A stretch of 64,000 nt of DNA from Saprospira sp. CCB-QB6 (GTDB taxonomy: Bacteria > Bacteroidota > Bacteroidia > Chitinophagales > Saprospiraceae), in contig NZ_CP116808.1 in assembly GCF_028464065.1 (NCBI RefSeq), forward strand, positions 1,677,001 to 1,741,000, given 5' to 3'. Shown piece after piece: positions 1 through 64,000 of the stretch (positions within the stretch are counted from its first letter, which is position 1; each line of letters begins with the position of its first letter). The notes beneath the pieces were generated by a model that was not told where the DNA came from, did no database searches, and saw only the letters and a list, made by a program, of their open reading frames with translations. The position numbers and the translations under genes were made by a program.

Positions 1-106
1 TCGGCCTGACGGCCTTGGTCTGCGGCTTCGCCGCCCCCTTTCGCATCGCTAGGCCATTTGTCTGCAGCCTAAAGGCCCGGCCGCCGAAGGCGGCAGGCCC
101 CAAAAA
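1..106. repeat. GC-rich mosaic intergenic repeat (copy 1, cut by window edge)
   Basis: Contains the module order seen elsewhere: GGTCTGCGG, a CGGCTTCGCCG hairpin and CATCGCTAGGCC. A second, inverted end follows and finishes in GGCCCC plus an A-run next to the dnaG stop. It looks like two element ends abutting; the left part lies outside the window. Confidence 0.75.
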
Positions 107-114
107 AATAATCA

Positions 115-2166
115 TCAACGTAAAATAACCGTCTTTAACTGAGCGGCTAGTTCGGTTTGTTGGGCCTTGAGCTTTTGGTGAATTTTGAGGTGCAGAATGA
201 GGTCCTCCATTTTGTCGGGCTGGCTTTGGAGCTGCTTAATCTGCTGTTGGTTTTCGGCCAAAAGGCGCTCTTGTTTGTGAAGTTTAAAGCGTAGAATGCC
301 ACTTTTGGCATCGGCCACATGGTTTTGCTCGGGCATTTCTTGGGAGTTGAGGTAGACATTTAGGCGTTCCCAGCCGGGCGAATAAATATAGGGATCGGCC
401 AATAAATTGATGGCCAATTGGGCCAGTTCGGCCTTGGGATGTTGAGTGAAATACTGGGAATTGATAGGCTCGCCTTCGTCCAAGCGCTCAATACAAAGCT
501 CGATAATTTCGGCATAAAGGGGGTGATCAAACTCAGCCAGGAGTTCGCCCATATCGAGCAGAATAAACTCGGCCAAAGTATCGGCTTCTTCGGTATCGGG
601 CCAGGCTCTATCGCCAAAATTGATCAGCAGGCGCAAAATATCTTTTTCTTGAAAATGGCCTAAAACGGGGGCGGGTCCGGTTTGTTGGTCTGTTTTGGGG
701 CCGGCTATATTTTCGGGTCCAAATTCATCTTGGCCATCGGGTCCAAACTGGTCCTCCTCCATAGGCGGGGGCAATTCGCCTGGGGCCAACTGTTGAAACT
801 CTTGGCCTCTTTGTTGGCGGCGGGCTTGTTGGCGTTCTTCTCTGCGGGCATCTTTTTCGGCATCAGCTTGTGCTTTAGCAATGCGTTTATTCACCTCGAC
901 ATGGAGAATTTGCTCACTAATTTCGAGTCTTTGGGCGCAGCTGCGGACATAAGTGGCTCGTTTGAGGCTATCGGGAATTCTGGCGATACTGCCCACGATA
1001 TCTTGTAGTAATTCGGCACGGGCCAGGGGGTCATCTGCCTTATCCTCCAGCAAAAGATTCATCTTAAAGAGGATAAAATCGGTCGCCTGTTGTTCTAGAT
1101 ACGCTCTAAAAGCCTTGAGGCCCACCTTCTGCAAGTAAGAATCGGGATCTTCGCCTTCGGGGACCAGGACCACCTTAGCGTTCATATCTTGCTCTAGAAT
1201 CAGATCGAGTCCACGCAAAGCGGCCTTAATTCCCGCCTTATCACCATCGTAAAGTAGGGTCAGATTAGGCGTATAGCGTTTGACCAATTGGATTTGGCCG
1301 GGGGTGAGCGAGGTCCCCGAAGAGGCCACCACATTTTCGATACCTGCTTGGCTGAGGGCCAGCACATCCATATAGCCCTCCACCATATAGCACTCCTTAG
1401 CTTTGACGATAGCTTGGCGGGCTTGGTAAATTCCGTAAAGGATTTTGGACTTTTGGTAAATATCGGATTCGGGCGTATTGAGATACTTGGGTTGTTTCTT
1501 ATTGTTGCCCAGCATTCGGCCGCCAAAGCCGAGAACTTTTCCCGATAAATTATGGACCGGAAACATGACGCGGGTTCTAAAGAAATCATTGCCGTATTGG
1601 GTGGCGAGTCCAGCTTTTTGGAGTAGTTCTAAATCGTAGCCTTTTGCTTTTGCGGTTTGTAGAAGGTCGCTATTTCGGCCATTGGCAAAGCCTAGCCCAA
1701 AGCGGTCGATTGTTTTTTGCAGCAGGCCTCTTTCCTTAAAATACGAAAGGCCTACCGAGCGGCCGTAATCCGTTTGCATTTGGGCAGCAAAATGCTTTTG
1801 TGCAAAGTCGTTGATAATATAGAGGCTATCGGCCAGGCGTTGTTGTTCCTTATATTCCTCGGAGCTTTCCTCCTCTTCAATTTCGATATTATAGCGTTGG
1901 GCCAAAAAGCGGAGGGCCTCGGGATAGGAAAGGGTTTCGTGTTCCATGACAAAATTCACGGCATTTCCGCCAGCGCCACAGCCAAAGCACTTATAAATGC
2001 CTTTGGCTGGAGAAACCGTAAAAGAGGGCGTTTTTTCGCCATGAAAGGGGCAGAGACCGATCAGGTTGGCCCCTCTTTTTTTGAGGTGGACAAAATCGCC
2101 TACCACATCTTCAACCTTTACGGTATCGAAGATTTCTTGAACCGTCTTTTCTGAAATGTACCCCAT
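115..2166 (-). CDS. dnaG: DNA primase DnaG
   Basis: Synthesises RNA primers on the lagging-strand template at the replication fork, working with the DnaB helicase. The N-terminus has the CHC2 zinc-binding motif (Cys39, His42, Cys60, Cys63). A TOPRIM catalytic core follows, with EGYMD near residues 264-268 and LLYDGDKAG near 306. The C-terminal 200 residues are Gln/Glu-rich and should be the DnaB-interaction region. At 683 aa it is slightly longer than typical (about 600-650), owing to a low-complexity linker near residues 435-500. An AAGGAG-type ribosome-binding site lies just before the ATG. The gene is a single unit facing away from the RiPP cluster. Confidence 0.97.
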   Translation of the reverse strand: MGYISEKTVQEIFDTVKVEDVVGDFVHLKKRGANLIGLCPFHGEKTPSFTVSPAKGIYKCFGCGAGGNAVNFVMEHETLSYPEALRFLAQRYNIEIEEEESSEEYKEQQRLADSLYIINDFAQKHFAAQMQTDYGRSVGLSYFKERGLLQKTIDRFGLGFANGRNSDLLQTAKAKGYDLELLQKAGLATQYGNDFFRTRVMFPVHNLSGKVLGFGGRMLGNNKKQPKYLNTPESDIYQKSKILYGIYQARQAIVKAKECYMVEGYMDVLALSQAGIENVVASSGTSLTPGQIQLVKRYTPNLTLLYDGDKAGIKAALRGLDLILEQDMNAKVVLVPEGEDPDSYLQKVGLKAFRAYLEQQATDFILFKMNLLLEDKADDPLARAELLQDIVGSIARIPDSLKRATYVRSCAQRLEISEQILHVEVNKRIAKAQADAEKDARREERQQARRQQRGQEFQQLAPGELPPPMEEDQFGPDGQDEFGPENIAGPKTDQQTGPAPVLGHFQEKDILRLLINFGDRAWPDTEEADTLAEFILLDMGELLAEFDHPLYAEIIELCIERLDEGEPINSQYFTQHPKAELAQLAINLLADPYIYSPGWERLNVYLNSQEMPEQNHVADAKSGILRFKLHKQERLLAENQQQIKQLQSQPDKMEDLILHLKIHQKLKAQQTELAAQLKTVILR

Positions 2167-2184
2167 CTACTGCTCCTTTTTTTG

Positions 2185-2192
2185 CAAAAGTA
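2185..2192 (-). promoter_or_regulatory. Candidate dnaG promoter -7 element
   Basis: On the minus strand this reads TACTTTTG, a perfect match to the Bacteroidota TAnnTTTG -7 consensus. The expected -33 position has no good TTTG, and the implied leader is only about 14 nt, so this is tentative. Confidence 0.4.
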
Positions 2193-2418
2193 CAGCTTTT
2201 TGGGGGAAGAAAGTCATTTCAGTTAGGAGGCTTCCACTTAAAAGCAAGTTTTCTAAAATCTATTATTTTTTATAAAAAATTAGATTTAAAAATCGATCAA
2301 AGTATTTACAGACAACAGCTAGGATAAAAATACTTAAACTCATCAAAAAATGTGACTACCTAAAAAACACATTAAAAATAAGTCTAAATAACATCAGGCA
2401 TTAAAAATAAATCAAAGG

Positions 2419-2450
2419 ATTGATTTAAAATTAAAAAAGTGCTATACTTG
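2419..2450 (+). promoter_or_regulatory. Bacteroidota-type promoter of the RiPP precursor gene
   Basis: ATTG (2419-2422), a 20-nt spacer and TATACTTG (2443-2450) fit the Bacteroidota TTTG-N19-21-TAnnTTTG pattern. The predicted start of transcription falls about 20 nt before the precursor ATG at 2480. The rest of the 2167-2479 gap is AT-rich, with nothing else recognised. Confidence 0.6.
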
Positions 2451-2479
2451 CCATTATTTTACTTTAAAACTTTATTTCC

Positions 2480-2662
2480 ATGAAGAATTCAAATTTAAAG
2501 AAGGCTTTAAAGACTCTTAAACAAAACCAAGACATCGAAATCATCAATCCTGAGACAGTGAAAGGTGGTGCTGAAGGTTGTGGCACAAAAACAGTTAATT
2601 GTGGCACAAAGACTACCTGCATCATCAAATTTAGAGATGTCGTATTAGAGCCCAAAGGATAG
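2480..2662 (+). CDS. Putative RiPP precursor peptide with double-glycine leader
   Basis: A 60-aa peptide. Residues 1-30 are Lys/Asn/Ile-rich and end in TVKGG, like the double-glycine leaders cut by C39 peptidases. The predicted 30-aa core has three cysteines (34, 41, 47) inside a repeated CGTKT motif (34-38 and 41-45), then a hydrophobic/basic tail. It resembles the GG-leader precursors that sit next to SPASM radical-SAM enzymes in Bacteroidota, though I cannot name the exact family. It has its own promoter just upstream and an intrinsic terminator at 2860-2902. Downstream lie a maturase and a C39 exporter, which supports the call. A thioether-bridged product is inference. The start is the only in-frame ATG after the promoter. 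Confidence 0.75.
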   Translation: MKNSNLKKALKTLKQNQDIEIINPETVKGGAEGCGTKTVNCGTKTTCIIKFRDVVLEPKG

Positions 2663-2859
2663 TCTATCTTTAGATTCTAATGCTGAACTCATGAACAAGC
2701 AACTATCCTTATACTTGAGGGCGAATTTTCGTTTCTTTTCGGGTATTCTTCCCCAGGATAGTCTACTATTATCCTAGACAAGGATGCCTATATAAAGGGT
2801 TAAAATTGTCGTTCTAATGTAATTAAGGATATTGCTCTAAGTGAATTCATTTAACTAAG

Positions 2860-2902
2860 TGTGGTAAGACTTACAAATGTGAGTCTTGCCACATACTTTT
2901 TT
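2860..2902 (+). terminator. Intrinsic terminator or attenuator after the precursor gene
   Basis: A 12-bp stem (TGTGGTAAGACT, 2860-2871, with AGTCTTGCCACA, 2882-2893, one G-T pair) is followed by TACTTTTTTATT. It lies about 200 nt after the precursor stop and 20 nt before the next start codon. It should favour precursor mRNA over the downstream genes. Confidence 0.7.
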
Positions 2903-2922
2903 ATTAAACTTTGTTGTCCACC

Positions 2923-5301
2923 ATGGTTAAAAATGTACTTCTACACCTATTTGCTTCTATTTTAATTATCCCTATGAGTATAGGGCAAATCATTTCTGGA
3001 CAATTATTCACAGAAGAAGCAGAGCCTATGAACTTTGCCCTAGTTTACCTTTATCAGGTAGATGGAGCGCTAATCAATGGTGGGTTTCCAGATGAGAATG
3101 GGCAGTTTAAGTATGAAGATTTGGCTCAGGGCTATTATAAAATAGCTATAGATGGTGGGGTAGGGTTTAAGAGTTATGAGTTTGACTCTTTATTGGTGAG
3201 TGATAGTATTTCCGTAAATCTTGGTTCATTGACGATAGAATATGCGGAAGGAGTAATTGTTGAGGCTAAAAAAGTAAAGCCTGTTTTAGAGATTGATGTA
3301 GACAAAACTATTTTGAATGTAGCGGATAATTCTTTGTCTACTTTTCCGTCTACAGCGCAAGTTTTAGCTTTAGCTCCTGAGGTGAGTGTACAAAATGGGG
3401 CCATCTCGGTTTTGGGTAAAGGAAACGTTCGTATTCTCATCAATGGCAAGCGGACCAATTTAAAGTTAGAGAACATTCAGCCCAACACTATTTTGGCCAT
3501 AGAAATCATCAGTAATCCCTCTGCCAAATATGATGCAGAGGTGGATGCAGTAATCAATATCTTATTGAAGAAGGGGACTTTAGAGGGAGTACAGGCTACA
3601 GTTTACAGTAAATACACACAGGGAATATATCCGAGAACTGATCTTGGTGCCTCCATTAATTATAACAAGAATAAGTTTAGTGCTAATCTTAATGCGGGCT
3701 ATGACTACAATAAAATTCAATCAGTAACAAAAGGCCAGAGAGCCTTTGAAGTTAGTTTACCCTATTATTATTCTAATACGTATTTACAGCAAGACCAATG
3801 CGCGAATAACTTCTATGTCAATGCTGATTTGAGTTGGAATTTTGGGCCACAGCATCAATTGACTCTATCGGGGGAATATTCTACCAACAATGCTCCTGCG
3901 GAGCAAAATGTAACTAATCAAAGTGATTATTTTGGTGGAGATCCAACTGTTTCTTTAAGTACTGCCGATTCCTTCTTACAGAATCAAACCCATACTCAAA
4001 GTCAGTCTAATAACTACCAGGCCCAGCTCAATTACCATAATCAATTCAGCGAACATTGGGGGATGACCGCTGCTATAAACTATATGCAGCTTCAACCATT
4101 GAGTTTTAGTCAGTATAATTTTGATTTTATCAATCAACTTGATCCTGTCCAAAGTTTTAATTTCAGTTATCAGTTGGCCGATACGAGTCGGGCTAAACTG
4201 CTCATTAGTCAGCTAGATTTTGATTGGAATAAAAATGCGCATAGCATTTCCTTTGGGGCCAAGCGTAGTTACATTAACAGTTACTATAGTCTCTTTTTTA
4301 AGAACAACGACATCAATTTTACGGGAGAAGACAACCAATTTGAGTACGACCAAAGTATTTATGCTAGTTATATAAGCTGGAAATCCTCTTGGAAGCGATG
4401 GCAGTGGAACTTAGGTATGCGGGCAGAGTATAGTGATTTGGCAGGAGCCGACCGTTTGGGGCTGGCTAGCCAACAAAAGCGTTTTGATTTATTTCCTTCT
4501 GCCTCTGTTCTTTGGTTCAAATCCAATAAGCATATTTTTCGATTTGCTTATAGTAAGTCGATTCAGCGGACAGGTTTCTTTGACCGCAGTCCTTATCGAT
4601 ATTACACCGGTTTGTACACTCAATTTCTGGGGAATCCCAATCTTCGTCCACAAATTACACATAGCGGAAGTTTGAGTTATATTCTGAATGGCCAGTTTAT
4701 GTTTACCCTTTTTCAGAATGAAATGATTGACTATATCAATCAAATTTCTGAGCGAGAAGGCAGTTTAGAGACCTTTCAAAACATCAACTTTCAGAATTCA
4801 ACCTTTGGGCTTTCTATTGGGGGGCAACTGCCGCTAAAGAAATATGGGCAGCTTAGCTTTAAGGTTAGTCCAACAGGAATTTATAGCCGCGGGATGGCCC
4901 AGGGAGAAAACTTCAAGACCTTATCCTTTAACACCAACTGTTATTTGATGCATAGTTTTAGTCTTTGGAACTGGATGCAGATGGATATTGTGGCTAATTA
5001 TAGTTCTCCTATGGCAATAGCCATTTATGAGAGCAAGCATCTTTTTTATATGGACATCAATCTGCGCAAGCGTTTTTTGCAAGACAAACTATCTGTATCG
5101 CTTTATCTAGCTGATATTTTTGGGACCAATGTAGAGCGCAATAGCGTTGATTTTTATCAGCAGAAAATGCAGGTTAAGCATTATCGAGATGTACAGACCC
5201 TGACACTTTCGTTGCAGTATAACTTTAATTATGGCCGTGAACGAGATATTTTTTCCGTAGAAACTATGGATGAAAATACATTAGATCGGGTAATAAAATA
5301 A
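2923..5301 (+). CDS. TonB-dependent-receptor-like outer-membrane beta-barrel protein
   Basis: Predicted outer-membrane protein of 792 aa. The start at the ATG (2923) is preferred over the upstream TTG (2911) because it gives a clean signal peptide ending near SIGQ. After it comes a carboxypeptidase-regulatory-like beta-sandwich (about residues 22-110), then a plug-like segment with the typical GKGNVRILINGK and AEIISNPSAKYDAEVDAVINI sort of signatures (about 150-215). The rest is a long beta-barrel rich in aromatic/Asn strands. No clear TonB box is visible. It resembles the Bacteroidota 'outer membrane beta-barrel family' proteins. Placed between precursor and maturase, it may carry the mature peptide across the outer membrane, or be its receptor; that role is inference. 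Confidence 0.8.
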   Translation: MVKNVLLHLFASILIIPMSIGQIISGQLFTEEAEPMNFALVYLYQVDGALINGGFPDENGQFKYEDLAQGYYKIAIDGGVGFKSYEFDSLLVSDSISVNLGSLTIEYAEGVIVEAKKVKPVLEIDVDKTILNVADNSLSTFPSTAQVLALAPEVSVQNGAISVLGKGNVRILINGKRTNLKLENIQPNTILAIEIISNPSAKYDAEVDAVINILLKKGTLEGVQATVYSKYTQGIYPRTDLGASINYNKNKFSANLNAGYDYNKIQSVTKGQRAFEVSLPYYYSNTYLQQDQCANNFYVNADLSWNFGPQHQLTLSGEYSTNNAPAEQNVTNQSDYFGGDPTVSLSTADSFLQNQTHTQSQSNNYQAQLNYHNQFSEHWGMTAAINYMQLQPLSFSQYNFDFINQLDPVQSFNFSYQLADTSRAKLLISQLDFDWNKNAHSISFGAKRSYINSYYSLFFKNNDINFTGEDNQFEYDQSIYASYISWKSSWKRWQWNLGMRAEYSDLAGADRLGLASQQKRFDLFPSASVLWFKSNKHIFRFAYSKSIQRTGFFDRSPYRYYTGLYTQFLGNPNLRPQITHSGSLSYILNGQFMFTLFQNEMIDYINQISEREGSLETFQNINFQNSTFGLSIGGQLPLKKYGQLSFKVSPTGIYSRGMAQGENFKTLSFNTNCYLMHSFSLWNWMQMDIVANYSSPMAIAIYESKHLFYMDINLRKRFLQDKLSVSLYLADIFGTNVERNSVDFYQQKMQVKHYRDVQTLTLSLQYNFNYGRERDIFSVETMDENTLDRVIK

Positions 5302-5320
5302 GTTGTGCTAAAATTTTCTT

Positions 5321-5470
5321 GCGGTTTGCAGGTGGCGAAGCCACCGCAGGCTGAGGGATGGGCAGCAGGGCCGCCAAAGGCGGCCGACCGAGGTGCTAGA
5401 AGCACCGAAGGGCCGAGCGATCAGCGAGCTGCGAGACAGCCCGACCCGACTGTAAGGAGGGGCAGCCCCT
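5321..5470. repeat. GC-rich mosaic repeat (copy 2, 'CAGCCCC' end type)
   Basis: Contains GGCGAAGCC, CTGAGGGATGG, a GGCCGCCAAAGGCGGCC hairpin, GGGCCGAGCG, CGAGCTGCGAGACAGCCCGACCCGAC and a GGGGCAGCCCC end followed by an A-run. It lies inside the RiPP cluster, between the outer-membrane gene and the maturase, so it may separate transcripts. Confidence 0.8.
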
Positions 5471-5546
5471 AAAAAATAAGAGCCTCACTTACATAAGCAG
5501 TTGTAATTCCTAATTTATTCCTTCATCTTAATTTACATTATACGAT

Positions 5547-6917
5547 ATGAGCTATTATAAAATTTCCAAATACCTTGTTGTCACGGATGTGTTAGAAACG
5601 GCTTCAGAAGCACCTTTAAGAATAATTTATGCTACGAGAACGGGAAAAGCTATTTCGATTAAGGAAGAAATTTATCAGCATTTATTGAAAGGTGATTTTG
5701 GGGCGATTCCTTCTAATTATCTATCCTTTTTGATTCAAAGTATGGTTATTGTTCGTTCTAGTGAAGATGAGCTAGCGAGTATTTTGGCTGAGAATGACTT
5801 GGGTATAGAGAGCGGTACGACACTTTCTTATACTATACAACCTGGAGCGAACTGTCAGTTGGGTTGTGATTATTGTGGACAGGTACATAGTGACAAAATG
5901 ATGTCTGAGGCGCATCAGGAAAAAATGCTTGCGCGAATTTTGTCGAAGGTAGAGTCTAGGCATCAGGAGTTAGCGATTAGTTGGTATGGGGGGGAGCCGA
6001 TTATGGCCATGAAGCAGATTCGCAGTTTGACAGCAAGATTAAAAGATATTGCCAAAGAGCACAACTTGCATTATAGTGCGAGTATGGTGACCAATGGAGT
6101 TGGTTTAAAAGAGCGCGTTTTTGTAGAATTAGCAAGAGATTTTGATGTTACTTATTTTCAGATTACGTTAGATGGGACGGCGGAAGAGCATGATCAGCGA
6201 AGATTTACGAAGAAAGGGGGAAAAACTTTTGATGTAATCATAAAAAACATCTTAGCGGTTACGAGTCATCCGATTTATAAGGAAAAAAACTGTAATATTA
6301 CGATTCGATGTAATATTAATCATGCGAATAAAGACAATATAAAATCTTTAGTTTGGGAATTAGCAGCATTAGAGCTACAGGATAAAATAACCTTTGATTT
6401 TCAGCCAGTTACTGACTGGGGCGACAACAACGCATCTGCTGGATCGATGACGAAAGAAGAGTATGCGGAGTATGAGATTGAGCGGATTATTGAAGCCATT
6501 CAGTTAGGGTTTAAGTATGCGCAATTTATTCCGGCGAGGAATAAAAAAGTTTGCATGGTAGTAGATGAAAAATCGGAAGTATTTGATGCTTATGGTAACA
6601 TTTACTCTTGCTGGGAGCTTCCGTATACTCCTTTATATGAGAATACAATTTACCAGTATGGCCATTTAGATAAAGCCGAGGAAGAATTCCAGCGAGATCC
6701 TATGAGAGATTGGAACAAAAACATTCCTCATTCAGATGCTTGGTGTAAGAGTTGTAAATTTTTGCCTGTATGTGGTGGTGGTTGTCCTCAGAAGTGGTTA
6801 GAAAAGACAGCTGCTTGTCCATCTTTCAAATTTAACATTGAAGATCGTTTAGTCTTAGAATATCTGTACAAGCAGAATAACAATCTGAGTGAGTTACTCT
6901 CAGAGGCTGTGGATTAG
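5547..6917 (+). CDS. Radical SAM/SPASM peptide maturase
   Basis: A 456-aa radical SAM enzyme. Residues 1-90 look like the N-terminal peptide-handling region of peptide maturases. The radical-SAM cluster motif is C103-x3-C107-x2-C110. WYGGEP (146-151) is the SAM-binding GGE-type motif. The C-terminal SPASM region has Cys336, Cys355, C400-x2-C403-x5-C409-x3-C413 and Cys424, which would hold two auxiliary Fe-S clusters. The family installs carbon-sulfur or carbon-carbon crosslinks in ribosomal peptides. The natural substrate here is the 60-aa Cys-containing peptide at 2480; thioether chemistry is inferred from the cysteines. It is followed 60 nt later by the C39 exporter. Confidence 0.9.
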   Translation: MSYYKISKYLVVTDVLETASEAPLRIIYATRTGKAISIKEEIYQHLLKGDFGAIPSNYLSFLIQSMVIVRSSEDELASILAENDLGIESGTTLSYTIQPGANCQLGCDYCGQVHSDKMMSEAHQEKMLARILSKVESRHQELAISWYGGEPIMAMKQIRSLTARLKDIAKEHNLHYSASMVTNGVGLKERVFVELARDFDVTYFQITLDGTAEEHDQRRFTKKGGKTFDVIIKNILAVTSHPIYKEKNCNITIRCNINHANKDNIKSLVWELAALELQDKITFDFQPVTDWGDNNASAGSMTKEEYAEYEIERIIEAIQLGFKYAQFIPARNKKVCMVVDEKSEVFDAYGNIYSCWELPYTPLYENTIYQYGHLDKAEEEFQRDPMRDWNKNIPHSDAWCKSCKFLPVCGGGCPQKWLEKTAACPSFKFNIEDRLVLEYLYKQNNNLSELLSEAVD

Positions 6918-6977
6918 AGTTAAGTCATTCTGCAGGCTAATCATTTGCTATCTTTCCATTCGTTAGTGCGTTTAATT

Positions 6978-9182
6978 ATGTTTAACAAATTTCCTTTTTA
7001 CCCTCAATTTGATGAGATGGACTGTGGTCCTAGTTGTCTCAGAATGATTGCAAGATACTTTGGGAAAACATATAGTATAGATTATTTAAGAGAGCAATCT
7101 TATATTACAAAAGATGGAGTTAGCTTAAGGGGGATTAGCCAGGCGGCAGAAACTATTGGTATGGAGGCTCTTTCTGTAAAACTTAGCCTAGAAACGCTCA
7201 TAGCAGAAAAGCTAACGCCAGTCATTTTGCATTGGAATCAAAATCACTTTGTTGTTTTATACAAAATAAAGCGAAGTTATTCGGGCAAATATATTTTTAA
7301 AGTTGCAGATCCTAGGTATGGTTTAATTTCCTTGCAACAAGAAGTTTTTGAAGAAAACTGGAAAAAAGGAGCGGATAAGGGGATTGCGCTTATCCTCAAT
7401 CCAACAGATAAATTTTTTAGTCAATCATTAGAGGTTGTAGAACAAAAGAAAGCCTCTGTATGGGGGCTAGCTCGTTATGTTTCACCTTATAAAAAAGACA
7501 TTGCTCAATTATTTGTTGGCCTAATTGGCGGGAGTTTAATCACACTTACTCTTCCATTTATGACACAACTATTGGTAGACCGTGGAGTTGCTTTCAAGAG
7601 CTTAAACATCATCTACTTAATCTTAATTGGGCAATTTTTTTTATTCCTAGGGGCTTCCTTTATAGAAATCATCAAAAACTGGATTTTATTATACATTGGG
7701 AGTAGAACGAACATTTACATTCTCTCTAATTTTTTGTCTAAGCTAATGAGACTTCCTCTTAAGTTTTTTGACAGCAAACGAATTGGAGATTTCATTCAAC
7801 GAATGGAAGATCATAATAGGATTGAGCATTTTCTTACTTCTCAGAGTTTACTTACCCTCTTTTCTATTATCAACCTACTTGTATTCTCTTTGATTTTGGC
7901 CTATTATAATTTGAGCATTATTGCCATTTATTTTGGGTTCACGACGCTAGCTATTCTATGGATGTTTCTTTTTCATGCCAAACGTAGATTACTAGATTTT
8001 ACCAACTTTGCTTATCGAGCGGAGAATCAAGATTCAATTTATGAGTTGTTGCATGGCATGCAAGAAATTAAGCTCAATAATCTACAAGATTATAAAAGAG
8101 AACAATGGGAAAACATCCAAATTAAGCTCTTTAATAACAACATCTCTATATTAGCTACAGACCAATACCAGCTTACTGGCTACCAATTTATTAACCAATT
8201 TAAAAATATCTTGGTTACGTTTATTGCTGCCCAACAAGTCGTACTTGGAAATATTTCTTTGGGAGCGATGCTGAGTATTATTTACATTGTGGGGCAAATG
8301 AACAGCCCTATAGAGCAACTGATTACTTTTTTTAGATCACTACAAGATACTCAACTCAGCCTTGAACGCTTAGAGGAAATTCATAGAAAACCTGATGAAG
8401 AACAGGATAATCAGGTTCATGAAATCCCCCAAACACCTCATAAAGAGGGAATTCAAATTACTGAACTCACCTTCAGATATGAAGGTCCACAATCTCCTGC
8501 TGTTTTACACCAACTCAGTTGCTTTATTCCTCAAAATCAAACAACTGCCATTGTTGGTGCTAGTGGTAGCGGTAAAACTAGCCTAATTAAGCTGCTCTTA
8601 AAATTTCAAGAGGCTCCAGATAATAGCATTCTTGTTAATGGCTTAGATTTAAATAAATTATCGCCTCAAAAATGGCGGGGCAACTGCGGTGCAGTGATGC
8701 AAGAAGGTTTTATTTTTTCTGATACTATTGCCCGAAATATAGCCACTAATGATATTCAGTTTGACCCAGACCGATTATCACATGCTATAAAAATGGCTAA
8801 TCTAGAAGGCTATATTCAAAAACAGCCTTTAGGTATAAATACCAGTATTGGTCAAAATGGAAATGGGCTAAGTGGTGGAGAAAAACAAAGAATACTCATT
8901 GCTCGAGCTATTTATAAAGACCCTCAATATCTTTTCTTCGACGAAGCTACCTCCGCTTTAGATGCCGCTAATGAAAAGATTATTATGACGAACCTCAATC
9001 ACTTTTTTACGAATAAAACAGTAGTTGTGGTGGCCCATAGACTGAGCACCGTAAAAAATGCACACCAAATTATTGTGTTAGACCAAGGAGAAATTGTTGA
9101 AGTAGGCAACCATACAGAGCTAACTGCAAAAAAAGGAACCTACTTCCACTTAATTAAAAACCAATTAGAACTTGGTAATTAA
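6978..9182 (+). CDS. Peptidase-containing ABC exporter (C39 peptidase, bacteriocin-type)
   Basis: Inner-membrane transporter that removes a double-glycine leader and exports the core peptide. Using the ATG at 6978 (734 aa) puts the C39 peptidase at the N-terminus, with Gln10, catalytic Cys16 in DCGPSC, His90 in NHFVVLY and Asp111 in ADPRYG. A multi-helix ABC transmembrane region spans about 155-440. The ATPase has Walker A GASGSGKT, signature LSGGEKQRI, and Walker B LFFDEATSALD. A TTG-initiated version starting at 6945 would add 11 residues not typical of the family. The next gene's ATG abuts its stop codon, so the two are translationally linked. Confidence 0.93.
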   Translation: MFNKFPFYPQFDEMDCGPSCLRMIARYFGKTYSIDYLREQSYITKDGVSLRGISQAAETIGMEALSVKLSLETLIAEKLTPVILHWNQNHFVVLYKIKRSYSGKYIFKVADPRYGLISLQQEVFEENWKKGADKGIALILNPTDKFFSQSLEVVEQKKASVWGLARYVSPYKKDIAQLFVGLIGGSLITLTLPFMTQLLVDRGVAFKSLNIIYLILIGQFFLFLGASFIEIIKNWILLYIGSRTNIYILSNFLSKLMRLPLKFFDSKRIGDFIQRMEDHNRIEHFLTSQSLLTLFSIINLLVFSLILAYYNLSIIAIYFGFTTLAILWMFLFHAKRRLLDFTNFAYRAENQDSIYELLHGMQEIKLNNLQDYKREQWENIQIKLFNNNISILATDQYQLTGYQFINQFKNILVTFIAAQQVVLGNISLGAMLSIIYIVGQMNSPIEQLITFFRSLQDTQLSLERLEEIHRKPDEEQDNQVHEIPQTPHKEGIQITELTFRYEGPQSPAVLHQLSCFIPQNQTTAIVGASGSGKTSLIKLLLKFQEAPDNSILVNGLDLNKLSPQKWRGNCGAVMQEGFIFSDTIARNIATNDIQFDPDRLSHAIKMANLEGYIQKQPLGINTSIGQNGNGLSGGEKQRILIARAIYKDPQYLFFDEATSALDAANEKIIMTNLNHFFTNKTVVVVAHRLSTVKNAHQIIVLDQGEIVEVGNHTELTAKKGTYFHLIKNQLELGN

Positions 9183-9602
9183 ATGATACATAGTACAGAT
9201 AGCCTACAAGATAAGTTACCTAAACCCCATTGGATACTAAGGTATAGCTTCTTATTTATATTTTTAATTATTGGGTTAATAAGCACAACACTATACTTGA
9301 TTAAAGTCCCCAATTATTTACAAGTAGAATTATTCGCAAAAAAAGATAACGACCAGTTGATCGCTGTTTGTCCACCCCATAAATGGCTAGAGGAACAAGA
9401 AAGCCTCTCTATTATCTTAGAAAATGGCCAGCAGTACCTGTTCCAAATTAAAAAGTTTACCCATGAACAACATACTACTCATCTAACCCTCTCTAGCGAG
9501 CAACTAGATGCTCAACGCTTTCTAAAACAAGAGTATATCTCTATTGGGAAGGTGGCACTACCTAGCCAACCTCTTATATTCACTCTATTTCCTAACAATT
9601 AA
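9183..9602 (+). CDS. Small membrane protein resembling a truncated HlyD-type adaptor
   Basis: A 139-aa protein whose ATG starts at the base after the exporter stop. A short cytoplasmic N-terminus (KPHWILRYS) precedes one transmembrane helix (about 20-42) and then a KVPNYLQVE stretch. This arrangement matches the N-terminus of HlyD-family adaptors in Bacteroidota. The remaining 90 residues are beta-rich. The lipoyl and coiled-coil hairpin parts of a normal adaptor (about 400 aa) are absent. It may be a minimal exporter partner; the family assignment is inference from layout and the N-terminal pattern. Confidence 0.55.
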   Translation: MIHSTDSLQDKLPKPHWILRYSFLFIFLIIGLISTTLYLIKVPNYLQVELFAKKDNDQLIAVCPPHKWLEEQESLSIILENGQQYLFQIKKFTHEQHTTHLTLSSEQLDAQRFLKQEYISIGKVALPSQPLIFTLFPNN

Positions 9603-9613
9603 GCTATTTCACC

Positions 9614-10633
9614 ATGATTGCTTCACCCATTGACCTCATCGCTGAACTTAAATATTACCTAGATACTCATCATAATATCGAAAAAGATTCTCGCTATGCT
9701 GGCAACAAACATGTTTTTGAAGTTTGTATCGAAGAACTTGAAGATCGCCTTAGTATTGATGAAAAAATGATCCTTATGGATCTACATCTTTGCTATACAA
9801 ATTCTCTAGCAGCTGCAAGAGAAAATGACTTAGGAACAGCTCAATTTTGGCTGAATAATGCCAAGCAAATCCCCCCTTTCGAGCAACCAATTCTCCAAAT
9901 GCTCGTCGACCTGAATCACTTGCCCGCCCTCGCTTTTTACTTATACAAAGACCAACAGTTTGATGAAGCCATTGACTTACTCCAAAAAACTATAACTATT
10001 TCTGGCCTTTTCCAAGAAGAATCTGGCATCGACTATATCGTCTGGGGACAAATGGAAGATTATATAAATATTTTTAGAGTCCACTGTACCAATAAAAACA
10101 CAGAACAAGCACTCCTTTACGCTTCCGCAATTCTTAAAGCAATTGCCTGTCTTGAACTTAGCCCTGGTTTCCTAGAAGACGTTTCTCTCGATGTTCTTAA
10201 AAAAGCAGAAATCAATTTTATTAACTATGCCACTAATGACATTATCAAAAGACTCCTGTTCTCTACAGAACTACCACTAAAAACTATTCTCGAAAAGGTG
10301 TTTTTCCCCCTCATCTACACTGAAAATGCCAAAGAATGCCCCAATGAAGGCTATATCGAGACCCTAAAAGTGCTTGAAGCTATCGCTAATGCTAATTTTG
10401 ATCAAGCTAAGGAGTTGTTGCAATTTGACCCCCTACAGTTTCACAAACAAGCTCACTTACTTCAATTTACACTGATTGAGTTTCTAATTCCCTTCCTGAA
10501 AAATCAAGCCGATGCTGAAATGAAAAATGCCTTGGCCCAACAAATCAACGATTATTATCTGCAAGAGCTGATGATTCAACCAATGATTCTGCAAAAATAC
10601 TCTGGCTTAGACTATACTCCTTCTATAGCCTAA
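9614..10633 (+). CDS. Helical-repeat (TPR-like) protein of the RiPP cluster
   Basis: A 339-aa soluble protein with no signal peptide and no recognised family. It is mostly alpha-helical, and stretches such as ALAFYLYKDQQFDEAIDLLQ look like tetratricopeptide repeats. It begins 11 nt after the small membrane protein, so it belongs to the same operon. A scaffold, regulator or immunity role is possible; nothing decides between them. Its last base is the first base of a 265-bp direct repeat. Its 3' end overlaps the truncated TIGR02757 copy by 11 bp tail to tail, which suggests the two genes were convergent neighbours before the insertion. Confidence 0.8.
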   Translation: MIASPIDLIAELKYYLDTHHNIEKDSRYAGNKHVFEVCIEELEDRLSIDEKMILMDLHLCYTNSLAAARENDLGTAQFWLNNAKQIPPFEQPILQMLVDLNHLPALAFYLYKDQQFDEAIDLLQKTITISGLFQEESGIDYIVWGQMEDYINIFRVHCTNKNTEQALLYASAILKAIACLELSPGFLEDVSLDVLKKAEINFINYATNDIIKRLLFSTELPLKTILEKVFFPLIYTENAKECPNEGYIETLKVLEAIANANFDQAKELLQFDPLQFHKQAHLLQFTLIEFLIPFLKNQADAEMKNALAQQINDYYLQELMIQPMILQKYSGLDYTPSIA

Positions 10634-10897
10634 ACTCCCCCTCTACCCCCATCCCAAATAAAGCAAAATCATACTTTGCAGGATCTTCAGCACAAAGCGC
10701 TCTAGCAGCTTGCCCCAACTCCAAACAAGCCGCCCAATCGTCTTTTTCTCGCTGCAAAAGCCCCAAGGCCCTCGCCTGCCGACCGACATGCACATCTAAT
10801 GGAAGCAGTAGTTGCGCAGGCGAAATTTGCCGCCAAAGCCCAAAATCTACCCCCGCCTCATCTCGGCGAACCATCCAACGCAAAAACATATTTAAAC
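10623..10897 (-). pseudogene. 3' fragment of a TIGR02757-family gene (left duplicate)
   Basis: Encodes the last ~88 residues of the protein whose full copy is at 15886-16656. The two copies are identical at protein level until the final few residues (EGEFRL here, EGELL there). The 5' part is missing: homology stops at 10897, where the island begins. The stop codon used here overlaps the 3' end of the upstream gene tail to tail, so this is probably the original 3' end of the native gene. Confidence 0.9.
10633..10897. repeat. 265-bp direct repeat, left copy
   Basis: Matches 15893-16157 with a constant offset of 5260 bp and one mismatch (10659 T versus 15919 C). It bounds the insertion at 10898-15892. 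It could be a long target duplication, or gene 3'-end DNA brought by the inserted element. Confidence 0.93.
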
Positions 10898-10969
10898 AGG
10901 CGGTTTAGATGGTATTTTTTACGTAAAACGGCCTTAGTATAAATTGTTTTCTAATTGCATCTGTAGTAA

Positions 10970-11320
10970 ATTATCCTTATTTTTGTAGTTGTAATACAAA
11001 CAATTATAAAGAAGAAGTATATAGTTCCTACACTTAAAATAGCTCCTACAGAAAGCGATTATGATTTTTTAGAGGTTGATGTCTATGATGTTGAGGGAAA
11101 ATTATCCAAAATTGAATTTGATAAACTTTCCCTATTGCATAGAAGTTTCATACTGGGGGCAGCAGGATTTGGGAAGTCTCGCTTACTTCAAGATATTTAT
11201 GAATATTTCTGTAATAAAAATCAATCAACTGTTATACTTGATTTAAAGAAGGTTAAAGTATAGTATAAGTGAATATATCCAATCCTCAGAGACTTTAAAG
11301 AAAATTTCTGACGATTTTGA
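10970..11320 (+). pseudogene. Fragment of a P-loop NTPase (STAND/NACHT-like), cut by an IS
   Basis: An open frame from 10970 to a TAG at 11261-11263 encodes about 97 residues, including FILGAAGFGKSRLLQD, a good Walker A (GxxxxGKS). No ATG precedes the conserved part, so its start is lost or altered. A shifted frame from about 11268 to 11320 (SEYIQSSETLKKISDD) looks like a further piece of the same gene, joined by a frameshift or deletion. The IS3 element begins at once after it. The motif style is that of signal-transduction NTPases found in defence loci; the exact family is not certain. Confidence 0.55.
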
Positions 11321-11384
11321 CTAATCACCCCCCAAAAAAGCCAACCGTTTAGTAAGCTAACAGAAAAAGTGTAACTTAGGACTT

Positions 11385-11660
11385 ATGAAAAGAAGAAGAT
11401 TCACATCAAAGTTTAAGACAAAAGTTGTATTGGAAGCCCTAAAAGAGCAGTCGAGTTTGGCAGAGCTAGGGCAAAAGTACGAGCTTTCCCCACAGCAAAT
11501 AAGCAATTGGAAGTCCGCTTTTTTGGCTGGAGCCGAAGAAGTATTTAGCCTTGGCTGAGAAAAGAAGAAGGCAGAAGCGACAGAAAAAGAGGCAAATTTG
11601 CTCCGTACGATAGGAGAACTAAAAGTGGAGGTAGATTTTTTAAAAAAAGCCTTGGAGTAA
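11385..11660 (+). pseudogene. IS3 orfA (helix-turn-helix transposase subunit) with nonsense codon
   Basis: Encodes a typical IS3 OrfA: an Arg/Lys-rich start, then a helix-turn-helix (LAELGQKYELSPQQISNWK) and a leucine-zipper-like tail. A TGA at 11556-11558 interrupts it after EVFSLG. The same frame then runs on through ELKVEVDFLKKALE to TAA at 11658-11660, so one substitution broke the gene. Confidence 0.8.
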
Positions 11661-11662
11661 AA

Positions 11663-12507
11663 AGCTCAAAAGAGAAGCGGGAAAAAGTAGACCCCAACCA
11701 CCCAATCCTGAGCATTCGCAAGCAATGTAAAATACTGGGGATCAATCGTTCAGTAGTATATTACAAGCCAGTTCCACAAACTGCATTGAACTTGATGCAA
11801 TTGATGGATGAGCACTATTTGCAACATCCAGACAAGGAGCAAAACGAATGCATACTTAGTTGACAAAAGATTTGGGTTACCAAGTTAATATAAAGCGAAT
11901 AGAACGCTTATATTATAAAATAATGGGGTTGCGGTCTATTTTGCCTGGTCCTCATACTTCAAGGCCAAATAAAGGAGCTGGTCACCAAATATATCCTTAC
12001 CTATTGAGAGGATTAAAAGTTGCTCGATCCAATCAGGTTTGGGCGATAGATACCACCTATACACCAATGCCTCAGGGGTTTATGTATTTGGTAGCTATAA
12101 TAGATATTTATAGTCGCTATGTAGTTTCATGGTCTATTTCGAATACAATGACGAGCGAATGGTGCCGATCTGTTTTGGAAGAAGCTATTGAGAAACATGG
12201 GCAGCCAGAAATTTTGAATACAGATCAAGGTAGTCAATTTACGGCCAGTGTATTTACAGAACATGTTATAGATCAAGCGATTAAACTGAGTATGGACGGC
12301 AAAGGTCACCGTATAGACAACGTTTTTATTGAACGTTTGTGGAGGTCTGTAAAATATGAAGACATCTATATTAAGGAATATAAAAATGGTTGGGAGCTGC
12401 AAGTAGGAGTTAAAGCTTATTTTCAATTTTATAATAAAGAAAGACGACATCAAGGAATCAATGATGAGCTTCCAGAGGAGCGATATTTTTCTTCAAAACT
12501 AGCTTGA
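11663..12507 (+). pseudogene. IS3 orfB (DDE integrase-type transposase), frameshifted
   Basis: The N-terminal part (VDPNHPILSIRKQCKILGIN) is in one frame up to about 11835. The rest continues in another frame from GAKRMHT, where a TAG at 11857-11859 follows. From 11860 a 215-aa open frame carries the rve catalytic core: Asp in WAIDTTY, Asp in LNTDQGSQF and Glu in DNVFIERLWRS. With one frameshift and one nonsense codon, full-length transposase cannot be made without two recoding events. Confidence 0.85.
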
Positions 12508-12552
12508 TTTTGGTCTGGCTGATAGGGGGCGGTATACACTAAAAATTGGAAC

Positions 12553-13848
12553 ATGGATTTAATTACAAAAAAGTTTTTTAAGCTGTTTTGGCAGAGTGAA
12601 GAATGTAGAACAATATTCTTACAACATCGAACAGAGCTTTTAGAAAAAGAGGTTGATTTGTTAATTACAACAAAGCACCATTATATGCCTCGTATTTTTA
12701 TTACAAACATTAACCGTGTTAGGGAAGATACAGAATTACTAATATTCAAACTGGAAGAAGAAGAACTGGAAGTAAATCATTTTTTTGAAGAATTTGCAAA
12801 AAACTATCTGGTAGAAGAGCAGATAAAAACTTATCTACAATCAAAGTTTCCAAAAGGGATGCAACTAATTCCAGCTTTTAACTTGGAAACCCCTAATAAT
12901 GCACTATTTCAAATTGCTCAAAAAATTTTTGAGGATTGGCAAAATGAAGTGCCTTTGGGAATGTCGATAACTAAGCATCTCATCAATACTTATCTATTGC
13001 CAACGAATATTCAATTTGAAAATTTTGAAGATGCTTTTAACTACTTTGAAAATATGGTTATTGAGGAAGTGAAATCAATCAATCTTAAAAATGCTTTAGA
13101 TTTAAGGGAAGTAGTAGATACTATTGTTAAGATGTATAACTATAAGTTCAAACGCAACCTATATGATGCGAACCTAAAGTTTGGGGCTTCTTTATTACCT
13201 GCTAATAAGAAAGAATACAAAAAGAGATTAGCGTTATTAGACGCCTTATATGATTTTGAGGTATTGTCTGGAGGACATTATGAAGGACACTATGAATGCG
13301 TTGAATGTAAGAGCTTCAAATGTGTAAGCACAACCGATATAAAGCCAAGCAAAAATGAATTAAAGTGTCCTAATTGTGGGAGCAAAATGCTGCACATCGT
13401 TCCTTATCGAATTTATGATAAAGTTCATGAAAAAATAGTGCAAAATGATGGCTTATTAGCTGGAGCTATTGAATATCTCCTTGATTTAAAGGGGCAAAAC
13501 TATACTAAAAATGGATATATAGAAGGAGCAAAAGATGTGGAATTAGATTTTATAATTAAATGTGAGGCAGATATTTACGTTACTGAAGTGTTAGAAATCA
13601 AAATGTTCAAAAACAAGGATTTTGATGCACTAAAAACCAACTTATTAGGAGCAATCGCTAAGATAAAAAAAGCTAAAGATAAATTGGTCAAATTAGATGA
13701 AGGTTGGAAAGAAATACTTTTTTCAGTAATTACTAATGTAAGAGATGAAGAAGTATTGAAAACTGCAAAAAAGGAAGCCAAAAGCGACCTTGAAGAATAT
13801 AAAATTAAGTTTTTTACTCCTATGCAGTTTTTAGAAAACCATGATTAA
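12553..13848 (+). CDS. Zinc-ribbon plus PD-(D/E)XK nuclease-like protein
   Basis: A 431-aa protein not recognised as a named family. The N-terminal half (1-240) is helical. A zinc ribbon follows (C249-x2-C252 and C272-x2-C275), then a restriction-endonuclease-like core with Asp332 (ELDFI) and Glu348-x-Lys350 (VLEIKMF), the D...ExK pattern of PD-(D/E)XK nucleases. Its ATG lies about 15 nt beyond the right end of the IS3 element, so the original N-terminus may have been removed and the first residues may be a new start. The upstream NTPase fragment could be its former partner or its own 5' part. A DNA-cleaving defence effector is the favoured guess. Confidence 0.65.
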   Translation: MDLITKKFFKLFWQSEECRTIFLQHRTELLEKEVDLLITTKHHYMPRIFITNINRVREDTELLIFKLEEEELEVNHFFEEFAKNYLVEEQIKTYLQSKFPKGMQLIPAFNLETPNNALFQIAQKIFEDWQNEVPLGMSITKHLINTYLLPTNIQFENFEDAFNYFENMVIEEVKSINLKNALDLREVVDTIVKMYNYKFKRNLYDANLKFGASLLPANKKEYKKRLALLDALYDFEVLSGGHYEGHYECVECKSFKCVSTTDIKPSKNELKCPNCGSKMLHIVPYRIYDKVHEKIVQNDGLLAGAIEYLLDLKGQNYTKNGYIEGAKDVELDFIIKCEADIYVTEVLEIKMFKNKDFDALKTNLLGAIAKIKKAKDKLVKLDEGWKEILFSVITNVRDEEVLKTAKKEAKSDLEEYKIKFFTPMQFLENHD

Positions 13849-13886
13849 AGAATACATCTAAAATTACCCTTTTAAATAATTTGAAA

Positions 13887-14549
13887 ATGAAACAACACAT
13901 TTTTTTCTTAAAAAAAGTTCCCTACTGGCAAGAAGTTATTATTCAAGAGATAGGAACAACAAAAGAGCAAATAGCTCAATTTTCAAATGCTTTTTTAGAA
14001 ATACTTGCCTCAAGTCAAGCTGGGTTATGCCATACTAATTCTGCATTATTGTATTGTTTCTTACAAAAATATAGAGTTCCTTGTAAATGGAGAGTTGGTT
14101 TTTTTGAGACTTTTGAAGGATTCCCAAAATCCTGTAAAGTTTGGTCTCATCAAACAAATACTAATATTAGTTGGCATTCATGGTTAGAGATTGATAAGCA
14201 GATTTTGGATTTAACAATCATTAACCAAAAATTCCATTATGGCTTTCCTCCTATTGTCTTTGATAACATCATAAGTAGTGAATTAGTATTAAATGAACAG
14301 AGAGAAATAGTATCACCTAATGGGGAGATTATTGCAAAATATCACTATAAATGTCCCCCTCAGCATTTATCTGATAAGTCAAAATCTACTCCAAGTCTTA
14401 TCAAAAACCAATTATCACCTATAGTTCAACTAAAAACAGCGATGGGAGACAAATGGGAAATAGATTTTAATAGTTTCATAAAGAGGCGGTTAGATGTAGA
14501 TTTAGAAGAAGGCTGGTCAGAGAAATTTAATAGTTATGTTTGTGAGTAA
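13887..14549 (+). CDS. Transglutaminase-fold (papain-like) cysteine enzyme, uncharacterised
   Basis: A 220-aa protein, using the ATG at 13887 rather than the TTG at 13881. A possible catalytic triad is visible: Cys in AGLCHTNSALL (about 48), His in SWHSWLEID (about 98) and Asp in ILDLT. That order and spacing match transglutaminase-like or lasso-B2-like cysteine proteases, whose His is followed by a Trp and acidic residue. No signal peptide is seen. It follows the nuclease-like gene by 38 nt and precedes a truncated ORF, so the three may be one operon. Its substrate is unknown; protease activity within a defence module is inference. Confidence 0.55.
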   Translation: MKQHIFFLKKVPYWQEVIIQEIGTTKEQIAQFSNAFLEILASSQAGLCHTNSALLYCFLQKYRVPCKWRVGFFETFEGFPKSCKVWSHQTNTNISWHSWLEIDKQILDLTIINQKFHYGFPPIVFDNIISSELVLNEQREIVSPNGEIIAKYHYKCPPQHLSDKSKSTPSLIKNQLSPIVQLKTAMGDKWEIDFNSFIKRRLDVDLEEGWSEKFNSYVCE

Positions 14550-14570
14550 CTCTTAGTTAAAAATTAGGGA

Positions 14571-14768
14571 ATGATATACATAGATTGGTTAAAGACTATT
14601 GAGCCAAAAGCAGAAAAAGCTATCCGAAGTCTCTTTGAAAAAGCACAAAAGAATCAACATCATAAATCTGACTTGCTTTTGACCATAATAAATGGACACT
14701 ATAAAGATTATTGTGATTCTAAAATGCCATGGCCTTGTTGCATAAATAAACCCCTTCAAATCAGCTAA
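14571..14768 (+). pseudogene. Small ORF truncated by an IS insertion
   Basis: The native part ends near DSKMP at 14730; the last dozen codons (to 14768) read into the left end of the IS5-type element. It is helical and charged (PKAEKAIRSLFEKAQ) and matches no family I know. No continuation is recognisable between the IS right end (15818) and the direct repeat (15893). Confidence 0.6.
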
Positions 14769-14860
14769 TTACAAAAAACCTTTCGAATTAGGCATAAAAA
14801 AAGGGACAAGCCCCGTAGATTTAAGTTTTTTCGACGAACAATAAAACCTCGAGCTGTCCC

Positions 14861-15262
14861 ATGACAAAAGTAGAAAAAACCTTACAGAACTACGCACTAA
14901 TCAACAGATTTTATACCGCCCAAGGTAAGTTTCTTTTTAATGTTTGGTTTCCGCCTTTGGTAAGCAAAAACCTCATCGCTAAGCGCTCAAAACGTGGCAG
15001 ATCTAAAACAATTTCTGATGAATTTATTCGCTATTTATTCCGTTTAAAAGTGCTTTTTTCATTTGGGTATCGACAGTTAGAAGGTATTCTAAAATGCGTC
15101 ATTTCCAAATATAATTTGGATGTCAGGCCGATATCTTTTAGCCAAATATGTCGTAGAGTCAAGAACCTAAAACTGAATATTAAGCCTAAAAAAACGGATA
15201 AAGAAAGATCTATAGCGATAGATAGTACAGGACTAAAACCAAAGGACAGGGAGAATGGTTAA
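14861..15262 (+). CDS. IS5-type transposase, N-terminal part
   Basis: 133 aa holding the DNA-binding N-terminus and the first catalytic aspartate (SIAIDSTGLK). Its TAA stop shares bases with the next frame's ATG (TAATG at 15260-15264). Family transposases continue GxGEW without a break after the first Asp, and that GQGEWL is encoded one frame back, so the two halves were once, or still are, joined by a -1 shift near CCAAAGG (about 15239-15245). Confidence 0.85.
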   Translation: MTKVEKTLQNYALINRFYTAQGKFLFNVWFPPLVSKNLIAKRSKRGRSKTISDEFIRYLFRLKVLFSFGYRQLEGILKCVISKYNLDVRPISFSQICRRVKNLKLNIKPKKTDKERSIAIDSTGLKPKDRENG

Positions 15263-15795
15263 TGAAAAAATATTTAGAAAAACAGCGTTCTAGCTGGATT
15301 AAAGTACATTTAGTAGTAGATGATAAAACAGGAGAAATCTTATCCGTAGAGATTACCACAGAGCGAAAAACCGATGCCTCTCAGCTTCCAAAGCTGATGA
15401 AAAAAATGAAATCCTTGAATATTACCCATGTTTACGCAGACGGAGCCTATGACCAAATAAAATGTCGAGAAGCAATTTGTGCGGCTGGGGCGATTCCATT
15501 GATTCCCCCACGTAAAAATGCTCGCCTAAAAAAAGGAAAAAATGGAGAGCTAGTCGATAGTTATCGCAACGATGATATTTTATATATCTGGGAGTTGGGA
15601 TCGGCTGCTTGGAAACAAGATTTAGGCTATCATCGTCAAAATTTAAGCGAAACTGCAATGATGCGACTCAAGCACTTTTTCTCTGAACGGCTCTCTTCGC
15701 TCAGCTTTAAGATGCAGAAACAAGAAGTGCTGATGCGTATTCAAATTTTAAATGAGCTTAATGTTATCAAGTTAGAAGTTGCTACTAATCAGTAA
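15262..15795 (+). CDS. IS5-type transposase, C-terminal part
   Basis: 177 aa with the second catalytic aspartate (VYADGAYD) and the glutamate (LSETAMMRLK) of the DDE transposase fold. It lies in the -1 frame relative to the N-terminal part. Whether the element is active depends on whether that junction is programmed frameshifting or a 1-nt deletion. The internal ATG at 15262, overlapping the upstream stop, could also allow coupled reinitiation. Confidence 0.85.
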   Translation: MKKYLEKQRSSWIKVHLVVDDKTGEILSVEITTERKTDASQLPKLMKKMKSLNITHVYADGAYDQIKCREAICAAGAIPLIPPRKNARLKKGKNGELVDSYRNDDILYIWELGSAAWKQDLGYHRQNLSETAMMRLKHFFSERLSSLSFKMQKQEVLMRIQILNELNVIKLEVATNQ

Positions 15796-15885
15796 ATTAT
15801 GATTTATGCAACAAGGCCCTTTCTGACTCATCGTTAATTGTTTGATGTTTTTGTAATTTATTTCCCTCCCAAAATACAAAACTTC

Positions 15886-16656
15886 CTACAATAACTCCCC
15901 CTCTACCCCCATCCCAAACAAAGCAAAATCATACTTTGCAGGATCTTCAGCACAAAGCGCTCTAGCAGCTTGCCCCAACTCCAAACAAGCCGCCCAATCG
16001 TCTTTTTCTCGCTGCAAAAGCCCCAAGGCCCTCGCCTGCCGACCGACATGCACATCTAATGGAAGCAGTAGTTGCGCAGGCGAAATTTGCCGCCAAAGCC
16101 CAAAATCTACCCCCGCCTCATCTCGGCGAACCATCCAACGCAAAAACATATTTAAACGCTTACAAGCCGATTTCCGCGCAGGAGTAGCAATGTGTTTCCG
16201 AGTCCGCTGCGGGGCCTCTTCCAAGGCAAAAAAGTCTTGCTCAAAGCCGAGCAAAGCCGGCCCAACATGCTCATCTTCTGGCCCAAGATGCCGCGCGAAT
16301 GCCTGCTCCAAACTATCCTCTTTTTGGTAATATTGCTGTAACCAATGCAAAAAATAAAGGGCATCCGTGGGCTGAAATGTCCGATGCTTAAAGTCCAAAA
16401 ATGCCTTACGGTCCGCCTCCTCATGGTTCACAATAAAATCATGGGGCGCATAATCCATCAACTCCAACAAGCGCTTTCCACTCTTAATGATGCTGGCCCG
16501 ACGCCCCCAAGCCAAAACAGCCACCCAAAAGCCAATGATCTCCCGATCAGCCGCCTTACTCAAACTATGCGGCAAACTAATCGGATCATCTTTGATAAAA
16601 TTTGGTCGGTTGTATTGCGCCACTTTTTCATCCAAATAGGCCTTAATATCTTTCAT
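15886..16656 (-). CDS. TIGR02757 (DUF2400) family protein
   Basis: A 256-aa soluble protein of the conserved Bacteroidota/proteobacterial TIGR02757 family, whose function is unknown. Characteristic stretches are visible: DREIIGFWVAVLAWGRR, HRTFQPTDALYFLHWLQ, KRLNMFLRWMVRRD, DVHVGRQARALGL and the C-terminal FALFGMG. The last 265 bp of the gene are duplicated at 10633-10897. The stop used here (15886-15888) lies in island DNA, just past the repeat. The coding sequence therefore survived the insertion with only its last few residues changed. Confidence 0.92.
   Translation of the reverse strand: MKDIKAYLDEKVAQYNRPNFIKDDPISLPHSLSKAADREIIGFWVAVLAWGRRASIIKSGKRLLELMDYAPHDFIVNHEEADRKAFLDFKHRTFQPTDALYFLHWLQQYYQKEDSLEQAFARHLGPEDEHVGPALLGFEQDFFALEEAPQRTRKHIATPARKSACKRLNMFLRWMVRRDEAGVDFGLWRQISPAQLLLPLDVHVGRQARALGLLQREKDDWAACLELGQAARALCAEDPAKYDFALFGMGVEGELL
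15893..16157. repeat. 265-bp direct repeat, right copy
   Basis: Partner of 10633-10897. It ends inside the TIGR02757 gene, where the left copy diverges (TTTAAAC then A on the left, G here). Confidence 0.93.
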
Positions 16657-16668
16657 TTTTTTGTTTTT

Positions 16669-16781
16669 GGGGCCTCCCGCCTGCGGCGGGCGCTACGTTG
16701 CGGGGCTCGCTATTCGCTCGGCCCTTCGCCGCCAAAAGCGGCTCGGTCTGGCCTGCGGCCACCCCTCCACATCGCTAGGCC
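16669..16781. repeat. GC-rich mosaic repeat (copy 3)
   Basis: Forward copy running GGGGCCTCCCGCC ... GCTACG ... CTCGCTATTCGCTCGGCCC ... CGGTCTGGCC ... CACATCGCTAGGCC, preceded by a T-run. It sits directly upstream of the TIGR02757 start codon. Confidence 0.85.
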
Positions 16782-16790
16782 AAATGCGCT

Positions 16791-16828
16791 AAAAAAAAAC
16801 TTTGGCCCTCTTCAAGAGGACCAAAGTT
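16791..16828 (-). terminator. Intrinsic terminator on the minus strand
   Basis: AACTTTGG (16798-16805) pairs with CCAAAGTT (16821-16828), and CCTCT/AGAGG extends the stem after one mismatch. On the minus strand the hairpin is followed by nine T residues (16791-16799). No coding gene lies upstream of it on that strand. Confidence 0.8.
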
Positions 16829-16975
16829 GAAAACTAAACCCTAAAACCCATGAATAAACTTTAAATGCGTCATAAGCGCATGAGCTGACTTAAATTAACC
16901 GCTCCATCAGGAGCTGTCTAAGTTGCTTAAGTTCTATTAGTAAACTACGCTCCCCAAAAAAGGTTGAGCTTTTTT
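16791..16975 (-). ncRNA. Candidate structured small RNA with intrinsic terminator
   Basis: This 470-bp stretch (16782-17252) has no gene. On the minus strand it contains three successive hairpins: GCTCC-TGAT-GGAGC inside an ACTTAA/TTAAGT stem (about 16877-16930), ATGCG...CGCAT (16865-16881), and the strong terminator at 16798-16828. No ORF longer than a few codons is present and no minus-strand gene ends here, so a free-standing RNA of about 150-190 nt is plausible. A 6S-type RNA is one option, but I cannot confirm the family. Confidence 0.35.
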
Positions 16976-16993
16976 TCATTTTTATTTCCAAAG

Positions 16994-17191
16994 CGGCCCT
17001 TCTGCATCTAGAAGGCGCAAAGCGCCTGGACTAGCGATGCGACAGGGTGGCGCGCAGCGCCAGACCGAGCCAGCAAAGCTGGCGAAGGGCCGAGCAGACC
17101 TGCGAGCCCTAAAGCGACAACAAGAACTTTAGTTCGCAGTTCGACGACCGTAGGGAGTAACCGCCGCCACATTATATTCAGCGGAGGCCCC
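16994..17191. repeat. GC-rich mosaic repeat (copy 4, inverted, composite)
   Basis: Runs from AAGGCGCAAAGCGCC through CTAGCGATGCGACAGGGTGGC, CCAGACCGAGCCAGCAAAGCTGGCG and GGGCCGAGCAG to GGAGGCCCC plus an A-run. It carries an extra cassette (GCGACAACAAGAACTTTAG ... CGACGACCGTAGGGAG) also found in copy 10. Confidence 0.8.
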
Positions 17192-17252
17192 AAAAACAAC
17201 TACTTCCCAATGGGAACTATAGGCCGCCGAGCAAGCTTTAGAAGAGAAAAAA

Positions 17253-17891
17253 ATGAAAACAGTAAATTATCAGGATTATCTGGCGGGGATTCCGCCAAAG
17301 GGGCAGCATATTTTGGCCCAAGAAAGAGGCGATGAAATTTTGGTGTATCAGGCATTTCGGCCTGAAATTGCCCAGTATGCTTTGGCGCATCAGCAGTTTG
17401 GGGGAGCGCATTACAGCTTTTCGAGAATGACATGGATCAAGCCCAACTTTTTGTGGATGATGTTTCGGGCGGGTTGGGCCAGCAAAGTGGGCCAAGAATA
17501 TATTTTGGGCATTTGGATCAAAAAATCGGGTTTTGAAGAGATTTTGGCCCAATCGGCTTATAGCTCCTTTAAGGCCGAAATTTACGTTGATCGAGAAAAT
17601 TGGCGCAAGGATTTGGAACAGAAAAAAGCTCGGTTGCAATGGGATCCCGACCATAATATTTATGGCGGCAAAGAAGAGCGACGAGCCATCCAATTGGGCA
17701 TTAAAGGCGAGTTATTGCAGCAATTCAACCAAGAAATGATCGTAGAAATTATAGATTTGCGTCCCTTTGTTTTGGCCCAAAAAGCAAAAATTGATGCAGG
17801 GCAGCTCAGTGAATTGCTTCTGCCCGAAGAAAGGGTATTTAGGCCAAAAAATGAGGAATTAGCTGCCTTTTTGGGCCTAGATGAGGATTAA
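17253..17891 (+). CDS. DUF4291 family protein
   Basis: A 212-aa soluble protein with the hallmark DUF4291 stretches: [49 protein letters not shown] and RLQWDPDHN...[10 protein letters not shown]. Function is not established. Its stop overlaps the stop of uvrB by 3 bp in convergent orientation, so no terminator lies between them. Confidence 0.93.
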
Positions 17892-19918
17892 GCGCCAAAG
17901 CGTTTTTTTAATAAATCTTGCAATTCAAAAAGTTGGTCGCGATATTGAGCGGCCGATAAAAAGTCGGTGGCCTTGGCCGCCTCTTTCATTTTACGGCGGG
18001 CCTCTTCGATCGCTTTTTCCAGTTGTTCCTTAGACATCGTTTTGAGGATGGGGTCTTCGGCCACCAAGTTTTGTTGGTCTTCTTGTTCGTATTCCTTGCC
18101 TTGCAGGCGGCCATCTAGGACCGAGCTTTGGCGGCGAATTTCATCCTTAGATTTGAGGACCGTAGTGGGCGTGATGCCATGTTTTTCGTTATAGGCCATT
18201 TGAATGCTGCGGCGGCGATTGGTTTCATCCATCGTTCTTTGCATAGAGGGCGTAATCTTGTCGGCATAAAAGATTACGCGGCCATTGGCATTACGGGCGG
18301 CTCGTCCTGCGGTCTGTGTAAGCGAGCGTTCATTTCGCAAAAAGCCTTCTTTATCAGCATCGAGGATAGCGACTAGGGCTACCTCGGGCAGATCTAAGCC
18401 TTCACGGAGAAGGTTAATTCCAATGAGCACATCAAATTCGCCTAAACGGAGATCTCTCAAAATTTCCACTCGTTCTAGGGTGTCTACATCAGAGTGAATA
18501 TAGCGGCAGCGGATATTGTATTTGGCTAGATATTTTGCGAGTTCTTCTGACATCCGTTTAGTAATGGTCGTAACCAAAACCCGTTGATCTTTGCGGGTCG
18601 CGCTGCGGATTTCATCCATAAGATCATCCACTTGGTTGATGCTGGGCCGCAACTCGATAGGAGGATCGAGTAAGCCAGTGGGACGGACGATTTGTTCGAC
18701 CACTTCTCCCTCTGTTTTTTCTAATTCGTAAGCGGCGGGCGTAGCGCTCACAAAAACCACCTGTCGCATCAGGCTTTCAAACTCCATAAAGTTGAGTGGG
18801 CGGTTATCTAGGGCTGAGGGCAGGCGGAAGCCATGTTCAATCAGGGACATTTTTCGGGCTCTATCGCCGCTATACATGGCCCTAAATTGCGGCATAGTTA
18901 CATGGCTCTCATCCACAATCATGAGAAAATCTTCGGGAAAATAATCGAGTAGACAAAAAGGGCGGGCGCCAGCTTGTCGACCATCGAAGTAGCGGGAATA
19001 GTTTTCTACGCCAGAGCAATAGCCGAGTTGGCGCATCATTTCTAGGTCCATATTGACACGTTCCCGCAGGCGTTTAGCTTCTAGGTGTTTGCCTTCCTCC
19101 TCCATATATTCGTAATGTTCACGGAGTTCATCCTCAATTTGTCGGATGATTTGTTGCATACGATCTTTTGGGGCCACATAAAGGTTGGCGGGGAAAATAG
19201 CCACTACGCTAAGGTCTTCTAATTTTTTGCCTGTTTCGGTATCTATGCGTTCAATTTCGTCGATTTCATCGCCAAAAAAGCTAAGGCGGAGGCCATAATC
19301 GGTATAAGGGAGGTTAATATCTAGGGTATCGCCTCGCACGCGGAACTCTCCTCGCTCAAAGCTATTTTCGCTACGGGCGTACAAGCTATCTACCAGTTGG
19401 TAGAGTAGGCTATTTCGGCTAATGTTTTGGCCAACTTCTAGGCGCATCACGCCTTTTTTATAGTCTTCGGGATTTCCCATACCGTAGATACAAGAGACTG
19501 AGGCAACAACCACAATATCTCTACGGCCCGATAATAGTTGGGAAGTTGCTCTTAGGCGTAGTTTATCGACCTCGTCATTAATGGCTAAATCTTTCTCGAT
19601 ATAGGTATCGGTAGAAGGCACATAGGCTTCTGGTTGGTAATAATCGTAGTAAGAAACAAAGTACTCTACCGCATTATTTGGGAAAAACTGCTTAAACTCG
19701 CCATATAGCTGGGCCGTCAAGGTTTTGTTATGCGTTAGGATGAGCGTAGGCTTTTGCAATTCTTTGATCATATTGGCCATAGTAAATGTTTTTCCGGAGC
19801 CGGTAACTCCGAGTAAACATTGGTAGCGATCGCCTCTTTGGGCGGCTTCCACTAATTTTTCGATGGCTTTGGGTTGGTCCCCTGCTGGAGAAAAGGGAGA
19901 ATGGATCTCGAACTGCAT
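17888..19918 (-). CDS. uvrB: Excinuclease ABC subunit UvrB
   Basis: Damage-recognition helicase of nucleotide-excision repair, working with UvrA and UvrC. I start it at the ATG giving MQFEIHSPF (677 aa). Upstream ATGs at 19930 and 19969 would add 4 or 17 residues absent from the family. Walker [11 protein letters not shown] is near the N-terminus, followed by the [16 protein letters not shown] beta-hairpin, the DESH box ([11 protein letters not shown]), [11 protein letters not shown] and helicase motif VI (QTAGRAARN). A C-terminal UVR motif for UvrC binding is present ([17 protein letters not shown]). Length is normal. Confidence 0.98.
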
Positions 19919-20017
19919 AATTACGGGCATTAATGAGGCGCAAAAATACGACTTTTGCTTTAGGCGCAACTAATATTCATCTTATCTTTTATTAAAGTCA
20001 ATTAAAAAACAAGGCTT

Positions 20018-20392
20018 ATGCGTATCAGTTTATTGATGGGGTTATTGCTACTCCTTTTTTCGGGTTCAGTTTCTGCACAGAAGATCAAGTTTTCGGTAGA
20101 TCATCCTGTGGTTCAGCGAGTAGTTAAGGCGGCGTTGAAGGAATATATTCCGAAAGTGCGGAAGAAAAATGAGAAAATAAAAGACATACAGTTTAAGTCG
20201 ACCAAGGTTGGGGAAGACTACAACAAAGTCAAGGGGACAGTATTATTTGACAAGCCGGGCAAGGCATTGGGGAATGGGAACTATCGGTTTAAGATGACCA
20301 TAGGGAACAACTTGCTCAAGCCAGAGATTAAGCGGTTGAAGTTGCAAGTAGCGCGTATTTGGTTTATTCGGTTTTACAAGCGGGTCATTTAA
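20018..20392 (+). CDS. Small secreted protein, function unknown
   Basis: 124 aa. The N-terminus is a clear signal peptide (MRISLLMGLLLLLFSGSVSAQ). The mature part of about 103 residues is basic (many Lys/Arg) and beta/alpha mixed, with no family I recognise. It is divergent from uvrB, with about 100 bp between the two starts, and is followed by a GC-rich mosaic repeat. Periplasmic or secreted location is inferred from the signal sequence. Confidence 0.75.
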   Translation: MRISLLMGLLLLLFSGSVSAQKIKFSVDHPVVQRVVKAALKEYIPKVRKKNEKIKDIQFKSTKVGEDYNKVKGTVLFDKPGKALGNGNYRFKMTIGNNLLKPEIKRLKLQVARIWFIRFYKRVI

Positions 20393-20440
20393 TTTTGGGT
20401 AGAGCGTTTACAGGCAAAGGTCAGATGATAAGGTCTATTT

Positions 20441-20553
20441 GGCCTAGCGATGTGGAAGGGTGGCCGTCAGGCCAGACCGAGCCAGCTTGCTGGCGAAGGG
20501 CCGAGCGAAGAGCGAGCCCTGCAACGTAGCGCCCGCCGCAGGCGGGAGGCCCC
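20441..20553. repeat. GC-rich mosaic repeat (copy 5, inverted)
   Basis: Inverted copy: GGCCTAGCGATGTGG ... GGCCAGACCGAGCCAGCTTGCTGGCG ... GGGCCGAGCGAAGAGCGAG ... CGTAGCGCCCGCCGCAGGCGGGAGGCCCC plus an A-run. It lies between two convergent genes. Confidence 0.85.
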
Positions 20554-20560
20554 AAAAGGG

Positions 20561-20599
20561 AAAAAATAAAAAGCCCCAACTAGGTAATAGATGGGGCTT
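20561..20599 (-). terminator. Terminator of the LRR gene
   Basis: AAGCCCCA (20571-20578) pairs with TGGGGCTT (20592-20599). On the minus strand the stem is followed by TTTATTTTTT. It sits 17 nt after the LRR stop. Confidence 0.85.
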
Positions 20600-20615
20600 C
20601 ATATTTGGGGGGTAA

Positions 20616-22151
20616 TTACTTCCAGCTAATCTCGCATTGATCGAGGTAAAGGCCTAATTCTTTGATTTGTTCGTAGGGAATATTGGTACCAGAAACATCT
20701 AGGTAGATAAGAGTAGATTTAGCGGCCCAGGTTTTAGGAATTGTTTTGTAGGGAATATTGGCTATTTCTAGAGATTCTAATTTGGGGAGTTTGGCAATAA
20801 AGCTGGGAAAATCATAGACTACATCTTCTTCTAGGACATCATCAATGCTGACTGAAGAGGAAATATTGAGGCTAGTTAGGGGAAGATTTTCCATTCCTTT
20901 GGGGAAGACTAGTTTTTCGTTGCTGGCGACATCTAATTCTTCCAGTTTTTTGAGTTGGATAAGAGAGGGGTGCAAAATTTCGATCATATTTTCATCGAGG
21001 TAAAGTGTTTTTAGATTTGGGGCGCCTGTAAAATTGGGGCAATTAGTGAGCATACAGTTCGTCAGGTAGAGTTCTTCTAGGGCGGGCATATATTCGCCTT
21101 TAAAGAAATCTGCATCGATAATATTATCGCTAAGGTAGATGAGTTTCAGTTTTTTCATCGGAGTCTTTAGATTATTGATTCCTATGATATTATTATCTAA
21201 ATGGAGTTCTGTTAAGTTAGGGATTTGGGCAAAAAAGGCGGGTAATTCCATTAGTTGATTATTGCTTAGGTAGAGTTCTTCTAGTTGTTGGAGTTGGGTT
21301 AGGCCTTGGGGGAGTTCTCCAATTTTGTTACCGATAAGGCTTAGTTCTTTGAGTTGGGTGTAGGCCATAATTTGGCGAGGAATTTCCTGCATCTCTGCAT
21401 TGTCGATACTCAGATAATAGAGTTGTGGGAGTTTTTTGGGGAGTATTTGAATTTTTGTTCGGTTGAGATAAAGTTCTTTAAGGTTGGGGGCTTGAATATC
21501 GAGTGTATGTAGGGGGTTGTCGCTCAGGTCTATATTGTGAAAGCTTGGGCCAAAGGTCATTTGGACATTTTCGATTTCATTTTCGCCTAAATCGACATAA
21601 TTCAGTTTTGGTAATTTACTGAGGACATCTGGACAAGTTTTCAGTTTTAGGCGTAGTAGTTCGATTGTTTTGAGTTCTTGTAAGTTGGCGAGGGCATTCC
21701 AATTGGCTGTTGTAAGTGTTTTATTATTAGATAGATTAAGCTCCTCTAGGTTTTTGAGTTGAGCAATTTGTTTGAGGGATTCTTCGGAAAGTTGGTTATC
21801 GGCTAAGTAGAGTGTTTTCAGCTTTTGCAGTTTAGTAAAGCTTGGGGGTAGAGATTTAATCTCATTATCGTCGAGGTCTAGGTATTCTAATTCTGGGAAA
21901 GCGGCCCAAAAGTCGCCAATTTCTTGAAGCTGGATTCCGTTAACACTTAGTTCTTTTAGTTTAGTGAAAGCGTTTAGGCTTTTGGGGAGGGTTTGGAAAC
22001 TTTCCTCAGAAAGGTCTAGAGAGCGTACGTCTTGGGGATTAGCGGCTAGAGCTTCTTTTAAGGAATAGTACTCACCATCTTCTTGGGCAAAAAGGGAGAA
22101 GTTAGTTAAGAGCAAAAATAGGAAGGGTAAATAAAGGGAATTGGTATTCAT
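20616..22151 (-). CDS. Secreted leucine-rich-repeat protein
   Basis: 511 aa. A signal peptide (about 1-22, ending SLFAQ) is followed by roughly 18 leucine-rich repeats with LxxLxLxxNxL consensus, for example LEELYLSNNQLMELP and LKTLYLADNQLSEE. There is no C-terminal sorting domain and no transmembrane segment. Such proteins usually mediate protein-protein contacts at the surface or in the periplasm. It is a single-gene unit with its own terminator. Confidence 0.9.
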   Translation of the reverse strand: MNTNSLYLPFLFLLLTNFSLFAQEDGEYYSLKEALAANPQDVRSLDLSEESFQTLPKSLNAFTKLKELSVNGIQLQEIGDFWAAFPELEYLDLDDNEIKSLPPSFTKLQKLKTLYLADNQLSEESLKQIAQLKNLEELNLSNNKTLTTANWNALANLQELKTIELLRLKLKTCPDVLSKLPKLNYVDLGENEIENVQMTFGPSFHNIDLSDNPLHTLDIQAPNLKELYLNRTKIQILPKKLPQLYYLSIDNAEMQEIPRQIMAYTQLKELSLIGNKIGELPQGLTQLQQLEELYLSNNQLMELPAFFAQIPNLTELHLDNNIIGINNLKTPMKKLKLIYLSDNIIDADFFKGEYMPALEELYLTNCMLTNCPNFTGAPNLKTLYLDENMIEILHPSLIQLKKLEELDVASNEKLVFPKGMENLPLTSLNISSSVSIDDVLEEDVVYDFPSFIAKLPKLESLEIANIPYKTIPKTWAAKSTLIYLDVSGTNIPYEQIKELGLYLDQCEISWK

Positions 22152-22260
22152 GCTTATAGATTTAGATGGATAAATTAAGCTATTGGGCTAAGTTAAGGAT
22201 AATTATGCCAACTGTTTTGTCTATATCAGGAAGGTCTTGGATTTGCTTATTTTGGGCATA

Positions 22261-22290
22261 AAAAAGGCCACTCATCCGAAGGAGAGTGGC
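22261..22290 (-). terminator. Terminator of the deoC-SPOR transcript
   Basis: GCCACTC (22267-22273) pairs with GAGTGGC (22284-22290). On the minus strand the stem is followed by CTTTTTT. It lies 23 nt after the SPOR protein stop. Confidence 0.85.
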
Positions 22291-22312
22291 TAAAGGTTTT
22301 CAGTTAGCTTGT

Positions 22313-22702
22313 TTAGAACTCACTAGCTTGTGCCTGATTATTTTTATAGACAAAGGCGCCGGGAAAATCTTCCTTTACCTTTTGGAGTTGCATATAGGCT
22401 TCTAATTTAGTGTAGTAAGCTCCCCAATTGAGTCGATAGTAGGGTTGCTGGTAGGTCCAGTTAGCCTGTTTTTCTTCTTTTCGGTTAAAGCGGCTTTGTT
22501 TTTCGAGCAGTTCGTATTTATCGCGGCTCACCATTAGTTGGATACCCCAGGCTTTAATTTCCCGATCCTCTTTAAAATTGAGTTCTTTACGGAGGTCTAG
22601 TAGTCTTCTAATTTGGGATTCCTCGTTCTTTTCTATGGCTTGTTGGCTAATAGCAAAAGGCAAACAAAAGAAGCTAAAAATGCAGCATAAAAGGGGGCGC
22701 AT
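22313..22702 (-). CDS. Periplasmic SPOR-like domain protein
   Basis: 129 aa with a signal peptide (about 1-20, ending AISQQ). The C-terminal half (YRLNWGAYYTKLEAYMQLQKV, then FPGAFVYKN) matches the SPOR pattern: a short strand, a helix with a repeated Leu/Lys phase, and a closing strand. SPOR domains bind denuded septal peptidoglycan. The gene starts 5 nt after the deoC stop, so the two are co-transcribed; the functional link, if any, is unknown. Confidence 0.65.
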   Translation of the reverse strand: MRPLLCCIFSFFCLPFAISQQAIEKNEESQIRRLLDLRKELNFKEDREIKAWGIQLMVSRDKYELLEKQSRFNRKEEKQANWTYQQPYYRLNWGAYYTKLEAYMQLQKVKEDFPGAFVYKNNQAQASEF

Positions 22703-22707
22703 AAGAT

Positions 22708-23370
22708 TTATTTTTTGGGCACTTGAATCAGTTCTAGGCCAGAGGAAGTACCTAGTCGACTAGCGCCAGCTTGCATAAGTTGTAGGGCTTGTTCGGGTGT
22801 TTTTATTCCACCAGAAGCTTTAATTTTCACGTTAGAGCCTTTCAGAAACCCTTTAAGTTGGCGTACAACTTCTGGGCTAGCTCCAGCTTGAAAACCTGTA
22901 GATGTTTTGACATAGTCTACTCCAATTTCCATACAAATATCGCAAAGGCGTTGCATTTGGATATTATCGAGCAGGCTAGTTTCTAAAATTACTTTGAGCG
23001 TACTACCATGCAAATGTACTGCTCTCGTTACTGAGTCAATATCATTTTGCACATAACTCCATTCGCCATCCATAACAGCTGCAATATTAACGACCATATC
23101 GACTTCATCGGCACCTTCTGCAGTTGCTCTTTTAGCCTCTTCTACTTTTGCCGAGATAGTAGAGTAGCCCATCGGAAAGCCGATAACCGTCACAATTTTG
23201 GGTCTTTGCTCAAAATTGGATAAAAAGTATTTTGCTGTATTAACGTGGAAAGGAGGAATACAGACCCCAACAAAGTTGTTATCCACGGCTTCTTGACAAA
23301 GTTGTTCAATGTCAGAAGAGCTAGCATTTGCTTTTAGGAGTGTGTGTTCTATAGCATCAGCTAAATTCAT
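22708..23370 (-). CDS. deoC: Deoxyribose-phosphate aldolase
   Basis: Cleaves 2-deoxyribose-5-phosphate to glyceraldehyde-3-phosphate and acetaldehyde in deoxynucleoside catabolism; cytosolic TIM barrel. It has the DeoC signatures: TVIGFPMG, EVDMVVN with Asp91, KVILETSLL, the Schiff-base lysine Lys155 in VKTSTGF, and Lys184 in KASGGI. At 220 aa it is of normal length. It is the first gene of a two-gene unit with the SPOR protein. Confidence 0.97.
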   Translation of the reverse strand: MNLADAIEHTLLKANASSSDIEQLCQEAVDNNFVGVCIPPFHVNTAKYFLSNFEQRPKIVTVIGFPMGYSTISAKVEEAKRATAEGADEVDMVVNIAAVMDGEWSYVQNDIDSVTRAVHLHGSTLKVILETSLLDNIQMQRLCDICMEIGVDYVKTSTGFQAGASPEVVRQLKGFLKGSNVKIKASGGIKTPEQALQLMQAGASRLGTSSGLELIQVPKK

Positions 23371-24000
23371 AGCCTATAATAGTTATGTGTTGAATGACAA
23401 AATTTGTCCTTTAGGCGGCTAAATTACGGATTAAATTATAAAGTTGACGCCTTGCTTCTTTATTTTTTATTTCGAGAATTTATTAAAAAAAAGCAAGCCT
23501 TTACTTGAAGGCCATTTCAACTCTCTCTTTCATCATTTTACCTCCTCTTGAGTACAGAATTAAATGGGTGTAGAATCTTGACTAAAATCTTCTATAATGT
23601 AGGACTAATCTAAGACCACTACAATATTCACTTATTTGTATATATCAAGAAAAACGCCTTTTTAAATGTACATTATTATCTCCATAATATACTACTGGCT
23701 TCTATCCCAAAAATGCTTGTAGGGTAACAAAAAATACATAATAGATGATGTATTCCGTAACAAAAAGCAAAGATTACATCTTTTACTTTAGACGATTTTT
23801 AATCTACCAAAGTTCTAATCATGTCACTATATCCCCCTAGAGATTTCATAGCCAATTAAATTTCGGCTTAACAAAAAGTATCTTTTATATTATTTTTTAG
23901 AACTATAAGTTTATATATTTGTAACTGCCTAACAAATATATGGAGACCGACCGCACAATTAACTACTACCTATCTTAGCTAATTCAGAACCACGGTTACT
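23371..24000. other. AT-rich intergenic region between divergent transcripts
   Basis: 630 bp with no ORF of note and no mosaic repeat. It should hold the promoters of deoC (minus) and of the GNAT gene (plus). Confidence 0.6.
23914..23921 (+). promoter_or_regulatory. Candidate promoter -7 element of the GNAT/oxidoreductase pair
   Basis: TATATTTG matches TAnnTTTG and lies about 80 nt before the GNAT start at 24001. The expected -33 position is only T-rich, so the call is moderate. Confidence 0.4.
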
Positions 24001-24612
24001 ATGTTTTTCCATTCCCCCTACTTTAATTATAGCATCAAGCAATTTGATGCTATAACAGAACCTAAATTGTCTGCAGACTACCATCGAAAGCATTTGGAAG
24101 TCTTAGCTGCATTTGGCGTTGGCCCATTGGGCTCAACCCTATCGCCTTGGTATCAGCGGCCAGCTGTTACTGTTTTTGTCGCTTATGATGAGTCAGATGA
24201 GATGCTGGCTGGAATTCGTTTAGAGCGTTTAGAGCAACAACCTTATGAGCTTCCCCTTTGTCATGCTATTTCTGTAGATAGCCCAGACTTACTCCCTAAA
24301 ATTGGCCGCCACAAAGGCCGATTAGCAGAAATTTGCGGTGCTTGGGTTGCTCCTACAGCAAGAAAGCGCGGATTACTACAACATTTGATTGGCCTTTGTA
24401 TAGATCAAGGGGAAAAAATGCAACTAGATTATTTACTGGCCATGCCTCCCCAACATACAAAAGGGATTTTTCGAGAATATGGCTTTAGCCCTGTCCCCAA
24501 TGCATTGGGGAGAAGTGAGTATTGCTATCCTGATGATCGCTATACTTCTACTTTAATGGAATTAGATTTATCTCTTCAACCTGCTCAAGCTAGCGCAGCT
24601 TTTTGCAACTAA
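24001..24612 (+). CDS. GNAT-like acyltransferase
   Basis: 203 aa, no signal peptide. The centre has the GNAT acyl-CoA-binding pattern AEICGAWVAPTARKRGLLQ (V...R.xGL), then LLAMPPQHT and a REYGFSPVPN C-terminal strand. The N-terminal third (a YHRK-type start, AYDESDEMLAGIRLERLE) fits the first half of the fold. The substrate is not evident. It is followed after 12 nt by an FAD-dependent oxidoreductase and should be co-transcribed with it. Such a pair could belong to a small-molecule pathway; that is inference. Confidence 0.65.
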   Translation: MFFHSPYFNYSIKQFDAITEPKLSADYHRKHLEVLAAFGVGPLGSTLSPWYQRPAVTVFVAYDESDEMLAGIRLERLEQQPYELPLCHAISVDSPDLLPKIGRHKGRLAEICGAWVAPTARKRGLLQHLIGLCIDQGEKMQLDYLLAMPPQHTKGIFREYGFSPVPNALGRSEYCYPDDRYTSTLMELDLSLQPAQASAAFCN

Positions 24613-24624
24613 TTCTAAATAAAA

Positions 24625-26109
24625 ATGTACTCAACTCCCACCTTAGAAGAATGCTTTTTAAGTGTTCTTCCAGCCACCGCTATATCTATGGCCCCCCAAT
24701 CAGCTAAGGAAAACCTTACAGAATATCAAGCCCCAGATATTATTGCAGAACTCCGTCCTACAAATAAAGAGGAACTAGCGGCTATTTTAACCTTAGCTCA
24801 AGAAGAAAACTTTAAACTCTACCCTATTAGCTCTGGCTTTAATTGGGGACTAGGGTCTAAACTCCCCGTAACAGGTCCAGCCGTTTTAATTAACCTTAGT
24901 CAATGGAAATCTATAGAAGTATCTGAAGACCTAGAATATGCTATTATTGGTGCTGGCGTTACTCAAGAAGATCTCAATGACTATCTTCAAGAACATCAAC
25001 TAGCCCTAAAATTTCCTCTCACAGGTTCTTCAAAATCAACAGCTATTGTTGGTAATATTCTAGATCGCGGCGCTTCTGCCTTCTTCCATAGACGACAACG
25101 CCTCCTCGGCCTTGAAGTCTTACTCCCTTCTGGCCAATGGCTACAAACTGGCCTCTGGCATTTTCATAAAACCCCTAGCTCCCCACCACCACTCTATTAT
25201 GCAGCAGGTATAGGCCCTGACCTCAACGGATTATTTACCCAATCTAATTTGGGCATTGTCAGTAGAGCCGTTATCCAATTACAACCCAAAAGTACTGGAC
25301 TTCTCTTTTTTGCCGACTTCCAAGAGGAACAACTTATCCCTATTATCCAAAAATTGAGACAACTCCGACAAGATAATATGCTCAATGAAGGGATTCTCCT
25401 CACCAATAAAAATGATCCCCGAACTACTGAAGGTAACCCCTTTGATTATAACGGACAATGGACGCTTATCGGCTCTTTCTCTGGCAGCAGTAGCCTGCTC
25501 GAGTTTTTACAAACAGAACTATCTTTAGAATTAGCTCAGTTTTGCCAAAAAATTGAATTTATCCGCAGCGATAGCAAAACAAGCTGTAACCATCCCTATC
25601 AAGAAGTTCTGAGAGATCTCTATAATGGTATCCCCTCCGACTATAGTATACAAACTATGGCCAAACTCCAACAAACTTCTGTGCAATCAGCCCAAGAAGT
25701 AGATACCAACAAAAAATTTCCAGGTATGGCCGTAGCTCTTCTCGCCGTTCCTTTTCATGGGGCCTCCTGCCTAGAACTTATGGAACTTATCTACGAGATT
25801 AGCCTCGATATGAACCTCCGCCCATTTTATAATCTAGCTAGCCTAGATGAAACTACTTTCGAAGGCTTTTTCCGCGTATATTTTAATCGAAATGATCCTG
25901 AAGCTACCCAAAATGCAAAAAAATGGAGCCAAAGAGTCCTCCAAGAAGCAGCCGAAAAATTAAGCATTTTTCCCTACCGACTCTCCACGGAACAAATGGC
26001 CCACTTTTGCCAAAATACAGAGGATAACTTCTGGCACACAATCGGACAAATCAAAAATAGCCTAGATCCCCAAAACTTAATCTCCCCTAAACGATATTGC
26101 CCCCACTAA
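24625..26109 (+). CDS. FAD-binding oxidoreductase (vanillyl-alcohol-oxidase / PCMH-type)
   Basis: 494 aa cytosolic flavoprotein. The N-terminal FAD domain shows PTNKEELAAIL, PISSGFNWGLGSKLP, LINLSQWKSIEV and YAIIGAGVTQEDL. LTGSSKSTAIVGNILDRG and GPDLNGLFTQSNLGIVS are classic PCMH/VAO signatures. The C-terminus NSLDPQNLISPKRY is also typical. Its substrate cannot be read from sequence; the class oxidises phenols, sugars or lactones. It forms an operon with the upstream GNAT protein. Confidence 0.88.
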   Translation: MYSTPTLEECFLSVLPATAISMAPQSAKENLTEYQAPDIIAELRPTNKEELAAILTLAQEENFKLYPISSGFNWGLGSKLPVTGPAVLINLSQWKSIEVSEDLEYAIIGAGVTQEDLNDYLQEHQLALKFPLTGSSKSTAIVGNILDRGASAFFHRRQRLLGLEVLLPSGQWLQTGLWHFHKTPSSPPPLYYAAGIGPDLNGLFTQSNLGIVSRAVIQLQPKSTGLLFFADFQEEQLIPIIQKLRQLRQDNMLNEGILLTNKNDPRTTEGNPFDYNGQWTLIGSFSGSSSLLEFLQTELSLELAQFCQKIEFIRSDSKTSCNHPYQEVLRDLYNGIPSDYSIQTMAKLQQTSVQSAQEVDTNKKFPGMAVALLAVPFHGASCLELMELIYEISLDMNLRPFYNLASLDETTFEGFFRVYFNRNDPEATQNAKKWSQRVLQEAAEKLSIFPYRLSTEQMAHFCQNTEDNFWHTIGQIKNSLDPQNLISPKRYCPH

Positions 26110-26146
26110 AAAAAAAGATGAGGGCCGCCTAACGGCAGCCCTCATC
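26108..26146 (-). terminator. Strong hairpin, minus-strand terminator
   Basis: GATGAGGGC (26117-26125) pairs with GCCCTCATC (26138-26146), with an inner GCC/GGC stem. Nine A residues precede it, so on the minus strand it ends in T9. It lies about 190 nt beyond the stop of the minus-strand gene at 26339. The 26147-26338 gap holds no ORF but contains GC-rich stems (GGCCTTAGGGAGGGCC), so a long 3' UTR or separate RNA is possible. Confidence 0.75.
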
Positions 26147-26338
26147 AACCAATTCCAAAACTCAAAAACCAACTATAAGAACTTGTTTCTTCTATAATAC
26201 ACCAGCTTTCTCTAGACCATTAGGGATAGTCACTTAGAAAAAACCTTGTACCAAGGCCTTAGGGAGGGCCACTCTATTTTACCGCATTATTTCAGCAGCA
26301 CAGTACACTTGTTCTTCAAGTATTTTATAAAGGGATTA

Positions 26339-27046
26339 TTATGTCTTTTTCTTTTGTATCTGAATCGCTTCCTGCGTTTCCTTAATCTTTTCCTCCTGCA
26401 ACTCAATAGCCGCCCGCTGCTCTAGCAAAACTTCCTCCTCTTTCCCTTTATCCTCCTCCACTTCCCCAATCCGAACCTCTATTTTTGCTATCTCTTCTCT
26501 ATATTTTTCTATCTGCTTGGCCAATTTTACAATAGCCTTTTCTTGCTTCTTTGCTTCTTTTTCCTGCAACTTTAACGCAGCTTTCTCCGCCTTTTCTCTA
26601 GCCTTCAATAAATCTAAGAAAATAACACTCGCAAAATCTTGCATATACTCCCGAGCTAAATTCGCCCGCTTAGGATATTCTTTACTCGATAAATAAACCG
26701 CCCCCAAATCACACCAAAACACAAATTCTAAACTATCCTCCGACACAATTACCGTCCGCACATACAAATCAACGGTGTTTGTACTCATGTCCTTAATCCG
26801 CGCATCATCCGTAAACATACGGTCCTGCCCCTTCTCATACTTGGCCTTTTGCTTGAATTTCTTCTTACTATAATTCGCCCAAGCCTTTTTTACAAACTTA
26901 CTATCCCCCGTCGGCAAACTCATCACAAAAGCCGACTGACTACCCTCCGAAAGCGTCCGAAACTCTTCGTTAATACTAGCTTCCAATTGCCCAAATAAAG
27001 GAACAATATAAAGCAAGGGGAAAATAAGCAATAATAGGGATCGCAT
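26339..27046 (-). CDS. Secreted coiled-coil protein, function unknown
   Basis: 235 aa with a signal peptide (about 1-19, ending PLFGQ). A globular N-terminal part has a WANYSKKKFKQ and a TDDARIKDMS stretch. From about residue 145 to the end it is a Lys/Glu/Ala-rich coiled coil (KAREKAEKAALKLQEKEAKK ...). I recognise no family. A candidate -7 element lies about 70 nt before the start, and a strong terminator lies about 190 nt after the stop. Confidence 0.8.
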   Translation of the reverse strand: MRSLLLLIFPLLYIVPLFGQLEASINEEFRTLSEGSQSAFVMSLPTGDSKFVKKAWANYSKKKFKQKAKYEKGQDRMFTDDARIKDMSTNTVDLYVRTVIVSEDSLEFVFWCDLGAVYLSSKEYPKRANLAREYMQDFASVIFLDLLKAREKAEKAALKLQEKEAKKQEKAIVKLAKQIEKYREEIAKIEVRIGEVEEDKGKEEEVLLEQRAAIELQEEKIKETQEAIQIQKKKT

Positions 27047-27113
27047 AAAATTAGTAAGTTGTTCTTTTACTATAAGTTAAGTGATTAAGGAGGGGCGTTA
27101 ACCAATAGCAATG

Positions 27114-27121
27114 CAAAGCTA
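27114..27121 (-). promoter_or_regulatory. Candidate promoter -7 element
   Basis: On the minus strand it reads TAGCTTTG, a perfect TAnnTTTG match, about 68 nt before the start at 27046. The upstream region is T-rich without a clear TTTG at the right spacing. Confidence 0.45.
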
Positions 27122-27269
27122 TAAAATATTTCTATATCTAAAAAGGCCAAATAATGTTAAAAATAGACCTTAACAAATTGATAAGATTTAGTTTCCAACT
27201 AAATAACAAACAGCTCTAAAGTTAAGCTTTTAGAACCATTATAATTAAACGTTTATTTAATTAAATTTT

Positions 27270-27465
27270 GGGGCCTGCCCTCGCTTCGCTCAGGCCGTTC
27301 CCTTTCGGGGCTCGCAGGTCTGCTCGGCCCTGCGGCGGCTTTGCCGCCTGGGTCGGCCGCTGCGCGGCACCCCTACAGGCAGCTAGGCCTGCGGCGGGCC
27401 TGCGGCCCGCTCAACATCGGCCTAAGGCCGAGAACTGCTGCCCTGCGGGCGCCCAAAACTGGACC
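27270..27465. repeat. GC-rich mosaic repeat (copy 6)
   Basis: Forward copy starting GGGGCCTGCCC after a T-run. It has CAGGTCTGCTCGGCCC, a GGCGGCTTTGCCGCC hairpin, GGTCGGCC and GGCAGCTAGGCC, then extra GCGGGCCTGCGGCCCGC and GGCCTAAGGCC hairpins. It ends 2 bp before the OmpA-gene stop. Confidence 0.85.
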
Positions 27466-27466
27466 A

Positions 27467-29968
27467 CTAGTATAAACTCAACTCTACCCGACGATCCTCT
27501 AAGGCATTCCCCTCCGATTTCCGCTCGCCAAAAGCCGCTACACTAATCCGATCCGCCGCTATCTGCGAAGTCTGCAGCAAATATCGCTTGACTGCCTCCG
27601 CCCGCGCAACAGATAAAGCCTCATTTTTAGCACTGTTGCCCGTCTTGCTCGCATAACCCGATATGTCTAACTTTAAATTCGGCTGCTGACGCAATATACT
27701 CCCAATAAGATCCAAACTCCGCTGAGCCTGTACACTCAAGTCCGCCGAAGCATTCGCAAAGTAGATCCGACTACTATATTGCCCAACCTTAGCCATCGGC
27801 TGCCCTTTTAACTGCCGATTTAAATCGCCTAACATCCCCACAGATTGCTTAATTTCTAACAATTCTTGCTTCAACCGATGATTTTCTGCCTGCAAGGCCG
27901 CTAACTCTGCCTCATTCTGAACCTGAGGCAATTGCGCGATTTCAGCTTCTTTCTGGGCCAAAGCGGCCTTCAAATCAGCTAATTCCTTGGTTTTTAAGGC
28001 CAATTCCATCAAAGCCGCCGAATCTGCTACCTGCCGATAAACAGTATCAACAACTACTAGACGCTCTTCTTCTGCTCTGGTCACAGAATCTCGACGCATT
28101 TTTTCCAAATCTAATCGCAATTGGGCCAACTTTTCCTGCAACTCCTGCTTATTATCATAATGTATAATCGTAGTATCCCGCTGATCTCTGGCCCGCTGTA
28201 ATTCCTGCTCTAATCGCAAACGATCAGCCTCCGCCGCAGCCAAAAGACTATCATTTGCCCCCTCATTGATCCCCCGCAAAGCTAAACCCAAATTGGCCAA
28301 ACTAACTTGCAGGTCCAATAACTGCTGACTAGAATCCCGCATTTGCATATCAATTAATTCCAATTGCTTGTTTAAAGCCAAGAGCTGAGCCTGCTCACTA
28401 CTATCAAAACGCGGAATCTCTTGCTTGATGATGATCACTGAATCTCGCTCTATCAACTCTGTTTGCGTTTGTGTCAAAAACACAGTGTCTATTTGGACCA
28501 GTGTATCTCGAATTACTTCTACTTCCCGCTCTTGCTGATAAACTGTATCTACCCGACTTTGGCCCGCTTCTACTACTGTATCTATTTGGACCAATTGCTT
28601 CTCTCTATAGACCGTATCCACTTGATAAATCGTATCCCGCTTAATGAGGCTAGGCAAACTGTCTATGGTCCTAATTTCTATGTTTTGTCCCCCTTTTTGC
28701 TGCCTCAACCACTCCCAACGCAGTTCATTTAAAGCTTGCTCATGCTTTAGCTGCTCCCGCAAAAGAGCCTGCTCTCTGAGCAGCTCATTCCGAAGGCTTT
28801 CTATGTTTTGGGCCTCTTTTTCTTGGACCAATAAAAGTTCTTGCTGCCGCTGCTCCGCCTCCAAAAGCGCTAAGCGATTGGCCAAATGATTGGCCGCTGG
28901 AGTAGCTGGATAAGTTCCTTCAGGCGGAGTTGCCGCCCCTTTTTCCAACTCATTTTTTTGTGTCGTAGCTTGACTGCTGTCTGCCGCTTGGGCGGCTTCT
29001 CTTGTTTGGAGCAAGCTCATTTCATTGGTAAAAATGATGGGCGCATCAAATGCACTACTGCTCCAACCAAAGCTATAATAAAGCCCTAGGGAATTATAGG
29101 TAAAGGCATCAAAATTTCGATTATCTGTTCCTCTTTTTTGGCCCTGTTGGTTGCTGGGATTAGCTGCATAGGCTTGGGCCGTACTGTTGTAGTTATCGGG
29201 ATAATCGCCACTGACATCATCCAAATAATCGCTAAAGGTATAGAACAACTGTGTTTGCAGTTGTAAGCTCAGGCGTTGCGCTAAACGGAATTTAAGCCCA
29301 AAGCCCAAACTCGTCTGCCAGGTCCAAGGCGAATAAGCTTGGCCCTCCGTTTTTAGTGCTCGCAAATCGGTTTCAAAAATGCCATCCTGCTCAATTTCAA
29401 AAGCGAGATTGGCATTAGGGTCATTTTCGGCCAAATTATAAATGCGGCCATTAGACCAATAATGATAGCGTTGCCCATTGGCTAAGTACAAATCGGCTTT
29501 GTTGCTGAAATGGCTAAAACCTAAACCCAAAGAGAAAAAGGGCGTACAAAAAGCATTGGGTCCAAACACTCGCCCGTTATCGGTATAATAAACAAAATCG
29601 ACTTGGCCGCTATAGACCTTCATTTCGGCATTGAGGGCCCGAGAAAAATAAGGATCATCGGTTTGAAGCTCTCCTGCTCGATTTTGGTAGCGGTCATTGG
29701 TCCGCATCAGGTGGCTACTGCCCGAAAAGCGGAGGGTCCAAGCTGCAGACAGGCGTTTTTCTAGCGCAATTTGATAACTTAAATAGCTGGCCATTTCCTC
29801 AACATTTTGGTAGGCGGATTGATTGGTCCAGAGCCGTTGGTTGAGGTCGCCATAATATTGGCTAAAGCCCGTAGAGGCGCCAATTTTCCAGTGAAAATCG
29901 GTTTGTTGGGCCTGCAAAAGGGCCGTACTCAATAAAAAAGCGGCAAGTAAAGGGAGATATTTAGACAT
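27467..29968 (-). CDS. OmpA-family outer-membrane protein with long coiled coil
   Basis: 833 aa. Signal peptide (about 1-20, ending ALLQAQ). Residues 21-320 form an outer-membrane beta-barrel (many aromatic strands, for example GLGFSHFSNKADLYLANG). A very long coiled coil follows (about 360-720), rich in Gln/Glu/Leu. The last ~110 residues are an OmpA peptidoglycan-binding domain (FANASADLS, LDISGYASKTGNSAKNEALS, ARAEAVKRYL, DRRVELSLY). It likely anchors the outer membrane to peptidoglycan. The length and coiled coil are unusual for OmpA-type proteins (usually 350-650 aa). Confidence 0.88.
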   Translation of the reverse strand: MSKYLPLLAAFLLSTALLQAQQTDFHWKIGASTGFSQYYGDLNQRLWTNQSAYQNVEEMASYLSYQIALEKRLSAAWTLRFSGSSHLMRTNDRYQNRAGELQTDDPYFSRALNAEMKVYSGQVDFVYYTDNGRVFGPNAFCTPFFSLGLGFSHFSNKADLYLANGQRYHYWSNGRIYNLAENDPNANLAFEIEQDGIFETDLRALKTEGQAYSPWTWQTSLGFGLKFRLAQRLSLQLQTQLFYTFSDYLDDVSGDYPDNYNSTAQAYAANPSNQQGQKRGTDNRNFDAFTYNSLGLYYSFGWSSSAFDAPIIFTNEMSLLQTREAAQAADSSQATTQKNELEKGAATPPEGTYPATPAANHLANRLALLEAEQRQQELLLVQEKEAQNIESLRNELLREQALLREQLKHEQALNELRWEWLRQQKGGQNIEIRTIDSLPSLIKRDTIYQVDTVYREKQLVQIDTVVEAGQSRVDTVYQQEREVEVIRDTLVQIDTVFLTQTQTELIERDSVIIIKQEIPRFDSSEQAQLLALNKQLELIDMQMRDSSQQLLDLQVSLANLGLALRGINEGANDSLLAAAEADRLRLEQELQRARDQRDTTIIHYDNKQELQEKLAQLRLDLEKMRRDSVTRAEEERLVVVDTVYRQVADSAALMELALKTKELADLKAALAQKEAEIAQLPQVQNEAELAALQAENHRLKQELLEIKQSVGMLGDLNRQLKGQPMAKVGQYSSRIYFANASADLSVQAQRSLDLIGSILRQQPNLKLDISGYASKTGNSAKNEALSVARAEAVKRYLLQTSQIAADRISVAAFGERKSEGNALEDRRVELSLY

Positions 29969-30000
29969 AGGAAGAAGCGTTTAATTGAGGGAGGAAGTTT

Positions 30001-30145
30001 TGCGGTGGACAGGCGGCGAAGCCGCCGCAGGCCTAGCTGCCTGTAGGGGTGGCCCGAAGGGCCAGACCCAGCCGCCGAAGGCGGCGCAGGGCCGAGCAGA
30101 CCTGCGAGCCCCGAAAGGGAGCGGCGGGCGTAGCCCGCAGGCCCC
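30001..30145. repeat. GC-rich mosaic repeat (copy 7, inverted)
   Basis: Contains CAGGCGGCGAAGCCGCCGCAGGCCTAGCTGCC ... GGCCAGACCCAGCCGCCGAAGGCGG ... GGGCCGAGCAGACCTGCGAG ... GGGCGTAGCCCGCAGGCCCC plus an A-run. It ends 11 bp before the stop of the upstream minus-strand gene. Confidence 0.85.
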
Positions 30146-30155
30146 AAAAAAATAA

Positions 30156-31331
30156 TTAACGCTCTAACTTAGCCGTCAAGTTAATTTGTACACTAATGCC
30201 AAAATTTGGGCGCACATAGACCCGGCTGCCCAGACCAGAAATCTGGCCTGCCGTATTGGCCTCTTCCAAGAAAGTGGCGCCTGCATTGAGGTAAATAAAC
30301 TGATAGAGTTTGTGGCTGAGCCCTAAGTATACTGGGCGTTTGAAGATAGGACCACTGAGATCGTTGCCATTTTGGCCTAGGTCTCTAAAATTGTTGACAT
30401 AAGCGCCCACCGTGATAGCCGTATTGCTGAGAATGCGGGGCGCAAAAGCGCGCTTGCCCAATGGAAACGCCAGGCCGATAAAGGCCGAGCTGCCGATGGA
30501 AAGATTAGAAAAGTCGCCCTCTACATAAGTGCCGCCATAGCCGAGTTGGATAGACAGCTGTCGGTCAGTTTTCTCCGTTTCATAATCGTTGATATAGCGG
30601 CTATCGCTCAATTTGGCCAAATTGGTATTGAGAATTTGGTCCAATTCGCCATGAATGAGCGTTTTGAGATCGGCGATGAGTTTTTTGCGGTATTCGATTC
30701 GGGCCTCATCCTTACTTTTGCCCAAAAAGAGAAACTTTCCCTTAGACAATTTGGCCTTTTCGATTTGGCGAAGCGTCTGTTTGATGATATCAGAAAAGCC
30801 ATCAAACTGAATATTGGCGGCGCTGCGGTAGTGTTTTAGGCCTGTTTTGACAATCTTATTCAGATCGGTCATAACTTGATGATTGCTTCTGTTGAGCTGA
30901 ATACTGCTCTTGCTCAGGCCAAAGGTTTGCTCCAAATAAGCATCTAAATGCTGATAGAGTTGTGTTTTCAAAGCCTGTTGTTCGGCGGCATTGATGGGCC
31001 GAAAAAAGCTAATTTTAAAATCGTATTCGGTACTTCCCCGCAGCTTATAATTGATAGGGAGATTAAACTCCGTGGTCAGCTTATCAAAGGGACGTTTCCA
31101 GGCCGCCACATAGAGCGGTAGACGTTTTTCGCTGCCCTTATCATTATAGACCGCAATTTCTACATAATTGACATCCTGCGGCGCCTTGCCTTGCAACAAA
31201 ATATGCGTTTCGGCTGGCAGCGGTTGGTTATTATTGAAAGCCGCCTTTTCATAGTCAAAACTAACGGCTTTATGCTGCCCAAAAAGGGAGCTGGCGCAGC
31301 AAAAAAATAGAATGGGGAATAAGTACTTCAT
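30156..31331 (-). CDS. Secreted or outer-membrane protein, function unknown
   Basis: 391 aa with a signal peptide (about 1-18, ending SLFGQ). Residues 20-130 are beta-rich, 130-265 are helical and Lys-rich, and the C-terminal ~120 residues alternate hydrophobic and polar positions (GYGGTYVEGDF, IGLAFPLGKRAFAPRI, VYLGLSHKLYQFIYLNAGATF), as in a membrane beta-barrel. No family is recognised. It lies 15 nt beyond the MscS gene stop on the same strand, so it may be its downstream operon partner. Confidence 0.75.
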   Translation of the reverse strand: MKYLFPILFFCCASSLFGQHKAVSFDYEKAAFNNNQPLPAETHILLQGKAPQDVNYVEIAVYNDKGSEKRLPLYVAAWKRPFDKLTTEFNLPINYKLRGSTEYDFKISFFRPINAAEQQALKTQLYQHLDAYLEQTFGLSKSSIQLNRSNHQVMTDLNKIVKTGLKHYRSAANIQFDGFSDIIKQTLRQIEKAKLSKGKFLFLGKSKDEARIEYRKKLIADLKTLIHGELDQILNTNLAKLSDSRYINDYETEKTDRQLSIQLGYGGTYVEGDFSNLSIGSSAFIGLAFPLGKRAFAPRILSNTAITVGAYVNNFRDLGQNGNDLSGPIFKRPVYLGLSHKLYQFIYLNAGATFLEEANTAGQISGLGSRVYVRPNFGISVQINLTAKLER

Positions 31332-31346
31332 AGTTGTTTGATTGGG

Positions 31347-32189
31347 CTAGTCACCACTAGCTTGTTTATATATTTTTACTTCTTCTTGAATAAACTTTTG
31401 GCTGGGGATCACCACTTTTTCGTCCTTGGTTTGCAAGGTAATGGCTATGCTGCTAATATCGATGATTTCGCCGCGAATGCCTTTGATCTCGACCTCTTGG
31501 CCTACTTCAAACAGCCGCTTGCCATAAAAACCCGCCAAAATATTGGCCAAGACATCTCTAGATGCAAAGCCGTAGGCAATGGCCGCAGAGCCCATAATGG
31601 CACCCAAAATAATAAAGAGATTAGAACTAATGATCGAGGTATCAATACCCGCCTGTTGTAAGGCCGTCAAACTAATTACGATAAATATCATATAGTAGAC
31701 CACTTGGCTAATGATCTTGCCCGCACCAATGCCCAAAGAAGCTGTAGCCCCTTTAATGACATCTCGAACCAAACCCGCCGCAAAGCCCCCAATAATAAAG
31801 AGTATAATAGCCGAAAAGAGCGTAGGCAAATAGCTAATGAGCTTAGAAATCTCTTTAGAGATGACGGTCCAACCCAAAATATCCGAAGCAGTGGTAATTA
31901 CCAGCAACATCACTAGCCAATACGCCAATTTTCCCATCAGCTCACTAGGCGTTTGCTTAATATTGGCCTTCTCTAGAAAAGAAGAGAGCTGAATCCGTTC
32001 CGCCAACTGATCAAACCGAGCCGTTTTGAGCAATTTCCGTAGGCCTTTATTGATCAATTTGGCTATAAATAACCCGCCTAGAAAAACAAAAAGTGCCCCA
32101 AATAAAGCAGGTAGGGCCGCCATAATTGCCGAGGTTGTTGCCTGTAGTGAAGCAAAAAACAACTCGGTCCACTTACTAATATCTCCCAT
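31347..32189 (-). CDS. MscS-type mechanosensitive channel family protein
   Basis: Inner-membrane protein; with the ATG at 32189 it is 280 aa. A 5' extension to 32267 is possible but looks non-native. Two to four transmembrane helices precede the conserved GSAAIAYGFASRDVLANILAGFY segment (the pore helix and beta-domain entry of MscS proteins), then EVEIKGIRGEIIDISSIAITLQTKDEKVVIPSQKF. Such channels release solutes on osmotic downshock. It is downstream of an ECF sigma factor and a 63-aa ORF on the same strand. Confidence 0.85.
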   Translation of the reverse strand: MGDISKWTELFFASLQATTSAIMAALPALFGALFVFLGGLFIAKLINKGLRKLLKTARFDQLAERIQLSSFLEKANIKQTPSELMGKLAYWLVMLLVITTASDILGWTVISKEISKLISYLPTLFSAIILFIIGGFAAGLVRDVIKGATASLGIGAGKIISQVVYYMIFIVISLTALQQAGIDTSIISSNLFIILGAIMGSAAIAYGFASRDVLANILAGFYGKRLFEVGQEVEIKGIRGEIIDISSIAITLQTKDEKVVIPSQKFIQEEVKIYKQASGD

Positions 32190-32268
32190 GATTAACAAAA
32201 AATTGTGGCCTATTGTTGACCAATAGCCCGTCTTATTGATTAGAGCCCAACAAAAGCTGTTGGTCACT

Positions 32269-32460
32269 TTATTCTTCTTTTTTATCTACTTTTTCTGTGC
32301 AATCTCCTAATAACTGAAAATTGGTTTTAAAAAACGTTGGCCCAAATAGTTCCAAAACATCCCCAATCAACCTAAAAGTCTCTAGCTCCGAAATGACTAC
32401 CGTCTTTAATTTTTCGGGCGGCTGCTTGTCCAAATGCATGCTTTTAAACAAATCTTTCAT
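32269..32460 (-). CDS. Small protein after the ECF sigma factor
   Basis: 63 aa from the ATG at 32460; the longer frame from 32502 would overlap the sigma factor. It has no transmembrane segment and a helical, charged make-up (KSMHLDKQPPEKLKTVVISE), and no family is recognised. The start lies 5 nt beyond the sigma stop, so translation is coupled. A regulator of the sigma factor is a reasonable guess but has no sequence support beyond position. Confidence 0.65.
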   Translation of the reverse strand: MKDLFKSMHLDKQPPEKLKTVVISELETFRLIGDVLELFGPTFFKTNFQLLGDCTEKVDKKEE

Positions 32461-32465
32461 CTTCT

Positions 32466-33044
32466 CTATTTTTTTGCTGGAGAAATACAAGAGGCCAACC
32501 ACTCTCGGCCCCGCTTCAAACGCATCTTAATGGCACTTTCCCCCATTTCTAGGGCCTCCGCCATTTGCTTAATGCTCATCTCTGCATAATATCGCATAGA
32601 CAAAACTACACTATAATCTTTTTTGATATTGGCCAGACAACGCTCCAATTCTTTTACATTGGCCGCCAATAATTCTTGCTGCTCAGCCTCAATGTCATCC
32701 TCACTCATCACATCAAACTCCTCCGGCACTTCCTCTTCTTTCCTTCGCTTGTTTTGCCGAAAATGCTGCATACAATGATTATAAGAAATCGTATTGACCC
32801 ATAAAGAAAAATTGGCCCGCCCCTCAAATTGCGATAATTTGGTAAAGATCTTAATCATAATATCATGCGTCAAATCCTCCGCCAAAGCTTCCCGCTTCAC
32901 CAAGGAAACCGCCTTCCGATACACCAAAGGCGCATAACGATCATACAAAATCCCAAATAAATCACTTTGGCCCTGCTGCACAATCAATTGCACCAATTCC
33001 TCATCACTCAAAGCTGATTGCTCTACCCTACTTTTTACTTGCAT
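32466..33044 (-). CDS. ECF-type RNA polymerase sigma factor
   Basis: 192 aa from the ATG at 33044, which has a purine-rich AGAGAGG upstream; a start at 33119 would add 25 residues. Region 2 is visible (LFGILYDRYAPLVYRKAVSL, EDLTHDIMIKIF, FSLWVNTISYNHCMQHFRQNKRR). Region 4 follows (VVLSMRYYAEMSIKQMAEALE, ESAIKMRLKRGREWL). It lacks regions 1 and 3, so it is an ECF sigma. It heads a unit with the 63-aa ORF and the MscS channel, and probably controls envelope genes including its own operon (inference). Confidence 0.9.
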   Translation of the reverse strand: MQVKSRVEQSALSDEELVQLIVQQGQSDLFGILYDRYAPLVYRKAVSLVKREALAEDLTHDIMIKIFTKLSQFEGRANFSLWVNTISYNHCMQHFRQNKRRKEEEVPEEFDVMSEDDIEAEQQELLAANVKELERCLANIKKDYSVVLSMRYYAEMSIKQMAEALEMGESAIKMRLKRGREWLASCISPAKK

Positions 33045-33208
33045 AGCCTCTCTTTTGTTTATGTTTGCTTGCCTAATTTCAAGATACAACTTTTTCAGAA
33101 TTATTAAATTCTTCCTCAATTTATTGAACCTCTTTCGCCCTACTTAGTTTAGAACTAAAGCAAAGCTTAGTTTAATTCTAAAAATAAGCTTATATTTGTT
33201 TAGTATTT

Positions 33209-33340
33209 GGGGCCTCCGCTGCGGCTTCGCCTTGCGGCGCTACGTTCCGCAGCTCGCTATTCGCTCGGCCCTTCGCCGCTTTCAGCGGCTCGGTCTGGCC
33301 CTGCGGGCCACTGCTGCACATCGCTAGGCCTGCGGGCCTT
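33209..33340. repeat. GC-rich mosaic repeat (copy 8)
   Basis: Forward copy: GGGGCCTCCGCTGCGGC ... GGCGCTACGTTCCGCAGCTCGCTATTCGCTCGGCCC ... CGGTCTGGCCCTGCGGGCCACTGCTGCACATCGCTAGGCC. It fills most of the 33045-33408 gap between a minus-strand gene and nadA. Confidence 0.85.
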
Positions 33341-33408
33341 CAACCCTCTAAATCGCCTTTTTTTGTCCTGAATTCAGGCTTCCACTTTTCATATAATTGA
33401 CACTGATT

Positions 33409-34416
33409 ATGAGCCAACTCTTGCAAAATGCCCAAGAAAACCTCAACGCTAACGGTTTTCTAGATCTAGAAGTAGATCCTACTCTGGACCTCGTCCAAGA
33501 AATTGAAAAACTCAAAAAGGAAAAGAACGCCATTATTTTGGCCCACTATTACCAAGAAAGCGAAATCCAAGATATTGCCGATTATATTGGCGATAGCCTC
33601 GGCCTAGCCCAACAAGCCGCCAATACCGATGCCGATATTATCGTCTTTGCTGGGGTCCACTTTATGGCCGAAACCGCCAAAATGCTCAACCCTAGCAAGA
33701 AGGTGCTTTTGCCTGACCTCAAAGCAGGTTGCTCTCTAGCCGACTCTTGCCCCGCTCCCATTTTCGCCAAGTTTAAGGAAAAACATCCCGATCATGTGGT
33801 GGTGAGCTATATTAACTGTACCGCAGACCTCAAAACCCTAACCGATGTTTGCTGTACCTCTACCAATGCCAAAGCAATCATTGATAGCATTCCCGAAGAT
33901 AAACCCATCATCTTCGCTCCCGATAAAAATCTTGGCGCTTACCTCAATAAGGTAACGGGCCGCGATATGATTCTCTGGAACGGCTCCTGCATGGTCCATG
34001 AAATTTTCTCTCAAGAAAAGATCGTTAAACTCAAAGAACGCCATCCCAACGCCCTACTTATTGCCCATCCCGAATGTGAGGCCCACCTCCTCGATATGGC
34101 CGATCATGTAGGCTCTACCAGCTCTTTGCTACGCTTTACGGCCGAGTCTACAGCTAAGGAGTTTATCGTCGCTACCGAAGTGGGCATTATCCACCAAATG
34201 GAAAAGGCCAATCCCGAAAAGACCTTTATTCCCGCTCCACCCAATAATACTTGCGCCTGCAACGAATGCCCCCACATGAAGCGCAATACGATGGAGAAAC
34301 TTTACCTCTGCATGAAGCACGAACTGCCCGAAATCCACCTACAAGAAAAACAGATTGTAGAAGGTAGAAAATGTATCGATCGTATGCTAGAGGTTTCGGC
34401 TAAGGCTGGCTTTTAA
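33409..34416 (+). CDS. nadA: Quinolinate synthase NadA
   Basis: Condenses iminoaspartate (made by NadB) with dihydroxyacetone phosphate to quinolinate in NAD synthesis; cytosolic [4Fe-4S] enzyme. Start at the ATG 33409 (335 aa). Signatures visible: [75 protein letters not shown] and the C-terminal [20 protein letters not shown] with cluster cysteines. The first part of the operon seems to be only this gene and the 78-aa ORF; NadB and NadC are not in the window. Confidence 0.97.
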
Positions 34417-34433
34417 GTAAAAAATAAATTGCT

Positions 34434-34670
34434 ATGACTAACATTAGCCTCCAAGCAGCTTTAGCCGCTCTAGAGCAAGAGCAAAGCCTAAAAGGCTATC
34501 AGTTAGCCGAGCTAGAGCCTAAAGTAGAAGCCCTAATTGCTATGCAATTGAATAAATTGGGGCTGCTCATTCAAGAGCAACAAATTTACTATGAAGAGGA
34601 GGATATTCAAGATGATGCAGAAATAGATGACTATGACTGGAAAATCATTCCTCCCCCTCCAGTCGACTAA
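34434..34670 (+). CDS. Small acidic protein after nadA
   Basis: 78 aa beginning 17 nt after nadA. Ala/Leu/Glu-rich helix (residues 1-50), then an acidic tail ending IPPPPVD. No family recognised. A strong intrinsic terminator starts 6 nt after its stop, so it closes the nadA transcript. Confidence 0.7.
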   Translation: MTNISLQAALAALEQEQSLKGYQLAELEPKVEALIAMQLNKLGLLIQEQQIYYEEEDIQDDAEIDDYDWKIIPPPPVD

Positions 34671-34675
34671 AGCAA

Positions 34676-34703
34676 AAGGCCAAACCCTTCTGGGTTTGGC
34701 CTT
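34676..34703 (+). terminator. Intrinsic terminator of the nadA operon
   Basis: AAGGCCAAACCC (34676-34687) pairs with GGGTTTGGCCTT (34692-34703), with a four-base loop, then TTTT. A-residues precede it, so it may work on both strands. Confidence 0.92.
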
Positions 34704-34710
34704 TTTTATG

Positions 34711-34938
34711 GTCCAGAGGCGGGCTTTGCCCGCCCCGGCTGAGGGATGGACAGCAGTGGCCCGCAGGGCCAGACCGAGCAAAAAATGCGCAGCATTTTTT
34801 GTGAAGGGCCGAGCGAGTAGCGAGCTGCGACACAGCCCGACCCGCCCAAAATTCATGAGGGTTTTAACCCTCATTGATAGATCTTCGCAAAGCGATACCT
34901 TGCTTGCGGTGGGTTTTAACCCGCCGAGAGCAGCCCCA
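34711..34938. repeat. GC-rich mosaic repeat (copy 9, CAGCCCC type) with two embedded palindromes
   Basis: Contains GGCTGAGGGATGGACAGCAGTGGCC, CAGACCGAGC, AAAATGCGCAGCATTTT, GGGCCGAGCGAGTAGCGAGCTGCG and ACAGCCCGACCCG. Palindromes TGAGGGTTTTAACCCTCA (34856-34873) and GGTGGGTTTTAACCCGCC (34908-34925) are embedded before the CAGCCCC end. Confidence 0.8.
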
Positions 34939-34942
34939 AAAC

Positions 34943-35335
34943 CTAAAGTACTGCCTGCAATTCCTCCCAGCGAATATCAGAATGAGAACAATCCATCAGG
35001 GCCTGCCCATTTTGGACCACAATCAATTGCGGAGATTGGTGCATTACGCCCAATTCTTCGGCGATGGCGTTAGAGATTTCTCGGTAGGCGATGAGGTCCA
35101 AAAAGTACATCTTTGGCCCCTGCCCCTCCGCATAATCCCAGCTTCGTTCTAGCCTTTTTTTGGCCATCGAGCTGATAGAACAGCGAGTACTATGTTTAAA
35201 CAAAACGATCTTTTCGTTTTCCGATTGGGCCAAAGCCGCCTCCAAATCGTTTAGGCTGCGCAAAGGCTGCCAAGGCAGGGCCGCTTGCTGCTCCTCGCCC
35301 CCCTGCTTTCCAAATAACTGATCAAAAAATCCCAT
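34943..35335 (-). CDS. ytxJ: Bacillithiol-system redox protein YtxJ
   Basis: 130 aa thioredoxin-like-fold protein. It has the YtxJ features KHSTRCSISSMAKKR (with the redox-type cysteine), YFLDLIAYREISNAIAEELGV, HQSPQLIVVQNGQ and CSHSDI. The family is linked to bacillithiol redox control (BrxC-like). It starts 5 nt after the ubiD-family stop on the same strand, so the two are co-transcribed. Its own stop lies 4 nt from a GC-rich mosaic repeat. Confidence 0.88.
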   Translation of the reverse strand: MGFFDQLFGKQGGEEQQAALPWQPLRSLNDLEAALAQSENEKIVLFKHSTRCSISSMAKKRLERSWDYAEGQGPKMYFLDLIAYREISNAIAEELGVMHQSPQLIVVQNGQALMDCSHSDIRWEELQAVL

Positions 35336-35340
35336 AGCTT

Positions 35341-37173
35341 TTATTTTATATGGGCGAGAACGCCCCCTTTTGCAAATAATTGATCCACCTTTTTACTGAC
35401 GGCTGGATCCATTTCTAGTACTGGTGCATGATGCGGCTTGATGCGGGCATCCAAAATCAAAGGTCCCTTACAGCCCCAATGCTTAAACTCCACAAAACTA
35501 TTGACCCCATAAATATCATGAGAAGGATTGGCCCGGGTAAAAGCCGCCCACAAAAAGTTGTTGAGTGTTTGGGCCATAAAGGCCGAATCATCGGCCAAAA
35601 TAATCAGTGGAAACTGCTCTAAATCTTGGCCCGCCAATTCGCTGTTCAATTGATTGAGCTCCGCTTTGGCCGTTGCTTGGTCCTTAAAAGCCGCTGCTTG
35701 AATAGCCAATACCCCAGGTAAAACGAGCTGAGGCGACTTAAAGTTTTCAGGCAAACGCAGATGTCTAGGCAATTCTCGCCCAAGCTCCCGCAATTTTGGT
35801 CCACAACAAGCCATGACGACTTTTGAGCCTTGGTTCCAACCAGAACCTGAATAATCTAGGGTGTCGATGGTGGTTTTGGTCTGAAAATGCAGATCCCGCT
35901 CCCAATTGATCCGCTCGAGTACGTGCTGGAAAAAATCGGGCATATCATGCGTATCTAAGGGCTGTGGACGATCGCCATCGGCAGCAATGAGGAGAAATTT
36001 GGCCAATGAGGTTTGCCCACTGCCCAAAATCCGATTCGCTATGGTCAAGATTTCCTCTGGCTGCCGCTCTCTAAAGGGCATATAGCGCTCGCTGCCTACA
36101 GCCAGCAAAAGCGGATGCACACCCGCCGCATCTACGGCATGTATATCTTTAAGGCCTGGAAACTCTTGGGGCGTGAGCTCCTTGACCAGCTCATGAATCA
36201 AATAACCAAAGCTAGAGTCCTCTGCTGGTGGGCGGCCAACTGCTGTAAAATGCCAAACGGCATCTTTCCGATGATAAACCTTGTCCACCTTCATATAGGG
36301 AAAATCATGCGTCAAACTATAATAGCCCAAATGATCGCCAAAAGGCCCTTCAGGCTTTTTCTGGCCCTTGACTACCTCTCCCGTAATGCAAAAATCAGCA
36401 TCGGCAGAAAGCAAATAATCATCCTCCCAAAAGTAGCGAAAGGCCCGACCATTCAACAGCCCCGCAAAGGTCATTTCCGATAAGCCCTCAGGCAAAGGCA
36501 TAATGGCAGAAAAAGCATGAGAGGGCGGTCCCCCCACAAAAATACTGACCTTAAAAGGATCATCTGTTTGGTTGTATTGGCTATGATGCACCCCAATTCC
36601 CCGATGAATTTGGTAATGTAAACCAATTTCTTCATCCATTTTATAATCATTGCCCGACAACTGAATGCGATACATCCCCAAATTAGAGTGCATCACATTG
36701 CGGTCTTTGGGCGGCATACTCAATACCTGCGGCAGGGTAATAAATGCCCCGCCATCCATGGGCCAAGCCTGAATTTGTGGCAGGTCCGAGATCTTGCATT
36801 CTCCATATTTTACGGGCTTGCTCCAAGCTTTTCGGGGCAGGCCCGTCAGGGCCGTAAAGGGCGTGCCAAGATAACGCCCCGGCTTTTTCATCAACTGCAT
36901 GGGGTCAATTTTCAACTCGATGACCTTTTGCACCTTGGCCAAGGTATGGCGAAACAAGAAACGGGTCCGCTCAAAAGTGCCGTATAAATTAGATACAGCA
37001 GGGAATTTACTGCCCTTCACATTCTCAAAAAGGATAGCGGGCCCCTTGGCATCAAATACTCGCCAATGAATTTCCGCCATTTCCAAATAAGGATCAACCT
37101 CTTGCTTTATTCGGACCAATTGCCCTGTCTGCTCTAAATCTAAGAGGGCCTGTTTCATGCTTTTATATGCCAT
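35341..37173 (-). CDS. UbiD-family decarboxylase
   Basis: 610-aa prenyl-FMN-dependent decarboxylase. Characteristic stretches: EIHWRVFDAKGPAILFENVKG, KKPGRYLGTPF, PMDGGAFITLPQV, HYQIHRGIGVHH, FVGGPPSHAF, EVVKGQKKPEGPFGDHLGYYSL, HFTAVGRPPAEDS and a C-terminal KVDQLFAKGG. The length, about 610 aa, matches menaquinone-route UbiD homologues of Bacteroidota. Which acid it decarboxylates cannot be told from sequence; UbiX is not in the window. ytxJ follows in the same unit. Confidence 0.92.
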   Translation of the reverse strand: MAYKSMKQALLDLEQTGQLVRIKQEVDPYLEMAEIHWRVFDAKGPAILFENVKGSKFPAVSNLYGTFERTRFLFRHTLAKVQKVIELKIDPMQLMKKPGRYLGTPFTALTGLPRKAWSKPVKYGECKISDLPQIQAWPMDGGAFITLPQVLSMPPKDRNVMHSNLGMYRIQLSGNDYKMDEEIGLHYQIHRGIGVHHSQYNQTDDPFKVSIFVGGPPSHAFSAIMPLPEGLSEMTFAGLLNGRAFRYFWEDDYLLSADADFCITGEVVKGQKKPEGPFGDHLGYYSLTHDFPYMKVDKVYHRKDAVWHFTAVGRPPAEDSSFGYLIHELVKELTPQEFPGLKDIHAVDAAGVHPLLLAVGSERYMPFRERQPEEILTIANRILGSGQTSLAKFLLIAADGDRPQPLDTHDMPDFFQHVLERINWERDLHFQTKTTIDTLDYSGSGWNQGSKVVMACCGPKLRELGRELPRHLRLPENFKSPQLVLPGVLAIQAAAFKDQATAKAELNQLNSELAGQDLEQFPLIILADDSAFMAQTLNNFLWAAFTRANPSHDIYGVNSFVEFKHWGCKGPLILDARIKPHHAPVLEMDPAVSKKVDQLFAKGGVLAHIK

Positions 37174-37255
37174 ATTTTGTCTTGCTTTTTGGTTTTAACA
37201 AGCCGGGCTAAAATAGGTTGTTTTTTTCTTTTCTGATAAATGAGTTGTTTTTTTT

Positions 37256-37500
37256 GGGGCCTTACTTCCTCCGGTCGTCGAAGACGGACTAAAGTCCTTG
37301 TTGTCGCTGCTCGCTGCTATTTTGGGGCCTCCTGCCTGCGGCAGGCGCTACGCTTCAGGGCTCGCTGTTACTTGCTTCGCTGCGTCGGCTCCCGTTGGTC
37401 GGGTCGCTCGGCCCTGCAGCCTGACGGCCTTGGTCTGCGGCTTCGCCGCCCCCTTTCGCATCGCTAGGCCTGCGGCGGCTTCGCCGCCTGCTACATAGGC
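37256..37500. repeat. GC-rich mosaic repeat (copy 10, composite)
   Basis: Two GGGGCC starts (37256, 37324). The first carries the GGTCGTCGAAGACGGACTAAAGTCC cassette of copy 4. The second carries the TTGCTTCGCTGCGTCGGCTCCCGTTGGTCGGGTCGCTCGGCCC cassette of copies 11 and 13. It ends GGTCTGCGG ... CATCGCTAGGCC ... GGCGGCTTCGCCGCC. Confidence 0.85.
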
Positions 37501-37707
37501 CTGTAGGTTGAAACCTACAGCCATACAACAAAAAACATCCTCGATCCATAGCGTGGAGGGTTTCAACCCTCCACAGCTTTTAACGGCCCTCAGAATTGCT
37601 GCATTTATGATTGAGGCAGCCTAACAGATGTTTATTTATGGAGGGTTTTAACCCTCCATACTATATTAAAAGGCATTCGTTAATTGGCTGTAGGTTTCAA
37701 CCTACAG
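37501..37707. repeat. Four palindromes with GGTTNNAACC core
   Basis: CTGTAGGTTGAAACCTACAG (37501-37520), arms GTGGAG (37553-37574), arms TATGGAG (37637-37660), and CTGTAGGTTTCAACCTACAG (37688-37707). Each is self-complementary outside the core, with different arms. Confidence 0.85.
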
Positions 37708-37848
37708 CTATGGCCCTGCAGCCTTTAGGCTGCAGGATTCTTGGCCCAAAAATACAAGGGTTTTCAATATGTTGTTTTTAAGCGAGCCTAGCTAAACTGT
37801 CGTAGGGCTGGTCCAGAAAAAAGATAGGGCCTTAAACAGCTATCCCAA

Positions 37849-38258
37849 GCTAATCGGAAAAATCCAAACGCCATGGGGAATTTCCCCACGCTAATCGGAA
37901 AAATCCAAACGCCATGGGGAGTTTCCCCACGCTAATCGGAAAAATCCAAACGCCATGGGGAGTTTCCCCACGCTAATCGGAAAAATCCAAACGCCTTGGG
38001 GAATTTCCCCACGCTAATCGGAAAAATCCAAACGCCTTGGGGAATTTCCCCACGCTAATCGGAAAAATCCAAACGCCTTGGGGAATTTCCCCATGCTAAT
38101 CGGAAAAAGCCAAACGCCTTGGGGAATTTCCCCATGCTAATCGGAAAAAGCCAAACGCCTTGGGGAATTTCCCCACGCTAGTCGGAAAAATCCAAACGCC
38201 TTGGGGGATTTCCCCACGCTAATTTGCCGCCTCCAATCGCCTTGGGGAAACCCCCAGA
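37849..38258 (+). repeat. 41-bp tandem repeat array, nine full units plus a diverged tenth
   Basis: Unit starts are 37849, 37890, 37931, 37972, 38013, 38054, 38095, 38136, 38177, then a diverged unit from 38218. Each unit is GCTAATCGGAAAAATCCAAA followed by CGCC(A/T)TGGGGAATTTCCCCAC. GGGGAATTTCCCC is a near-perfect palindrome. Variants are few (A/T, A/G and T/G changes). There are no unique spacers, so this is not CRISPR. Confidence 0.95.
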
Positions 38259-38384
38259 GGGGATAGGCAGCTAGACATTGGTCCAAATCAGCAGCAAAGC
38301 GGCAATGCTCTTTTGCTTTTGGTCATGATTGGAGGGGATAGAGCAGCAATACCGCTTTCAAGGCTGGGGTTTCCCCAGCCTATC

Positions 38385-38545
38385 GGCTGAGGGATGGTAG
38401 CGGGTGGCGCGAAGCGCCAGACCAAGCTTTTGAGCGCAGCGAAAAAGCGCAGGGCCGAGCGACCCGACCAACGGGAGCCGACGCAGCGAAGCAAGTAATA
38501 GCGAGCTGCGCACAGCCCGACCCGACCGAAGGGAGGGGCAGCCCC
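38385..38545. repeat. GC-rich mosaic repeat (copy 11, CAGCCCC type)
   Basis: Inverted: CGGCTGAGGGATGG ... GGCGCCAGACC ... TTTTGAGCGCAGCGAAAA hairpin ... GGGCCGAGCGACCCGACC ... CGAGCTGCGCACAGCCCGACCCGACC ... GGGGCAGCCCC plus an A-run. Confidence 0.85.
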
Positions 38546-38597
38546 AAAAAGAAAAAAGCCTCCAGCTGCAAGCAGTGAGACTTTGAAGGGAAGTCAT

Positions 38598-39713
38598 TTA
38601 ATAGACTTCTAATCGGCGGTAATAGCTTAGGCCGGCGGCCTTAATTTGGAGAATATAGGTTCCTGCGGGCCAATCTGTGGGAATAGGCAATTGTTGTTGA
38701 TCTGTTTTGCGGCAGAGTAACTGGCCCAGAGCGTTATAAACGCTTAATTCTTGGATATTGAGTTGGCTGAATATCTTTAATTCTTCGCCTGCGGCTAGGG
38801 GGTTGGGGCCTAGGCTAATTTGGTAGTTATCTTCTGGGCCTTGCAAAGATTTAATAGGCGAAAAGTAGCTCTCGCCATTTTCTCGTTTTAGGTTGAGGCG
38901 GTAATAATTATAGCCTTGGAGGGGACTGTTATTGATAAAGCTCGTTTTGAGTTGGTCGCCCTCTAGTTCTTGGAGAGGGAAAAACTGAGTTCCATCGATA
39001 GCGTGTTCTAGGGTAATTCCTGCTAGGTTTTCATTTTCCATTTCGATATTCCAGCTCAGCAGGTGTTTTTGGTCTAGATAATCGGCTTCAAAGTTCAGCG
39101 TTTTGAGGTCCAAAACGCTACAGAGCGAGCTATTTTGGGCGAGCAGCAGATTATCCATAGTTAGGTATTCTGAGCCGGCCCAAGTTTGGAAGCTCACACG
39201 AAACTGAACAGAGGAGGCGGTAAAGCAAGCTGATTGATAGGCATAGCTAGTAAACTCGCCGAGCAGGAGGAAATCGCCCCCTGCGGCTACGTTATTGCAG
39301 GTTCCGCCATTGGCTGTAGTTAGGCTAGAAAAAGCGCCGCCATCTAGGCTAACTTCTAGGCGGACCCAATCCACGCAATTGGTCCCGCAACCGGGGTCAC
39401 AGCCTTCCATATCGCCAATTTCGCTAAAGTCCATAGAAAAGGTAAAAGGGCCGGGGAAAGCGGATAGGTCGATCAGTTCGGAGGTCCAGCTAGCGGGCCC
39501 ATTAGAGTCGCGGCATTCTAAAACTCCGTTTTGGACGGCCAGATAATCGTTAGCGTCGACGCAAGTTGGACAATCCGTTTGCCAATCGGCGGCGGGGTTA
39601 CTCGTATTGTTATCATTGCCGAGAGTCGTGCCATCTGCATAGGCATCAAAGTTTTCTTGCCAGATAACTTGGGCTGAGCTGAAGAGGGGAAAAAAGCAGA
39701 AAAGGTAGATCAT
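38598..39713 (-). CDS. T9SS-secreted protein with type A sorting domain
   Basis: 371 aa from the ATG at 39713; a GTG three codons upstream is an alternative. Signal peptide ends near FSSAQ. The N-terminal ~190 residues are a jelly-roll-like, Cys-rich domain (WQTDCPTCVDANDY, CDPGCGTNCVDWVRLEVS, CNNVAAGG). The last ~80 residues are the sorting domain (SLGPNPLAAGEELKIF, ELSVYNALGQLL, WPAGTYILQIKAAG, YYRRLEVY). It should be exported by the type IX system and bound to the surface. Confidence 0.9.
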   Translation of the reverse strand: MIYLFCFFPLFSSAQVIWQENFDAYADGTTLGNDNNTSNPAADWQTDCPTCVDANDYLAVQNGVLECRDSNGPASWTSELIDLSAFPGPFTFSMDFSEIGDMEGCDPGCGTNCVDWVRLEVSLDGGAFSSLTTANGGTCNNVAAGGDFLLLGEFTSYAYQSACFTASSVQFRVSFQTWAGSEYLTMDNLLLAQNSSLCSVLDLKTLNFEADYLDQKHLLSWNIEMENENLAGITLEHAIDGTQFFPLQELEGDQLKTSFINNSPLQGYNYYRLNLKRENGESYFSPIKSLQGPEDNYQISLGPNPLAAGEELKIFSQLNIQELSVYNALGQLLCRKTDQQQLPIPTDWPAGTYILQIKAAGLSYYRRLEVY

Positions 39714-39845
39714 TTTTATCACAAAGCACTCGTTTTGAGTTAGTTTACACTCAAAACACTGCTTTACAGGCGCTTATTTACGCGGGATCAAAAATCTCAT
39801 ATTATTTTAACACAGATGTGACTTCATTTAAATACAAAACTTGAC

Positions 39846-39886
39846 TAAAATAAAAATGGCCAGTACTATAGTTAGTACTGACCATT
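39846..39886 (-). terminator. Terminator of the lipoprotein gene
   Basis: AATGGCCAGTAC (39855-39866) pairs with GTACTGACCATT (39875-39886), with one wobble. On the minus strand it is followed by TTTTATTTT. It lies 21 nt after the stop at 39908. Confidence 0.85.
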
Positions 39887-39907
39887 AAGTTTTTATTGCT
39901 TAATTAG

Positions 39908-40738
39908 CTAAGGTAAAAGGAAATTAAAGCTAATACTGTTAAAGCTAAAAGTGACAGCGGCATCGCAATCGCCATCGCCAAAATTGATTACTCGAGGATC
40001 TCCATTAGCTGGAGTAAGTTCAATTTCTCCGGCGGTAATCCACTTACAGTCGAGTTTACGGATAAGCGGTTCTGTGATTTCTGAGGTATAGATTGATCCG
40101 TTTCTGTTTACTCCAGAAGAGCTACCCGTAATGCTGTATACATCATCGCGGATCCCTGCTAAGCCATCAGTAAAGAAGGTAGTGCGTTCTCCTTCGGTCC
40201 ATTCATAAGTTGTAGTTCCTTCCCAGAGGATAGTATTTCCTTCAGGGTCGATGATTTCGCCATTGTCGACCACCACCGTATAAGAAATATTTCCTAAAGT
40301 ATTACGACCATTATTGGTTACCGTAACACTAGCCTCAATAGCATAATCATTTACACTATAGTCTTGGAGCTCTATGGCCACTGTGGTTCCTTCATCTCTC
40401 CAACGGCCAGAAAAGACAGCTTGAATAATCCCTGATCTTAGGCGACCATCTGTGCCTAGGCAGGCAGAATCGTAGTCAATGGTTACGGTGTTGGGGAAGT
40501 TACCTAAAGTATCGGAGAGCGTTACAGCTGCGCAGCTTTTAAGGTTTCCGTCAGATTGGGCCGCTTCATCTACTTGTTTGTAGACATCTTGAAAAAGCTC
40601 TGAAGAAACAGCATTATCCTGTGTAAATGTCCAGTCTGCATTATCTCGTTTAAAACAAGAGCTTAGTAGTAGAGAAGCAGCTAAAATTAAAAGAGAGCTG
40701 CTGAGCAAATTGATTTTCATGGTCATTTTTTTTCGCAT
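39908..40738 (-). CDS. Lipoprotein, function unknown
   Basis: 276 aa (or 270 from the inner ATG at 40720). A signal sequence ends in a lipobox, SLLLSSCFKRD, so the mature protein is a lipoprotein with Cys at its N-terminus. The mature part is beta-rich with repeated TVTNNGRNTLG and TYEWTEGERTTF-like strands, a DYDSACLGTDGRLRSG motif and a CDAAVTFSFNS C-terminus. No family recognised. It has its own terminator. Confidence 0.8.
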   Translation of the reverse strand: MRKKMTMKINLLSSSLLILAASLLLSSCFKRDNADWTFTQDNAVSSELFQDVYKQVDEAAQSDGNLKSCAAVTLSDTLGNFPNTVTIDYDSACLGTDGRLRSGIIQAVFSGRWRDEGTTVAIELQDYSVNDYAIEASVTVTNNGRNTLGNISYTVVVDNGEIIDPEGNTILWEGTTTYEWTEGERTTFFTDGLAGIRDDVYSITGSSSGVNRNGSIYTSEITEPLIRKLDCKWITAGEIELTPANGDPRVINFGDGDCDAAVTFSFNSISFNFLLP

Positions 40739-40807
40739 TAAAAGGGGAGAGTTCTTTTTTCTCTACTATAGACTACTCCTATAAGCGAATGGTTCGAACC
40801 CTTATTG

Positions 40808-42079
40808 TTAATCTTCATTTTCCAATTCATACAAACGAATCAAACGAACTAGTTCAATTCTAGTGTCACTAACTTGTTCAAAAATGAACTCATAATTTTG
40901 CAGGTGAAAGCTTTCTCCTTGTGCGGGGATGGCCTCCATTTCGGTTACCAGAAAACCCGATAAAGTGTGGTAATCTTCGCTTTCTGGTAGGTTGAGTTGA
41001 TATTCCTCATTGATGGTATCAATGTCTAGGCGGCCCGCCAAGAGGTATTCCGATTCTGAAATTTGTTGATGTTCGGGTTCAGGATCATATTCATCAGAGA
41101 TATCTCCAAAGATTTCTTCTAAAATATCTTCTAAGGTCACGATACCAGAAGTGCCTCCAAACTCATCAACCACCCAAGCAATATTCACCTTATTTTTGAT
41201 GAGAGAGTTCATCAGGTCTCGAACGGGCATAAATTCCGTAACGATTGGTATATCGAAGAGCATGCTTTGGATGCTATCGGGCTTTTCCAATAGTTTTTGG
41301 TGGTGCACATATCCCTTGATCTCATCAATATTATCCTCATAAACAATGATTCTAGAATTGCGACAGCTAATAAACTTCTCTCGCAAATCTTCTATAGAGC
41401 TATTGATTTCGATACTTTGAATTTCGTTGCGGGGAATCATACAATCCCGCACCTTCACATTATTGATATAAAGGGCATTTTGAAAAAGCGTCTGGTCAAT
41501 CCCTTCCAAGTTAGAGGGTTTGATACTCTTCATAAAATGCTCTAGGTCCAATTTGGTAAACACCTGCTCCTCATCTTCTGGCTGAATGCCCAAAAAGATG
41601 CGCAGCAAAGCATAAGAGCTCTGGACCATCACCCAAACTACAGGCGTAAGGACCCACTTAATCATGGAAAAAGGCAGGGCAAAAAAGAAGAGGCTAGCTG
41701 TGGCCGTAGCCCGAAAAATCACCTTGGGCATAAGTTCACCAAAGACCAAAACCACCAAAGTACTCAAGAGCGTCACCAACAACAGTTGAGCGGTTGTATC
41801 GGGAAAGCTTGCGGCTAGGTTGAGATAGCCCTCGGTCAATATAAATTCCTCGGCCAAAATCGAGAAGACGATCAGCACGATATTGTTACCAACCAGGGTG
41901 GTGCCCAAAAATTCTGAAGGCTCATCAATCAATTGGGCCAAAATTTTCCCTCTGCGACTCCCCTTTTTCTTTTCCAGCTCAATCCGCAAACGGTTGGCCG
42001 ACACATAGGCGATTTCTATTCCAGAGAAAAAGCCAGAAGCAAAGAGAAAAGCTAAGATGAGTAAAAGCTGTGTGTACAT
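40808..42079 (-). CDS. CNNM/CorC-type CBS-domain membrane protein (hemolysin family)
   Basis: 423 aa inner-membrane protein. Order: N-terminal DUF21 transmembrane domain (FFSGIEIAYVSANRLRIELE, LVGNNIVLIVFSIL, FGELMPKVIFR), a CBS pair (PRNEIQSIEINSSIEDL; FMPVRDLMNSLIKNK), VDEFGGTSGIVTLEDILEEIFGDISDEYD, and a C-terminal CorC/HlyC domain (LDIDTINEEYQL, HTLSGFL). The class is linked to divalent-cation handling; in gliding Bacteroidota the paralogue GldE has this layout. The product may be GldE, but the paralogue cannot be told apart here. lptC precedes it by 22 nt in the same unit. Confidence 0.85.
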   Translation of the reverse strand: MYTQLLLILAFLFASGFFSGIEIAYVSANRLRIELEKKKGSRRGKILAQLIDEPSEFLGTTLVGNNIVLIVFSILAEEFILTEGYLNLAASFPDTTAQLLLVTLLSTLVVLVFGELMPKVIFRATATASLFFFALPFSMIKWVLTPVVWVMVQSSYALLRIFLGIQPEDEEQVFTKLDLEHFMKSIKPSNLEGIDQTLFQNALYINNVKVRDCMIPRNEIQSIEINSSIEDLREKFISCRNSRIIVYEDNIDEIKGYVHHQKLLEKPDSIQSMLFDIPIVTEFMPVRDLMNSLIKNKVNIAWVVDEFGGTSGIVTLEDILEEIFGDISDEYDPEPEHQQISESEYLLAGRLDIDTINEEYQLNLPESEDYHTLSGFLVTEMEAIPAQGESFHLQNYEFIFEQVSDTRIELVRLIRLYELENED

Positions 42080-42101
42080 AATATTTCAATCTGGCCGAAG
42101 C

Positions 42102-42656
42102 CTAAAATTCAGGATTTTTCAACAAACTACTGCTTTCAAAGATACCGCTAAGGGAGTCAATTTCCCAGTTCTTAAACTCAATATCTGAGCGAAACCCATA
42201 ACCTTGCATCACTTCGGTGGGCGTAGTTACTTTCACAAATTTGTCAGAATAGATTTCATTTTTGCGCTCATCCCAAAAGAGTTCCTCGGTTTCGAGTTGC
42301 TCGCCTTGGCTATTGTGAATCACAACACTATCCTGCAACACAATAAAACGCTTTTTCTCCGAGTATTCTGCATAAAGGGCCGTTAAGTGGCTGCTAATCT
42401 GCTTATCTCGCCCATAAAAATCTACTTCTACCCCATCAGGGAAGATGCGTTTGGGCTCTTTTTCATCTCGGTCTTCTTGCATCAAGGGCGCCTGCAAACG
42501 CATTCGCACCACTGCCGAATCACTATAAAATAACTCCACTTCTGTGGCTTCTTCTACACTCGAATTGGCCATGCCCTCAAAGCGCTTTACATCTCGCATA
42601 TCGTTTTCGCAAGCGCAAAAGAGCAACAACAGACCAAGCAATAGGGGGTATTTCAT
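42102..42656 (-). CDS. lptC: LPS export ABC transporter periplasmic protein LptC
   Basis: 184 aa bitopic or lipoprotein-like protein. The N-terminal hydrophobic segment ends LLFCACEND (possible lipobox). The LptC core is present: VELFYSDSAVVRMRLQAPLM, RIFPDGVEVDFYG, HLTALYAEYSEKKRFIVLQDSV, ETEELFWDERKNEIYSDKFVKVTT, MQGYGFRSDIEFKNWEID. It bridges the LptBFG inner-membrane transporter to LptA. Co-transcribed with the CorC-like gene. Confidence 0.92.
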   Translation of the reverse strand: MKYPLLLGLLLLFCACENDMRDVKRFEGMANSSVEEATEVELFYSDSAVVRMRLQAPLMQEDRDEKEPKRIFPDGVEVDFYGRDKQISSHLTALYAEYSEKKRFIVLQDSVVIHNSQGEQLETEELFWDERKNEIYSDKFVKVTTPTEVMQGYGFRSDIEFKNWEIDSLSGIFESSSLLKNPEF

Positions 42657-42726
42657 TTTCTCTTTTTTTCAAAAATACAGAACTCTATTCATCTTTTTTT
42701 TAGAATGCTCATTTTAATGATTTTTT

Positions 42727-42838
42727 GGGGCCTCCCGCCTTCGGCGGGCGCTACGTTTCGCAGCTCGCTATTCGCTCGGCCCTGCGGCCTGACGGCCTTG
42801 GTCTGCGGCTTCGCCGCACTGCTGCACATCGCTAGGCC
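42727..42838. repeat. GC-rich mosaic repeat (copy 12)
   Basis: Forward: GGGGCCTCCCGCCTTCGGCGGGCGCTACG ... CAGCTCGCTATTCGCTCGGCCC ... CCTTGGTCTGCGGCTTCGCCG ... GCACATCGCTAGGCC. It lies between lptC and the glycosyltransferase, followed by two more hairpins (GGCGCCCC, GGCGGCTTCGCCGCC) up to 42885. Confidence 0.85.
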
Positions 42839-42882
42839 ATAAAAGGCGCCCCTTTGGGGCGCTCAAAGGGCGGCTTCGCCGC

Positions 42883-44007
42883 CTAAACGTTCAAGTTCAT
42901 CAGTTCGGTCCAGAGTTCCTCAGCTGCGGTTTGCCAAGAAAAACGGCTAGCTTGTTGGGCTGTGGCAGCTTTCAGTTTTTGGTAGAGGGCTTTATCCTGG
43001 GCCAATCGCTGCATTTGCGCACTAATATCCGCTACCGAATAGGGGTCGGCCAAAAGGCCAGCCTCTCCAACCACCTCTGGCATAGAAGAAGTATTGGCCC
43101 CTAAAGCGGGGACTCCAGCTGCTGCGGCCTCTAGTAAGGGCAAACCAAAACCCTCAAATAAAGAAACATAGAGCAAAGCATAGGCTGCGCCCAGTACTTT
43201 GGGCAATTCTTCTTGGGGCAAATAGCCTAGTAAGCGGACCGACGAGCGATAATTCATTTGGTCCAGATAAGTCTTGAGTTCATCATTTTGCCAAGCTAAA
43301 CGGCCCGCCACCAAGAGCAAAATAGGCGAGTTGGTTTTGGCCTTAAAGTCCTCAAAAGCTTGTAAGAGCCTTAGCATATTTTTGCGGGGATGGATAGAAC
43401 CGAGGTACAAAAAGTAATCTTGGCCCTCTGCATATTTTTCTCGAATAAGCTGTTGTTCTGGCTCCGTCAAAGGCTTATAGCTTTGGTGGCAACCATTATA
43501 ACTATAAAAAGTTTTGCCTTGGGCTGCTGGGAACTGGGCCAAAATATCATCTTGAGAGTATTGGGAGACCGTGGCAATTTTTTGGGCGGCCGCAATAAAC
43601 TTCGGCATAAAGTATTCGTAATGTTTGCGGTGGGCCCAAGGGACCAAATCTGGAAAATGTTTCCAGGCAATATCATGAATTACCAAAAGCGTGGGAATAT
43701 TGGCCCGAAGCGACAAAAAGCCATCGGGAGAAAAAAAGCGATCACAGCCATATTTTTTGAAGGCGGCGGGCAGGCTCCACTCAAACCAGAGGTAAAACAG
43801 AATGGGATGCCGAGCTGGAGGTCCCAAAACCACAGGCGTTACATTGGGACCAAAAACAAACTGAGGATCATAAGGACGATCGAAAAAAAAGACAAATTCT
43901 TCTTCGGGATGCTGTTCTACCCAGCGTTTAAGAATTTCGAAGCTATACCAGCCGATTCCTTCTAATTTATTGGTTAGTAGAAAGCGGGCATTTACAGCAA
44001 TAGACAT
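42883..44007 (-). CDS. Glycosyltransferase family 4
   Basis: 374 aa cytosolic or membrane-associated GT-B fold glycosyltransferase. N-terminal half has GIGWYSFEILKRW and a DIAWKHFPDL stretch. C-terminal half holds FLYLGSIHPRKNMLRLLQAF, VAGRLAWQN, VRLLGYLP, and SLFEGFGLPLLEAAAAGVPALG with the family's E-x7-E motif. Acceptor and sugar cannot be told from sequence; envelope polysaccharide is likely. It ends inside a mosaic-repeat hairpin. Confidence 0.9.
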   Translation of the reverse strand: MSIAVNARFLLTNKLEGIGWYSFEILKRWVEQHPEEEFVFFFDRPYDPQFVFGPNVTPVVLGPPARHPILFYLWFEWSLPAAFKKYGCDRFFSPDGFLSLRANIPTLLVIHDIAWKHFPDLVPWAHRKHYEYFMPKFIAAAQKIATVSQYSQDDILAQFPAAQGKTFYSYNGCHQSYKPLTEPEQQLIREKYAEGQDYFLYLGSIHPRKNMLRLLQAFEDFKAKTNSPILLLVAGRLAWQNDELKTYLDQMNYRSSVRLLGYLPQEELPKVLGAAYALLYVSLFEGFGLPLLEAAAAGVPALGANTSSMPEVVGEAGLLADPYSVADISAQMQRLAQDKALYQKLKAATAQQASRFSWQTAAEELWTELMNLNV

Positions 44008-44029
44008 AAGTTAATTATTTTGGACCAAG

Positions 44030-44305
44030 AAAGGCGGCGAAGCCGCCAAAAGGAGCGCAGCGACGCGGCTGAGGGATGGACAGCAGTGGCCGAAGGCTAG
44101 ACCCAGTTTTTTTGAGCGCAGCGAAAAAAACGCAGGGCCGAGCGACCCGACCAACGGGAGCCGACGCAGCGAAGCAAGTAATAGCGAGCTGCGAAACAGC
44201 CCGACCCGACCGATAATTCATGAGGGTTTTAACCCTCATTTTGTATAAGCTCGCAAAGCGATGTCGCTTTGCGCTGGGTTTCAACCTAGCGGAAGGGGCA
44301 GCCCC
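44030..44305. repeat. GC-rich mosaic repeat (copy 13, CAGCCCC type) with embedded palindromes
   Basis: Starts GGCGGCGAAGCCGCC, then CTGAGGGATGGACAGCAGTGGCC, TTTTTTGAGCGCAGCGAAAAAA, GGGCCGAGCGACCCGACC and CGAGCTGCG. It ends GGGGCAGCCCC plus an A-run. Palindromes TGAGGGTTTTAACCCTCA (44221-44238) and GCTGGGTTTCAACCTAGC (44273-44290) are embedded. Confidence 0.85.
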
Positions 44306-44322
44306 AAAAAAAAGAAAAAAGG

Positions 44323-44363
44323 GCAAAAAAAAGCAGCCCAAACAGAAAGACTGTCTGGGCTGC
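44323..44363 (-). terminator. Terminator of the 709-aa T9SS gene
   Basis: GCAGCCCA (44333-44340) pairs with TGGGCTGC (44356-44363). On the minus strand it is followed by TTTTTTTT. Confidence 0.9.
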
Positions 44364-44387
44364 AGAAAATTTATGGCTTAATTAAGC

Positions 44388-46517
44388 TTATTGCTTAACA
44401 AACTTCTGAGAGCTAGCACCTTTAGCAGTACGAACAGAGAAGAAGTAAACGCCAGCAGGTAGGTTGCTTACATCGTAAGTTACTACATCAGACTGAAGGT
44501 CATTCTTTTGCTCGTTGATGATCATACGACCAGTTGCATCAGTGATAATGTATTGAACATTGCTGTTCATCTCAGTCAACTCTACTTTAGCAGTGATTTG
44601 CTCAGTAGCAGGGTTGGGGAAGATGCTAAATTCAGTAGTAACATCAGGATTCTGAGTTACATTTACAGGGAATTTAGTAGCCAAGTTCAAAGAGATAGCA
44701 GGAATTGCATCCAAACCATAACCGATGTTGTACCAACGGTGACCAACTAGTCCGCTTGTTCCAATATAACCAGTGCGCAAAACAGTGGGAGAAACTCTAA
44801 CAAGGCCTGAAGGGCTATTGTCCTCTTGAACGACAAAGTTATCTGTGTAGTCTACAGCTTCTGCAATAGAGATAAACATACCTCTATGTTCGCCATTAGC
44901 TGTTCTAAGACCGTTAATAACATCTGATTGGATAACAGTAGCTACATAAGCAGTGTTAGGCTTGAGTGTTACACCGTATACGCTGTTAAGTCCTACGATA
45001 TTTACACGACGCTGATAAGAGTCACCAGCTACAAGTGCAACAGTATCATTACCGATACCGCTAAGGATAAGTTCAGGATCAAAAGCGCTAGCTGGATCTT
45101 GCGTCCAAAGTCCAGTGCTATCTGTGTCAGCTACTTCATAAATACGTGTAGCGATGCTCACAAGACCGCCAGCAAGGCTGGGGTCAATAGTGGCTGAAGA
45201 GGGAGTGTATCCCATATAAGACATAGAGTCGATCATTAGTGAATCTTCTGTAGCAGGGTCGATGGCATAGTTAGGGATATAGTACATAGACCCCCATTCC
45301 ATAACACCAGGAAGTTGACCAGCTGCATCTTCATTCAAAAGTGCACCACTACCGCTAGTTACAGGGTAACCATCAGCATCTAAGAAAGTTTTAGATAGAG
45401 TCATGTCCTCAGTTACAACAAACTGAGTAGACATAGAGTCATTTGCATTTGGAGTATATCCGCTAGCAGGTGCTTGATCGTAAGCTACCCATTGGTTAAC
45501 AGTATAAGTACCTGCAACTGTAGGCAACCATCCGTTAATTGTTCCTTCTAGAGTAGTAGAGCTACTATCAGGTACATAATAAGCAGGGATAGCATCTGTA
45601 ATGGCTAGCGTGTCTAGCACGGCAACGTTACCAGAAGGATCCAATACTTCGATGTACATAGACAAAGTTGAACCAGCAATATTTTCAGATCCGATATTGT
45701 CTACAGTTCCACCCCAAAACATATTATCTGTATCCTCAAGCAAACGAAGGTTTGTTGTTCCTTCATCAGAAACTTGAGAGATAGATGCTAGGCGAATATC
45801 TGAGTAAGGTTCATTGGTTTTGATTGAAATATCATCTACACCATAGAAATATGCATAGTCATTGTAGTAAAAACGAATGAAGCAGTTTTCTAGTGATTGG
45901 TTAGCGGCAGCCTCACGTAACGGTCTGGTAAAGTTTAGAGAGAAAAAGCCTTCTTTGAAAAGAACGCCATTGCTAAACGCACCAAGAGTAGGCAAGTCAG
46001 TTGTAGCAGAAAAATCTGTCAAGATCGTCCAAGTTGCACCACTATCCAAAGACACCTCTACGGTATAGCCATCAAAGCCTTCGTTAAGTGCTACAGTTCT
46101 AGCATATCCTTCGATAGTCAAGATAGAATCTGCGTAAGCAGAAAGATCAATAACAGGGCTTGTCAAATATGCTTCTTGTATCTTGGGATCCCCTGTTGCA
46201 GTGGTGTCATTAAAGTAGTGGTAGAACCCATCAAACATAGCAGAACCATCGGCCCAGCTAGGAGAAAATAGCGTATCTGCTGCAGCTAAAGAAGCAGACG
46301 CACCAGTAGGAGTGTACTCCCATTGAGGAGTGTAAGCACTTGTGAGCGTCCAGCCCAAGCTTCCTAAGGTACCATCTGCAGAAGCAAAACGACCAACAGA
46401 ATCTGTGTGCACATCTGCGGATCCAGCTCCCCAAACAGTTACTTGTGCAAACGCTGCATTCCAAGAGAAAAGCAACGCTACAGCAAATAAGGCTGTAGTA
46501 AGTTTTTGGTTAAACAT
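44388..46517 (-). CDS. Large T9SS-secreted protein with type A sorting domain
   Basis: 709 aa. Signal peptide ends AAFAQV. Residues 25-245 look like an MAM/jelly-roll type beta-sandwich (FDGYTVEVSLDSGATWTIL, FIRFYYNDYAYFYGVDDISI). The middle, 250-620, is made of Thr/Ser-rich beta domains. The last ~80 residues are the sorting domain (FSIFPNPATEQITAKVEL, YIITDATGRMIINEQ, LPAGVYFFSVRT, SQKFVKQ). Base use is smoother and less GC-rich than its neighbours, which may reflect high expression. An abundant surface protein is likely. Confidence 0.92.
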   Translation of the reverse strand: MFNQKLTTALFAVALLFSWNAAFAQVTVWGAGSADVHTDSVGRFASADGTLGSLGWTLTSAYTPQWEYTPTGASASLAAADTLFSPSWADGSAMFDGFYHYFNDTTATGDPKIQEAYLTSPVIDLSAYADSILTIEGYARTVALNEGFDGYTVEVSLDSGATWTILTDFSATTDLPTLGAFSNGVLFKEGFFSLNFTRPLREAAANQSLENCFIRFYYNDYAYFYGVDDISIKTNEPYSDIRLASISQVSDEGTTNLRLLEDTDNMFWGGTVDNIGSENIAGSTLSMYIEVLDPSGNVAVLDTLAITDAIPAYYVPDSSSTTLEGTINGWLPTVAGTYTVNQWVAYDQAPASGYTPNANDSMSTQFVVTEDMTLSKTFLDADGYPVTSGSGALLNEDAAGQLPGVMEWGSMYYIPNYAIDPATEDSLMIDSMSYMGYTPSSATIDPSLAGGLVSIATRIYEVADTDSTGLWTQDPASAFDPELILSGIGNDTVALVAGDSYQRRVNIVGLNSVYGVTLKPNTAYVATVIQSDVINGLRTANGEHRGMFISIAEAVDYTDNFVVQEDNSPSGLVRVSPTVLRTGYIGTSGLVGHRWYNIGYGLDAIPAISLNLATKFPVNVTQNPDVTTEFSIFPNPATEQITAKVELTEMNSNVQYIITDATGRMIINEQKNDLQSDVVTYDVSNLPAGVYFFSVRTAKGASSQKFVKQ

Positions 46518-46847
46518 AAAATAGATTTAAAATTGTGTAATTAGAACAATAGCTTCAATTCGGTAAAAATAGACAAAATATTATAGAATACAAGCCCATG
46601 ATTAAGCCTTTGTTAAGTCTTAAGTCGTATTTAACAAGCTCTTAGCCTTAATTTGGCGACAGTCTCGATAAAAGATCTATTATACTTCAAAGCCTTTTAT
46701 TTAACTATTTTTTTTTGGCCTAAGACTAACTAACTGTTAATAATCGCTTTACTTATTACTAAATAGTTAGTTTATTCTCTAGCTCGGCTAAGCGTACTAA
46801 TGCTAGTTTAACAAAAGCTTAGTTTTTTAGACTGCCCGCTTTTTCCC

Positions 46848-46855
46848 TAACTTTG
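46848..46855 (+). promoter_or_regulatory. Promoter -7 element of the FecB/FecC-type operon
   Basis: TAACTTTG is a perfect TAnnTTTG match, 34 nt before the start at 46889. The -33 region is only T-rich. The rest of the 46518-46888 gap is AT-rich and also holds the minus-strand gene's promoter region; nothing else recognised. Confidence 0.5.
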
Positions 46856-46888
46856 GGCTTTTAGTATTTCTCTACATAAAAGCCTTTT

Positions 46889-47983
46889 ATGCGATACTTT
46901 CTCCCTTTTTTAGCCCTTTTGCTTTTTGCTTGCCAAGGAGAAGCACCAACTTCCAGTCAGGAAGAAGCGCAAACCACCTCTTCCATAGAGCTTCGGCAGG
47001 CCCAAGGGTTTAAGGTCAAGGCCATAGAAAATGGACAATATTTAGTAGAAATTGGCGAGCAGCGCTTTTGCCTTTATCCTAGGACGTTGAAAATTAGCAA
47101 AAGGCTGGAAAACTACCAGTATTTGCCCTATCCCCTAAAAAGAGTGGTCTGCAAAAGCAGTCCCGCCTGGGCCATGATCGAACTCCTCGGTGAGCATAAA
47201 AGCGTAGTGGGCATTTCTGATGCAAGAGATTTTAAAAGCCATTATGTTGAGATCCTCCCCGAATTGGGCCGAGAACAGCTTAATTATGAGGCTTTACTTT
47301 TACTATCGCCAGAGTTGGTGGTTGGTTATGGGGCCAAAGCTGACCCCAAACTAGCCGACCTAAATATTCCCGAGCTTCGCCTTAAAGAATATGCAGAAGC
47401 CTCTCCCCTCGCCCAGATGGAATGGATTCGCTTGTTTGGTCTACTCTTCGAAAAAGATGAGATGGCCCAAAATTTTGTAAATGAGCGCTTTGCCGCCTAC
47501 AAAGAACTGAAACAGTTGGCCCAAAAGGCCCAAACACGGCCTTCAGTTTTGCTGGGTAGCCAGTTTGGCGGTGGCTGGTATTTGGCTGGAGGGAAAAGCT
47601 TTATGGCCCAATATCTAGCCGATGCACAAGCCAATTATCTCTGGAAAGACCTGCCAGGAAAAGAGGGCGTTCCCCTAGATTTTGAGGCCGTTTTGGCCAA
47701 AGGACAAAAGGCCGATTACTGGCTTAATGTGGGTAGTTACAGGAGCTTCGAGGAACTAAGGGCCAATAACCCCCGCTATGCCCTTTTCCAGGCCTTTCAG
47801 CAAAAAAAGATCTATAATTATTATGGCAATGTTTACTGTGGCACAGGTCGCCGCAACTTCTTCGAATCAGGCACTATTTATCCCGATGAAGTGCTTAGCG
47901 ACCTGATCCATATTTTCCACCCAGAGCTTTTGCCCAATTGGCGGCTCCATTATTATTATGATTGGGCGGATGATGCATTTTAA
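46889..47983 (+). CDS. ABC transporter substrate-binding lipoprotein (FecB/BtuF type)
   Basis: 364 aa lipoprotein (lipobox LLLFACQG). Periplasmic binding-protein fold of the metal-chelate/cobalamin class: PLKRVVCKSSPAWAMIELLGE, VVGISDARDF, LNYEALLLLSPELVVGYG and DYWLNVGSYRSFEELRANNPRY. It should deliver an iron chelate, haem or cobalamin to the permease encoded next, whose start overlaps its 3' end by 14-26 nt. The ligand is not determined. No ATPase gene follows. Confidence 0.9.
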   Translation: MRYFLPFLALLLFACQGEAPTSSQEEAQTTSSIELRQAQGFKVKAIENGQYLVEIGEQRFCLYPRTLKISKRLENYQYLPYPLKRVVCKSSPAWAMIELLGEHKSVVGISDARDFKSHYVEILPELGREQLNYEALLLLSPELVVGYGAKADPKLADLNIPELRLKEYAEASPLAQMEWIRLFGLLFEKDEMAQNFVNERFAAYKELKQLAQKAQTRPSVLLGSQFGGGWYLAGGKSFMAQYLADAQANYLWKDLPGKEGVPLDFEAVLAKGQKADYWLNVGSYRSFEELRANNPRYALFQAFQQKKIYNYYGNVYCGTGRRNFFESGTIYPDEVLSDLIHIFHPELLPNWRLHYYYDWADDAF

Positions 47984-48983
47984 CCGATTTTTTTCGCTCT
48001 TCCTAGCCCTTCTGCTGCTCTTCGCCCTAAGTTTGGCGCTGGGCTCTAGCCCTATTTCCATTAGCCAATTGTGGCAAGGGCTTTCTCTTGGCCCTCAATC
48101 TACCGAAGGGCTGGCGAGCATCATTTGGCAGCTCCGCCTACCCCGAAGTCTGGCCGCCATTTTGGCCGGAGCGGGCTTGTCGGTCAGTGGACTTTTACTG
48201 CAAACTTTTTTCCGAAACCCTATTGCGGGCCCCTTTGTCTTGGGCATTAGTAGCGCAGCGGGACTAGGAGCTGCGCTCTGGATTATGGGCGGCAGCCTAC
48301 TGGGCCTAAGTTCCTTTTGGGCCGCTAGCCGATGGGGACTTTTAGCGGCCGCAGCCAGCGGGGCCGCCTTTTGCCTCTTTATTTTGTTGCTTTTGGCTTG
48401 GCGCTTGGGCCAACGGCCCGCTCACCTCCTACTGATGGGCCTGATGCTAGGCAGTTTTACCAATGCTTTTATCCTTTTTCTCCAATATTTTAGCCCCAAA
48501 GAAGAACTACAATCTTTCATTTTTTGGAGCATGGGCGACCTCAACCGCCTAGGCTGGAGCGAGCTGGCCCTACTCACGCCTTTGGTCTTTTTTGCCCTCT
48601 TTTTAGCCTTTTTACTGGCACAAGGGCTCAATATTTGGCTCCTCGGCCCCATAGAAGCCCGCTCTCTAGGCCTAAATAATGTCCGTTTACGCTGGAAAAT
48701 TTTACTTATTTCCTCTCTCTTAGCTGGCGGAATCACCGCCTTTTGTGGCCCCATTAGCTTTGTTGGAATGGCGGTCCCCCATTTGGCCCGATTGATTTTG
48801 GGCAGCCAACGCCATCAAATTTTACTGCCTTTTACAGCCCTCTTAGGAGCTGTTTTGCTGCTAGCCTGCCAAATTTTGGCCCAGCTTCCTGGCCTAGAGC
48901 AACTACTCCCCATCAATCTCATCAGCTCGCTTTTAGGCGCTCCCTTTCTGCTCTTTCTACTGCTTTCTAAACCTTTAGATTAG
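47970..48983 (+). CDS. FecCD-family ABC transporter permease
   Basis: Inner-membrane permease with about nine to ten helices. The start is ambiguous (ATG at 47958, 47970 or 47973, all inside the upstream gene); 47970 gives 337 aa. Signatures: IIWQLRLPRSLAAILAGAGLSVSGLLLQ, NPIAGPFVLGISSAAGLGAA, GPISFVGMAVPHLARLILG. It pairs with the binding protein to take up an iron chelate or cobalamin. The stop codon's last base is the first G of a GC-rich mosaic element. The expected FecE/BtuD ATPase is not in the window. Confidence 0.93.
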   Translation: MMHFNRFFSLFLALLLLFALSLALGSSPISISQLWQGLSLGPQSTEGLASIIWQLRLPRSLAAILAGAGLSVSGLLLQTFFRNPIAGPFVLGISSAAGLGAALWIMGGSLLGLSSFWAASRWGLLAAAASGAAFCLFILLLLAWRLGQRPAHLLLMGLMLGSFTNAFILFLQYFSPKEELQSFIFWSMGDLNRLGWSELALLTPLVFFALFLAFLLAQGLNIWLLGPIEARSLGLNNVRLRWKILLISSLLAGGITAFCGPISFVGMAVPHLARLILGSQRHQILLPFTALLGAVLLLACQILAQLPGLEQLLPINLISSLLGAPFLLFLLLSKPLD

Positions 48984-49150
48984 GGGCCTCCAGGGCGGCT
49001 ACGCCTTCTGGCGCTATGCTTCGCCGCTCGCAAGTCTGCTCGGCCCTGCGTTTTTTCGCTGCGCTCAAAAAAACTTGGTCTGGCCTGCGGCCACGGCTGC
49101 GCAGCGCTGGGCCCTTGCTGGGCCAGCCAACTGGCCCCAAAAAGGCCCTT
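48983..49150. repeat. GC-rich mosaic repeat (copy 14)
   Basis: Forward: GGGGCCTCCAGGGCGGC ... CGCTCGCAAGTCTGCTCGGCCC ... TTTTTTCGCTGCGCTCAAAAAA hairpin ... CTTGGTCTGGCCTGCGGCC ... GCAGCGCTGGGCC. Its first G is the last base of the permease stop codon. Confidence 0.85.
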
Positions 49151-49152
49151 TG

Positions 49153-49190
49153 GGCCAAAAAAAAGCCAGCGCCCTTTCGGGCGCTGGCTT
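49153..49190 (-). terminator. Terminator of the Cys-rich protein gene
   Basis: AAGCCAGCGCCC (49163-49174) pairs with GGGCGCTGGCTT (49179-49190). On the minus strand it is followed by TTTTTTTT. It could also end the permease transcript weakly. Confidence 0.9.
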
Positions 49191-49210
49191 AAAATATTCA
49201 ACTCAAAGGC

Positions 49211-49651
49211 TTAGCCTTTTTGAGCAGCTTGAGTTTTCTTCTCAGTGGCCGCAGCAGCAGTAGCTTTGGCTTTAGACTTGCAGCAAGACTTTTTGTCGCC
49301 TTTGGTGCAAGCAGCTGCATTAGAACAAGCTTTTTTGTTAGAAGCAGCTGTTGCTGTAGCAGCAGCTTTTGATTTGCAGCAAGATTTACCAGCTGCAGCT
49401 TTAGTGCAAGCTTTTTTGTTAGAAGCAGCTGTTGCTGTAGCAGCAGCCTTTGATTTGCAGCAAGATTTGCCGGCAGTTGCAGTTGCCTTAGTGCAAGCCG
49501 CTTTGTTAGTGCAAGCTTTCTTAGACTTAGTGCAAGTTTTTGTAGTAGCTGTAGCTTCAGCTTTAGCAGCTTTAGCAGCAGCGTGAGGACATTGTGCGTG
49601 GGCCATGCCAGCAAACATTAGCATAGCGAAAAGCATCATGATCTGTTTCAT
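49211..49651 (-). CDS. Secreted Cys/Lys/Ala-rich low-complexity repeat protein
   Basis: 146 aa from the ATG at 49651, giving a clean signal peptide ending AGMAHAQ; a longer frame from 49690 is less likely. The mature part is almost only Ala, Lys, Thr, Ser and Cys, with about 15 cysteines. Two adjacent copies of a ~27-residue unit are visible (GKSCCKSKAAATATAASNKK, repeated), then a third variant. The repeated CC pairs suggest metal binding or disulfide cross-linking; this is inference. It is close to, but on the opposite strand from, the metal-chelate uptake genes. Confidence 0.8.
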   Translation of the reverse strand: MKQIMMLFAMLMFAGMAHAQCPHAAAKAAKAEATATTKTCTKSKKACTNKAACTKATATAGKSCCKSKAAATATAASNKKACTKAAAGKSCCKSKAAATATAASNKKACSNAAACTKGDKKSCCKSKAKATAAAATEKKTQAAQKG

Positions 49652-49835
49652 GCTGTGAAATTTAAGTAAGTAATGAAAATGTATGTACAAAAATGATACA
49701 CTTTTAGTAGAGTGTAAGCCAAAACTACTGAAAAAGATTTAACTAAAACAATAGTTAATTAAACATTAACAGCTTTTGTTGGCCTTCTTCAATATATCTA
49801 CTGGCTTATTTATGACGGCTTTAGCCTCTATTCGT

Positions 49836-50291
49836 TTAATCATCTCTACCGAGAATGACCCGTTTTTTCTCTTCAAACTCATATTGGTCAATAATTCCCT
49901 TCTCCAATAGCTCTTGCCAAGCTGCTAAGGTATCAGCTTGCTCGCCAGTAATTTTTTTGACCTCAATTTTCTTATTATTCAGACGTTGTTCAGCTTTTTT
50001 GCGCTCCTCTTGCAAATGCAGGCGCTCGAGCTGAATTTTCTCTCGGTAAAGCGCTTGTTTTTCTCGAACCAGTGCACCACCAGCACTATCATAATTATAC
50101 TTGTAGTCAAAGTCATGTTGAGACATGACCAGCAAGACAATAAAGTCTATAAAGGCTATAATTGCAGGAATCCCGGTCCAAGATAATAGGAAATAAAGCA
50201 CCCCTTGTACTGGGCGGTTCAAATAAAATTTATGGACTCCGATAAAGCCGACAAAGAATGCCAAAAGGGCGGCAACAATTTTGTTTTTCAT
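49836..50291 (-). CDS. TM2-domain membrane protein with SHOCT-like tail
   Basis: 151 aa. The first 60 residues form a TM2 domain: KNKIVAALLAFFVGFIGVHKFYL with the GIHKFY-type motif, then a second helix (GIPAIIAFIDFIVLLVMS). A charged coiled coil follows (EREKIQLERLHLQEERKK-like). The C-terminus (LAAWQELLEKGIIDQYEFEEKKRVIL) matches the short SHOCT motif. Function unknown; inner membrane. Confidence 0.9.
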   Translation of the reverse strand: MKNKIVAALLAFFVGFIGVHKFYLNRPVQGVLYFLLSWTGIPAIIAFIDFIVLLVMSQHDFDYKYNYDSAGGALVREKQALYREKIQLERLHLQEERKKAEQRLNNKKIEVKKITGEQADTLAAWQELLEKGIIDQYEFEEKKRVILGRDD

Positions 50292-50413
50292 AGAATGGTT
50301 AATACTTACACAATCAAAACGACCAAAACGCGAAATAAGTTACAGTTTTTTCTGAAAACTTGGCCATAAGTTGCCCTAGGGATTTTAAACTACTTTTGAT
50401 TTTTTTCGGGGAG

Positions 50414-50552
50414 CAGGCGGCGAAGCCGCCGCAGGCCCAGCGCTGCGCAGCCGTGGCCGCAGGCCAGACCCAGCCGCCGAAGGCGGCGCAGGGCCGAGCG
50501 AAGAGCGAGCGGCGGAGCCTAGCGGCGGCCAGCTTTGCTGGCCGCGGGCCCC
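50414..50552. repeat. GC-rich mosaic repeat (copy 15, inverted)
   Basis: CAGGCGGCGAAGCCGCCGCAGGCCCAGCGCTGC ... GGCCAGACCCAGCCGCCGAAGGCGG ... GGGCCGAGCGAAGAGCGAG ... GGCCAGCTTTGCTGGCCGCGGGCCCC plus an A-run. Confidence 0.85.
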
Positions 50553-50566
50553 AAAAAACACTAAAT

Positions 50567-51064
50567 TTATACCGTTCCTTGCTTATTGTAGACTCGCCAA
50601 TAGGAAATGAGGAGGCGGAAAGGGAGTAAAATGGCCACAATAATGCTGGCCACGCCAAAAAAGAGGTATTCCCCTTTCATATAGCTAAGGAGTTGTTGCT
50701 GTTGTTTAAGTCCGACTTCGGGATGAAAATAGACCGTAAAGCTAGGTAGCCCTTCTGACTCCATAAAATCTTGGAAGCCAAAAGTGTACTCAATTAGCTT
50801 AAAAATGAGGGGAATGCTGGCAAAAATGAGCACAAATTTGGCCCATTGTGCATAGGCCAAAAAGCTATATTTAAGCAAAAACAGATGGCGAGTATAAGTC
50901 GTAAAAATGATAATGAAGAGGGCGTTGGCATAGACAAAATGCCAATCTTTCATGATACTATAAAGTGGGTAGGTCAATAGGCCCACCAAAAGGAGAGTTA
51001 GTGCCCAAAAAATGATTTCTAGCTTAAGTTTGAGCTGAAATTGTTGTTTTGCGAGATCCGTCAT
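50567..51064 (-). CDS. Four-helix membrane protein, function unknown
   Basis: 165 aa. Four hydrophobic stretches are visible (about 19-37, 45-62, 72-90, 132-152) with charged loops and a LLISYWRVYNKQG C-terminus. No family recognised. It follows the xerC-type recombinase by 26 nt on the same strand and is the last gene of a merR/xerC unit. A GC-rich mosaic repeat lies just beyond its stop. Confidence 0.75.
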   Translation of the reverse strand: MTDLAKQQFQLKLKLEIIFWALTLLLVGLLTYPLYSIMKDWHFVYANALFIIIFTTYTRHLFLLKYSFLAYAQWAKFVLIFASIPLIFKLIEYTFGFQDFMESEGLPSFTVYFHPEVGLKQQQQLLSYMKGEYLFFGVASIIVAILLPFRLLISYWRVYNKQGTV

Positions 51065-51090
51065 AACATACTAAAGTTTAGCGGGCAAAA

Positions 51091-51990
51091 TTATTCCTTT
51101 TTTTTGGCTTTAGGGTGGCTTTGCGCATATACTTTCTTTAGTTGCTCTAAAGAGTTGTGCGTATAAATCTGTGTAGAAGCTAAGCTGCTGTGGCCCAAGA
51201 GCAACTTAATAGCTTGTAAATCGGCCCCTTGATTGCTCAAATGGGTGGCAAAGCTATGGCGTAGGCTGTGTGGACTGCGTTCTTCTTGTGTAGTCACTAG
51301 GCCTAGATAGTCTCGCACCTTATTGTAAATCCATTTTGGATAGGGAGATTGGCCCTGATCGTTCAAAATAATGGGACCTTTGGGATCAAAATTGGGAAGG
51401 CTTTCTTGAGCCAGCAATTTAAAGGCTTGCAAATCGGTATTAAGCTGAGGCAAGATCGGAATGATTCTCATTTTCTGGCCCTTTCCTAAAATTCTAAGTT
51501 GTTCCAAACCAAAATCCCAATCGCTCCAACGCAGGCCCTGCAATTCGGCTCGGCGCATACCTGTATGATAAAACAAAAGCAGCATCAAGCGATCTCTTTG
51601 TCCTGGAAAATCGGCTTCAAAATATGGCCCACTAAAGAGTTTGGCCAATTGCTGCTCAGCCAAAAAATGAGGCAAAGCTGCTTTTTTCTTAGGCAATTGA
51701 AGGCCTTGCATAGGGTTTTGTTGCAGCTGTCCCTCTTGCATGAGAAACTTAAAATAGCGTTGCAAACTACTGGCTTTGCGGTGAATCGTACTACTTGCCC
51801 GCCCCGCTTGCATCAGGCGCACCAACCAAGAGCGCAAAATGCCCAAATTGACGGCCTGCGCTTCTTCCAGCTCATATTCCTCCTTCAAAAAGGCATCAAA
51901 CTGTCGTAAGTCAGTAGCATAAGCCTGACAGCTATGCTCAGAATAGCGCTTTTCGTAGCGCAAAAAATGCAGAAAAGCCTCTAGCTGCAT
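51091..51990 (-). CDS. xerC: Tyrosine recombinase XerC/XerD
   Basis: 299 aa site-specific recombinase that resolves chromosome dimers at dif. N-terminal SAM-like core-binding domain (FLRYEKRYSEHSCQAYATDLRQF), then the catalytic domain with Arg (YHTGMRRAEL), Lys (GKGQKMRIIPI), His-x-x-Arg (PHSLRHSFATHL), His (LLGHSSLASTQIY) and the tyrosine in QIYTH. Length is normal. Which of XerC or XerD cannot be told by eye. It follows the MerR-type regulator by 2 nt. Confidence 0.9.
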   Translation of the reverse strand: MQLEAFLHFLRYEKRYSEHSCQAYATDLRQFDAFLKEEYELEEAQAVNLGILRSWLVRLMQAGRASSTIHRKASSLQRYFKFLMQEGQLQQNPMQGLQLPKKKAALPHFLAEQQLAKLFSGPYFEADFPGQRDRLMLLLFYHTGMRRAELQGLRWSDWDFGLEQLRILGKGQKMRIIPILPQLNTDLQAFKLLAQESLPNFDPKGPIILNDQGQSPYPKWIYNKVRDYLGLVTTQEERSPHSLRHSFATHLSNQGADLQAIKLLLGHSSLASTQIYTHNSLEQLKKVYAQSHPKAKKKE

Positions 51991-51992
51991 AG

Positions 51993-52877
51993 TTAGGAGA
52001 GTTCTGACAAAAAGTCGATAAATTCACTAAAATCCTCAAATAGACTCAAATTAGGCGCCGCCTCTAAGGGATGCATAATCGGCTGAGCCGAACAAAATAT
52101 CTGTATATCGGGATAACGCTTACAAAGTTGGCCCAAAAAATCTTGTGGAGACAACTGTGAATTATTACTCGAACTAGTGGTAAAAATACAACTGGGCTTA
52201 AATTGCTCTACCGCAACTTCTAATTCCTTAGGCGGTATCTGGCTGCCCAAATAACAACTCGTACAGCCCCTAGAGCGCAAATAATAATGATATAGCAGCA
52301 ATAAAATCTCTTGCTGCTCGCCCAAAGGCTCAAACAACAAGACCCTTGGCCGATCGCCTAAACTGCTTTCATGCCCCAATAAATAAACCTCATGGGCCAA
52401 ACGCTGTCGAATCAAGTTATGCACAAACTGTTCATGCACAATACTTACCGCTCCAGTCAGCCAAAGCAAACTCAATTTCTCTAAAAATGGCAGCAAAAGC
52501 TTATTCAACAAAGCCTCAAAGCCCTCTTTTTCCGCCTCCTGATCCAAAATCCGCTCAAAATCCAACTCATTGAGCTCCATCATGGCCATCGTAAGCCGCT
52601 GCAGCAAATTACTCTGCTCCTCACTCTCCTCCGCAATATTTTCTACCCGCTCCATCACCTCTTTCTGCGTCAAACGAGCAATCTTGGAAATACGCATACC
52701 ATTCCGATTCAGGAACGCAATATTGAGCAGATACTGCAAATCCTCATCCGTATAATACCGAATATTGGTTGCCGTACGCTTGGGCTCAATAATATTATAC
52801 CGCTGTTCCCAAATCCGAATCGTATGGGCTTTGATGCCAGACAGTTTTTCAAGGTCACGAATCGAATAAGTAGCCAA
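51993..52877 (-). CDS. MerR-family regulator with B12-binding-like domain
   Basis: 294 aa, starting at the TTG (52877) that gives MATYSIRDLEKLSGIKAHTIRIWEQRY. A longer frame from 52985 has an N-terminus foreign to the family. Residues 1-75 are the MerR helix-turn-helix (KRTATNIRYYTDEDLQYLLNI). Residues 90-165 resemble the helical cap of B12-binding regulators, with a WLTGAVSIVHEQFVHNLI stretch. The C-terminal ~130 residues look like a cobalamin-binding Rossmann domain (VLLFEPLGEQQEI, CYLGSQIPPKELE). The lower-ligand DxHxxG is not seen, so cobalamin may not bind. Light or B12-linked regulation is inference. Confidence 0.85.
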   Translation of the reverse strand: MATYSIRDLEKLSGIKAHTIRIWEQRYNIIEPKRTATNIRYYTDEDLQYLLNIAFLNRNGMRISKIARLTQKEVMERVENIAEESEEQSNLLQRLTMAMMELNELDFERILDQEAEKEGFEALLNKLLLPFLEKLSLLWLTGAVSIVHEQFVHNLIRQRLAHEVYLLGHESSLGDRPRVLLFEPLGEQQEILLLLYHYYLRSRGCTSCYLGSQIPPKELEVAVEQFKPSCIFTTSSSNNSQLSPQDFLGQLCKRYPDIQIFCSAQPIMHPLEAAPNLSLFEDFSEFIDFLSELS

Positions 52878-53088
52878 AATGATATACGCTTTGAGGGGTG
52901 GATTGGCTAAAAGGCCGCTAAAAATAAATAATGATCTGTCTATTAACAGAAAAAGCCAATGCTTGGTTGAGCTTGGCTTACACAAATATAGCCTAGAATT
53001 ATCAATCTTACTAATATTTAGGCCGCTTTGTGGAGGGATTCAAGACTTTTCAACCCCAAAAGCTGAACAAACTCGCTCCTTTTCTTTT

Positions 53089-53256
53089 GGGGCCCGCGGC
53101 CGCCCTTCAATTTGGGGCGGCCGCCGCTAGGCTCCGCCGCTCGCTCTTCGCTCGGCCCTGCGCCGCCTTCGGCGGCTGGGTCTGGCCTGCGGCCACGGCT
53201 GCGCAGCGCTGGGCCATTGGCCCTTCGGGCCCAAGGCGGCTTCGCCGCCTTGCTAG
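53089..53256. repeat. GC-rich mosaic repeat (copy 16)
   Basis: Forward: GGGGCCCGCGGCCGCCC ... GGCTCCGCCGCTCGCTCTTCGCTCGGCCC ... CGCCTTCGGCG ... GGGTCTGGCCTGCGGCC ... GCAGCGCTGGGCC, then extra GGCCCTTCGGGCC and GGCGGCTTCGCCGCC hairpins. It occupies the 52878-53322 gap. Confidence 0.85.
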
Positions 53257-53257
53257 A

Positions 53258-53300
53258 CCAAAAAAGCAGCCCATTCGCTCAATAACGAATGGGCTGCTTT
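53258..53300 (-). terminator. Terminator of the PpiD-like gene
   Basis: AAAGCAGCCCATTCG (53263-53277) pairs with CGAATGGGCTGCTTT (53286-53300). On the minus strand it runs into TTTTTT. It lies 23 nt after the stop. Confidence 0.92.
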
Positions 53301-53322
53301 CTATAGCTAAAAGCTAATCGGC

Positions 53323-55521
53323 CTAGTACATATCAGCGCGATTATCTTTGATATTCATATCATTTTTGATCGCCTCCAAAAGCATTTCGCGGAAACCTGC
53401 GGGACTGCTTGCTGCTACAGGCAACATAGCACGCATTACAAAATTACGCTTTTGCTGTACTGCATTAGGCATATTCTCCAAAGAAGGTCCTTCTTGCTTA
53501 TTGATCAACTGAATCATATAAACACCTTGCTCTCCAGCAAAAGGCTTAGATACTTTTCCTGTTTCCAATACATCAGCTACAGCAGTAAGCTTAGGCTCTA
53601 CACCTCCTACTTCACGAATAAAAGGAGCATCATAACGAACACCATTAGCAGTTTCTACTTTGGCTGTGCTGTATTTACCTCCCATAGCTTCAAGAGAAGT
53701 AACCCCTTCTAGCTTTTTGAGAATAATTTCAGCTTTCTTTTCATTGCGAACAATGCGCTCTACTTCTGCACGAACACTATTGTCTTCAATACTAGCCAAA
53801 CCTTTAGCTGATTTGCTCGCTAATCCAGCAACCACTACAGCCGAAACTGTATTGTGCTGAGGATCAGTAAAGACAAAAATACGACCAGCAACTTCTCCTT
53901 CCTGAGCCTCTTTGTGAGCCCATTTGATAATATCTGTAGCATTAGATCCTTGCAACCCCTGAGTCAATACATAATCGTTAATTTCTAGACCCGAAGCATT
54001 GCTCAAACGAAGATTTGGATTCTTCTTAGCAGCCTCTTTTAGCTCTTCAACAGTACGATTGTTGGCCATAAATTCATTGGCTTTAGCTTCTGCCGCTTTT
54101 TCTGTTTCAGTAGAAGGAAGAACTGGCTCACTCTTATATGCTAGACGAAGACCTACTTTGTTGGTCCCAAACTTATAATCTGTAATCTGGATAAGGTGCA
54201 TAGCGTTTTGTGTCTGAATGATTTCAAAGCTATCCTTTTTCCCCATATCAAAGATATAGTTTTCAAAGGGAGCGCCATAGCTATCACCACGGCCACGATA
54301 ACCCATTTTACCAGCTTTATCTTTAGTACTCATGTCTAGACTATGAGCAGCAACGAGCTCCTCAAAGTTAGCCGTACCTGCAACAAGCATTTTACGCAAA
54401 GAATCTAGCTCCATATAGGCCGCTTGCATAGTGTTAATATCACGACGATTCACTGGCTTCATGATATGGCGACAAGCTACAGAATCAGGCATAATCTTGC
54501 GATCCATCACTTTAACTAGCTTGATTTGCCCCAAATTGTCGAAATAAGGACCATAAACTTGGCCTTTATCCATGCTAAAGAGTGTGTCCTTAATACTAGC
54601 ATCCTGCCATTTATCCTCTGTATAATAGATAGGATCTAGTTGAATGCGGTTAGTTTGTGCATAAGCAGTATCCTCTTGCCCAGAAGTTTTGGCAAAGTCT
54701 ACCACCATGCTAGCATAGTTCTTCTTATAATTTGCTGTATCTGTAGATGAAGCTTGTACATCAAATACTACATATTCAACAGACACACTAGCCTCGCGCT
54801 CATACGCTTTGGCGTGCTCCTGAATGTATTTATTAAGGTCAGCATCAGAAATACTTACTTCAGCATTATCGACATCTGCATACAATACGCGACTGAAGTT
54901 AAAGTCGTATGTTCTGTTTTTACGAGCGTACTCTGCATTAACCATCCATGCAGGAGCATAGATTCCCTTTTGGAGCATTGCAGTGTACTTGGCTGCCAAA
55001 CGCTCATCCGCTACAGATTTTTCTAGGGCCTCCCAAGCATTCAAAAACTGAATTTCCTGATTGGTCAATTCTGAAGGGCTTTTTTCTTTGGCTTGAAAAT
55101 AAGCGTTACGTTGCTGCTCGATCATGTTGCGATCAACGCCTGCTCCCATTTGAGCAAACTGCTGTTGCACCAAAGGACTAATATTTTCTCCAGTAAATAG
55201 ATCTGTCAATTCCTCTTCAGTAACAACAATGCCCAGCTTTTTGGCCTGTTGCTTATAAATAACATTGCTCAAGAGATCTTTCCAAGCTTGTTCACGAATT
55301 TGCTCTTGACTAGCTTGAGCGCCTTCATAATTTTTAATGTAGACCTCAAAGTCTTCACGGAGAACATCCTCTCCGTTAATTTTTGCTACAATTCGCTGCT
55401 GAGCGCCCATTCCGCGGCCCACTGAGCTTACATCCATAAAGAGGAAGCCCCCGATCCCTAGAATCACTAGCCCCATCATCACCCAACCAAACTGGTTGCG
55501 AATCTTTCCTAATACTGCCAT
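53323..55521 (-). CDS. PpiD/SurA-type peptidyl-prolyl isomerase
   Basis: 732 aa periplasmic foldase anchored by one helix (about 13-30). SurA-N-like domain about 40-200 (KINGEDVLREDFEVYIKNYE, NVIYKQQAKKLGIVVTEEELTDLF). A parvulin domain about 345-455 (VACRHIMKPV, ANFEELVAAHSLDMSTKDKAGKMGYRGRGDSYGAPFENYIF, KKDSFEIIQTQNAMHLIQI). A second, degenerate PPIase-like region follows. It probably helps outer-membrane protein folding. Length and layout match Bacteroidota PpiD proteins. Confidence 0.92.
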   Translation of the reverse strand: MAVLGKIRNQFGWVMMGLVILGIGGFLFMDVSSVGRGMGAQQRIVAKINGEDVLREDFEVYIKNYEGAQASQEQIREQAWKDLLSNVIYKQQAKKLGIVVTEEELTDLFTGENISPLVQQQFAQMGAGVDRNMIEQQRNAYFQAKEKSPSELTNQEIQFLNAWEALEKSVADERLAAKYTAMLQKGIYAPAWMVNAEYARKNRTYDFNFSRVLYADVDNAEVSISDADLNKYIQEHAKAYEREASVSVEYVVFDVQASSTDTANYKKNYASMVVDFAKTSGQEDTAYAQTNRIQLDPIYYTEDKWQDASIKDTLFSMDKGQVYGPYFDNLGQIKLVKVMDRKIMPDSVACRHIMKPVNRRDINTMQAAYMELDSLRKMLVAGTANFEELVAAHSLDMSTKDKAGKMGYRGRGDSYGAPFENYIFDMGKKDSFEIIQTQNAMHLIQITDYKFGTNKVGLRLAYKSEPVLPSTETEKAAEAKANEFMANNRTVEELKEAAKKNPNLRLSNASGLEINDYVLTQGLQGSNATDIIKWAHKEAQEGEVAGRIFVFTDPQHNTVSAVVVAGLASKSAKGLASIEDNSVRAEVERIVRNEKKAEIILKKLEGVTSLEAMGGKYSTAKVETANGVRYDAPFIREVGGVEPKLTAVADVLETGKVSKPFAGEQGVYMIQLINKQEGPSLENMPNAVQQKRNFVMRAMLPVAASSPAGFREMLLEAIKNDMNIKDNRADMY

Positions 55522-55782
55522 AACTTTGTTCTACTTAGCGTTGGTTGAACAGATTTTTATGTAAATAATTTTCTTTATTCCTTTCTCTCAAAAGGTGCTT
55601 TTTAAAGGGGTTTGCGCTTGACATTTAGCCAAAAAAGCCCCTAAAAATGCTTGCAAAAATAAACATTTTTTTAAGGGCCGAGCAAATTATAAGTGCAAAA
55701 AAGCCCTTAGCCCTTCATTTTTTGAGCTTTAAAGCCATTGCAAACAAAAGATTTTCTGCTCACTAGCCCCTTTTGGTCCAGC
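55522..55782. other. Intergenic region with no gene
   Basis: About 260 bp, AT-rich, between the PpiD-like gene (minus) and a mosaic repeat. Nothing coding is seen; it should contain the promoter of the PpiD-like gene. Confidence 0.5.
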
Positions 55783-55937
55783 AGGCGGCGAAGCCGCCGC
55801 AAAGGAGCGCAGCGACGCGGCTGAGGGATGGACAGCAGTGGCCCAAAGGGCCAGACCCAGCCGCCGAAGGCGGCGCAGGGCCGAGCGAACAGCGAGCTGC
55901 GAAACAGCCCGACCCGACCGAAGGGAGGGGCAGCCCC
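55783..55937. repeat. GC-rich mosaic repeat (copy 17, CAGCCCC type)
   Basis: Inverted: CAGGCGGCGAAGCCGCCGC ... GGCTGAGGGATGGACAGCAGTGGCC ... CAGACCCAGCCGCCGAAGGCGG ... GGGCCGAGCGAACAGCGAGCTGCG ... ACAGCCCGACCCGACCG ... GGGGCAGCCCC plus an A-run. Confidence 0.85.
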
Positions 55938-55945
55938 AAATCCAT

Positions 55946-57274
55946 CTACTTCTCTGTCGTCTTTTTATACAGGTCTTTTTCTGCTACGGCCTCAATTAGA
56001 CTCCCCTGCTCCAACTTCTTAGAAATAGCATCAAAGGGAGCGATGACGACTTGCTCGCCTGCCTTTAAGCCAGAGGTAATTTGGATGTAGCGATCATCTT
56101 GAATGCCCGTTTTTACTTCTTGCAGGCGGACAGAATCGGCCATTTGGACAAATACATATTCCTTTAGGCTAACCTCCTCTCCTTTTCTGACTTGCTCCTC
56201 GGCTTCCTCATCTTCTCGGCTAGTGACGGCTGCAATGGGAAGAGACAAAGCATTGGGAATGCTATTGGTGCGAATTTCTGCAGAGGCTGAAAGTCCTGCT
56301 CTAAAGGGGGGCTTATTGGGATCAACTTGTAAGTCCTTATAGCTTTCTTGCGACATCAATATGCGCACCTCAAAGTTGGTTACCTGATCCGACGTGAGCG
56401 CCATAGTGCTCAGGCCCGTGGCCGTGTTGGCAATATGAGTCACTAGGCCCAAAAACTTGCGGTTGGGATAAGCATCTAGCTCAATATCTGCCGAATCGCC
56501 TCGGTTGAGTTGTAAAATATCGCGCTCATTCACATCTACACGGACCTCTATGGAGCTGAGGTTAGAGATTTTTAGAATGGGCGTTCCCGCCATCTGAATG
56601 GTTCCAACTACCTGCTCGCCTTGTTTTTTGTAAAGCTTAGACACCACCCCGGCCATAGGCGCATAAATAGAGGTTTGCGAAAGGTTTTTCTGCTGCTCCC
56701 GCACCGTGGCATCGGCACTTTCTACATTAAACTTGGCTGAGCGGATGCTCTCGTCTAGGGCCGCAATATTGGCCTCGGTAGAGCGGAGGTTGGTCTCCAT
56801 GGTTTCTAGCTCAGCCTTAGAAATAACACCCTCGTCAAAAAGGGTTTTGTTCCGATCGTAATTGACTTTGGCTTGGGCCAACTGCACCAAGAGTTGATCT
56901 TTTTGGGCCTTGATGTTCCCCAATTGCGCTCTAGCCGATTTGGCACTAGCCGCTGCCCGTTCAACCACAGAAGCCAAGGCTTCGGGGTCAATTTTGGCCA
57001 ACAACTGCCCTTCCTTGACATTTTCTCCTTCTTCTACCAAAAGCTCGACGATGGTTCCCGATACATTGGAGGTAATTTCTACCTCTGTGGCGGGAAATAG
57101 TTTTCCACTCGCATAAACCGACTCGACAATTTGCCGCTTTTCGGCAGCTTCTACGGCCACTCGAATCGCCTTAGACTTTCCGTCTTTGCGGAAAATCACA
57201 ATCAAGGCCGTTGCTATAAGCACCAAACCGATAATCCAGATAATGGGACTGATGCCCTTTTTCTTCTTTGCCAT
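55946..57274 (-). CDS. Periplasmic adaptor subunit of an efflux pump (HlyD/MacA type)
   Basis: 442 aa. One N-terminal membrane helix (about 9-26) with a positive start (MAKKKKGI), then the adaptor layout: barrel-sandwich (SVYASGKLFPATEVEITSNVSGTIVELLVEEGENVKEGQLLAKID), a long alpha-hairpin (85-200) and a return lipoyl half (SIYAPMAGVVSKLYKKQGEQVV), then a beta-barrel (IEVRVDVNERDILQLNRGDSADIELDAYPNRKF). It links an inner-membrane transporter to TolC; the adjacent upstream gene is the TolC part. No transporter gene is in the window. Confidence 0.93.
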   Translation of the reverse strand: MAKKKKGISPIIWIIGLVLIATALIVIFRKDGKSKAIRVAVEAAEKRQIVESVYASGKLFPATEVEITSNVSGTIVELLVEEGENVKEGQLLAKIDPEALASVVERAAASAKSARAQLGNIKAQKDQLLVQLAQAKVNYDRNKTLFDEGVISKAELETMETNLRSTEANIAALDESIRSAKFNVESADATVREQQKNLSQTSIYAPMAGVVSKLYKKQGEQVVGTIQMAGTPILKISNLSSIEVRVDVNERDILQLNRGDSADIELDAYPNRKFLGLVTHIANTATGLSTMALTSDQVTNFEVRILMSQESYKDLQVDPNKPPFRAGLSASAEIRTNSIPNALSLPIAAVTSREDEEAEEQVRKGEEVSLKEYVFVQMADSVRLQEVKTGIQDDRYIQITSGLKAGEQVVIAPFDAISKKLEQGSLIEAVAEKDLYKKTTEK

Positions 57275-57281
57275 AGCCTTC

Positions 57282-58709
57282 TTAGTTTTCTTGGGGAGTA
57301 TTCAGTCCTATCCCTCTATAAAAATCAAGGACCTTTAGTTTGAAAAGTAAATCATATTTGGCCTGCACCACCGAAGAGGCCGCTGAGGTCAACATATTTT
57401 GTACAGAACTGAGCTCAAACCCATTGACAATGCCCAGCTCAAAGCGTTTGCGGGTGTTTGCCGCAGAGGCCGAGGTGGCGGCCAAGCTTTTTTGGGCCGC
57501 TTCTAGGCTTTTTCTAGCCGCTTTAACATCGGTTAAGGCTCTTTGGATATCTGCCTTGAGCTGATTTTGGGCCTGACTGCTATTTAACTTGGCCAATTCT
57601 AAGTTGAGTTTGGCCCGATCAATCGCAATCCGCGTCTGTAAGCCATTAAAGATAGGGACCGATAAGTTGATGCCTAGGTTGGTGTAGAGGTTGTTCCCCA
57701 CTTGCTCAAAATAAGGAGTGGTTCCCCCTTCTATGGTCTGTACTGTAGGAAATTCTACGGGAATTTGTGTCCCATTGACATCTAAATAAAGGGTTTGAGT
57801 AGTTTGCTCTGTCGTTCGGTCTTTAGCCGCCGAAGAATAGTTGGAAGTCAAGGAAACATAGCCCCCTAAGGTAGGCATTAAGCCCCCTTCCGCTATCTTG
57901 ATCGCCATATCTGCACTTTCTTCTCTCAAGCGATTGGCGGCCATATTGGGCATATTGGCCGCCGCTTCTAGATATAGCTCCTCCAAGCTTTCTAGCTCTC
58001 GGGCTGCAGGCAACTCCATTTGCATCACCTTCAAACGGATATTTTCATCTACGGGCATATTGATGAGGACCTTGAGATTGACATAAGCCAACTCAATCGT
58101 GTTTTCTGCATTAACGATGGCCTGCTCATCTCTAGCCTGCTGCGCTTCTAGCTCCAAACGGCTATTATCAGGCAAGTTGCCCGCTTTAATCTGCTTGAGG
58201 GTTTGGACCAATTGCTCTTCGGTCAAGGCTTTTTGTGCCTGCAAAACCTGCAAGTTTTCCTCCGCCAGCAAGACCTGCAAATAGGCCTGAGCCACTGAAA
58301 GGGCGTTGGTCTGCTTGGCCTGCTCCAAATCCTGCGCACTCGCCTGAACATCCAATCGACTTTGCTTGAGCTGATTGCGCAAACGCAACCCCTGATAAAT
58401 CGGAAAATTGGTATTGAGCGAAAGCTGAGAAGACTGCGTGCTCTGATTGACATACTGATAGGAGGTAAAATCAATCGAACGCCCCAAGTTCAAGCCATGC
58501 CGAAAAGAGGCATTTAATGTAGGGTAAAACGCCCAGCTCGCTTGCTTACGGTTCAGCTCGGCCTGCCGCTGCTGTATACCCGCCTGCTTGATCTGGGGGT
58601 TGTGCTGCCAAGCATAGTTAATACAAGCAGCCAAATCAAGACTATCTTGCCCAAAAAGAGGACTCCCCCCTAAAATGAGCAAAACTAAAACTCCATAAAA
58701 TTGACGCAT
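57282..58709 (-). CDS. TolC-family outer-membrane efflux protein
   Basis: 475 aa, starting at the ATG (58709) of MRQFYGVLVLLILGGSPLFGQ, a clean signal peptide. The longer frame up to 58919 runs through a GC-rich repeat and is not coding. Two OEP repeats of long helices are visible (ACINYAWQHNPQIKQAGIQQRQ, ALSVAQAYLQVLLAEENLQVLQ, NQLKADIQRALTDVKAARKSLEAAQKS). It ends 7 nt before the adaptor gene in the same operon and forms the outer channel of that pump. Confidence 0.93.
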   Translation of the reverse strand: MRQFYGVLVLLILGGSPLFGQDSLDLAACINYAWQHNPQIKQAGIQQRQAELNRKQASWAFYPTLNASFRHGLNLGRSIDFTSYQYVNQSTQSSQLSLNTNFPIYQGLRLRNQLKQSRLDVQASAQDLEQAKQTNALSVAQAYLQVLLAEENLQVLQAQKALTEEQLVQTLKQIKAGNLPDNSRLELEAQQARDEQAIVNAENTIELAYVNLKVLINMPVDENIRLKVMQMELPAARELESLEELYLEAAANMPNMAANRLREESADMAIKIAEGGLMPTLGGYVSLTSNYSSAAKDRTTEQTTQTLYLDVNGTQIPVEFPTVQTIEGGTTPYFEQVGNNLYTNLGINLSVPIFNGLQTRIAIDRAKLNLELAKLNSSQAQNQLKADIQRALTDVKAARKSLEAAQKSLAATSASAANTRKRFELGIVNGFELSSVQNMLTSAASSVVQAKYDLLFKLKVLDFYRGIGLNTPQEN

Positions 58710-58809
58710 AAGGGATTCTTTTATTTGCTTCAAATTAAGGCTAAAAATAAGAGTTCTCCAACAAGTTCGATAAAAAGCAGGCTTTTCTAGATAGTTCGAG
58801 TTTTGTTTT

Positions 58810-58953
58810 GGGGCTGCCCCGCCCTGCGGGCGGGTCGGGCTGTGCGCGGGCTCGCTGTTCGCTCGGCCCTGCGCTTTTTTCGCTGCGCTCAAAAAGCTTG
58901 GTCTGGCCCTTTGGGCCACCCTTTTCCATCCCTCAGCCGACGGGCCTGCGGCC
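58810..58953. repeat. GC-rich mosaic repeat (copy 18, CAGCCCC type, inverted)
   Basis: Forward: GGGGCTGCCCCGCC ... GGTCGGGCTGTGCGCGGGCTCGCTGTTCGCTCGGCCC ... TTTTTTCGCTGCGCTCAAAAA ... CTTGGTCTGGCCCTTTGGGCC ... CCATCCCTCAGCC. It shows the CAGCCCC-type termini in the opposite direction. Confidence 0.8.
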
Positions 58954-59140
58954 CTTTGCCGAGTTTGTGAGACTGTTTAAAATTTTGTGTGCACCCTTTC
59001 CCCCCTAGGGACAAGCCCCTACTTTTTCAGACACCCCCAACAGTCTTTCTCAACTTTACAAATGCCATTTTACAAATCCCGAATAGCTTTCCCTTTGAAT
59101 TGTTTGGAGCTTGGCTCCGAAATCACGCTATTATATAGAC

Positions 59141-59341
59141 CTATAGGTTAAAACCTACAGCAATCAAGGAGACCCAGCTACATCCAATAAAAATGGGCCG
59201 AAGGTTAAAACCTTCGGCCCATAACTAGAGGAAAACAGCCAATTTTACCGCCAAAAGATTTAAATCAATGCGGGTTTTAACCCGCATTCCATAAAAACAT
59301 TGCGAAGCAATACCACCCTTGCTGTAGGTTTCAACCTACAG
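59141..59341. repeat. Four palindromes with GGTTNNAACC core
   Basis: CTATAGGTTAAAACCTACAG (59141-59160), arms GGGCCGAA (59195-59220), arms AATGCG (59267-59288), and CTGTAGGTTTCAACCTACAG (59322-59341). A mosaic repeat follows directly. The 58954-59468 gap holds no gene. Confidence 0.85.
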
Positions 59342-59344
59342 TAT

Positions 59345-59463
59345 CGGCCTAGCGATGTGCAGCAGTGCGGCGAAGCCGCAGACCAAGGCCGTCAGGCCGC
59401 AGGGCCGAGCGAATAGCGAGCTGCGAAACGTAGCGCCGACGAGCGAAGTGAGGCGGAGGCCCC
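59345..59463. repeat. GC-rich mosaic repeat (copy 19, inverted)
   Basis: GGCCTAGCGATGTGCAGCAG ... GGCGAAGCCGCAGACC ... GGGCCGAGCGAATAGCGAGCTGCG ... CGTAGCGCCGACGAGCGAAGTGAGGCGGAGGCCCC. It ends 6 bp before the stop of the protease gene. Confidence 0.85.
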
Positions 59464-59468
59464 AATAC

Positions 59469-62036
59469 CTACTCCTTCAGAAAGCGATCTTGTAGGCCTA
59501 AATTAGGCCAATGCAAAATATAGAGCCCTGCGGGCCATTGGCCCAAAGAGATTTGGCCCGACCACTGTCCGCTGGCTAGTTGGCGGCCCTGTAAGTCATA
59601 AATCATCCAAAGTTCGCCTAATTGAGGGGGCGACTTTAGGTAGAGGGCCTGCCGAGCGGGTTGGGGATAAAGCTGCATTTGGGATTGGGCAATGGGGTTT
59701 AGGCCATCGGGCGAATCCACTTGCAGACAATAATCTTTGGTCTCACCAAAGCCCGTATCGCCACAGCTGCTAAAGGCGCCAGAGCCCCATTTGAGCTGCC
59801 AGCGACTGCGGTAATTGCCCAGCCAATGGGTGGGAATCGTCAGTTGGTCTACATAAGTTGTTTGCATTTGGCTAATTGTGGGAGAGCTCCAGACCAATTC
59901 GAGGCTATCAAACTGCCCATTGCGGTCCAGATCTACCCAAAGCCCCAGGCGCCAATTGGGAAAAGGGCTACTGCCCGTGGCCCAGCTCCAGTGAATGGGG
60001 TAAGTTTGGCCCGCTTGCAAAAAGAAGCTGCTATCATAGGCGGCATAGCCATTTGCAACAACAGAAGAAGCATAACTACTATCGCCCAGTTGCAGCGCTG
60101 TCAACCATTCAAAGTTGTTATTAGCAAAGGGAGCGCAATAATTTAGATCGCGGCAACTGCCACAGCCTGCCGTGCTCAATTGTAGATTTAGGCTATCTAA
60201 ACTAGGGCTAGCGCAGTTGGACCAAAGGCGAATCTCATAGGCTTGGCAGCTATCTAGGTTGGGCAAAGTAAAGTTATTTTGACTGCTTTGGAGTGTTTGG
60301 CTACTCCCCTGCCCTATTGGGCCATAAGTTAGCGTATAGCTTTGGGCGGCGGCTATCTCTGTAAAAGAGAGGGCCAAGAAATCGCCGCCGCTGCTATCCA
60401 ATTGCCAAAGTTGAGGGGCATTGCAGCAGCCTTGGCTCTCCCAAAAAACATAATTGGTATCGGCAGAAGCTTGGCCGTTGCAGCTCGACCAAAGGGCAAG
60501 TTCGTAAGTTTGGCAGGGCTGCAGTTGGTCCAAAAGCAAAAAGCTATCTGTAGTGCTGAGCAACTGCCAGTTGCTTTGGCCCAAAAGGCGGTAGCGCAAA
60601 AAGCTGCTATCGGCTTGGCTGCTCCAAGAAAGCAGCAGGCTATCGGGCTGATTGGAAGAAAAAGATAGATTATAGGGGGCCGTGCAGCTAGGCAATTGGC
60701 AATCACTATATTCCGCAGCGGCTAAGGCTTGGGCTAAGTTGAGGCGACCGCCAGAAAGGCAAAAGGTATCGAGTTGGGGCAGGCTATCTACTCCCGCTAA
60801 AATGGCATTTTTGACATAAAGGGCGGTGGCTGCGGGCTGCAATTGGGCCAGATAAGCCAGGCGGGGACAAGGCAGGCTATAAATCAGGCCAATCGCTGCA
60901 GTAACTAAGGGCGCCGCTGCCGAAGTACCCGAAAAATTGCCCATGCTTCCCCCTTTCATTTGGGTATATAGGCCATCGCCAGGGGCGGCTAGGTCAATAC
61001 TTTGGCGACCAAAACCAGCGGCGGTCACCTTTTGGTCGCTACGGTTACTATTGGTCACCGCAATCAGGTAAGGGCTGGGGCTATGTGTGGGCAGGTCGCC
61101 TACTAGGTCCACATTATTATTTGCATTAGAGGTAGAGGCCACGACCAAAATACCAGCTTGCCCCAAAGAGTCAAAGAGATTGGTCAAAACGGGAAAATCA
61201 GTAGCCAGCACCTCATCTACGCCCCAAGAGGCATTTATGGCAACGATTAGGGCTCCTTTTTGGCCGCCAGAGCGGTTATAGGCTCTTCTTTGGGCCAAGG
61301 GGTAGGCATAAGCAGCTATGGCTTCGGCCTCATTGCTGCCGCCACCGACCACCGTCAGCAGTTGGCTGTACCAGTCAATGCCAGTGCCTAAGCTATTGTT
61401 ATTGGCTTGGCCCACAATCAAGCTACTGACGGGACTACCATGGCTAGCGCCAAAGGTTCCGCCTGAAATCTCATCATTTTGGTTGAAGCTAGACCAGCCT
61501 TTAAAGTCGTCAATAAACCCATTTCCATCATCATCTAAGCCGTTGTTTGGAATTTCGGCGGTATTGGTCCAAAGGCGGCCTTGCAATTCTGTTAGCGTCG
61601 TATCCAGTCCATCGTCAATAACGGCCAAAACGAGCTGTTGGCCCAGGGCTGTTTGGCCGCCCTGCGCCAAGTCCCAGGCGGTGGTGGCATCAATATCGGC
61701 ATCAACCAAGCCACCATTGCTGCCATTATTTTCCAGATGCCATTGTTGATTAAAATCGGGATCATTAGGAATCAGGCGAGGGCGCAATGAATGATTTTTT
61801 TGTAGGGCCACTACTCTAGGCCAATTGGCTAGTTCTTGGGCGGCAGTTGGTCCTAGTTGCAGCTCCCAAATATTGAGAGCAGGGACCAAGGGACGAAGCA
61901 CTCTTAGGTCCCAATGGCTAGGCCATTTTTGGGCCTCTATCTCTTCGCTATAGGCTAATTGGACAATCCAACTTTCTTGAGCAGCTAAAGAAAAGGTAAA
62001 AAATAAACAACAGAGGGTGTAGAGGTAGTTTTTCAT
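59469..62036 (-). CDS. T9SS-secreted S8 subtilisin-like serine protease
   Basis: 855 aa. Signal peptide ends LAAQE. An inhibitor-like prosegment (21-88), then the S8 domain: Asp141 in AVIDDGL, His199 in GASHGSPVSSLI, Asn near VASTSNANN and Ser372 in SGTSAAAPLV. Two Cys-rich fibronectin-type segments follow (440-560, 560-640) with CQTYELALWSSCNG-type motifs, a beta domain (650-770), and a C-terminal sorting domain (MQLYPQPARQALYL, WMIYDLQGRQLASG, WPAGLYILHW). It should be surface or extracellular. The Asp motif is DDG rather than the usual DSG/DTG. Confidence 0.93.
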   Translation of the reverse strand: MKNYLYTLCCLFFTFSLAAQESWIVQLAYSEEIEAQKWPSHWDLRVLRPLVPALNIWELQLGPTAAQELANWPRVVALQKNHSLRPRLIPNDPDFNQQWHLENNGSNGGLVDADIDATTAWDLAQGGQTALGQQLVLAVIDDGLDTTLTELQGRLWTNTAEIPNNGLDDDGNGFIDDFKGWSSFNQNDEISGGTFGASHGSPVSSLIVGQANNNSLGTGIDWYSQLLTVVGGGSNEAEAIAAYAYPLAQRRAYNRSGGQKGALIVAINASWGVDEVLATDFPVLTNLFDSLGQAGILVVASTSNANNNVDLVGDLPTHSPSPYLIAVTNSNRSDQKVTAAGFGRQSIDLAAPGDGLYTQMKGGSMGNFSGTSAAAPLVTAAIGLIYSLPCPRLAYLAQLQPAATALYVKNAILAGVDSLPQLDTFCLSGGRLNLAQALAAAEYSDCQLPSCTAPYNLSFSSNQPDSLLLSWSSQADSSFLRYRLLGQSNWQLLSTTDSFLLLDQLQPCQTYELALWSSCNGQASADTNYVFWESQGCCNAPQLWQLDSSGGDFLALSFTEIAAAQSYTLTYGPIGQGSSQTLQSSQNNFTLPNLDSCQAYEIRLWSNCASPSLDSLNLQLSTAGCGSCRDLNYCAPFANNNFEWLTALQLGDSSYASSVVANGYAAYDSSFFLQAGQTYPIHWSWATGSSPFPNWRLGLWVDLDRNGQFDSLELVWSSPTISQMQTTYVDQLTIPTHWLGNYRSRWQLKWGSGAFSSCGDTGFGETKDYCLQVDSPDGLNPIAQSQMQLYPQPARQALYLKSPPQLGELWMIYDLQGRQLASGQWSGQISLGQWPAGLYILHWPNLGLQDRFLKE

Positions 62037-62110
62037 ATTATGCTTTTAAGGATCTTTGCCACTTATTAAAAGACTATATTAGACAAATAATACTAACTAA
62101 AAATAATCCT

Positions 62111-62539
62111 ATGAAACAAATCCTAAGCATTCTGCTCTCTACAGTGCTTTTATTCAGTTGTCAGACAAGCAAACAGCTAGCAGAAAAAAGCGTCATTGGA
62201 GACAGCTATTGGAAGGTTTATGATTATAAAATAAAAAACGTTCAAGAGGAACAGTTTGGCAAGGCCTTGCAAGAGGTAATAGCTAATCAAATTTTTGATC
62301 AGGCTATCATTCAAATTCAAGACAGTACATTTTACATACAGTCTCAGAAAGAGAAAACGGATGCTAAAATCATCGCTAGGCAGGCAGACTTTCTTCTTCT
62401 TTATGATGCCAAAGAACAGAAAGAAATTAAGTTTCCTTATGAACTAGACGCTAAAAACAAGAAGTGCGTCTTTCGTTTTCCTGGCTTTGATGGAGAAGGA
62501 GAAATCTTGCTTTATAGCGAGCAAATTCCTATGCCTTAG
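62111..62539 (+). CDS. Small lipoprotein, first of a tandem pair
   Basis: 142 aa with lipobox VLLFSCQTSK. No family recognised. It ends in a near-identical C-terminal 45 residues to the next gene (QKEIKFPYELDAKNKKCVF ... GEILLYSEQIPMP), but the first 90 residues match less well (about 50 per cent by eye). A duplication with gene conversion of the 3' part is likely. Confidence 0.85.
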   Translation: MKQILSILLSTVLLFSCQTSKQLAEKSVIGDSYWKVYDYKIKNVQEEQFGKALQEVIANQIFDQAIIQIQDSTFYIQSQKEKTDAKIIARQADFLLLYDAKEQKEIKFPYELDAKNKKCVFRFPGFDGEGEILLYSEQIPMP

Positions 62540-62578
62540 TCAGTTCTTTTAATAAAACACAAACCTAAAAGTAATTCT

Positions 62579-63007
62579 ATGAAACAGATCCTAAGCATCT
62601 TTCTCTTGGCCAGCCTTCTATTCGCTTGTCAGAGCAGTAAAAAGCTAGCAAAGAATAACATTATTCAGGATAGCCATTGGACAATTTATGAAAGCAAACT
62701 GCAGAACCCATCCTCAGATAAAACCCCTATACCTGTACAGGAGCGGGCTATCATCCAGCATCTAAATAATGGGCGTATTCTTTTGCAAGACAGCATGGTT
62801 TATCTCAAGACCCTTAAAGAGACAATAGATGCTAAAATCATCGAAAGACATGAGGATTATCTGCTTATCTACGATAAGAAAAAGCAAAAAGAAATTAAGT
62901 TTCCTTATGAACTAGACGTTAAAAACAAGAAGTGTGTCTTTCATTTTCCGGGCTTTAATGGTAGAGGAGAAATTTTGCTTTATAGCGAGCAAATTCCTAT
63001 GCCTTAG
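62579..63007 (+). CDS. Small lipoprotein, second of a tandem pair
   Basis: 142 aa with lipobox LLFACQSSK, a paralogue of the gene 40 nt upstream. The first half differs more (PSSDKTPIPVQERAIIQ versus a different stretch). Its stop overlaps the metallophosphoesterase stop by 11 bp in convergent orientation. Function unknown. Confidence 0.85.
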   Translation: MKQILSIFLLASLLFACQSSKKLAKNNIIQDSHWTIYESKLQNPSSDKTPIPVQERAIIQHLNNGRILLQDSMVYLKTLKETIDAKIIERHEDYLLIYDKKKQKEIKFPYELDVKNKKCVFHFPGFNGRGEILLYSEQIPMP

Positions 63008-64000
63008 TGAGTTCAAAAAGGGTAATTTCGGGTAGCATGCCCACTCTACCTGGGAAGCCCAAAAATCCAAACCCTCTATTTACGTAGAGGCGTTGGCCCA
63101 AATCTTCATAAAGTCCGGCCCATTCTTTATAGCGCCATTTGGCGGGGCTCCATTGGAAGCCAGGAATTTTCACGCCTAATTGCATTCCATGCGTATGCCC
63201 GCTGAGGGTCAGATGCACCTTTTGGGGATGTTCTAGCACCTTATGCCGCCAATGTGTGGGGTCATGAGAAAGCAAAATGGTAAACAATCCATTATTTTCT
63301 TCGCCAAAGCAGCCCGCCAGATCGCCTTCTTTGGGATAGGGACCATGGCCCCAATTTTCTACTCCAGCCAAACAAATTTGCTGCCCCTCTTTTTCGAGTA
63401 CTAGCGCGCTGTTGTTTAACATTTTAAAGCCCATATCGGCTTGATATTGCTTGAGTTTATCGAGATTTTGTTCCTTGGCCGCATCGGAGGGCCAGCGGAC
63501 ATAGCTGCCATAATCATGGTTGCCCAGCACAGAAAATTTACCGAGGGGAGCCGTCAAATTGGCAAAAAGGTCGATATAGGGAACAATTTCATGGGCGCGA
63601 TTATTCACCAAATCGCCCGTAAAGACGATCAGGTCCGCTTCTAGGTCCTGTATCATTTGCAGGCCTTTGGCCACGGCCTCTCGGTTATCAAAACTGCCTG
63701 CATGCACATCAGAAATCTGGACCATTCGCAGGCCATTGAAGGCCTCAGGCAGTTCGGGGTCCTTAATTTTCACCTTGTCCACAGTATAGGCATATTTTCC
63801 GCGGCTAATCCCATAGAGAAAAGAAGCAAAGGGAACCGCCGCCACAAAAAGGGCCAAACGGCGCATAAAAGTTCGTCGGCTTTGCAAGTTCACTTCCCGT
63901 TCTGCATCCTTCAGTTTGGCCAATTGTTGGCCCCCATAATGCGTAAAGCGATAAAAATCCTCAATAAAAAGGAAGCCCGCATAGACCAACTTTGTCACCA
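62997..64000 (-). CDS. Metallophosphoesterase, 5' end outside the window
   Basis: At least 333 residues, in frame to the window edge; the GTG at 63998 is probably internal, since family members carry more N-terminal membrane sequence. A membrane segment (about 46-66) precedes the calcineurin-like core: VQISDVHAG, VFTGDLVNN, VLGNHDYG, LLSHDPTHW and LSGHTHGMQLG hold the usual metal-binding Asp, His and Asn residues. It resembles YkuE-type phosphoesterases. Possible substrates include lipid-linked or nucleotide phosphates. Confidence 0.9.
   Translation of the reverse strand, partial: VTKLVYAGFLFIEDFYRFTHYGGQQLAKLKDAEREVNLQSRRTFMRRLALFVAAVPFASFLYGISRGKYAYTVDKVKIKDPELPEAFNGLRMVQISDVHAGSFDNREAVAKGLQMIQDLEADLIVFTGDLVNNRAHEIVPYIDLFANLTAPLGKFSVLGNHDYGSYVRWPSDAAKEQNLDKLKQYQADMGFKMLNNSALVLEKEGQQICLAGVENWGHGPYPKEGDLAGCFGEENNGLFTILLSHDPTHWRHKVLEHPQKVHLTLSGHTHGMQLGVKIPGFQWSPAKWRYKEWAGLYEDLGQRLYVNRGFGFLGFPGRVGMLPEITLFELTKA

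What the first reader, a model, noticed from the sequence alone, without database searches (positions are those of the whole stretch)
2480..10633. Putative RiPP cluster: CGTKT-repeat GG precursor, SPASM radical-SAM enzyme, C39 exporter, outer-membrane barrel, minimal adaptor and TPR-like protein
Seen: a 60-aa peptide ending its leader in VKGG with three Cys in two CGTKT repeats, a maturase with CxxxCxxC and a complete SPASM Cys set, and an exporter with an N-terminal C39 triad, all on one strand. Known: GG leaders are cut by C39 exporters, and SPASM enzymes crosslink Cys-rich or aromatic cores. Inferred: a thioether- or C-C-crosslinked product about 30 aa long. I cannot match the precursor's repeat motif to a described family, so the product could be new.
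Basis: partly seen in the sequence, partly recalled or inferred. Interest (0 to 1): 0.88.

Follow-up and report, generated by a model that had tools for sequence, protein, structure and literature searches.

The report
Cysteine-rich modified-peptide cluster in gliding bacterium
A six-gene set that very probably makes, trims and secretes a small peptide with enzyme-made crosslinks belongs to a widespread but unnamed group of such systems, and its outer-membrane barrel survives alone in a sister genome, which offers a way to ask how these peptides cross the outer membrane.

Summary
Window 2480-10633 encodes, on one strand, a 60-aa GG-leader precursor (two CGTKT repeats, three core Cys), a PF14905 outer-membrane barrel, a radical SAM enzyme with a full SPASM Cys set, a C39 peptidase-ABC exporter, a 139-aa membrane-anchored mini-adaptor and a helical TPR-like protein. 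The set recurs in two Aureispira loci (rSAM 68%, exporter 69%), with conserved leaders and divergent cores. In a tree of 77 maturases the window's enzyme lies in a supported 18-row clade; 9 of the 18 loci have a precursor with a C-[GRN]-T-[KYFM] core motif (also Massilia, Janthinobacterium, Crocinitomix, Chryseobacterium). So the 'unmatched' repeat has kin, but no NCBIfam or Pfam model covers it and every named maturase model is missed by a wide margin. Cys-to-Thr/Ser thioethers, as CteB-like enzymes make, are the likeliest product; chemistry is untested. Two further points: the exporter's partner is a shortened HlyD relative without a predicted coiled-coil hairpin, and one of five other same-genus genomes keeps an intact barrel alone at the same site, which leaves open whether the barrel exports or receives the peptide. 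A new variant of a known kind.

The parts
2420..2448 (+). promoter-like site TTGATT-17-TATACT upstream of the precursor
   Evidence: 9 of 12 matches; the scanned region holds 35 such sites against 25.4 (sd 4.8) in shuffles, so weak evidence
2480..2662 (+). precursor peptide, 60 aa: leader 1-30 ending VKGG, core 31-60 with C34, C41, C47 in CGTKTVNCGTKTTC
   Evidence: relatives; motif statistics
2859..2894 (+). intrinsic-terminator-like hairpin (16 pairs, T tail) between precursor and barrel: precursor is probably its own transcription unit
2923..5301 (+). outer-membrane beta-barrel (PF14905) with signal peptide by my reading and sub-threshold CarboxypepD_reg and Plug matches; ORF listed from TTG 2911
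   Evidence: PF14905 8.3e-57, 193.5 bits, cut-off 27; orthologue alone in G696
5547..6917 (+). radical SAM/SPASM peptide maturase, 456 aa
6978..9182 (+). C39 peptidase-ABC exporter (PCAT type); ORF listed from TTG 6945
9183..9602 (+). mini-adaptor, 139 aa: one TM helix then a small beta domain, no coiled-coil hairpin predicted
9614..10633 (+). TPR-like alpha-solenoid protein, 339 aa, family shared with related maturase loci

Best explanation
This is a RiPP (ribosomally made, enzyme-modified peptide) gene set. Shown by sequence: a GG-leader precursor in its own probable transcription unit, a SPASM radical SAM enzyme, a C39 exporter and three accessory proteins that recur together in relatives. 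Inferred: the enzyme binds the leader and joins Cys sulfur atoms of the core to nearby residues (most likely the Thr at +2 or +4 of each C-G-T-K-T unit) as thioethers of the CteB/ranthipeptide type; the TPR-like protein helps the enzyme or binds the peptide in the cytosol; the C39 domain cuts after VKGG and the ABC exporter, with the mini-adaptor, releases a peptide of about 30 residues into the periplasm; the barrel carries the product across the outer membrane, in one direction or the other. The product is more likely a weapon or signal between bacteria than a house-keeping part, because most of the set is missing from the other genomes of the genus and it is low in GC.
For: Aureispira L041 and L042 hold two GG precursors each, then barrel, rSAM, ABC, adaptor, TPR in the window's order; amino-acid identity rSAM 68%, ABC 69%, barrel 49-51%, adaptor 38%, TPR 38-39%; leader 25 of 30 identical to L041's second precursor while cores differ. 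Of 80 loci fetched with the maturase profile, 28 have a C39 exporter just downstream. Window enzyme in an 18-row clade, support 100/99. Motif C-[GRN]-T-[KYFM] in 12 of 40 precursors against a shuffled mean of 0.38, maximum 4 in 1000 shuffles (related rows counted apart). Around core Cys, +3 is bulky or Lys (50 of 109, expected 25.6) and +4 is T/S/N (50 of 105, expected 35.7). Best solved relative 5wgg, E 1.1e-16, which I recall as CteB; Cys-Thr gamma-thioethers of CteB are stated in PMC10352776. GC 0.355-0.385 in the six genes against 0.47-0.49 for two neighbouring stretches.
Against: No chemistry is shown: SPASM enzymes also form alpha-thioethers, C-C or C-O links or epimers (established knowledge). 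The enzyme falls far below the cut-off of every named maturase model among the 25 shown; only the generic SPASM domain model is met. The window core lacks the N-x-x-C signature common in relatives (32 of 111 Cys have N at -3, expected 13.5; none of the window's three). Half of the maturase clade's loci lack the CGT-type motif. The promoter scan is weak. Maturase and precursor were not found in the 5 other genus genomes.
Confidence: 0.85

Rival explanations
1. The enzyme makes another SPASM product (C-C or C-O cyclophane, alpha-thioether sactipeptide, or epimerised residues) rather than non-alpha thioethers.
For: Cyclophane and sactipeptide relatives also match, if lower: DynA 77.9 bits, YhhB 75 bits, SkfB structure 6efn E 2.8e-6. 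Precursors of a more distant relative, L145, pair Cys with Trp (CWGFGG).
Against: The best four NCBIfam models are rSAM_vs_C_rich, Clo7bot, Cys-every-fifth CefB and geopeptide, the first and third named for Cys-rich targets, and PapB ranthipeptide (100.5 bits) outranks the cyclophane models. The window core has no Trp or Tyr, one Phe and three Cys.
Confidence: 0.3
2. The barrel is not the exit port but an uptake receptor or self-protection protein for the mature peptide, so the peptide works as a shared good (for example a metal carrier) or a bacteriocin that enters by that barrel.
For: G696 keeps an intact barrel of 791 aa (95% amino-acid identity; codons from 45 on dN/dS 0.10) alone at the dnaG site; the precursor, the maturase (E<=0.001) and a C39-bearing exporter were not found in that genome. 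The barrel has a plug-like, TonB-box-like stretch (Plug E 0.12, below cut-off; TonB-box reading is mine).
Against: Barrel presence tracks the C39 exporter: 23 of 28 loci with C39, 4 of 52 without (Fisher p 1.8e-11, not corrected for kinship), which also fits export; PMC8939145 (passages read) predicts that TonB-dependent-receptor-related proteins mediate export of graspetides. Loss in G696 could be recent, and dN/dS includes the window's own branch.
Confidence: 0.45
3. An unmodified Cys-containing bacteriocin is exported and the maturase acts on something else.
For: GG leaders and C39 exporters also serve unmodified peptides (bacteroidetocins, as described in PMC10352776 sections 13 and 16).
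Against: In the loci listed many candidate precursors lie beside the maturase, and the core motif follows the maturase clade (9 of 18 loci inside; 0 of the 11 GG precursors used from tree rows outside).
Confidence: 0.06
4. The cluster is a decayed remnant in this genome.
For: Patchy distribution; a dispersed repeat now parts barrel from maturase (gap 245 bp here, 26 bp in Aureispira L041); transposase-like genes lie just downstream (my reading).
Against: All six ORFs are open with motifs intact; rSAM and ABC keep 68-69% identity to Aureispira.
Confidence: 0.05

Closest known systems
Ranthipeptide / SCIFF-type maturases (CteB structure; PapB, Clo7bot, CefB models)
   Same: rSAM + seven-Cys SPASM; Cys-containing cores; 5wgg (CteB by recall) is the best solved relative
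   Different: scores far under each curated cut-off; GG leader with a C39 exporter; core motif C-[GRN]-T-[KYFM] unlike the Cx3D or six-Cys patterns I recall
TIGR04463 rSAM_vs_C_rich maturases
   Same: best NCBIfam hit, 211.6 bits over residues 40-437
   Different: cut-off is 525 bits
Bacteroidales rSAM clusters BGC2 and BGC6-8 of PMC10352776 (sections 13 and 16 read)
   Same: rSAM, GG-type precursors, PCAT and OMP; BGC2 also has an MFP and a TPR-domain gene
   Different: BGC6-8 add YcaO and had no MFP identified, whereas here a shortened HlyD relative follows the PCAT; their figure sequences were not compared
Graspetide (ATP-grasp) loci of PMC8939145 (passages read)
   Same: C39-ABC, SPASM enzyme, HlyD, PF14905 barrel and TPR proteins appear in its list of associated families
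   Different: no ATP-grasp gene among the six genes here
Mycoplasma-named families Mbov_0121 exporter (NF045998) and MAG1140 (NF045999)
   Same: adaptor matches MAG1140 over residues 11-132 (E 2.6e-7; 30.8 bits, cut-off 35); exporter 238 bits to NF045998, cut-off 500
   Different: here in a two-membrane bacterium with rSAM and barrel; that these families are from mycoplasmas and work as a pair is my inference from their names

Membership tests
SPASM-domain radical SAM peptide maturase | CxxxCxxC plus CX9-15GX4C-gap-CX2CX5CX3C-gap-C (pattern recalled) | tested here: met
   TIGR04085 51.3 over 27; invariant Cys
C39 peptidase exporter (PCAT) | N-terminal C39 domain with C/H/D, ABC membrane and ATPase domains | tested here: met
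   structures 8vp3 and 4ry2 align from residue 8 or 7 to 738
RiPP gene cluster | conserved leader, variable core, nearby maturase, recurring pair in relatives | tested here: met
Ranthipeptide | non-alpha thioether in the product | not testable with these tools
   needs mass spectrometry and NMR
TIGR04463 / Clo7bot / CefB / PapB equivalogs | curated score cut-off | tested here: not met
   211.6 of 525; 173.5 of 600; 153.8 of 600; 100.5 of 340
GG-Bacteroidales TIGR04149 precursors | model match of the precursor | tested here: not met
   window precursor has no such match at E<=1; 1 of 36 scanned precursors at E 0.025
CXXX-repeat system (TIGR04115) | maturase cut-off 350 bits | tested here: not met
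   59.3 bits
HlyD-type membrane fusion protein | model match and coiled-coil hairpin | tested here: not met
   window protein: no HlyD hit in Pfam or NCBIfam, no hairpin in the model; 2 of 13 relatives match TIGR01843 and 1 of 13 PF13437, so a shortened relative
MAG1140 family (NF045999) | cut-off 35 bits | tested here: not met
   30.8 bits
PF14905 outer-membrane barrel | gathering score 27 | tested here: met
   193.5 bits
TPR protein | Pfam TPR match | tested here: inconclusive
   window protein none at E<=0.01; TPR_2 and TPR_10 each match 1 of 19 members at 4e-4; helical solenoid model pLDDT 85.8, no PDB match at E<=0.001

The most novel reading that the evidence does not exclude
C39 exporter, hairpin-less mini-adaptor and PF14905 barrel form a peptide export route of Bacteroidota that works without TolC, and the same barrel doubles as the receptor, so that non-producers such as G696 keep it to take up or survive a neighbour's CGT-motif peptide.
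Probability: 0.25. Interest if true: 0.75.

Novelty: new variant of a known kind. Interest (0 to 1): 0.48.

Why it matters
It defines a precursor type and maturase clade, shared between Bacteroidota and Oxalobacteraceae, that no NCBIfam or Pfam model matched, so crosslink chemistry can be tested with two genes. It also offers a concrete candidate for a question left open in print (PMC10352776: clusters with PCAT and OMP but no MFP identified): a shortened adaptor together with a tied barrel. The barrel-only sister genome is a natural control for telling export from uptake.

Tried and rejected
Rejected: a match to TIGR04149, CXXX-repeat or other Pfam/NCBIfam families for the precursor (weak hits only, the best among 36 precursors being E 5e-4 to the SbtA family TIGR04081, which 4 of 36 match and the window's does not). 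Rejected: that the TPR-like protein is unique to this genome. A direct order search found it in 1 of 99 genomes, the window's own, but the profile-led loci carry relatives: 19 of 28 C39 loci and 6 of 52 others. Of those 25 loci 18 seeded the profile; 7 did not (L050, a near-copy of L051; L061, L065, L073, L089; and two weak short hits, L088 and L102). Of the 13 adaptor loci 11 seeded their profile; L050 and L061 did not. Rejected: that weak precursor hits in sister genomes are precursors; the G699 hit lies in an ORF without GG or Cys and those of G696 and G697 overlap a long regulator-like ORF.

Led nowhere: genome-contig scan with the single maturase (none confirmed); papers: 20 of 73 listed, unrelated; 4 listed, none on point; 20 of 220 listed, unrelated; 0; PDB fold match for the adaptor (best E 4e-3, unrelated folds) and the TPR-like protein (best E 0.024, generic TPR folds including NprR and Rap proteins); sequence search of the barrel in the PDB (none). 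One script used a wrong barrel frame and was redone. A possible leader-binding domain at the maturase N terminus was not tested.

Rows dropped before counts: the 40 precursors leave out near-copies (L051, L064, L105, L106, further copies in L048, L050, L053, L055, L061, L145), the non-GG VIELEERLEM type (L068, L073, L077, L080, L085, L086, L093), other candidate types (for example L052, L056, L070, L074, L089, L090, L091, L095, L018) and the L021-L023 subfamily; loci where I saw no precursor (for example L043, L054, L060, L067, L079, L092) are not in it. Six of the 40 (L017, L098, L102, three of L145) have no maturase row in the tree. The tree leaves out L098, L102, L106 and L116 because the best maturase ORF was under 380 aa: 77 of 81 rows remain. 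In one search, keeping only the 62 of 80 loci with enough flank gives barrel in 18 of 20 with C39 and 4 of 42 without.

Full report
Observation. The six ORFs are as described, all on the + strand. Pfam and NCBIfam confirm barrel, radical SAM with SPASM, and C39-ABC exporter. The precursor itself matches nothing convincing. It sits behind a promoter-like site that is weak evidence and is followed by a 16-pair hairpin with a T tail at 2859-2894 (fold z -7.4, 0 of 200 shuffles as good), so it is probably transcribed on its own. Likely starts differ slightly from the listed ones: barrel ATG 2923, exporter ATG 6978 (my reading).

Organism and setting. The nearest clusters are from Aureispira (Saprospiraceae), and same-genus genome G617 has a contig of 4,345,237 bp, which I recall as the S. 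grandis Lewin chromosome length; the genus is therefore probably Saprospira (inference). The cluster lies beside a dnaG-like gene (115-2166, -; named from its sequence, not from a call). GC is 0.355-0.385 in the six genes against 0.489 in dnaG, 0.47 at 15.9-20.4 kb and 0.436 in the whole window.

Relatives. Own genome included, the maturase matches 9 of 198 genomes of the order at E<=1e-15, 17 of 395 of the phylum at 1e-30 and 3 of 150 of the family at 1e-50. Two Aureispira loci carry the whole set in the same order, with two precursors each. Identities to Aureispira: rSAM 68%, ABC 69%, barrel 49-51%, adaptor 38%, TPR-like 38-39%. The leader is 25 of 30 identical to L041's second precursor while the cores differ.

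Gene association. Of the 80 loci, 28 have a C39 exporter (E<1e-100, same strand, starting within 5 kb downstream). Of these 28, a barrel is near in 23, a TPR-like gene in 19 and a mini-adaptor in 13; of the 52 others the numbers are 4, 6 and 0. The TPR and adaptor profiles were built largely from these same loci (18 of 25 and 11 of 13 seeded them). Fisher p for barrel and C39 is 1.8e-11, not corrected for kinship. The five C39 loci without a near barrel are three contig-edge cases (L060, L061, L092) and two well-flanked ones (L057, L058). The four loci with barrel but no counted exporter are L067, L093, L102 (exporter in pieces) and L106. TPR-like relatives outside the seed alignment include Massilia L065 (8e-25) and Cupriavidus L089 (7.5e-17), so that family may belong with the maturase rather than with export.

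Maturase clade and core motif. In a tree of 77 maturases the window groups with Aureispira (100/99) inside an 18-row clade (100/99) that also holds four Oxalobacteraceae; long branches elsewhere in that tree are flagged. Among 40 GG precursors, C-[GRN]-T-[KYFM] occurs in 12, shuffled mean 0.38, maximum 4 in 1000; related rows count more than once. By locus it is in 9 of the 18 clade rows (window, L041, L042, L046, L048, L059, L065, L069, L105), absent from the precursors seen in L044, L045, L047, L049, L063, L071, L088 and L101, and in L043 I saw no precursor; it is in 0 of the 11 GG precursors used whose maturases lie in the tree outside the clade. Position +3 after Cys is bulky or Lys and +4 is T/S/N more often than shuffles give; N at -3 is common in relatives but not in the window.

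Chemistry. The best solved relative is 5wgg (E 1.1e-16), CteB by recall, whose Cys-Thr gamma-thioethers are stated in PMC10352776. NCBIfam ranks rSAM_vs_C_rich, Clo7bot and Cys-every-fifth maturases first, all well below cut-offs. With three Cys and five Thr within fourteen core residues, thioethers to Thr are the simplest guess. This is inference.

Export parts. In the mini-adaptor family (13 members) 8 show P-x-W-[IV]-x-[RH] at the start of the TM helix, the window among them, and the Pro is nearly invariant. The window model (pLDDT 80.4, pTM 0.57) is a TM helix plus a small beta domain with no hairpin. Two of 13 members match TIGR01843 HlyD and three match MAG1140. So this is a shortened HlyD relative; as modelled it could not reach a TolC-like duct (inference). 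PMC10352776 (sections 13 and 16 read) noted PCAT and OMP clusters with no MFP identified; PMC8939145 (passages read) lists PF14905 and TPR proteins among families near ATP-grasp loci and predicts an export role for TonB-dependent-receptor-related proteins. The architecture is thus not wholly new in print. I saw no paper on this precursor family in the listings, which searched by topic words, not by sequence.

Sister genomes. Of 6 genus genomes, dnaG is found in all; the maturase (E<=0.001) only in the window's own; the precursor only in its own, apart from stray hits at E 0.08-0.5 that are not precursors (one further stray lies in the own genome and was not examined). The exporter's listed matches elsewhere begin at residue 175 or later, so none covers the C39 domain, at 25-29% identity over the transporter or 38-39% over the ATPase part. 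G696 has an intact barrel, 791 aa, 95% amino-acid identity, at the same site without the rest of the set. Its first 45 codons differ more; from there dN/dS is 0.10 with dS 0.13, while dnaG has dS 0.26, so exchange between lineages is likely. G617 keeps the last 31 codons of the barrel. G697 has other genes there, among them a reverse-transcriptase-like ORF (my reading). G698 and G699 showed no barrel at E<=1e-10; their dnaG sites were not examined. The site is one of gain and loss, and the barrel was probably there before these losses. A barrel kept without its peptide fits a receptor or protection role, or a recent loss.

Verdict. A real RiPP system, probably of thioether type, in an unnamed clade: new variant of a known kind. 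The open questions are the crosslink and the direction in which the barrel works.

Noticed in passing
window 10633-10897 and 15886-16150: A direct repeat (99.6% identical over 258 aligned bases) bounds 10898-15885, which carries two transposase-like genes (11385-12507 and 15262-15795, my reading); in G617, G696 and G697 both copies map to one place.
   Followed up: partly
window 5320-5490: GC-rich dispersed repeat between barrel and maturase; nine further partial matches in the window at 74-96% identity and similar pieces in sister genomes.
   Followed up: partly
L144 (G697), between dnaG and the downstream gene: The same site holds a reverse-transcriptase-like 346-aa frame, a 300-aa frame and others in place of the peptide cluster (my reading); possibly a defence island.
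   Followed up: no
L068, L073, L077, L080, L085, L086, L093: A sister maturase clade in Flavobacteriia and Edaphocola has candidate precursors with a VIELEERLEM-like leader, no GG, and a Cys-rich tail, in up to six tandem copies (L085).
   Followed up: no
L017, L047, L049, L063, L094: Some related clusters add possible tailoring genes: PF11397 GlcNAc transferase and 2OG-Fe(II) oxygenase beside L017's cluster; large ORFs at similar places in the others were not scanned.
   Followed up: partly
L021, L022, L023: A more distant SPASM subfamily in the same order has an OMP-sized ORF, GG-F precursor, maturase and a C39-like exporter ORF in the same arrangement (the flanking ORFs read by eye).
   Followed up: partly
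window 9183-9602 and 6945-9182: Mini-adaptor and exporter resemble the families MAG1140 and Mbov_0121, whose names suggest mycoplasmas, so a C39 exporter with a short adaptor may occur in cells without an outer membrane.
   Followed up: no
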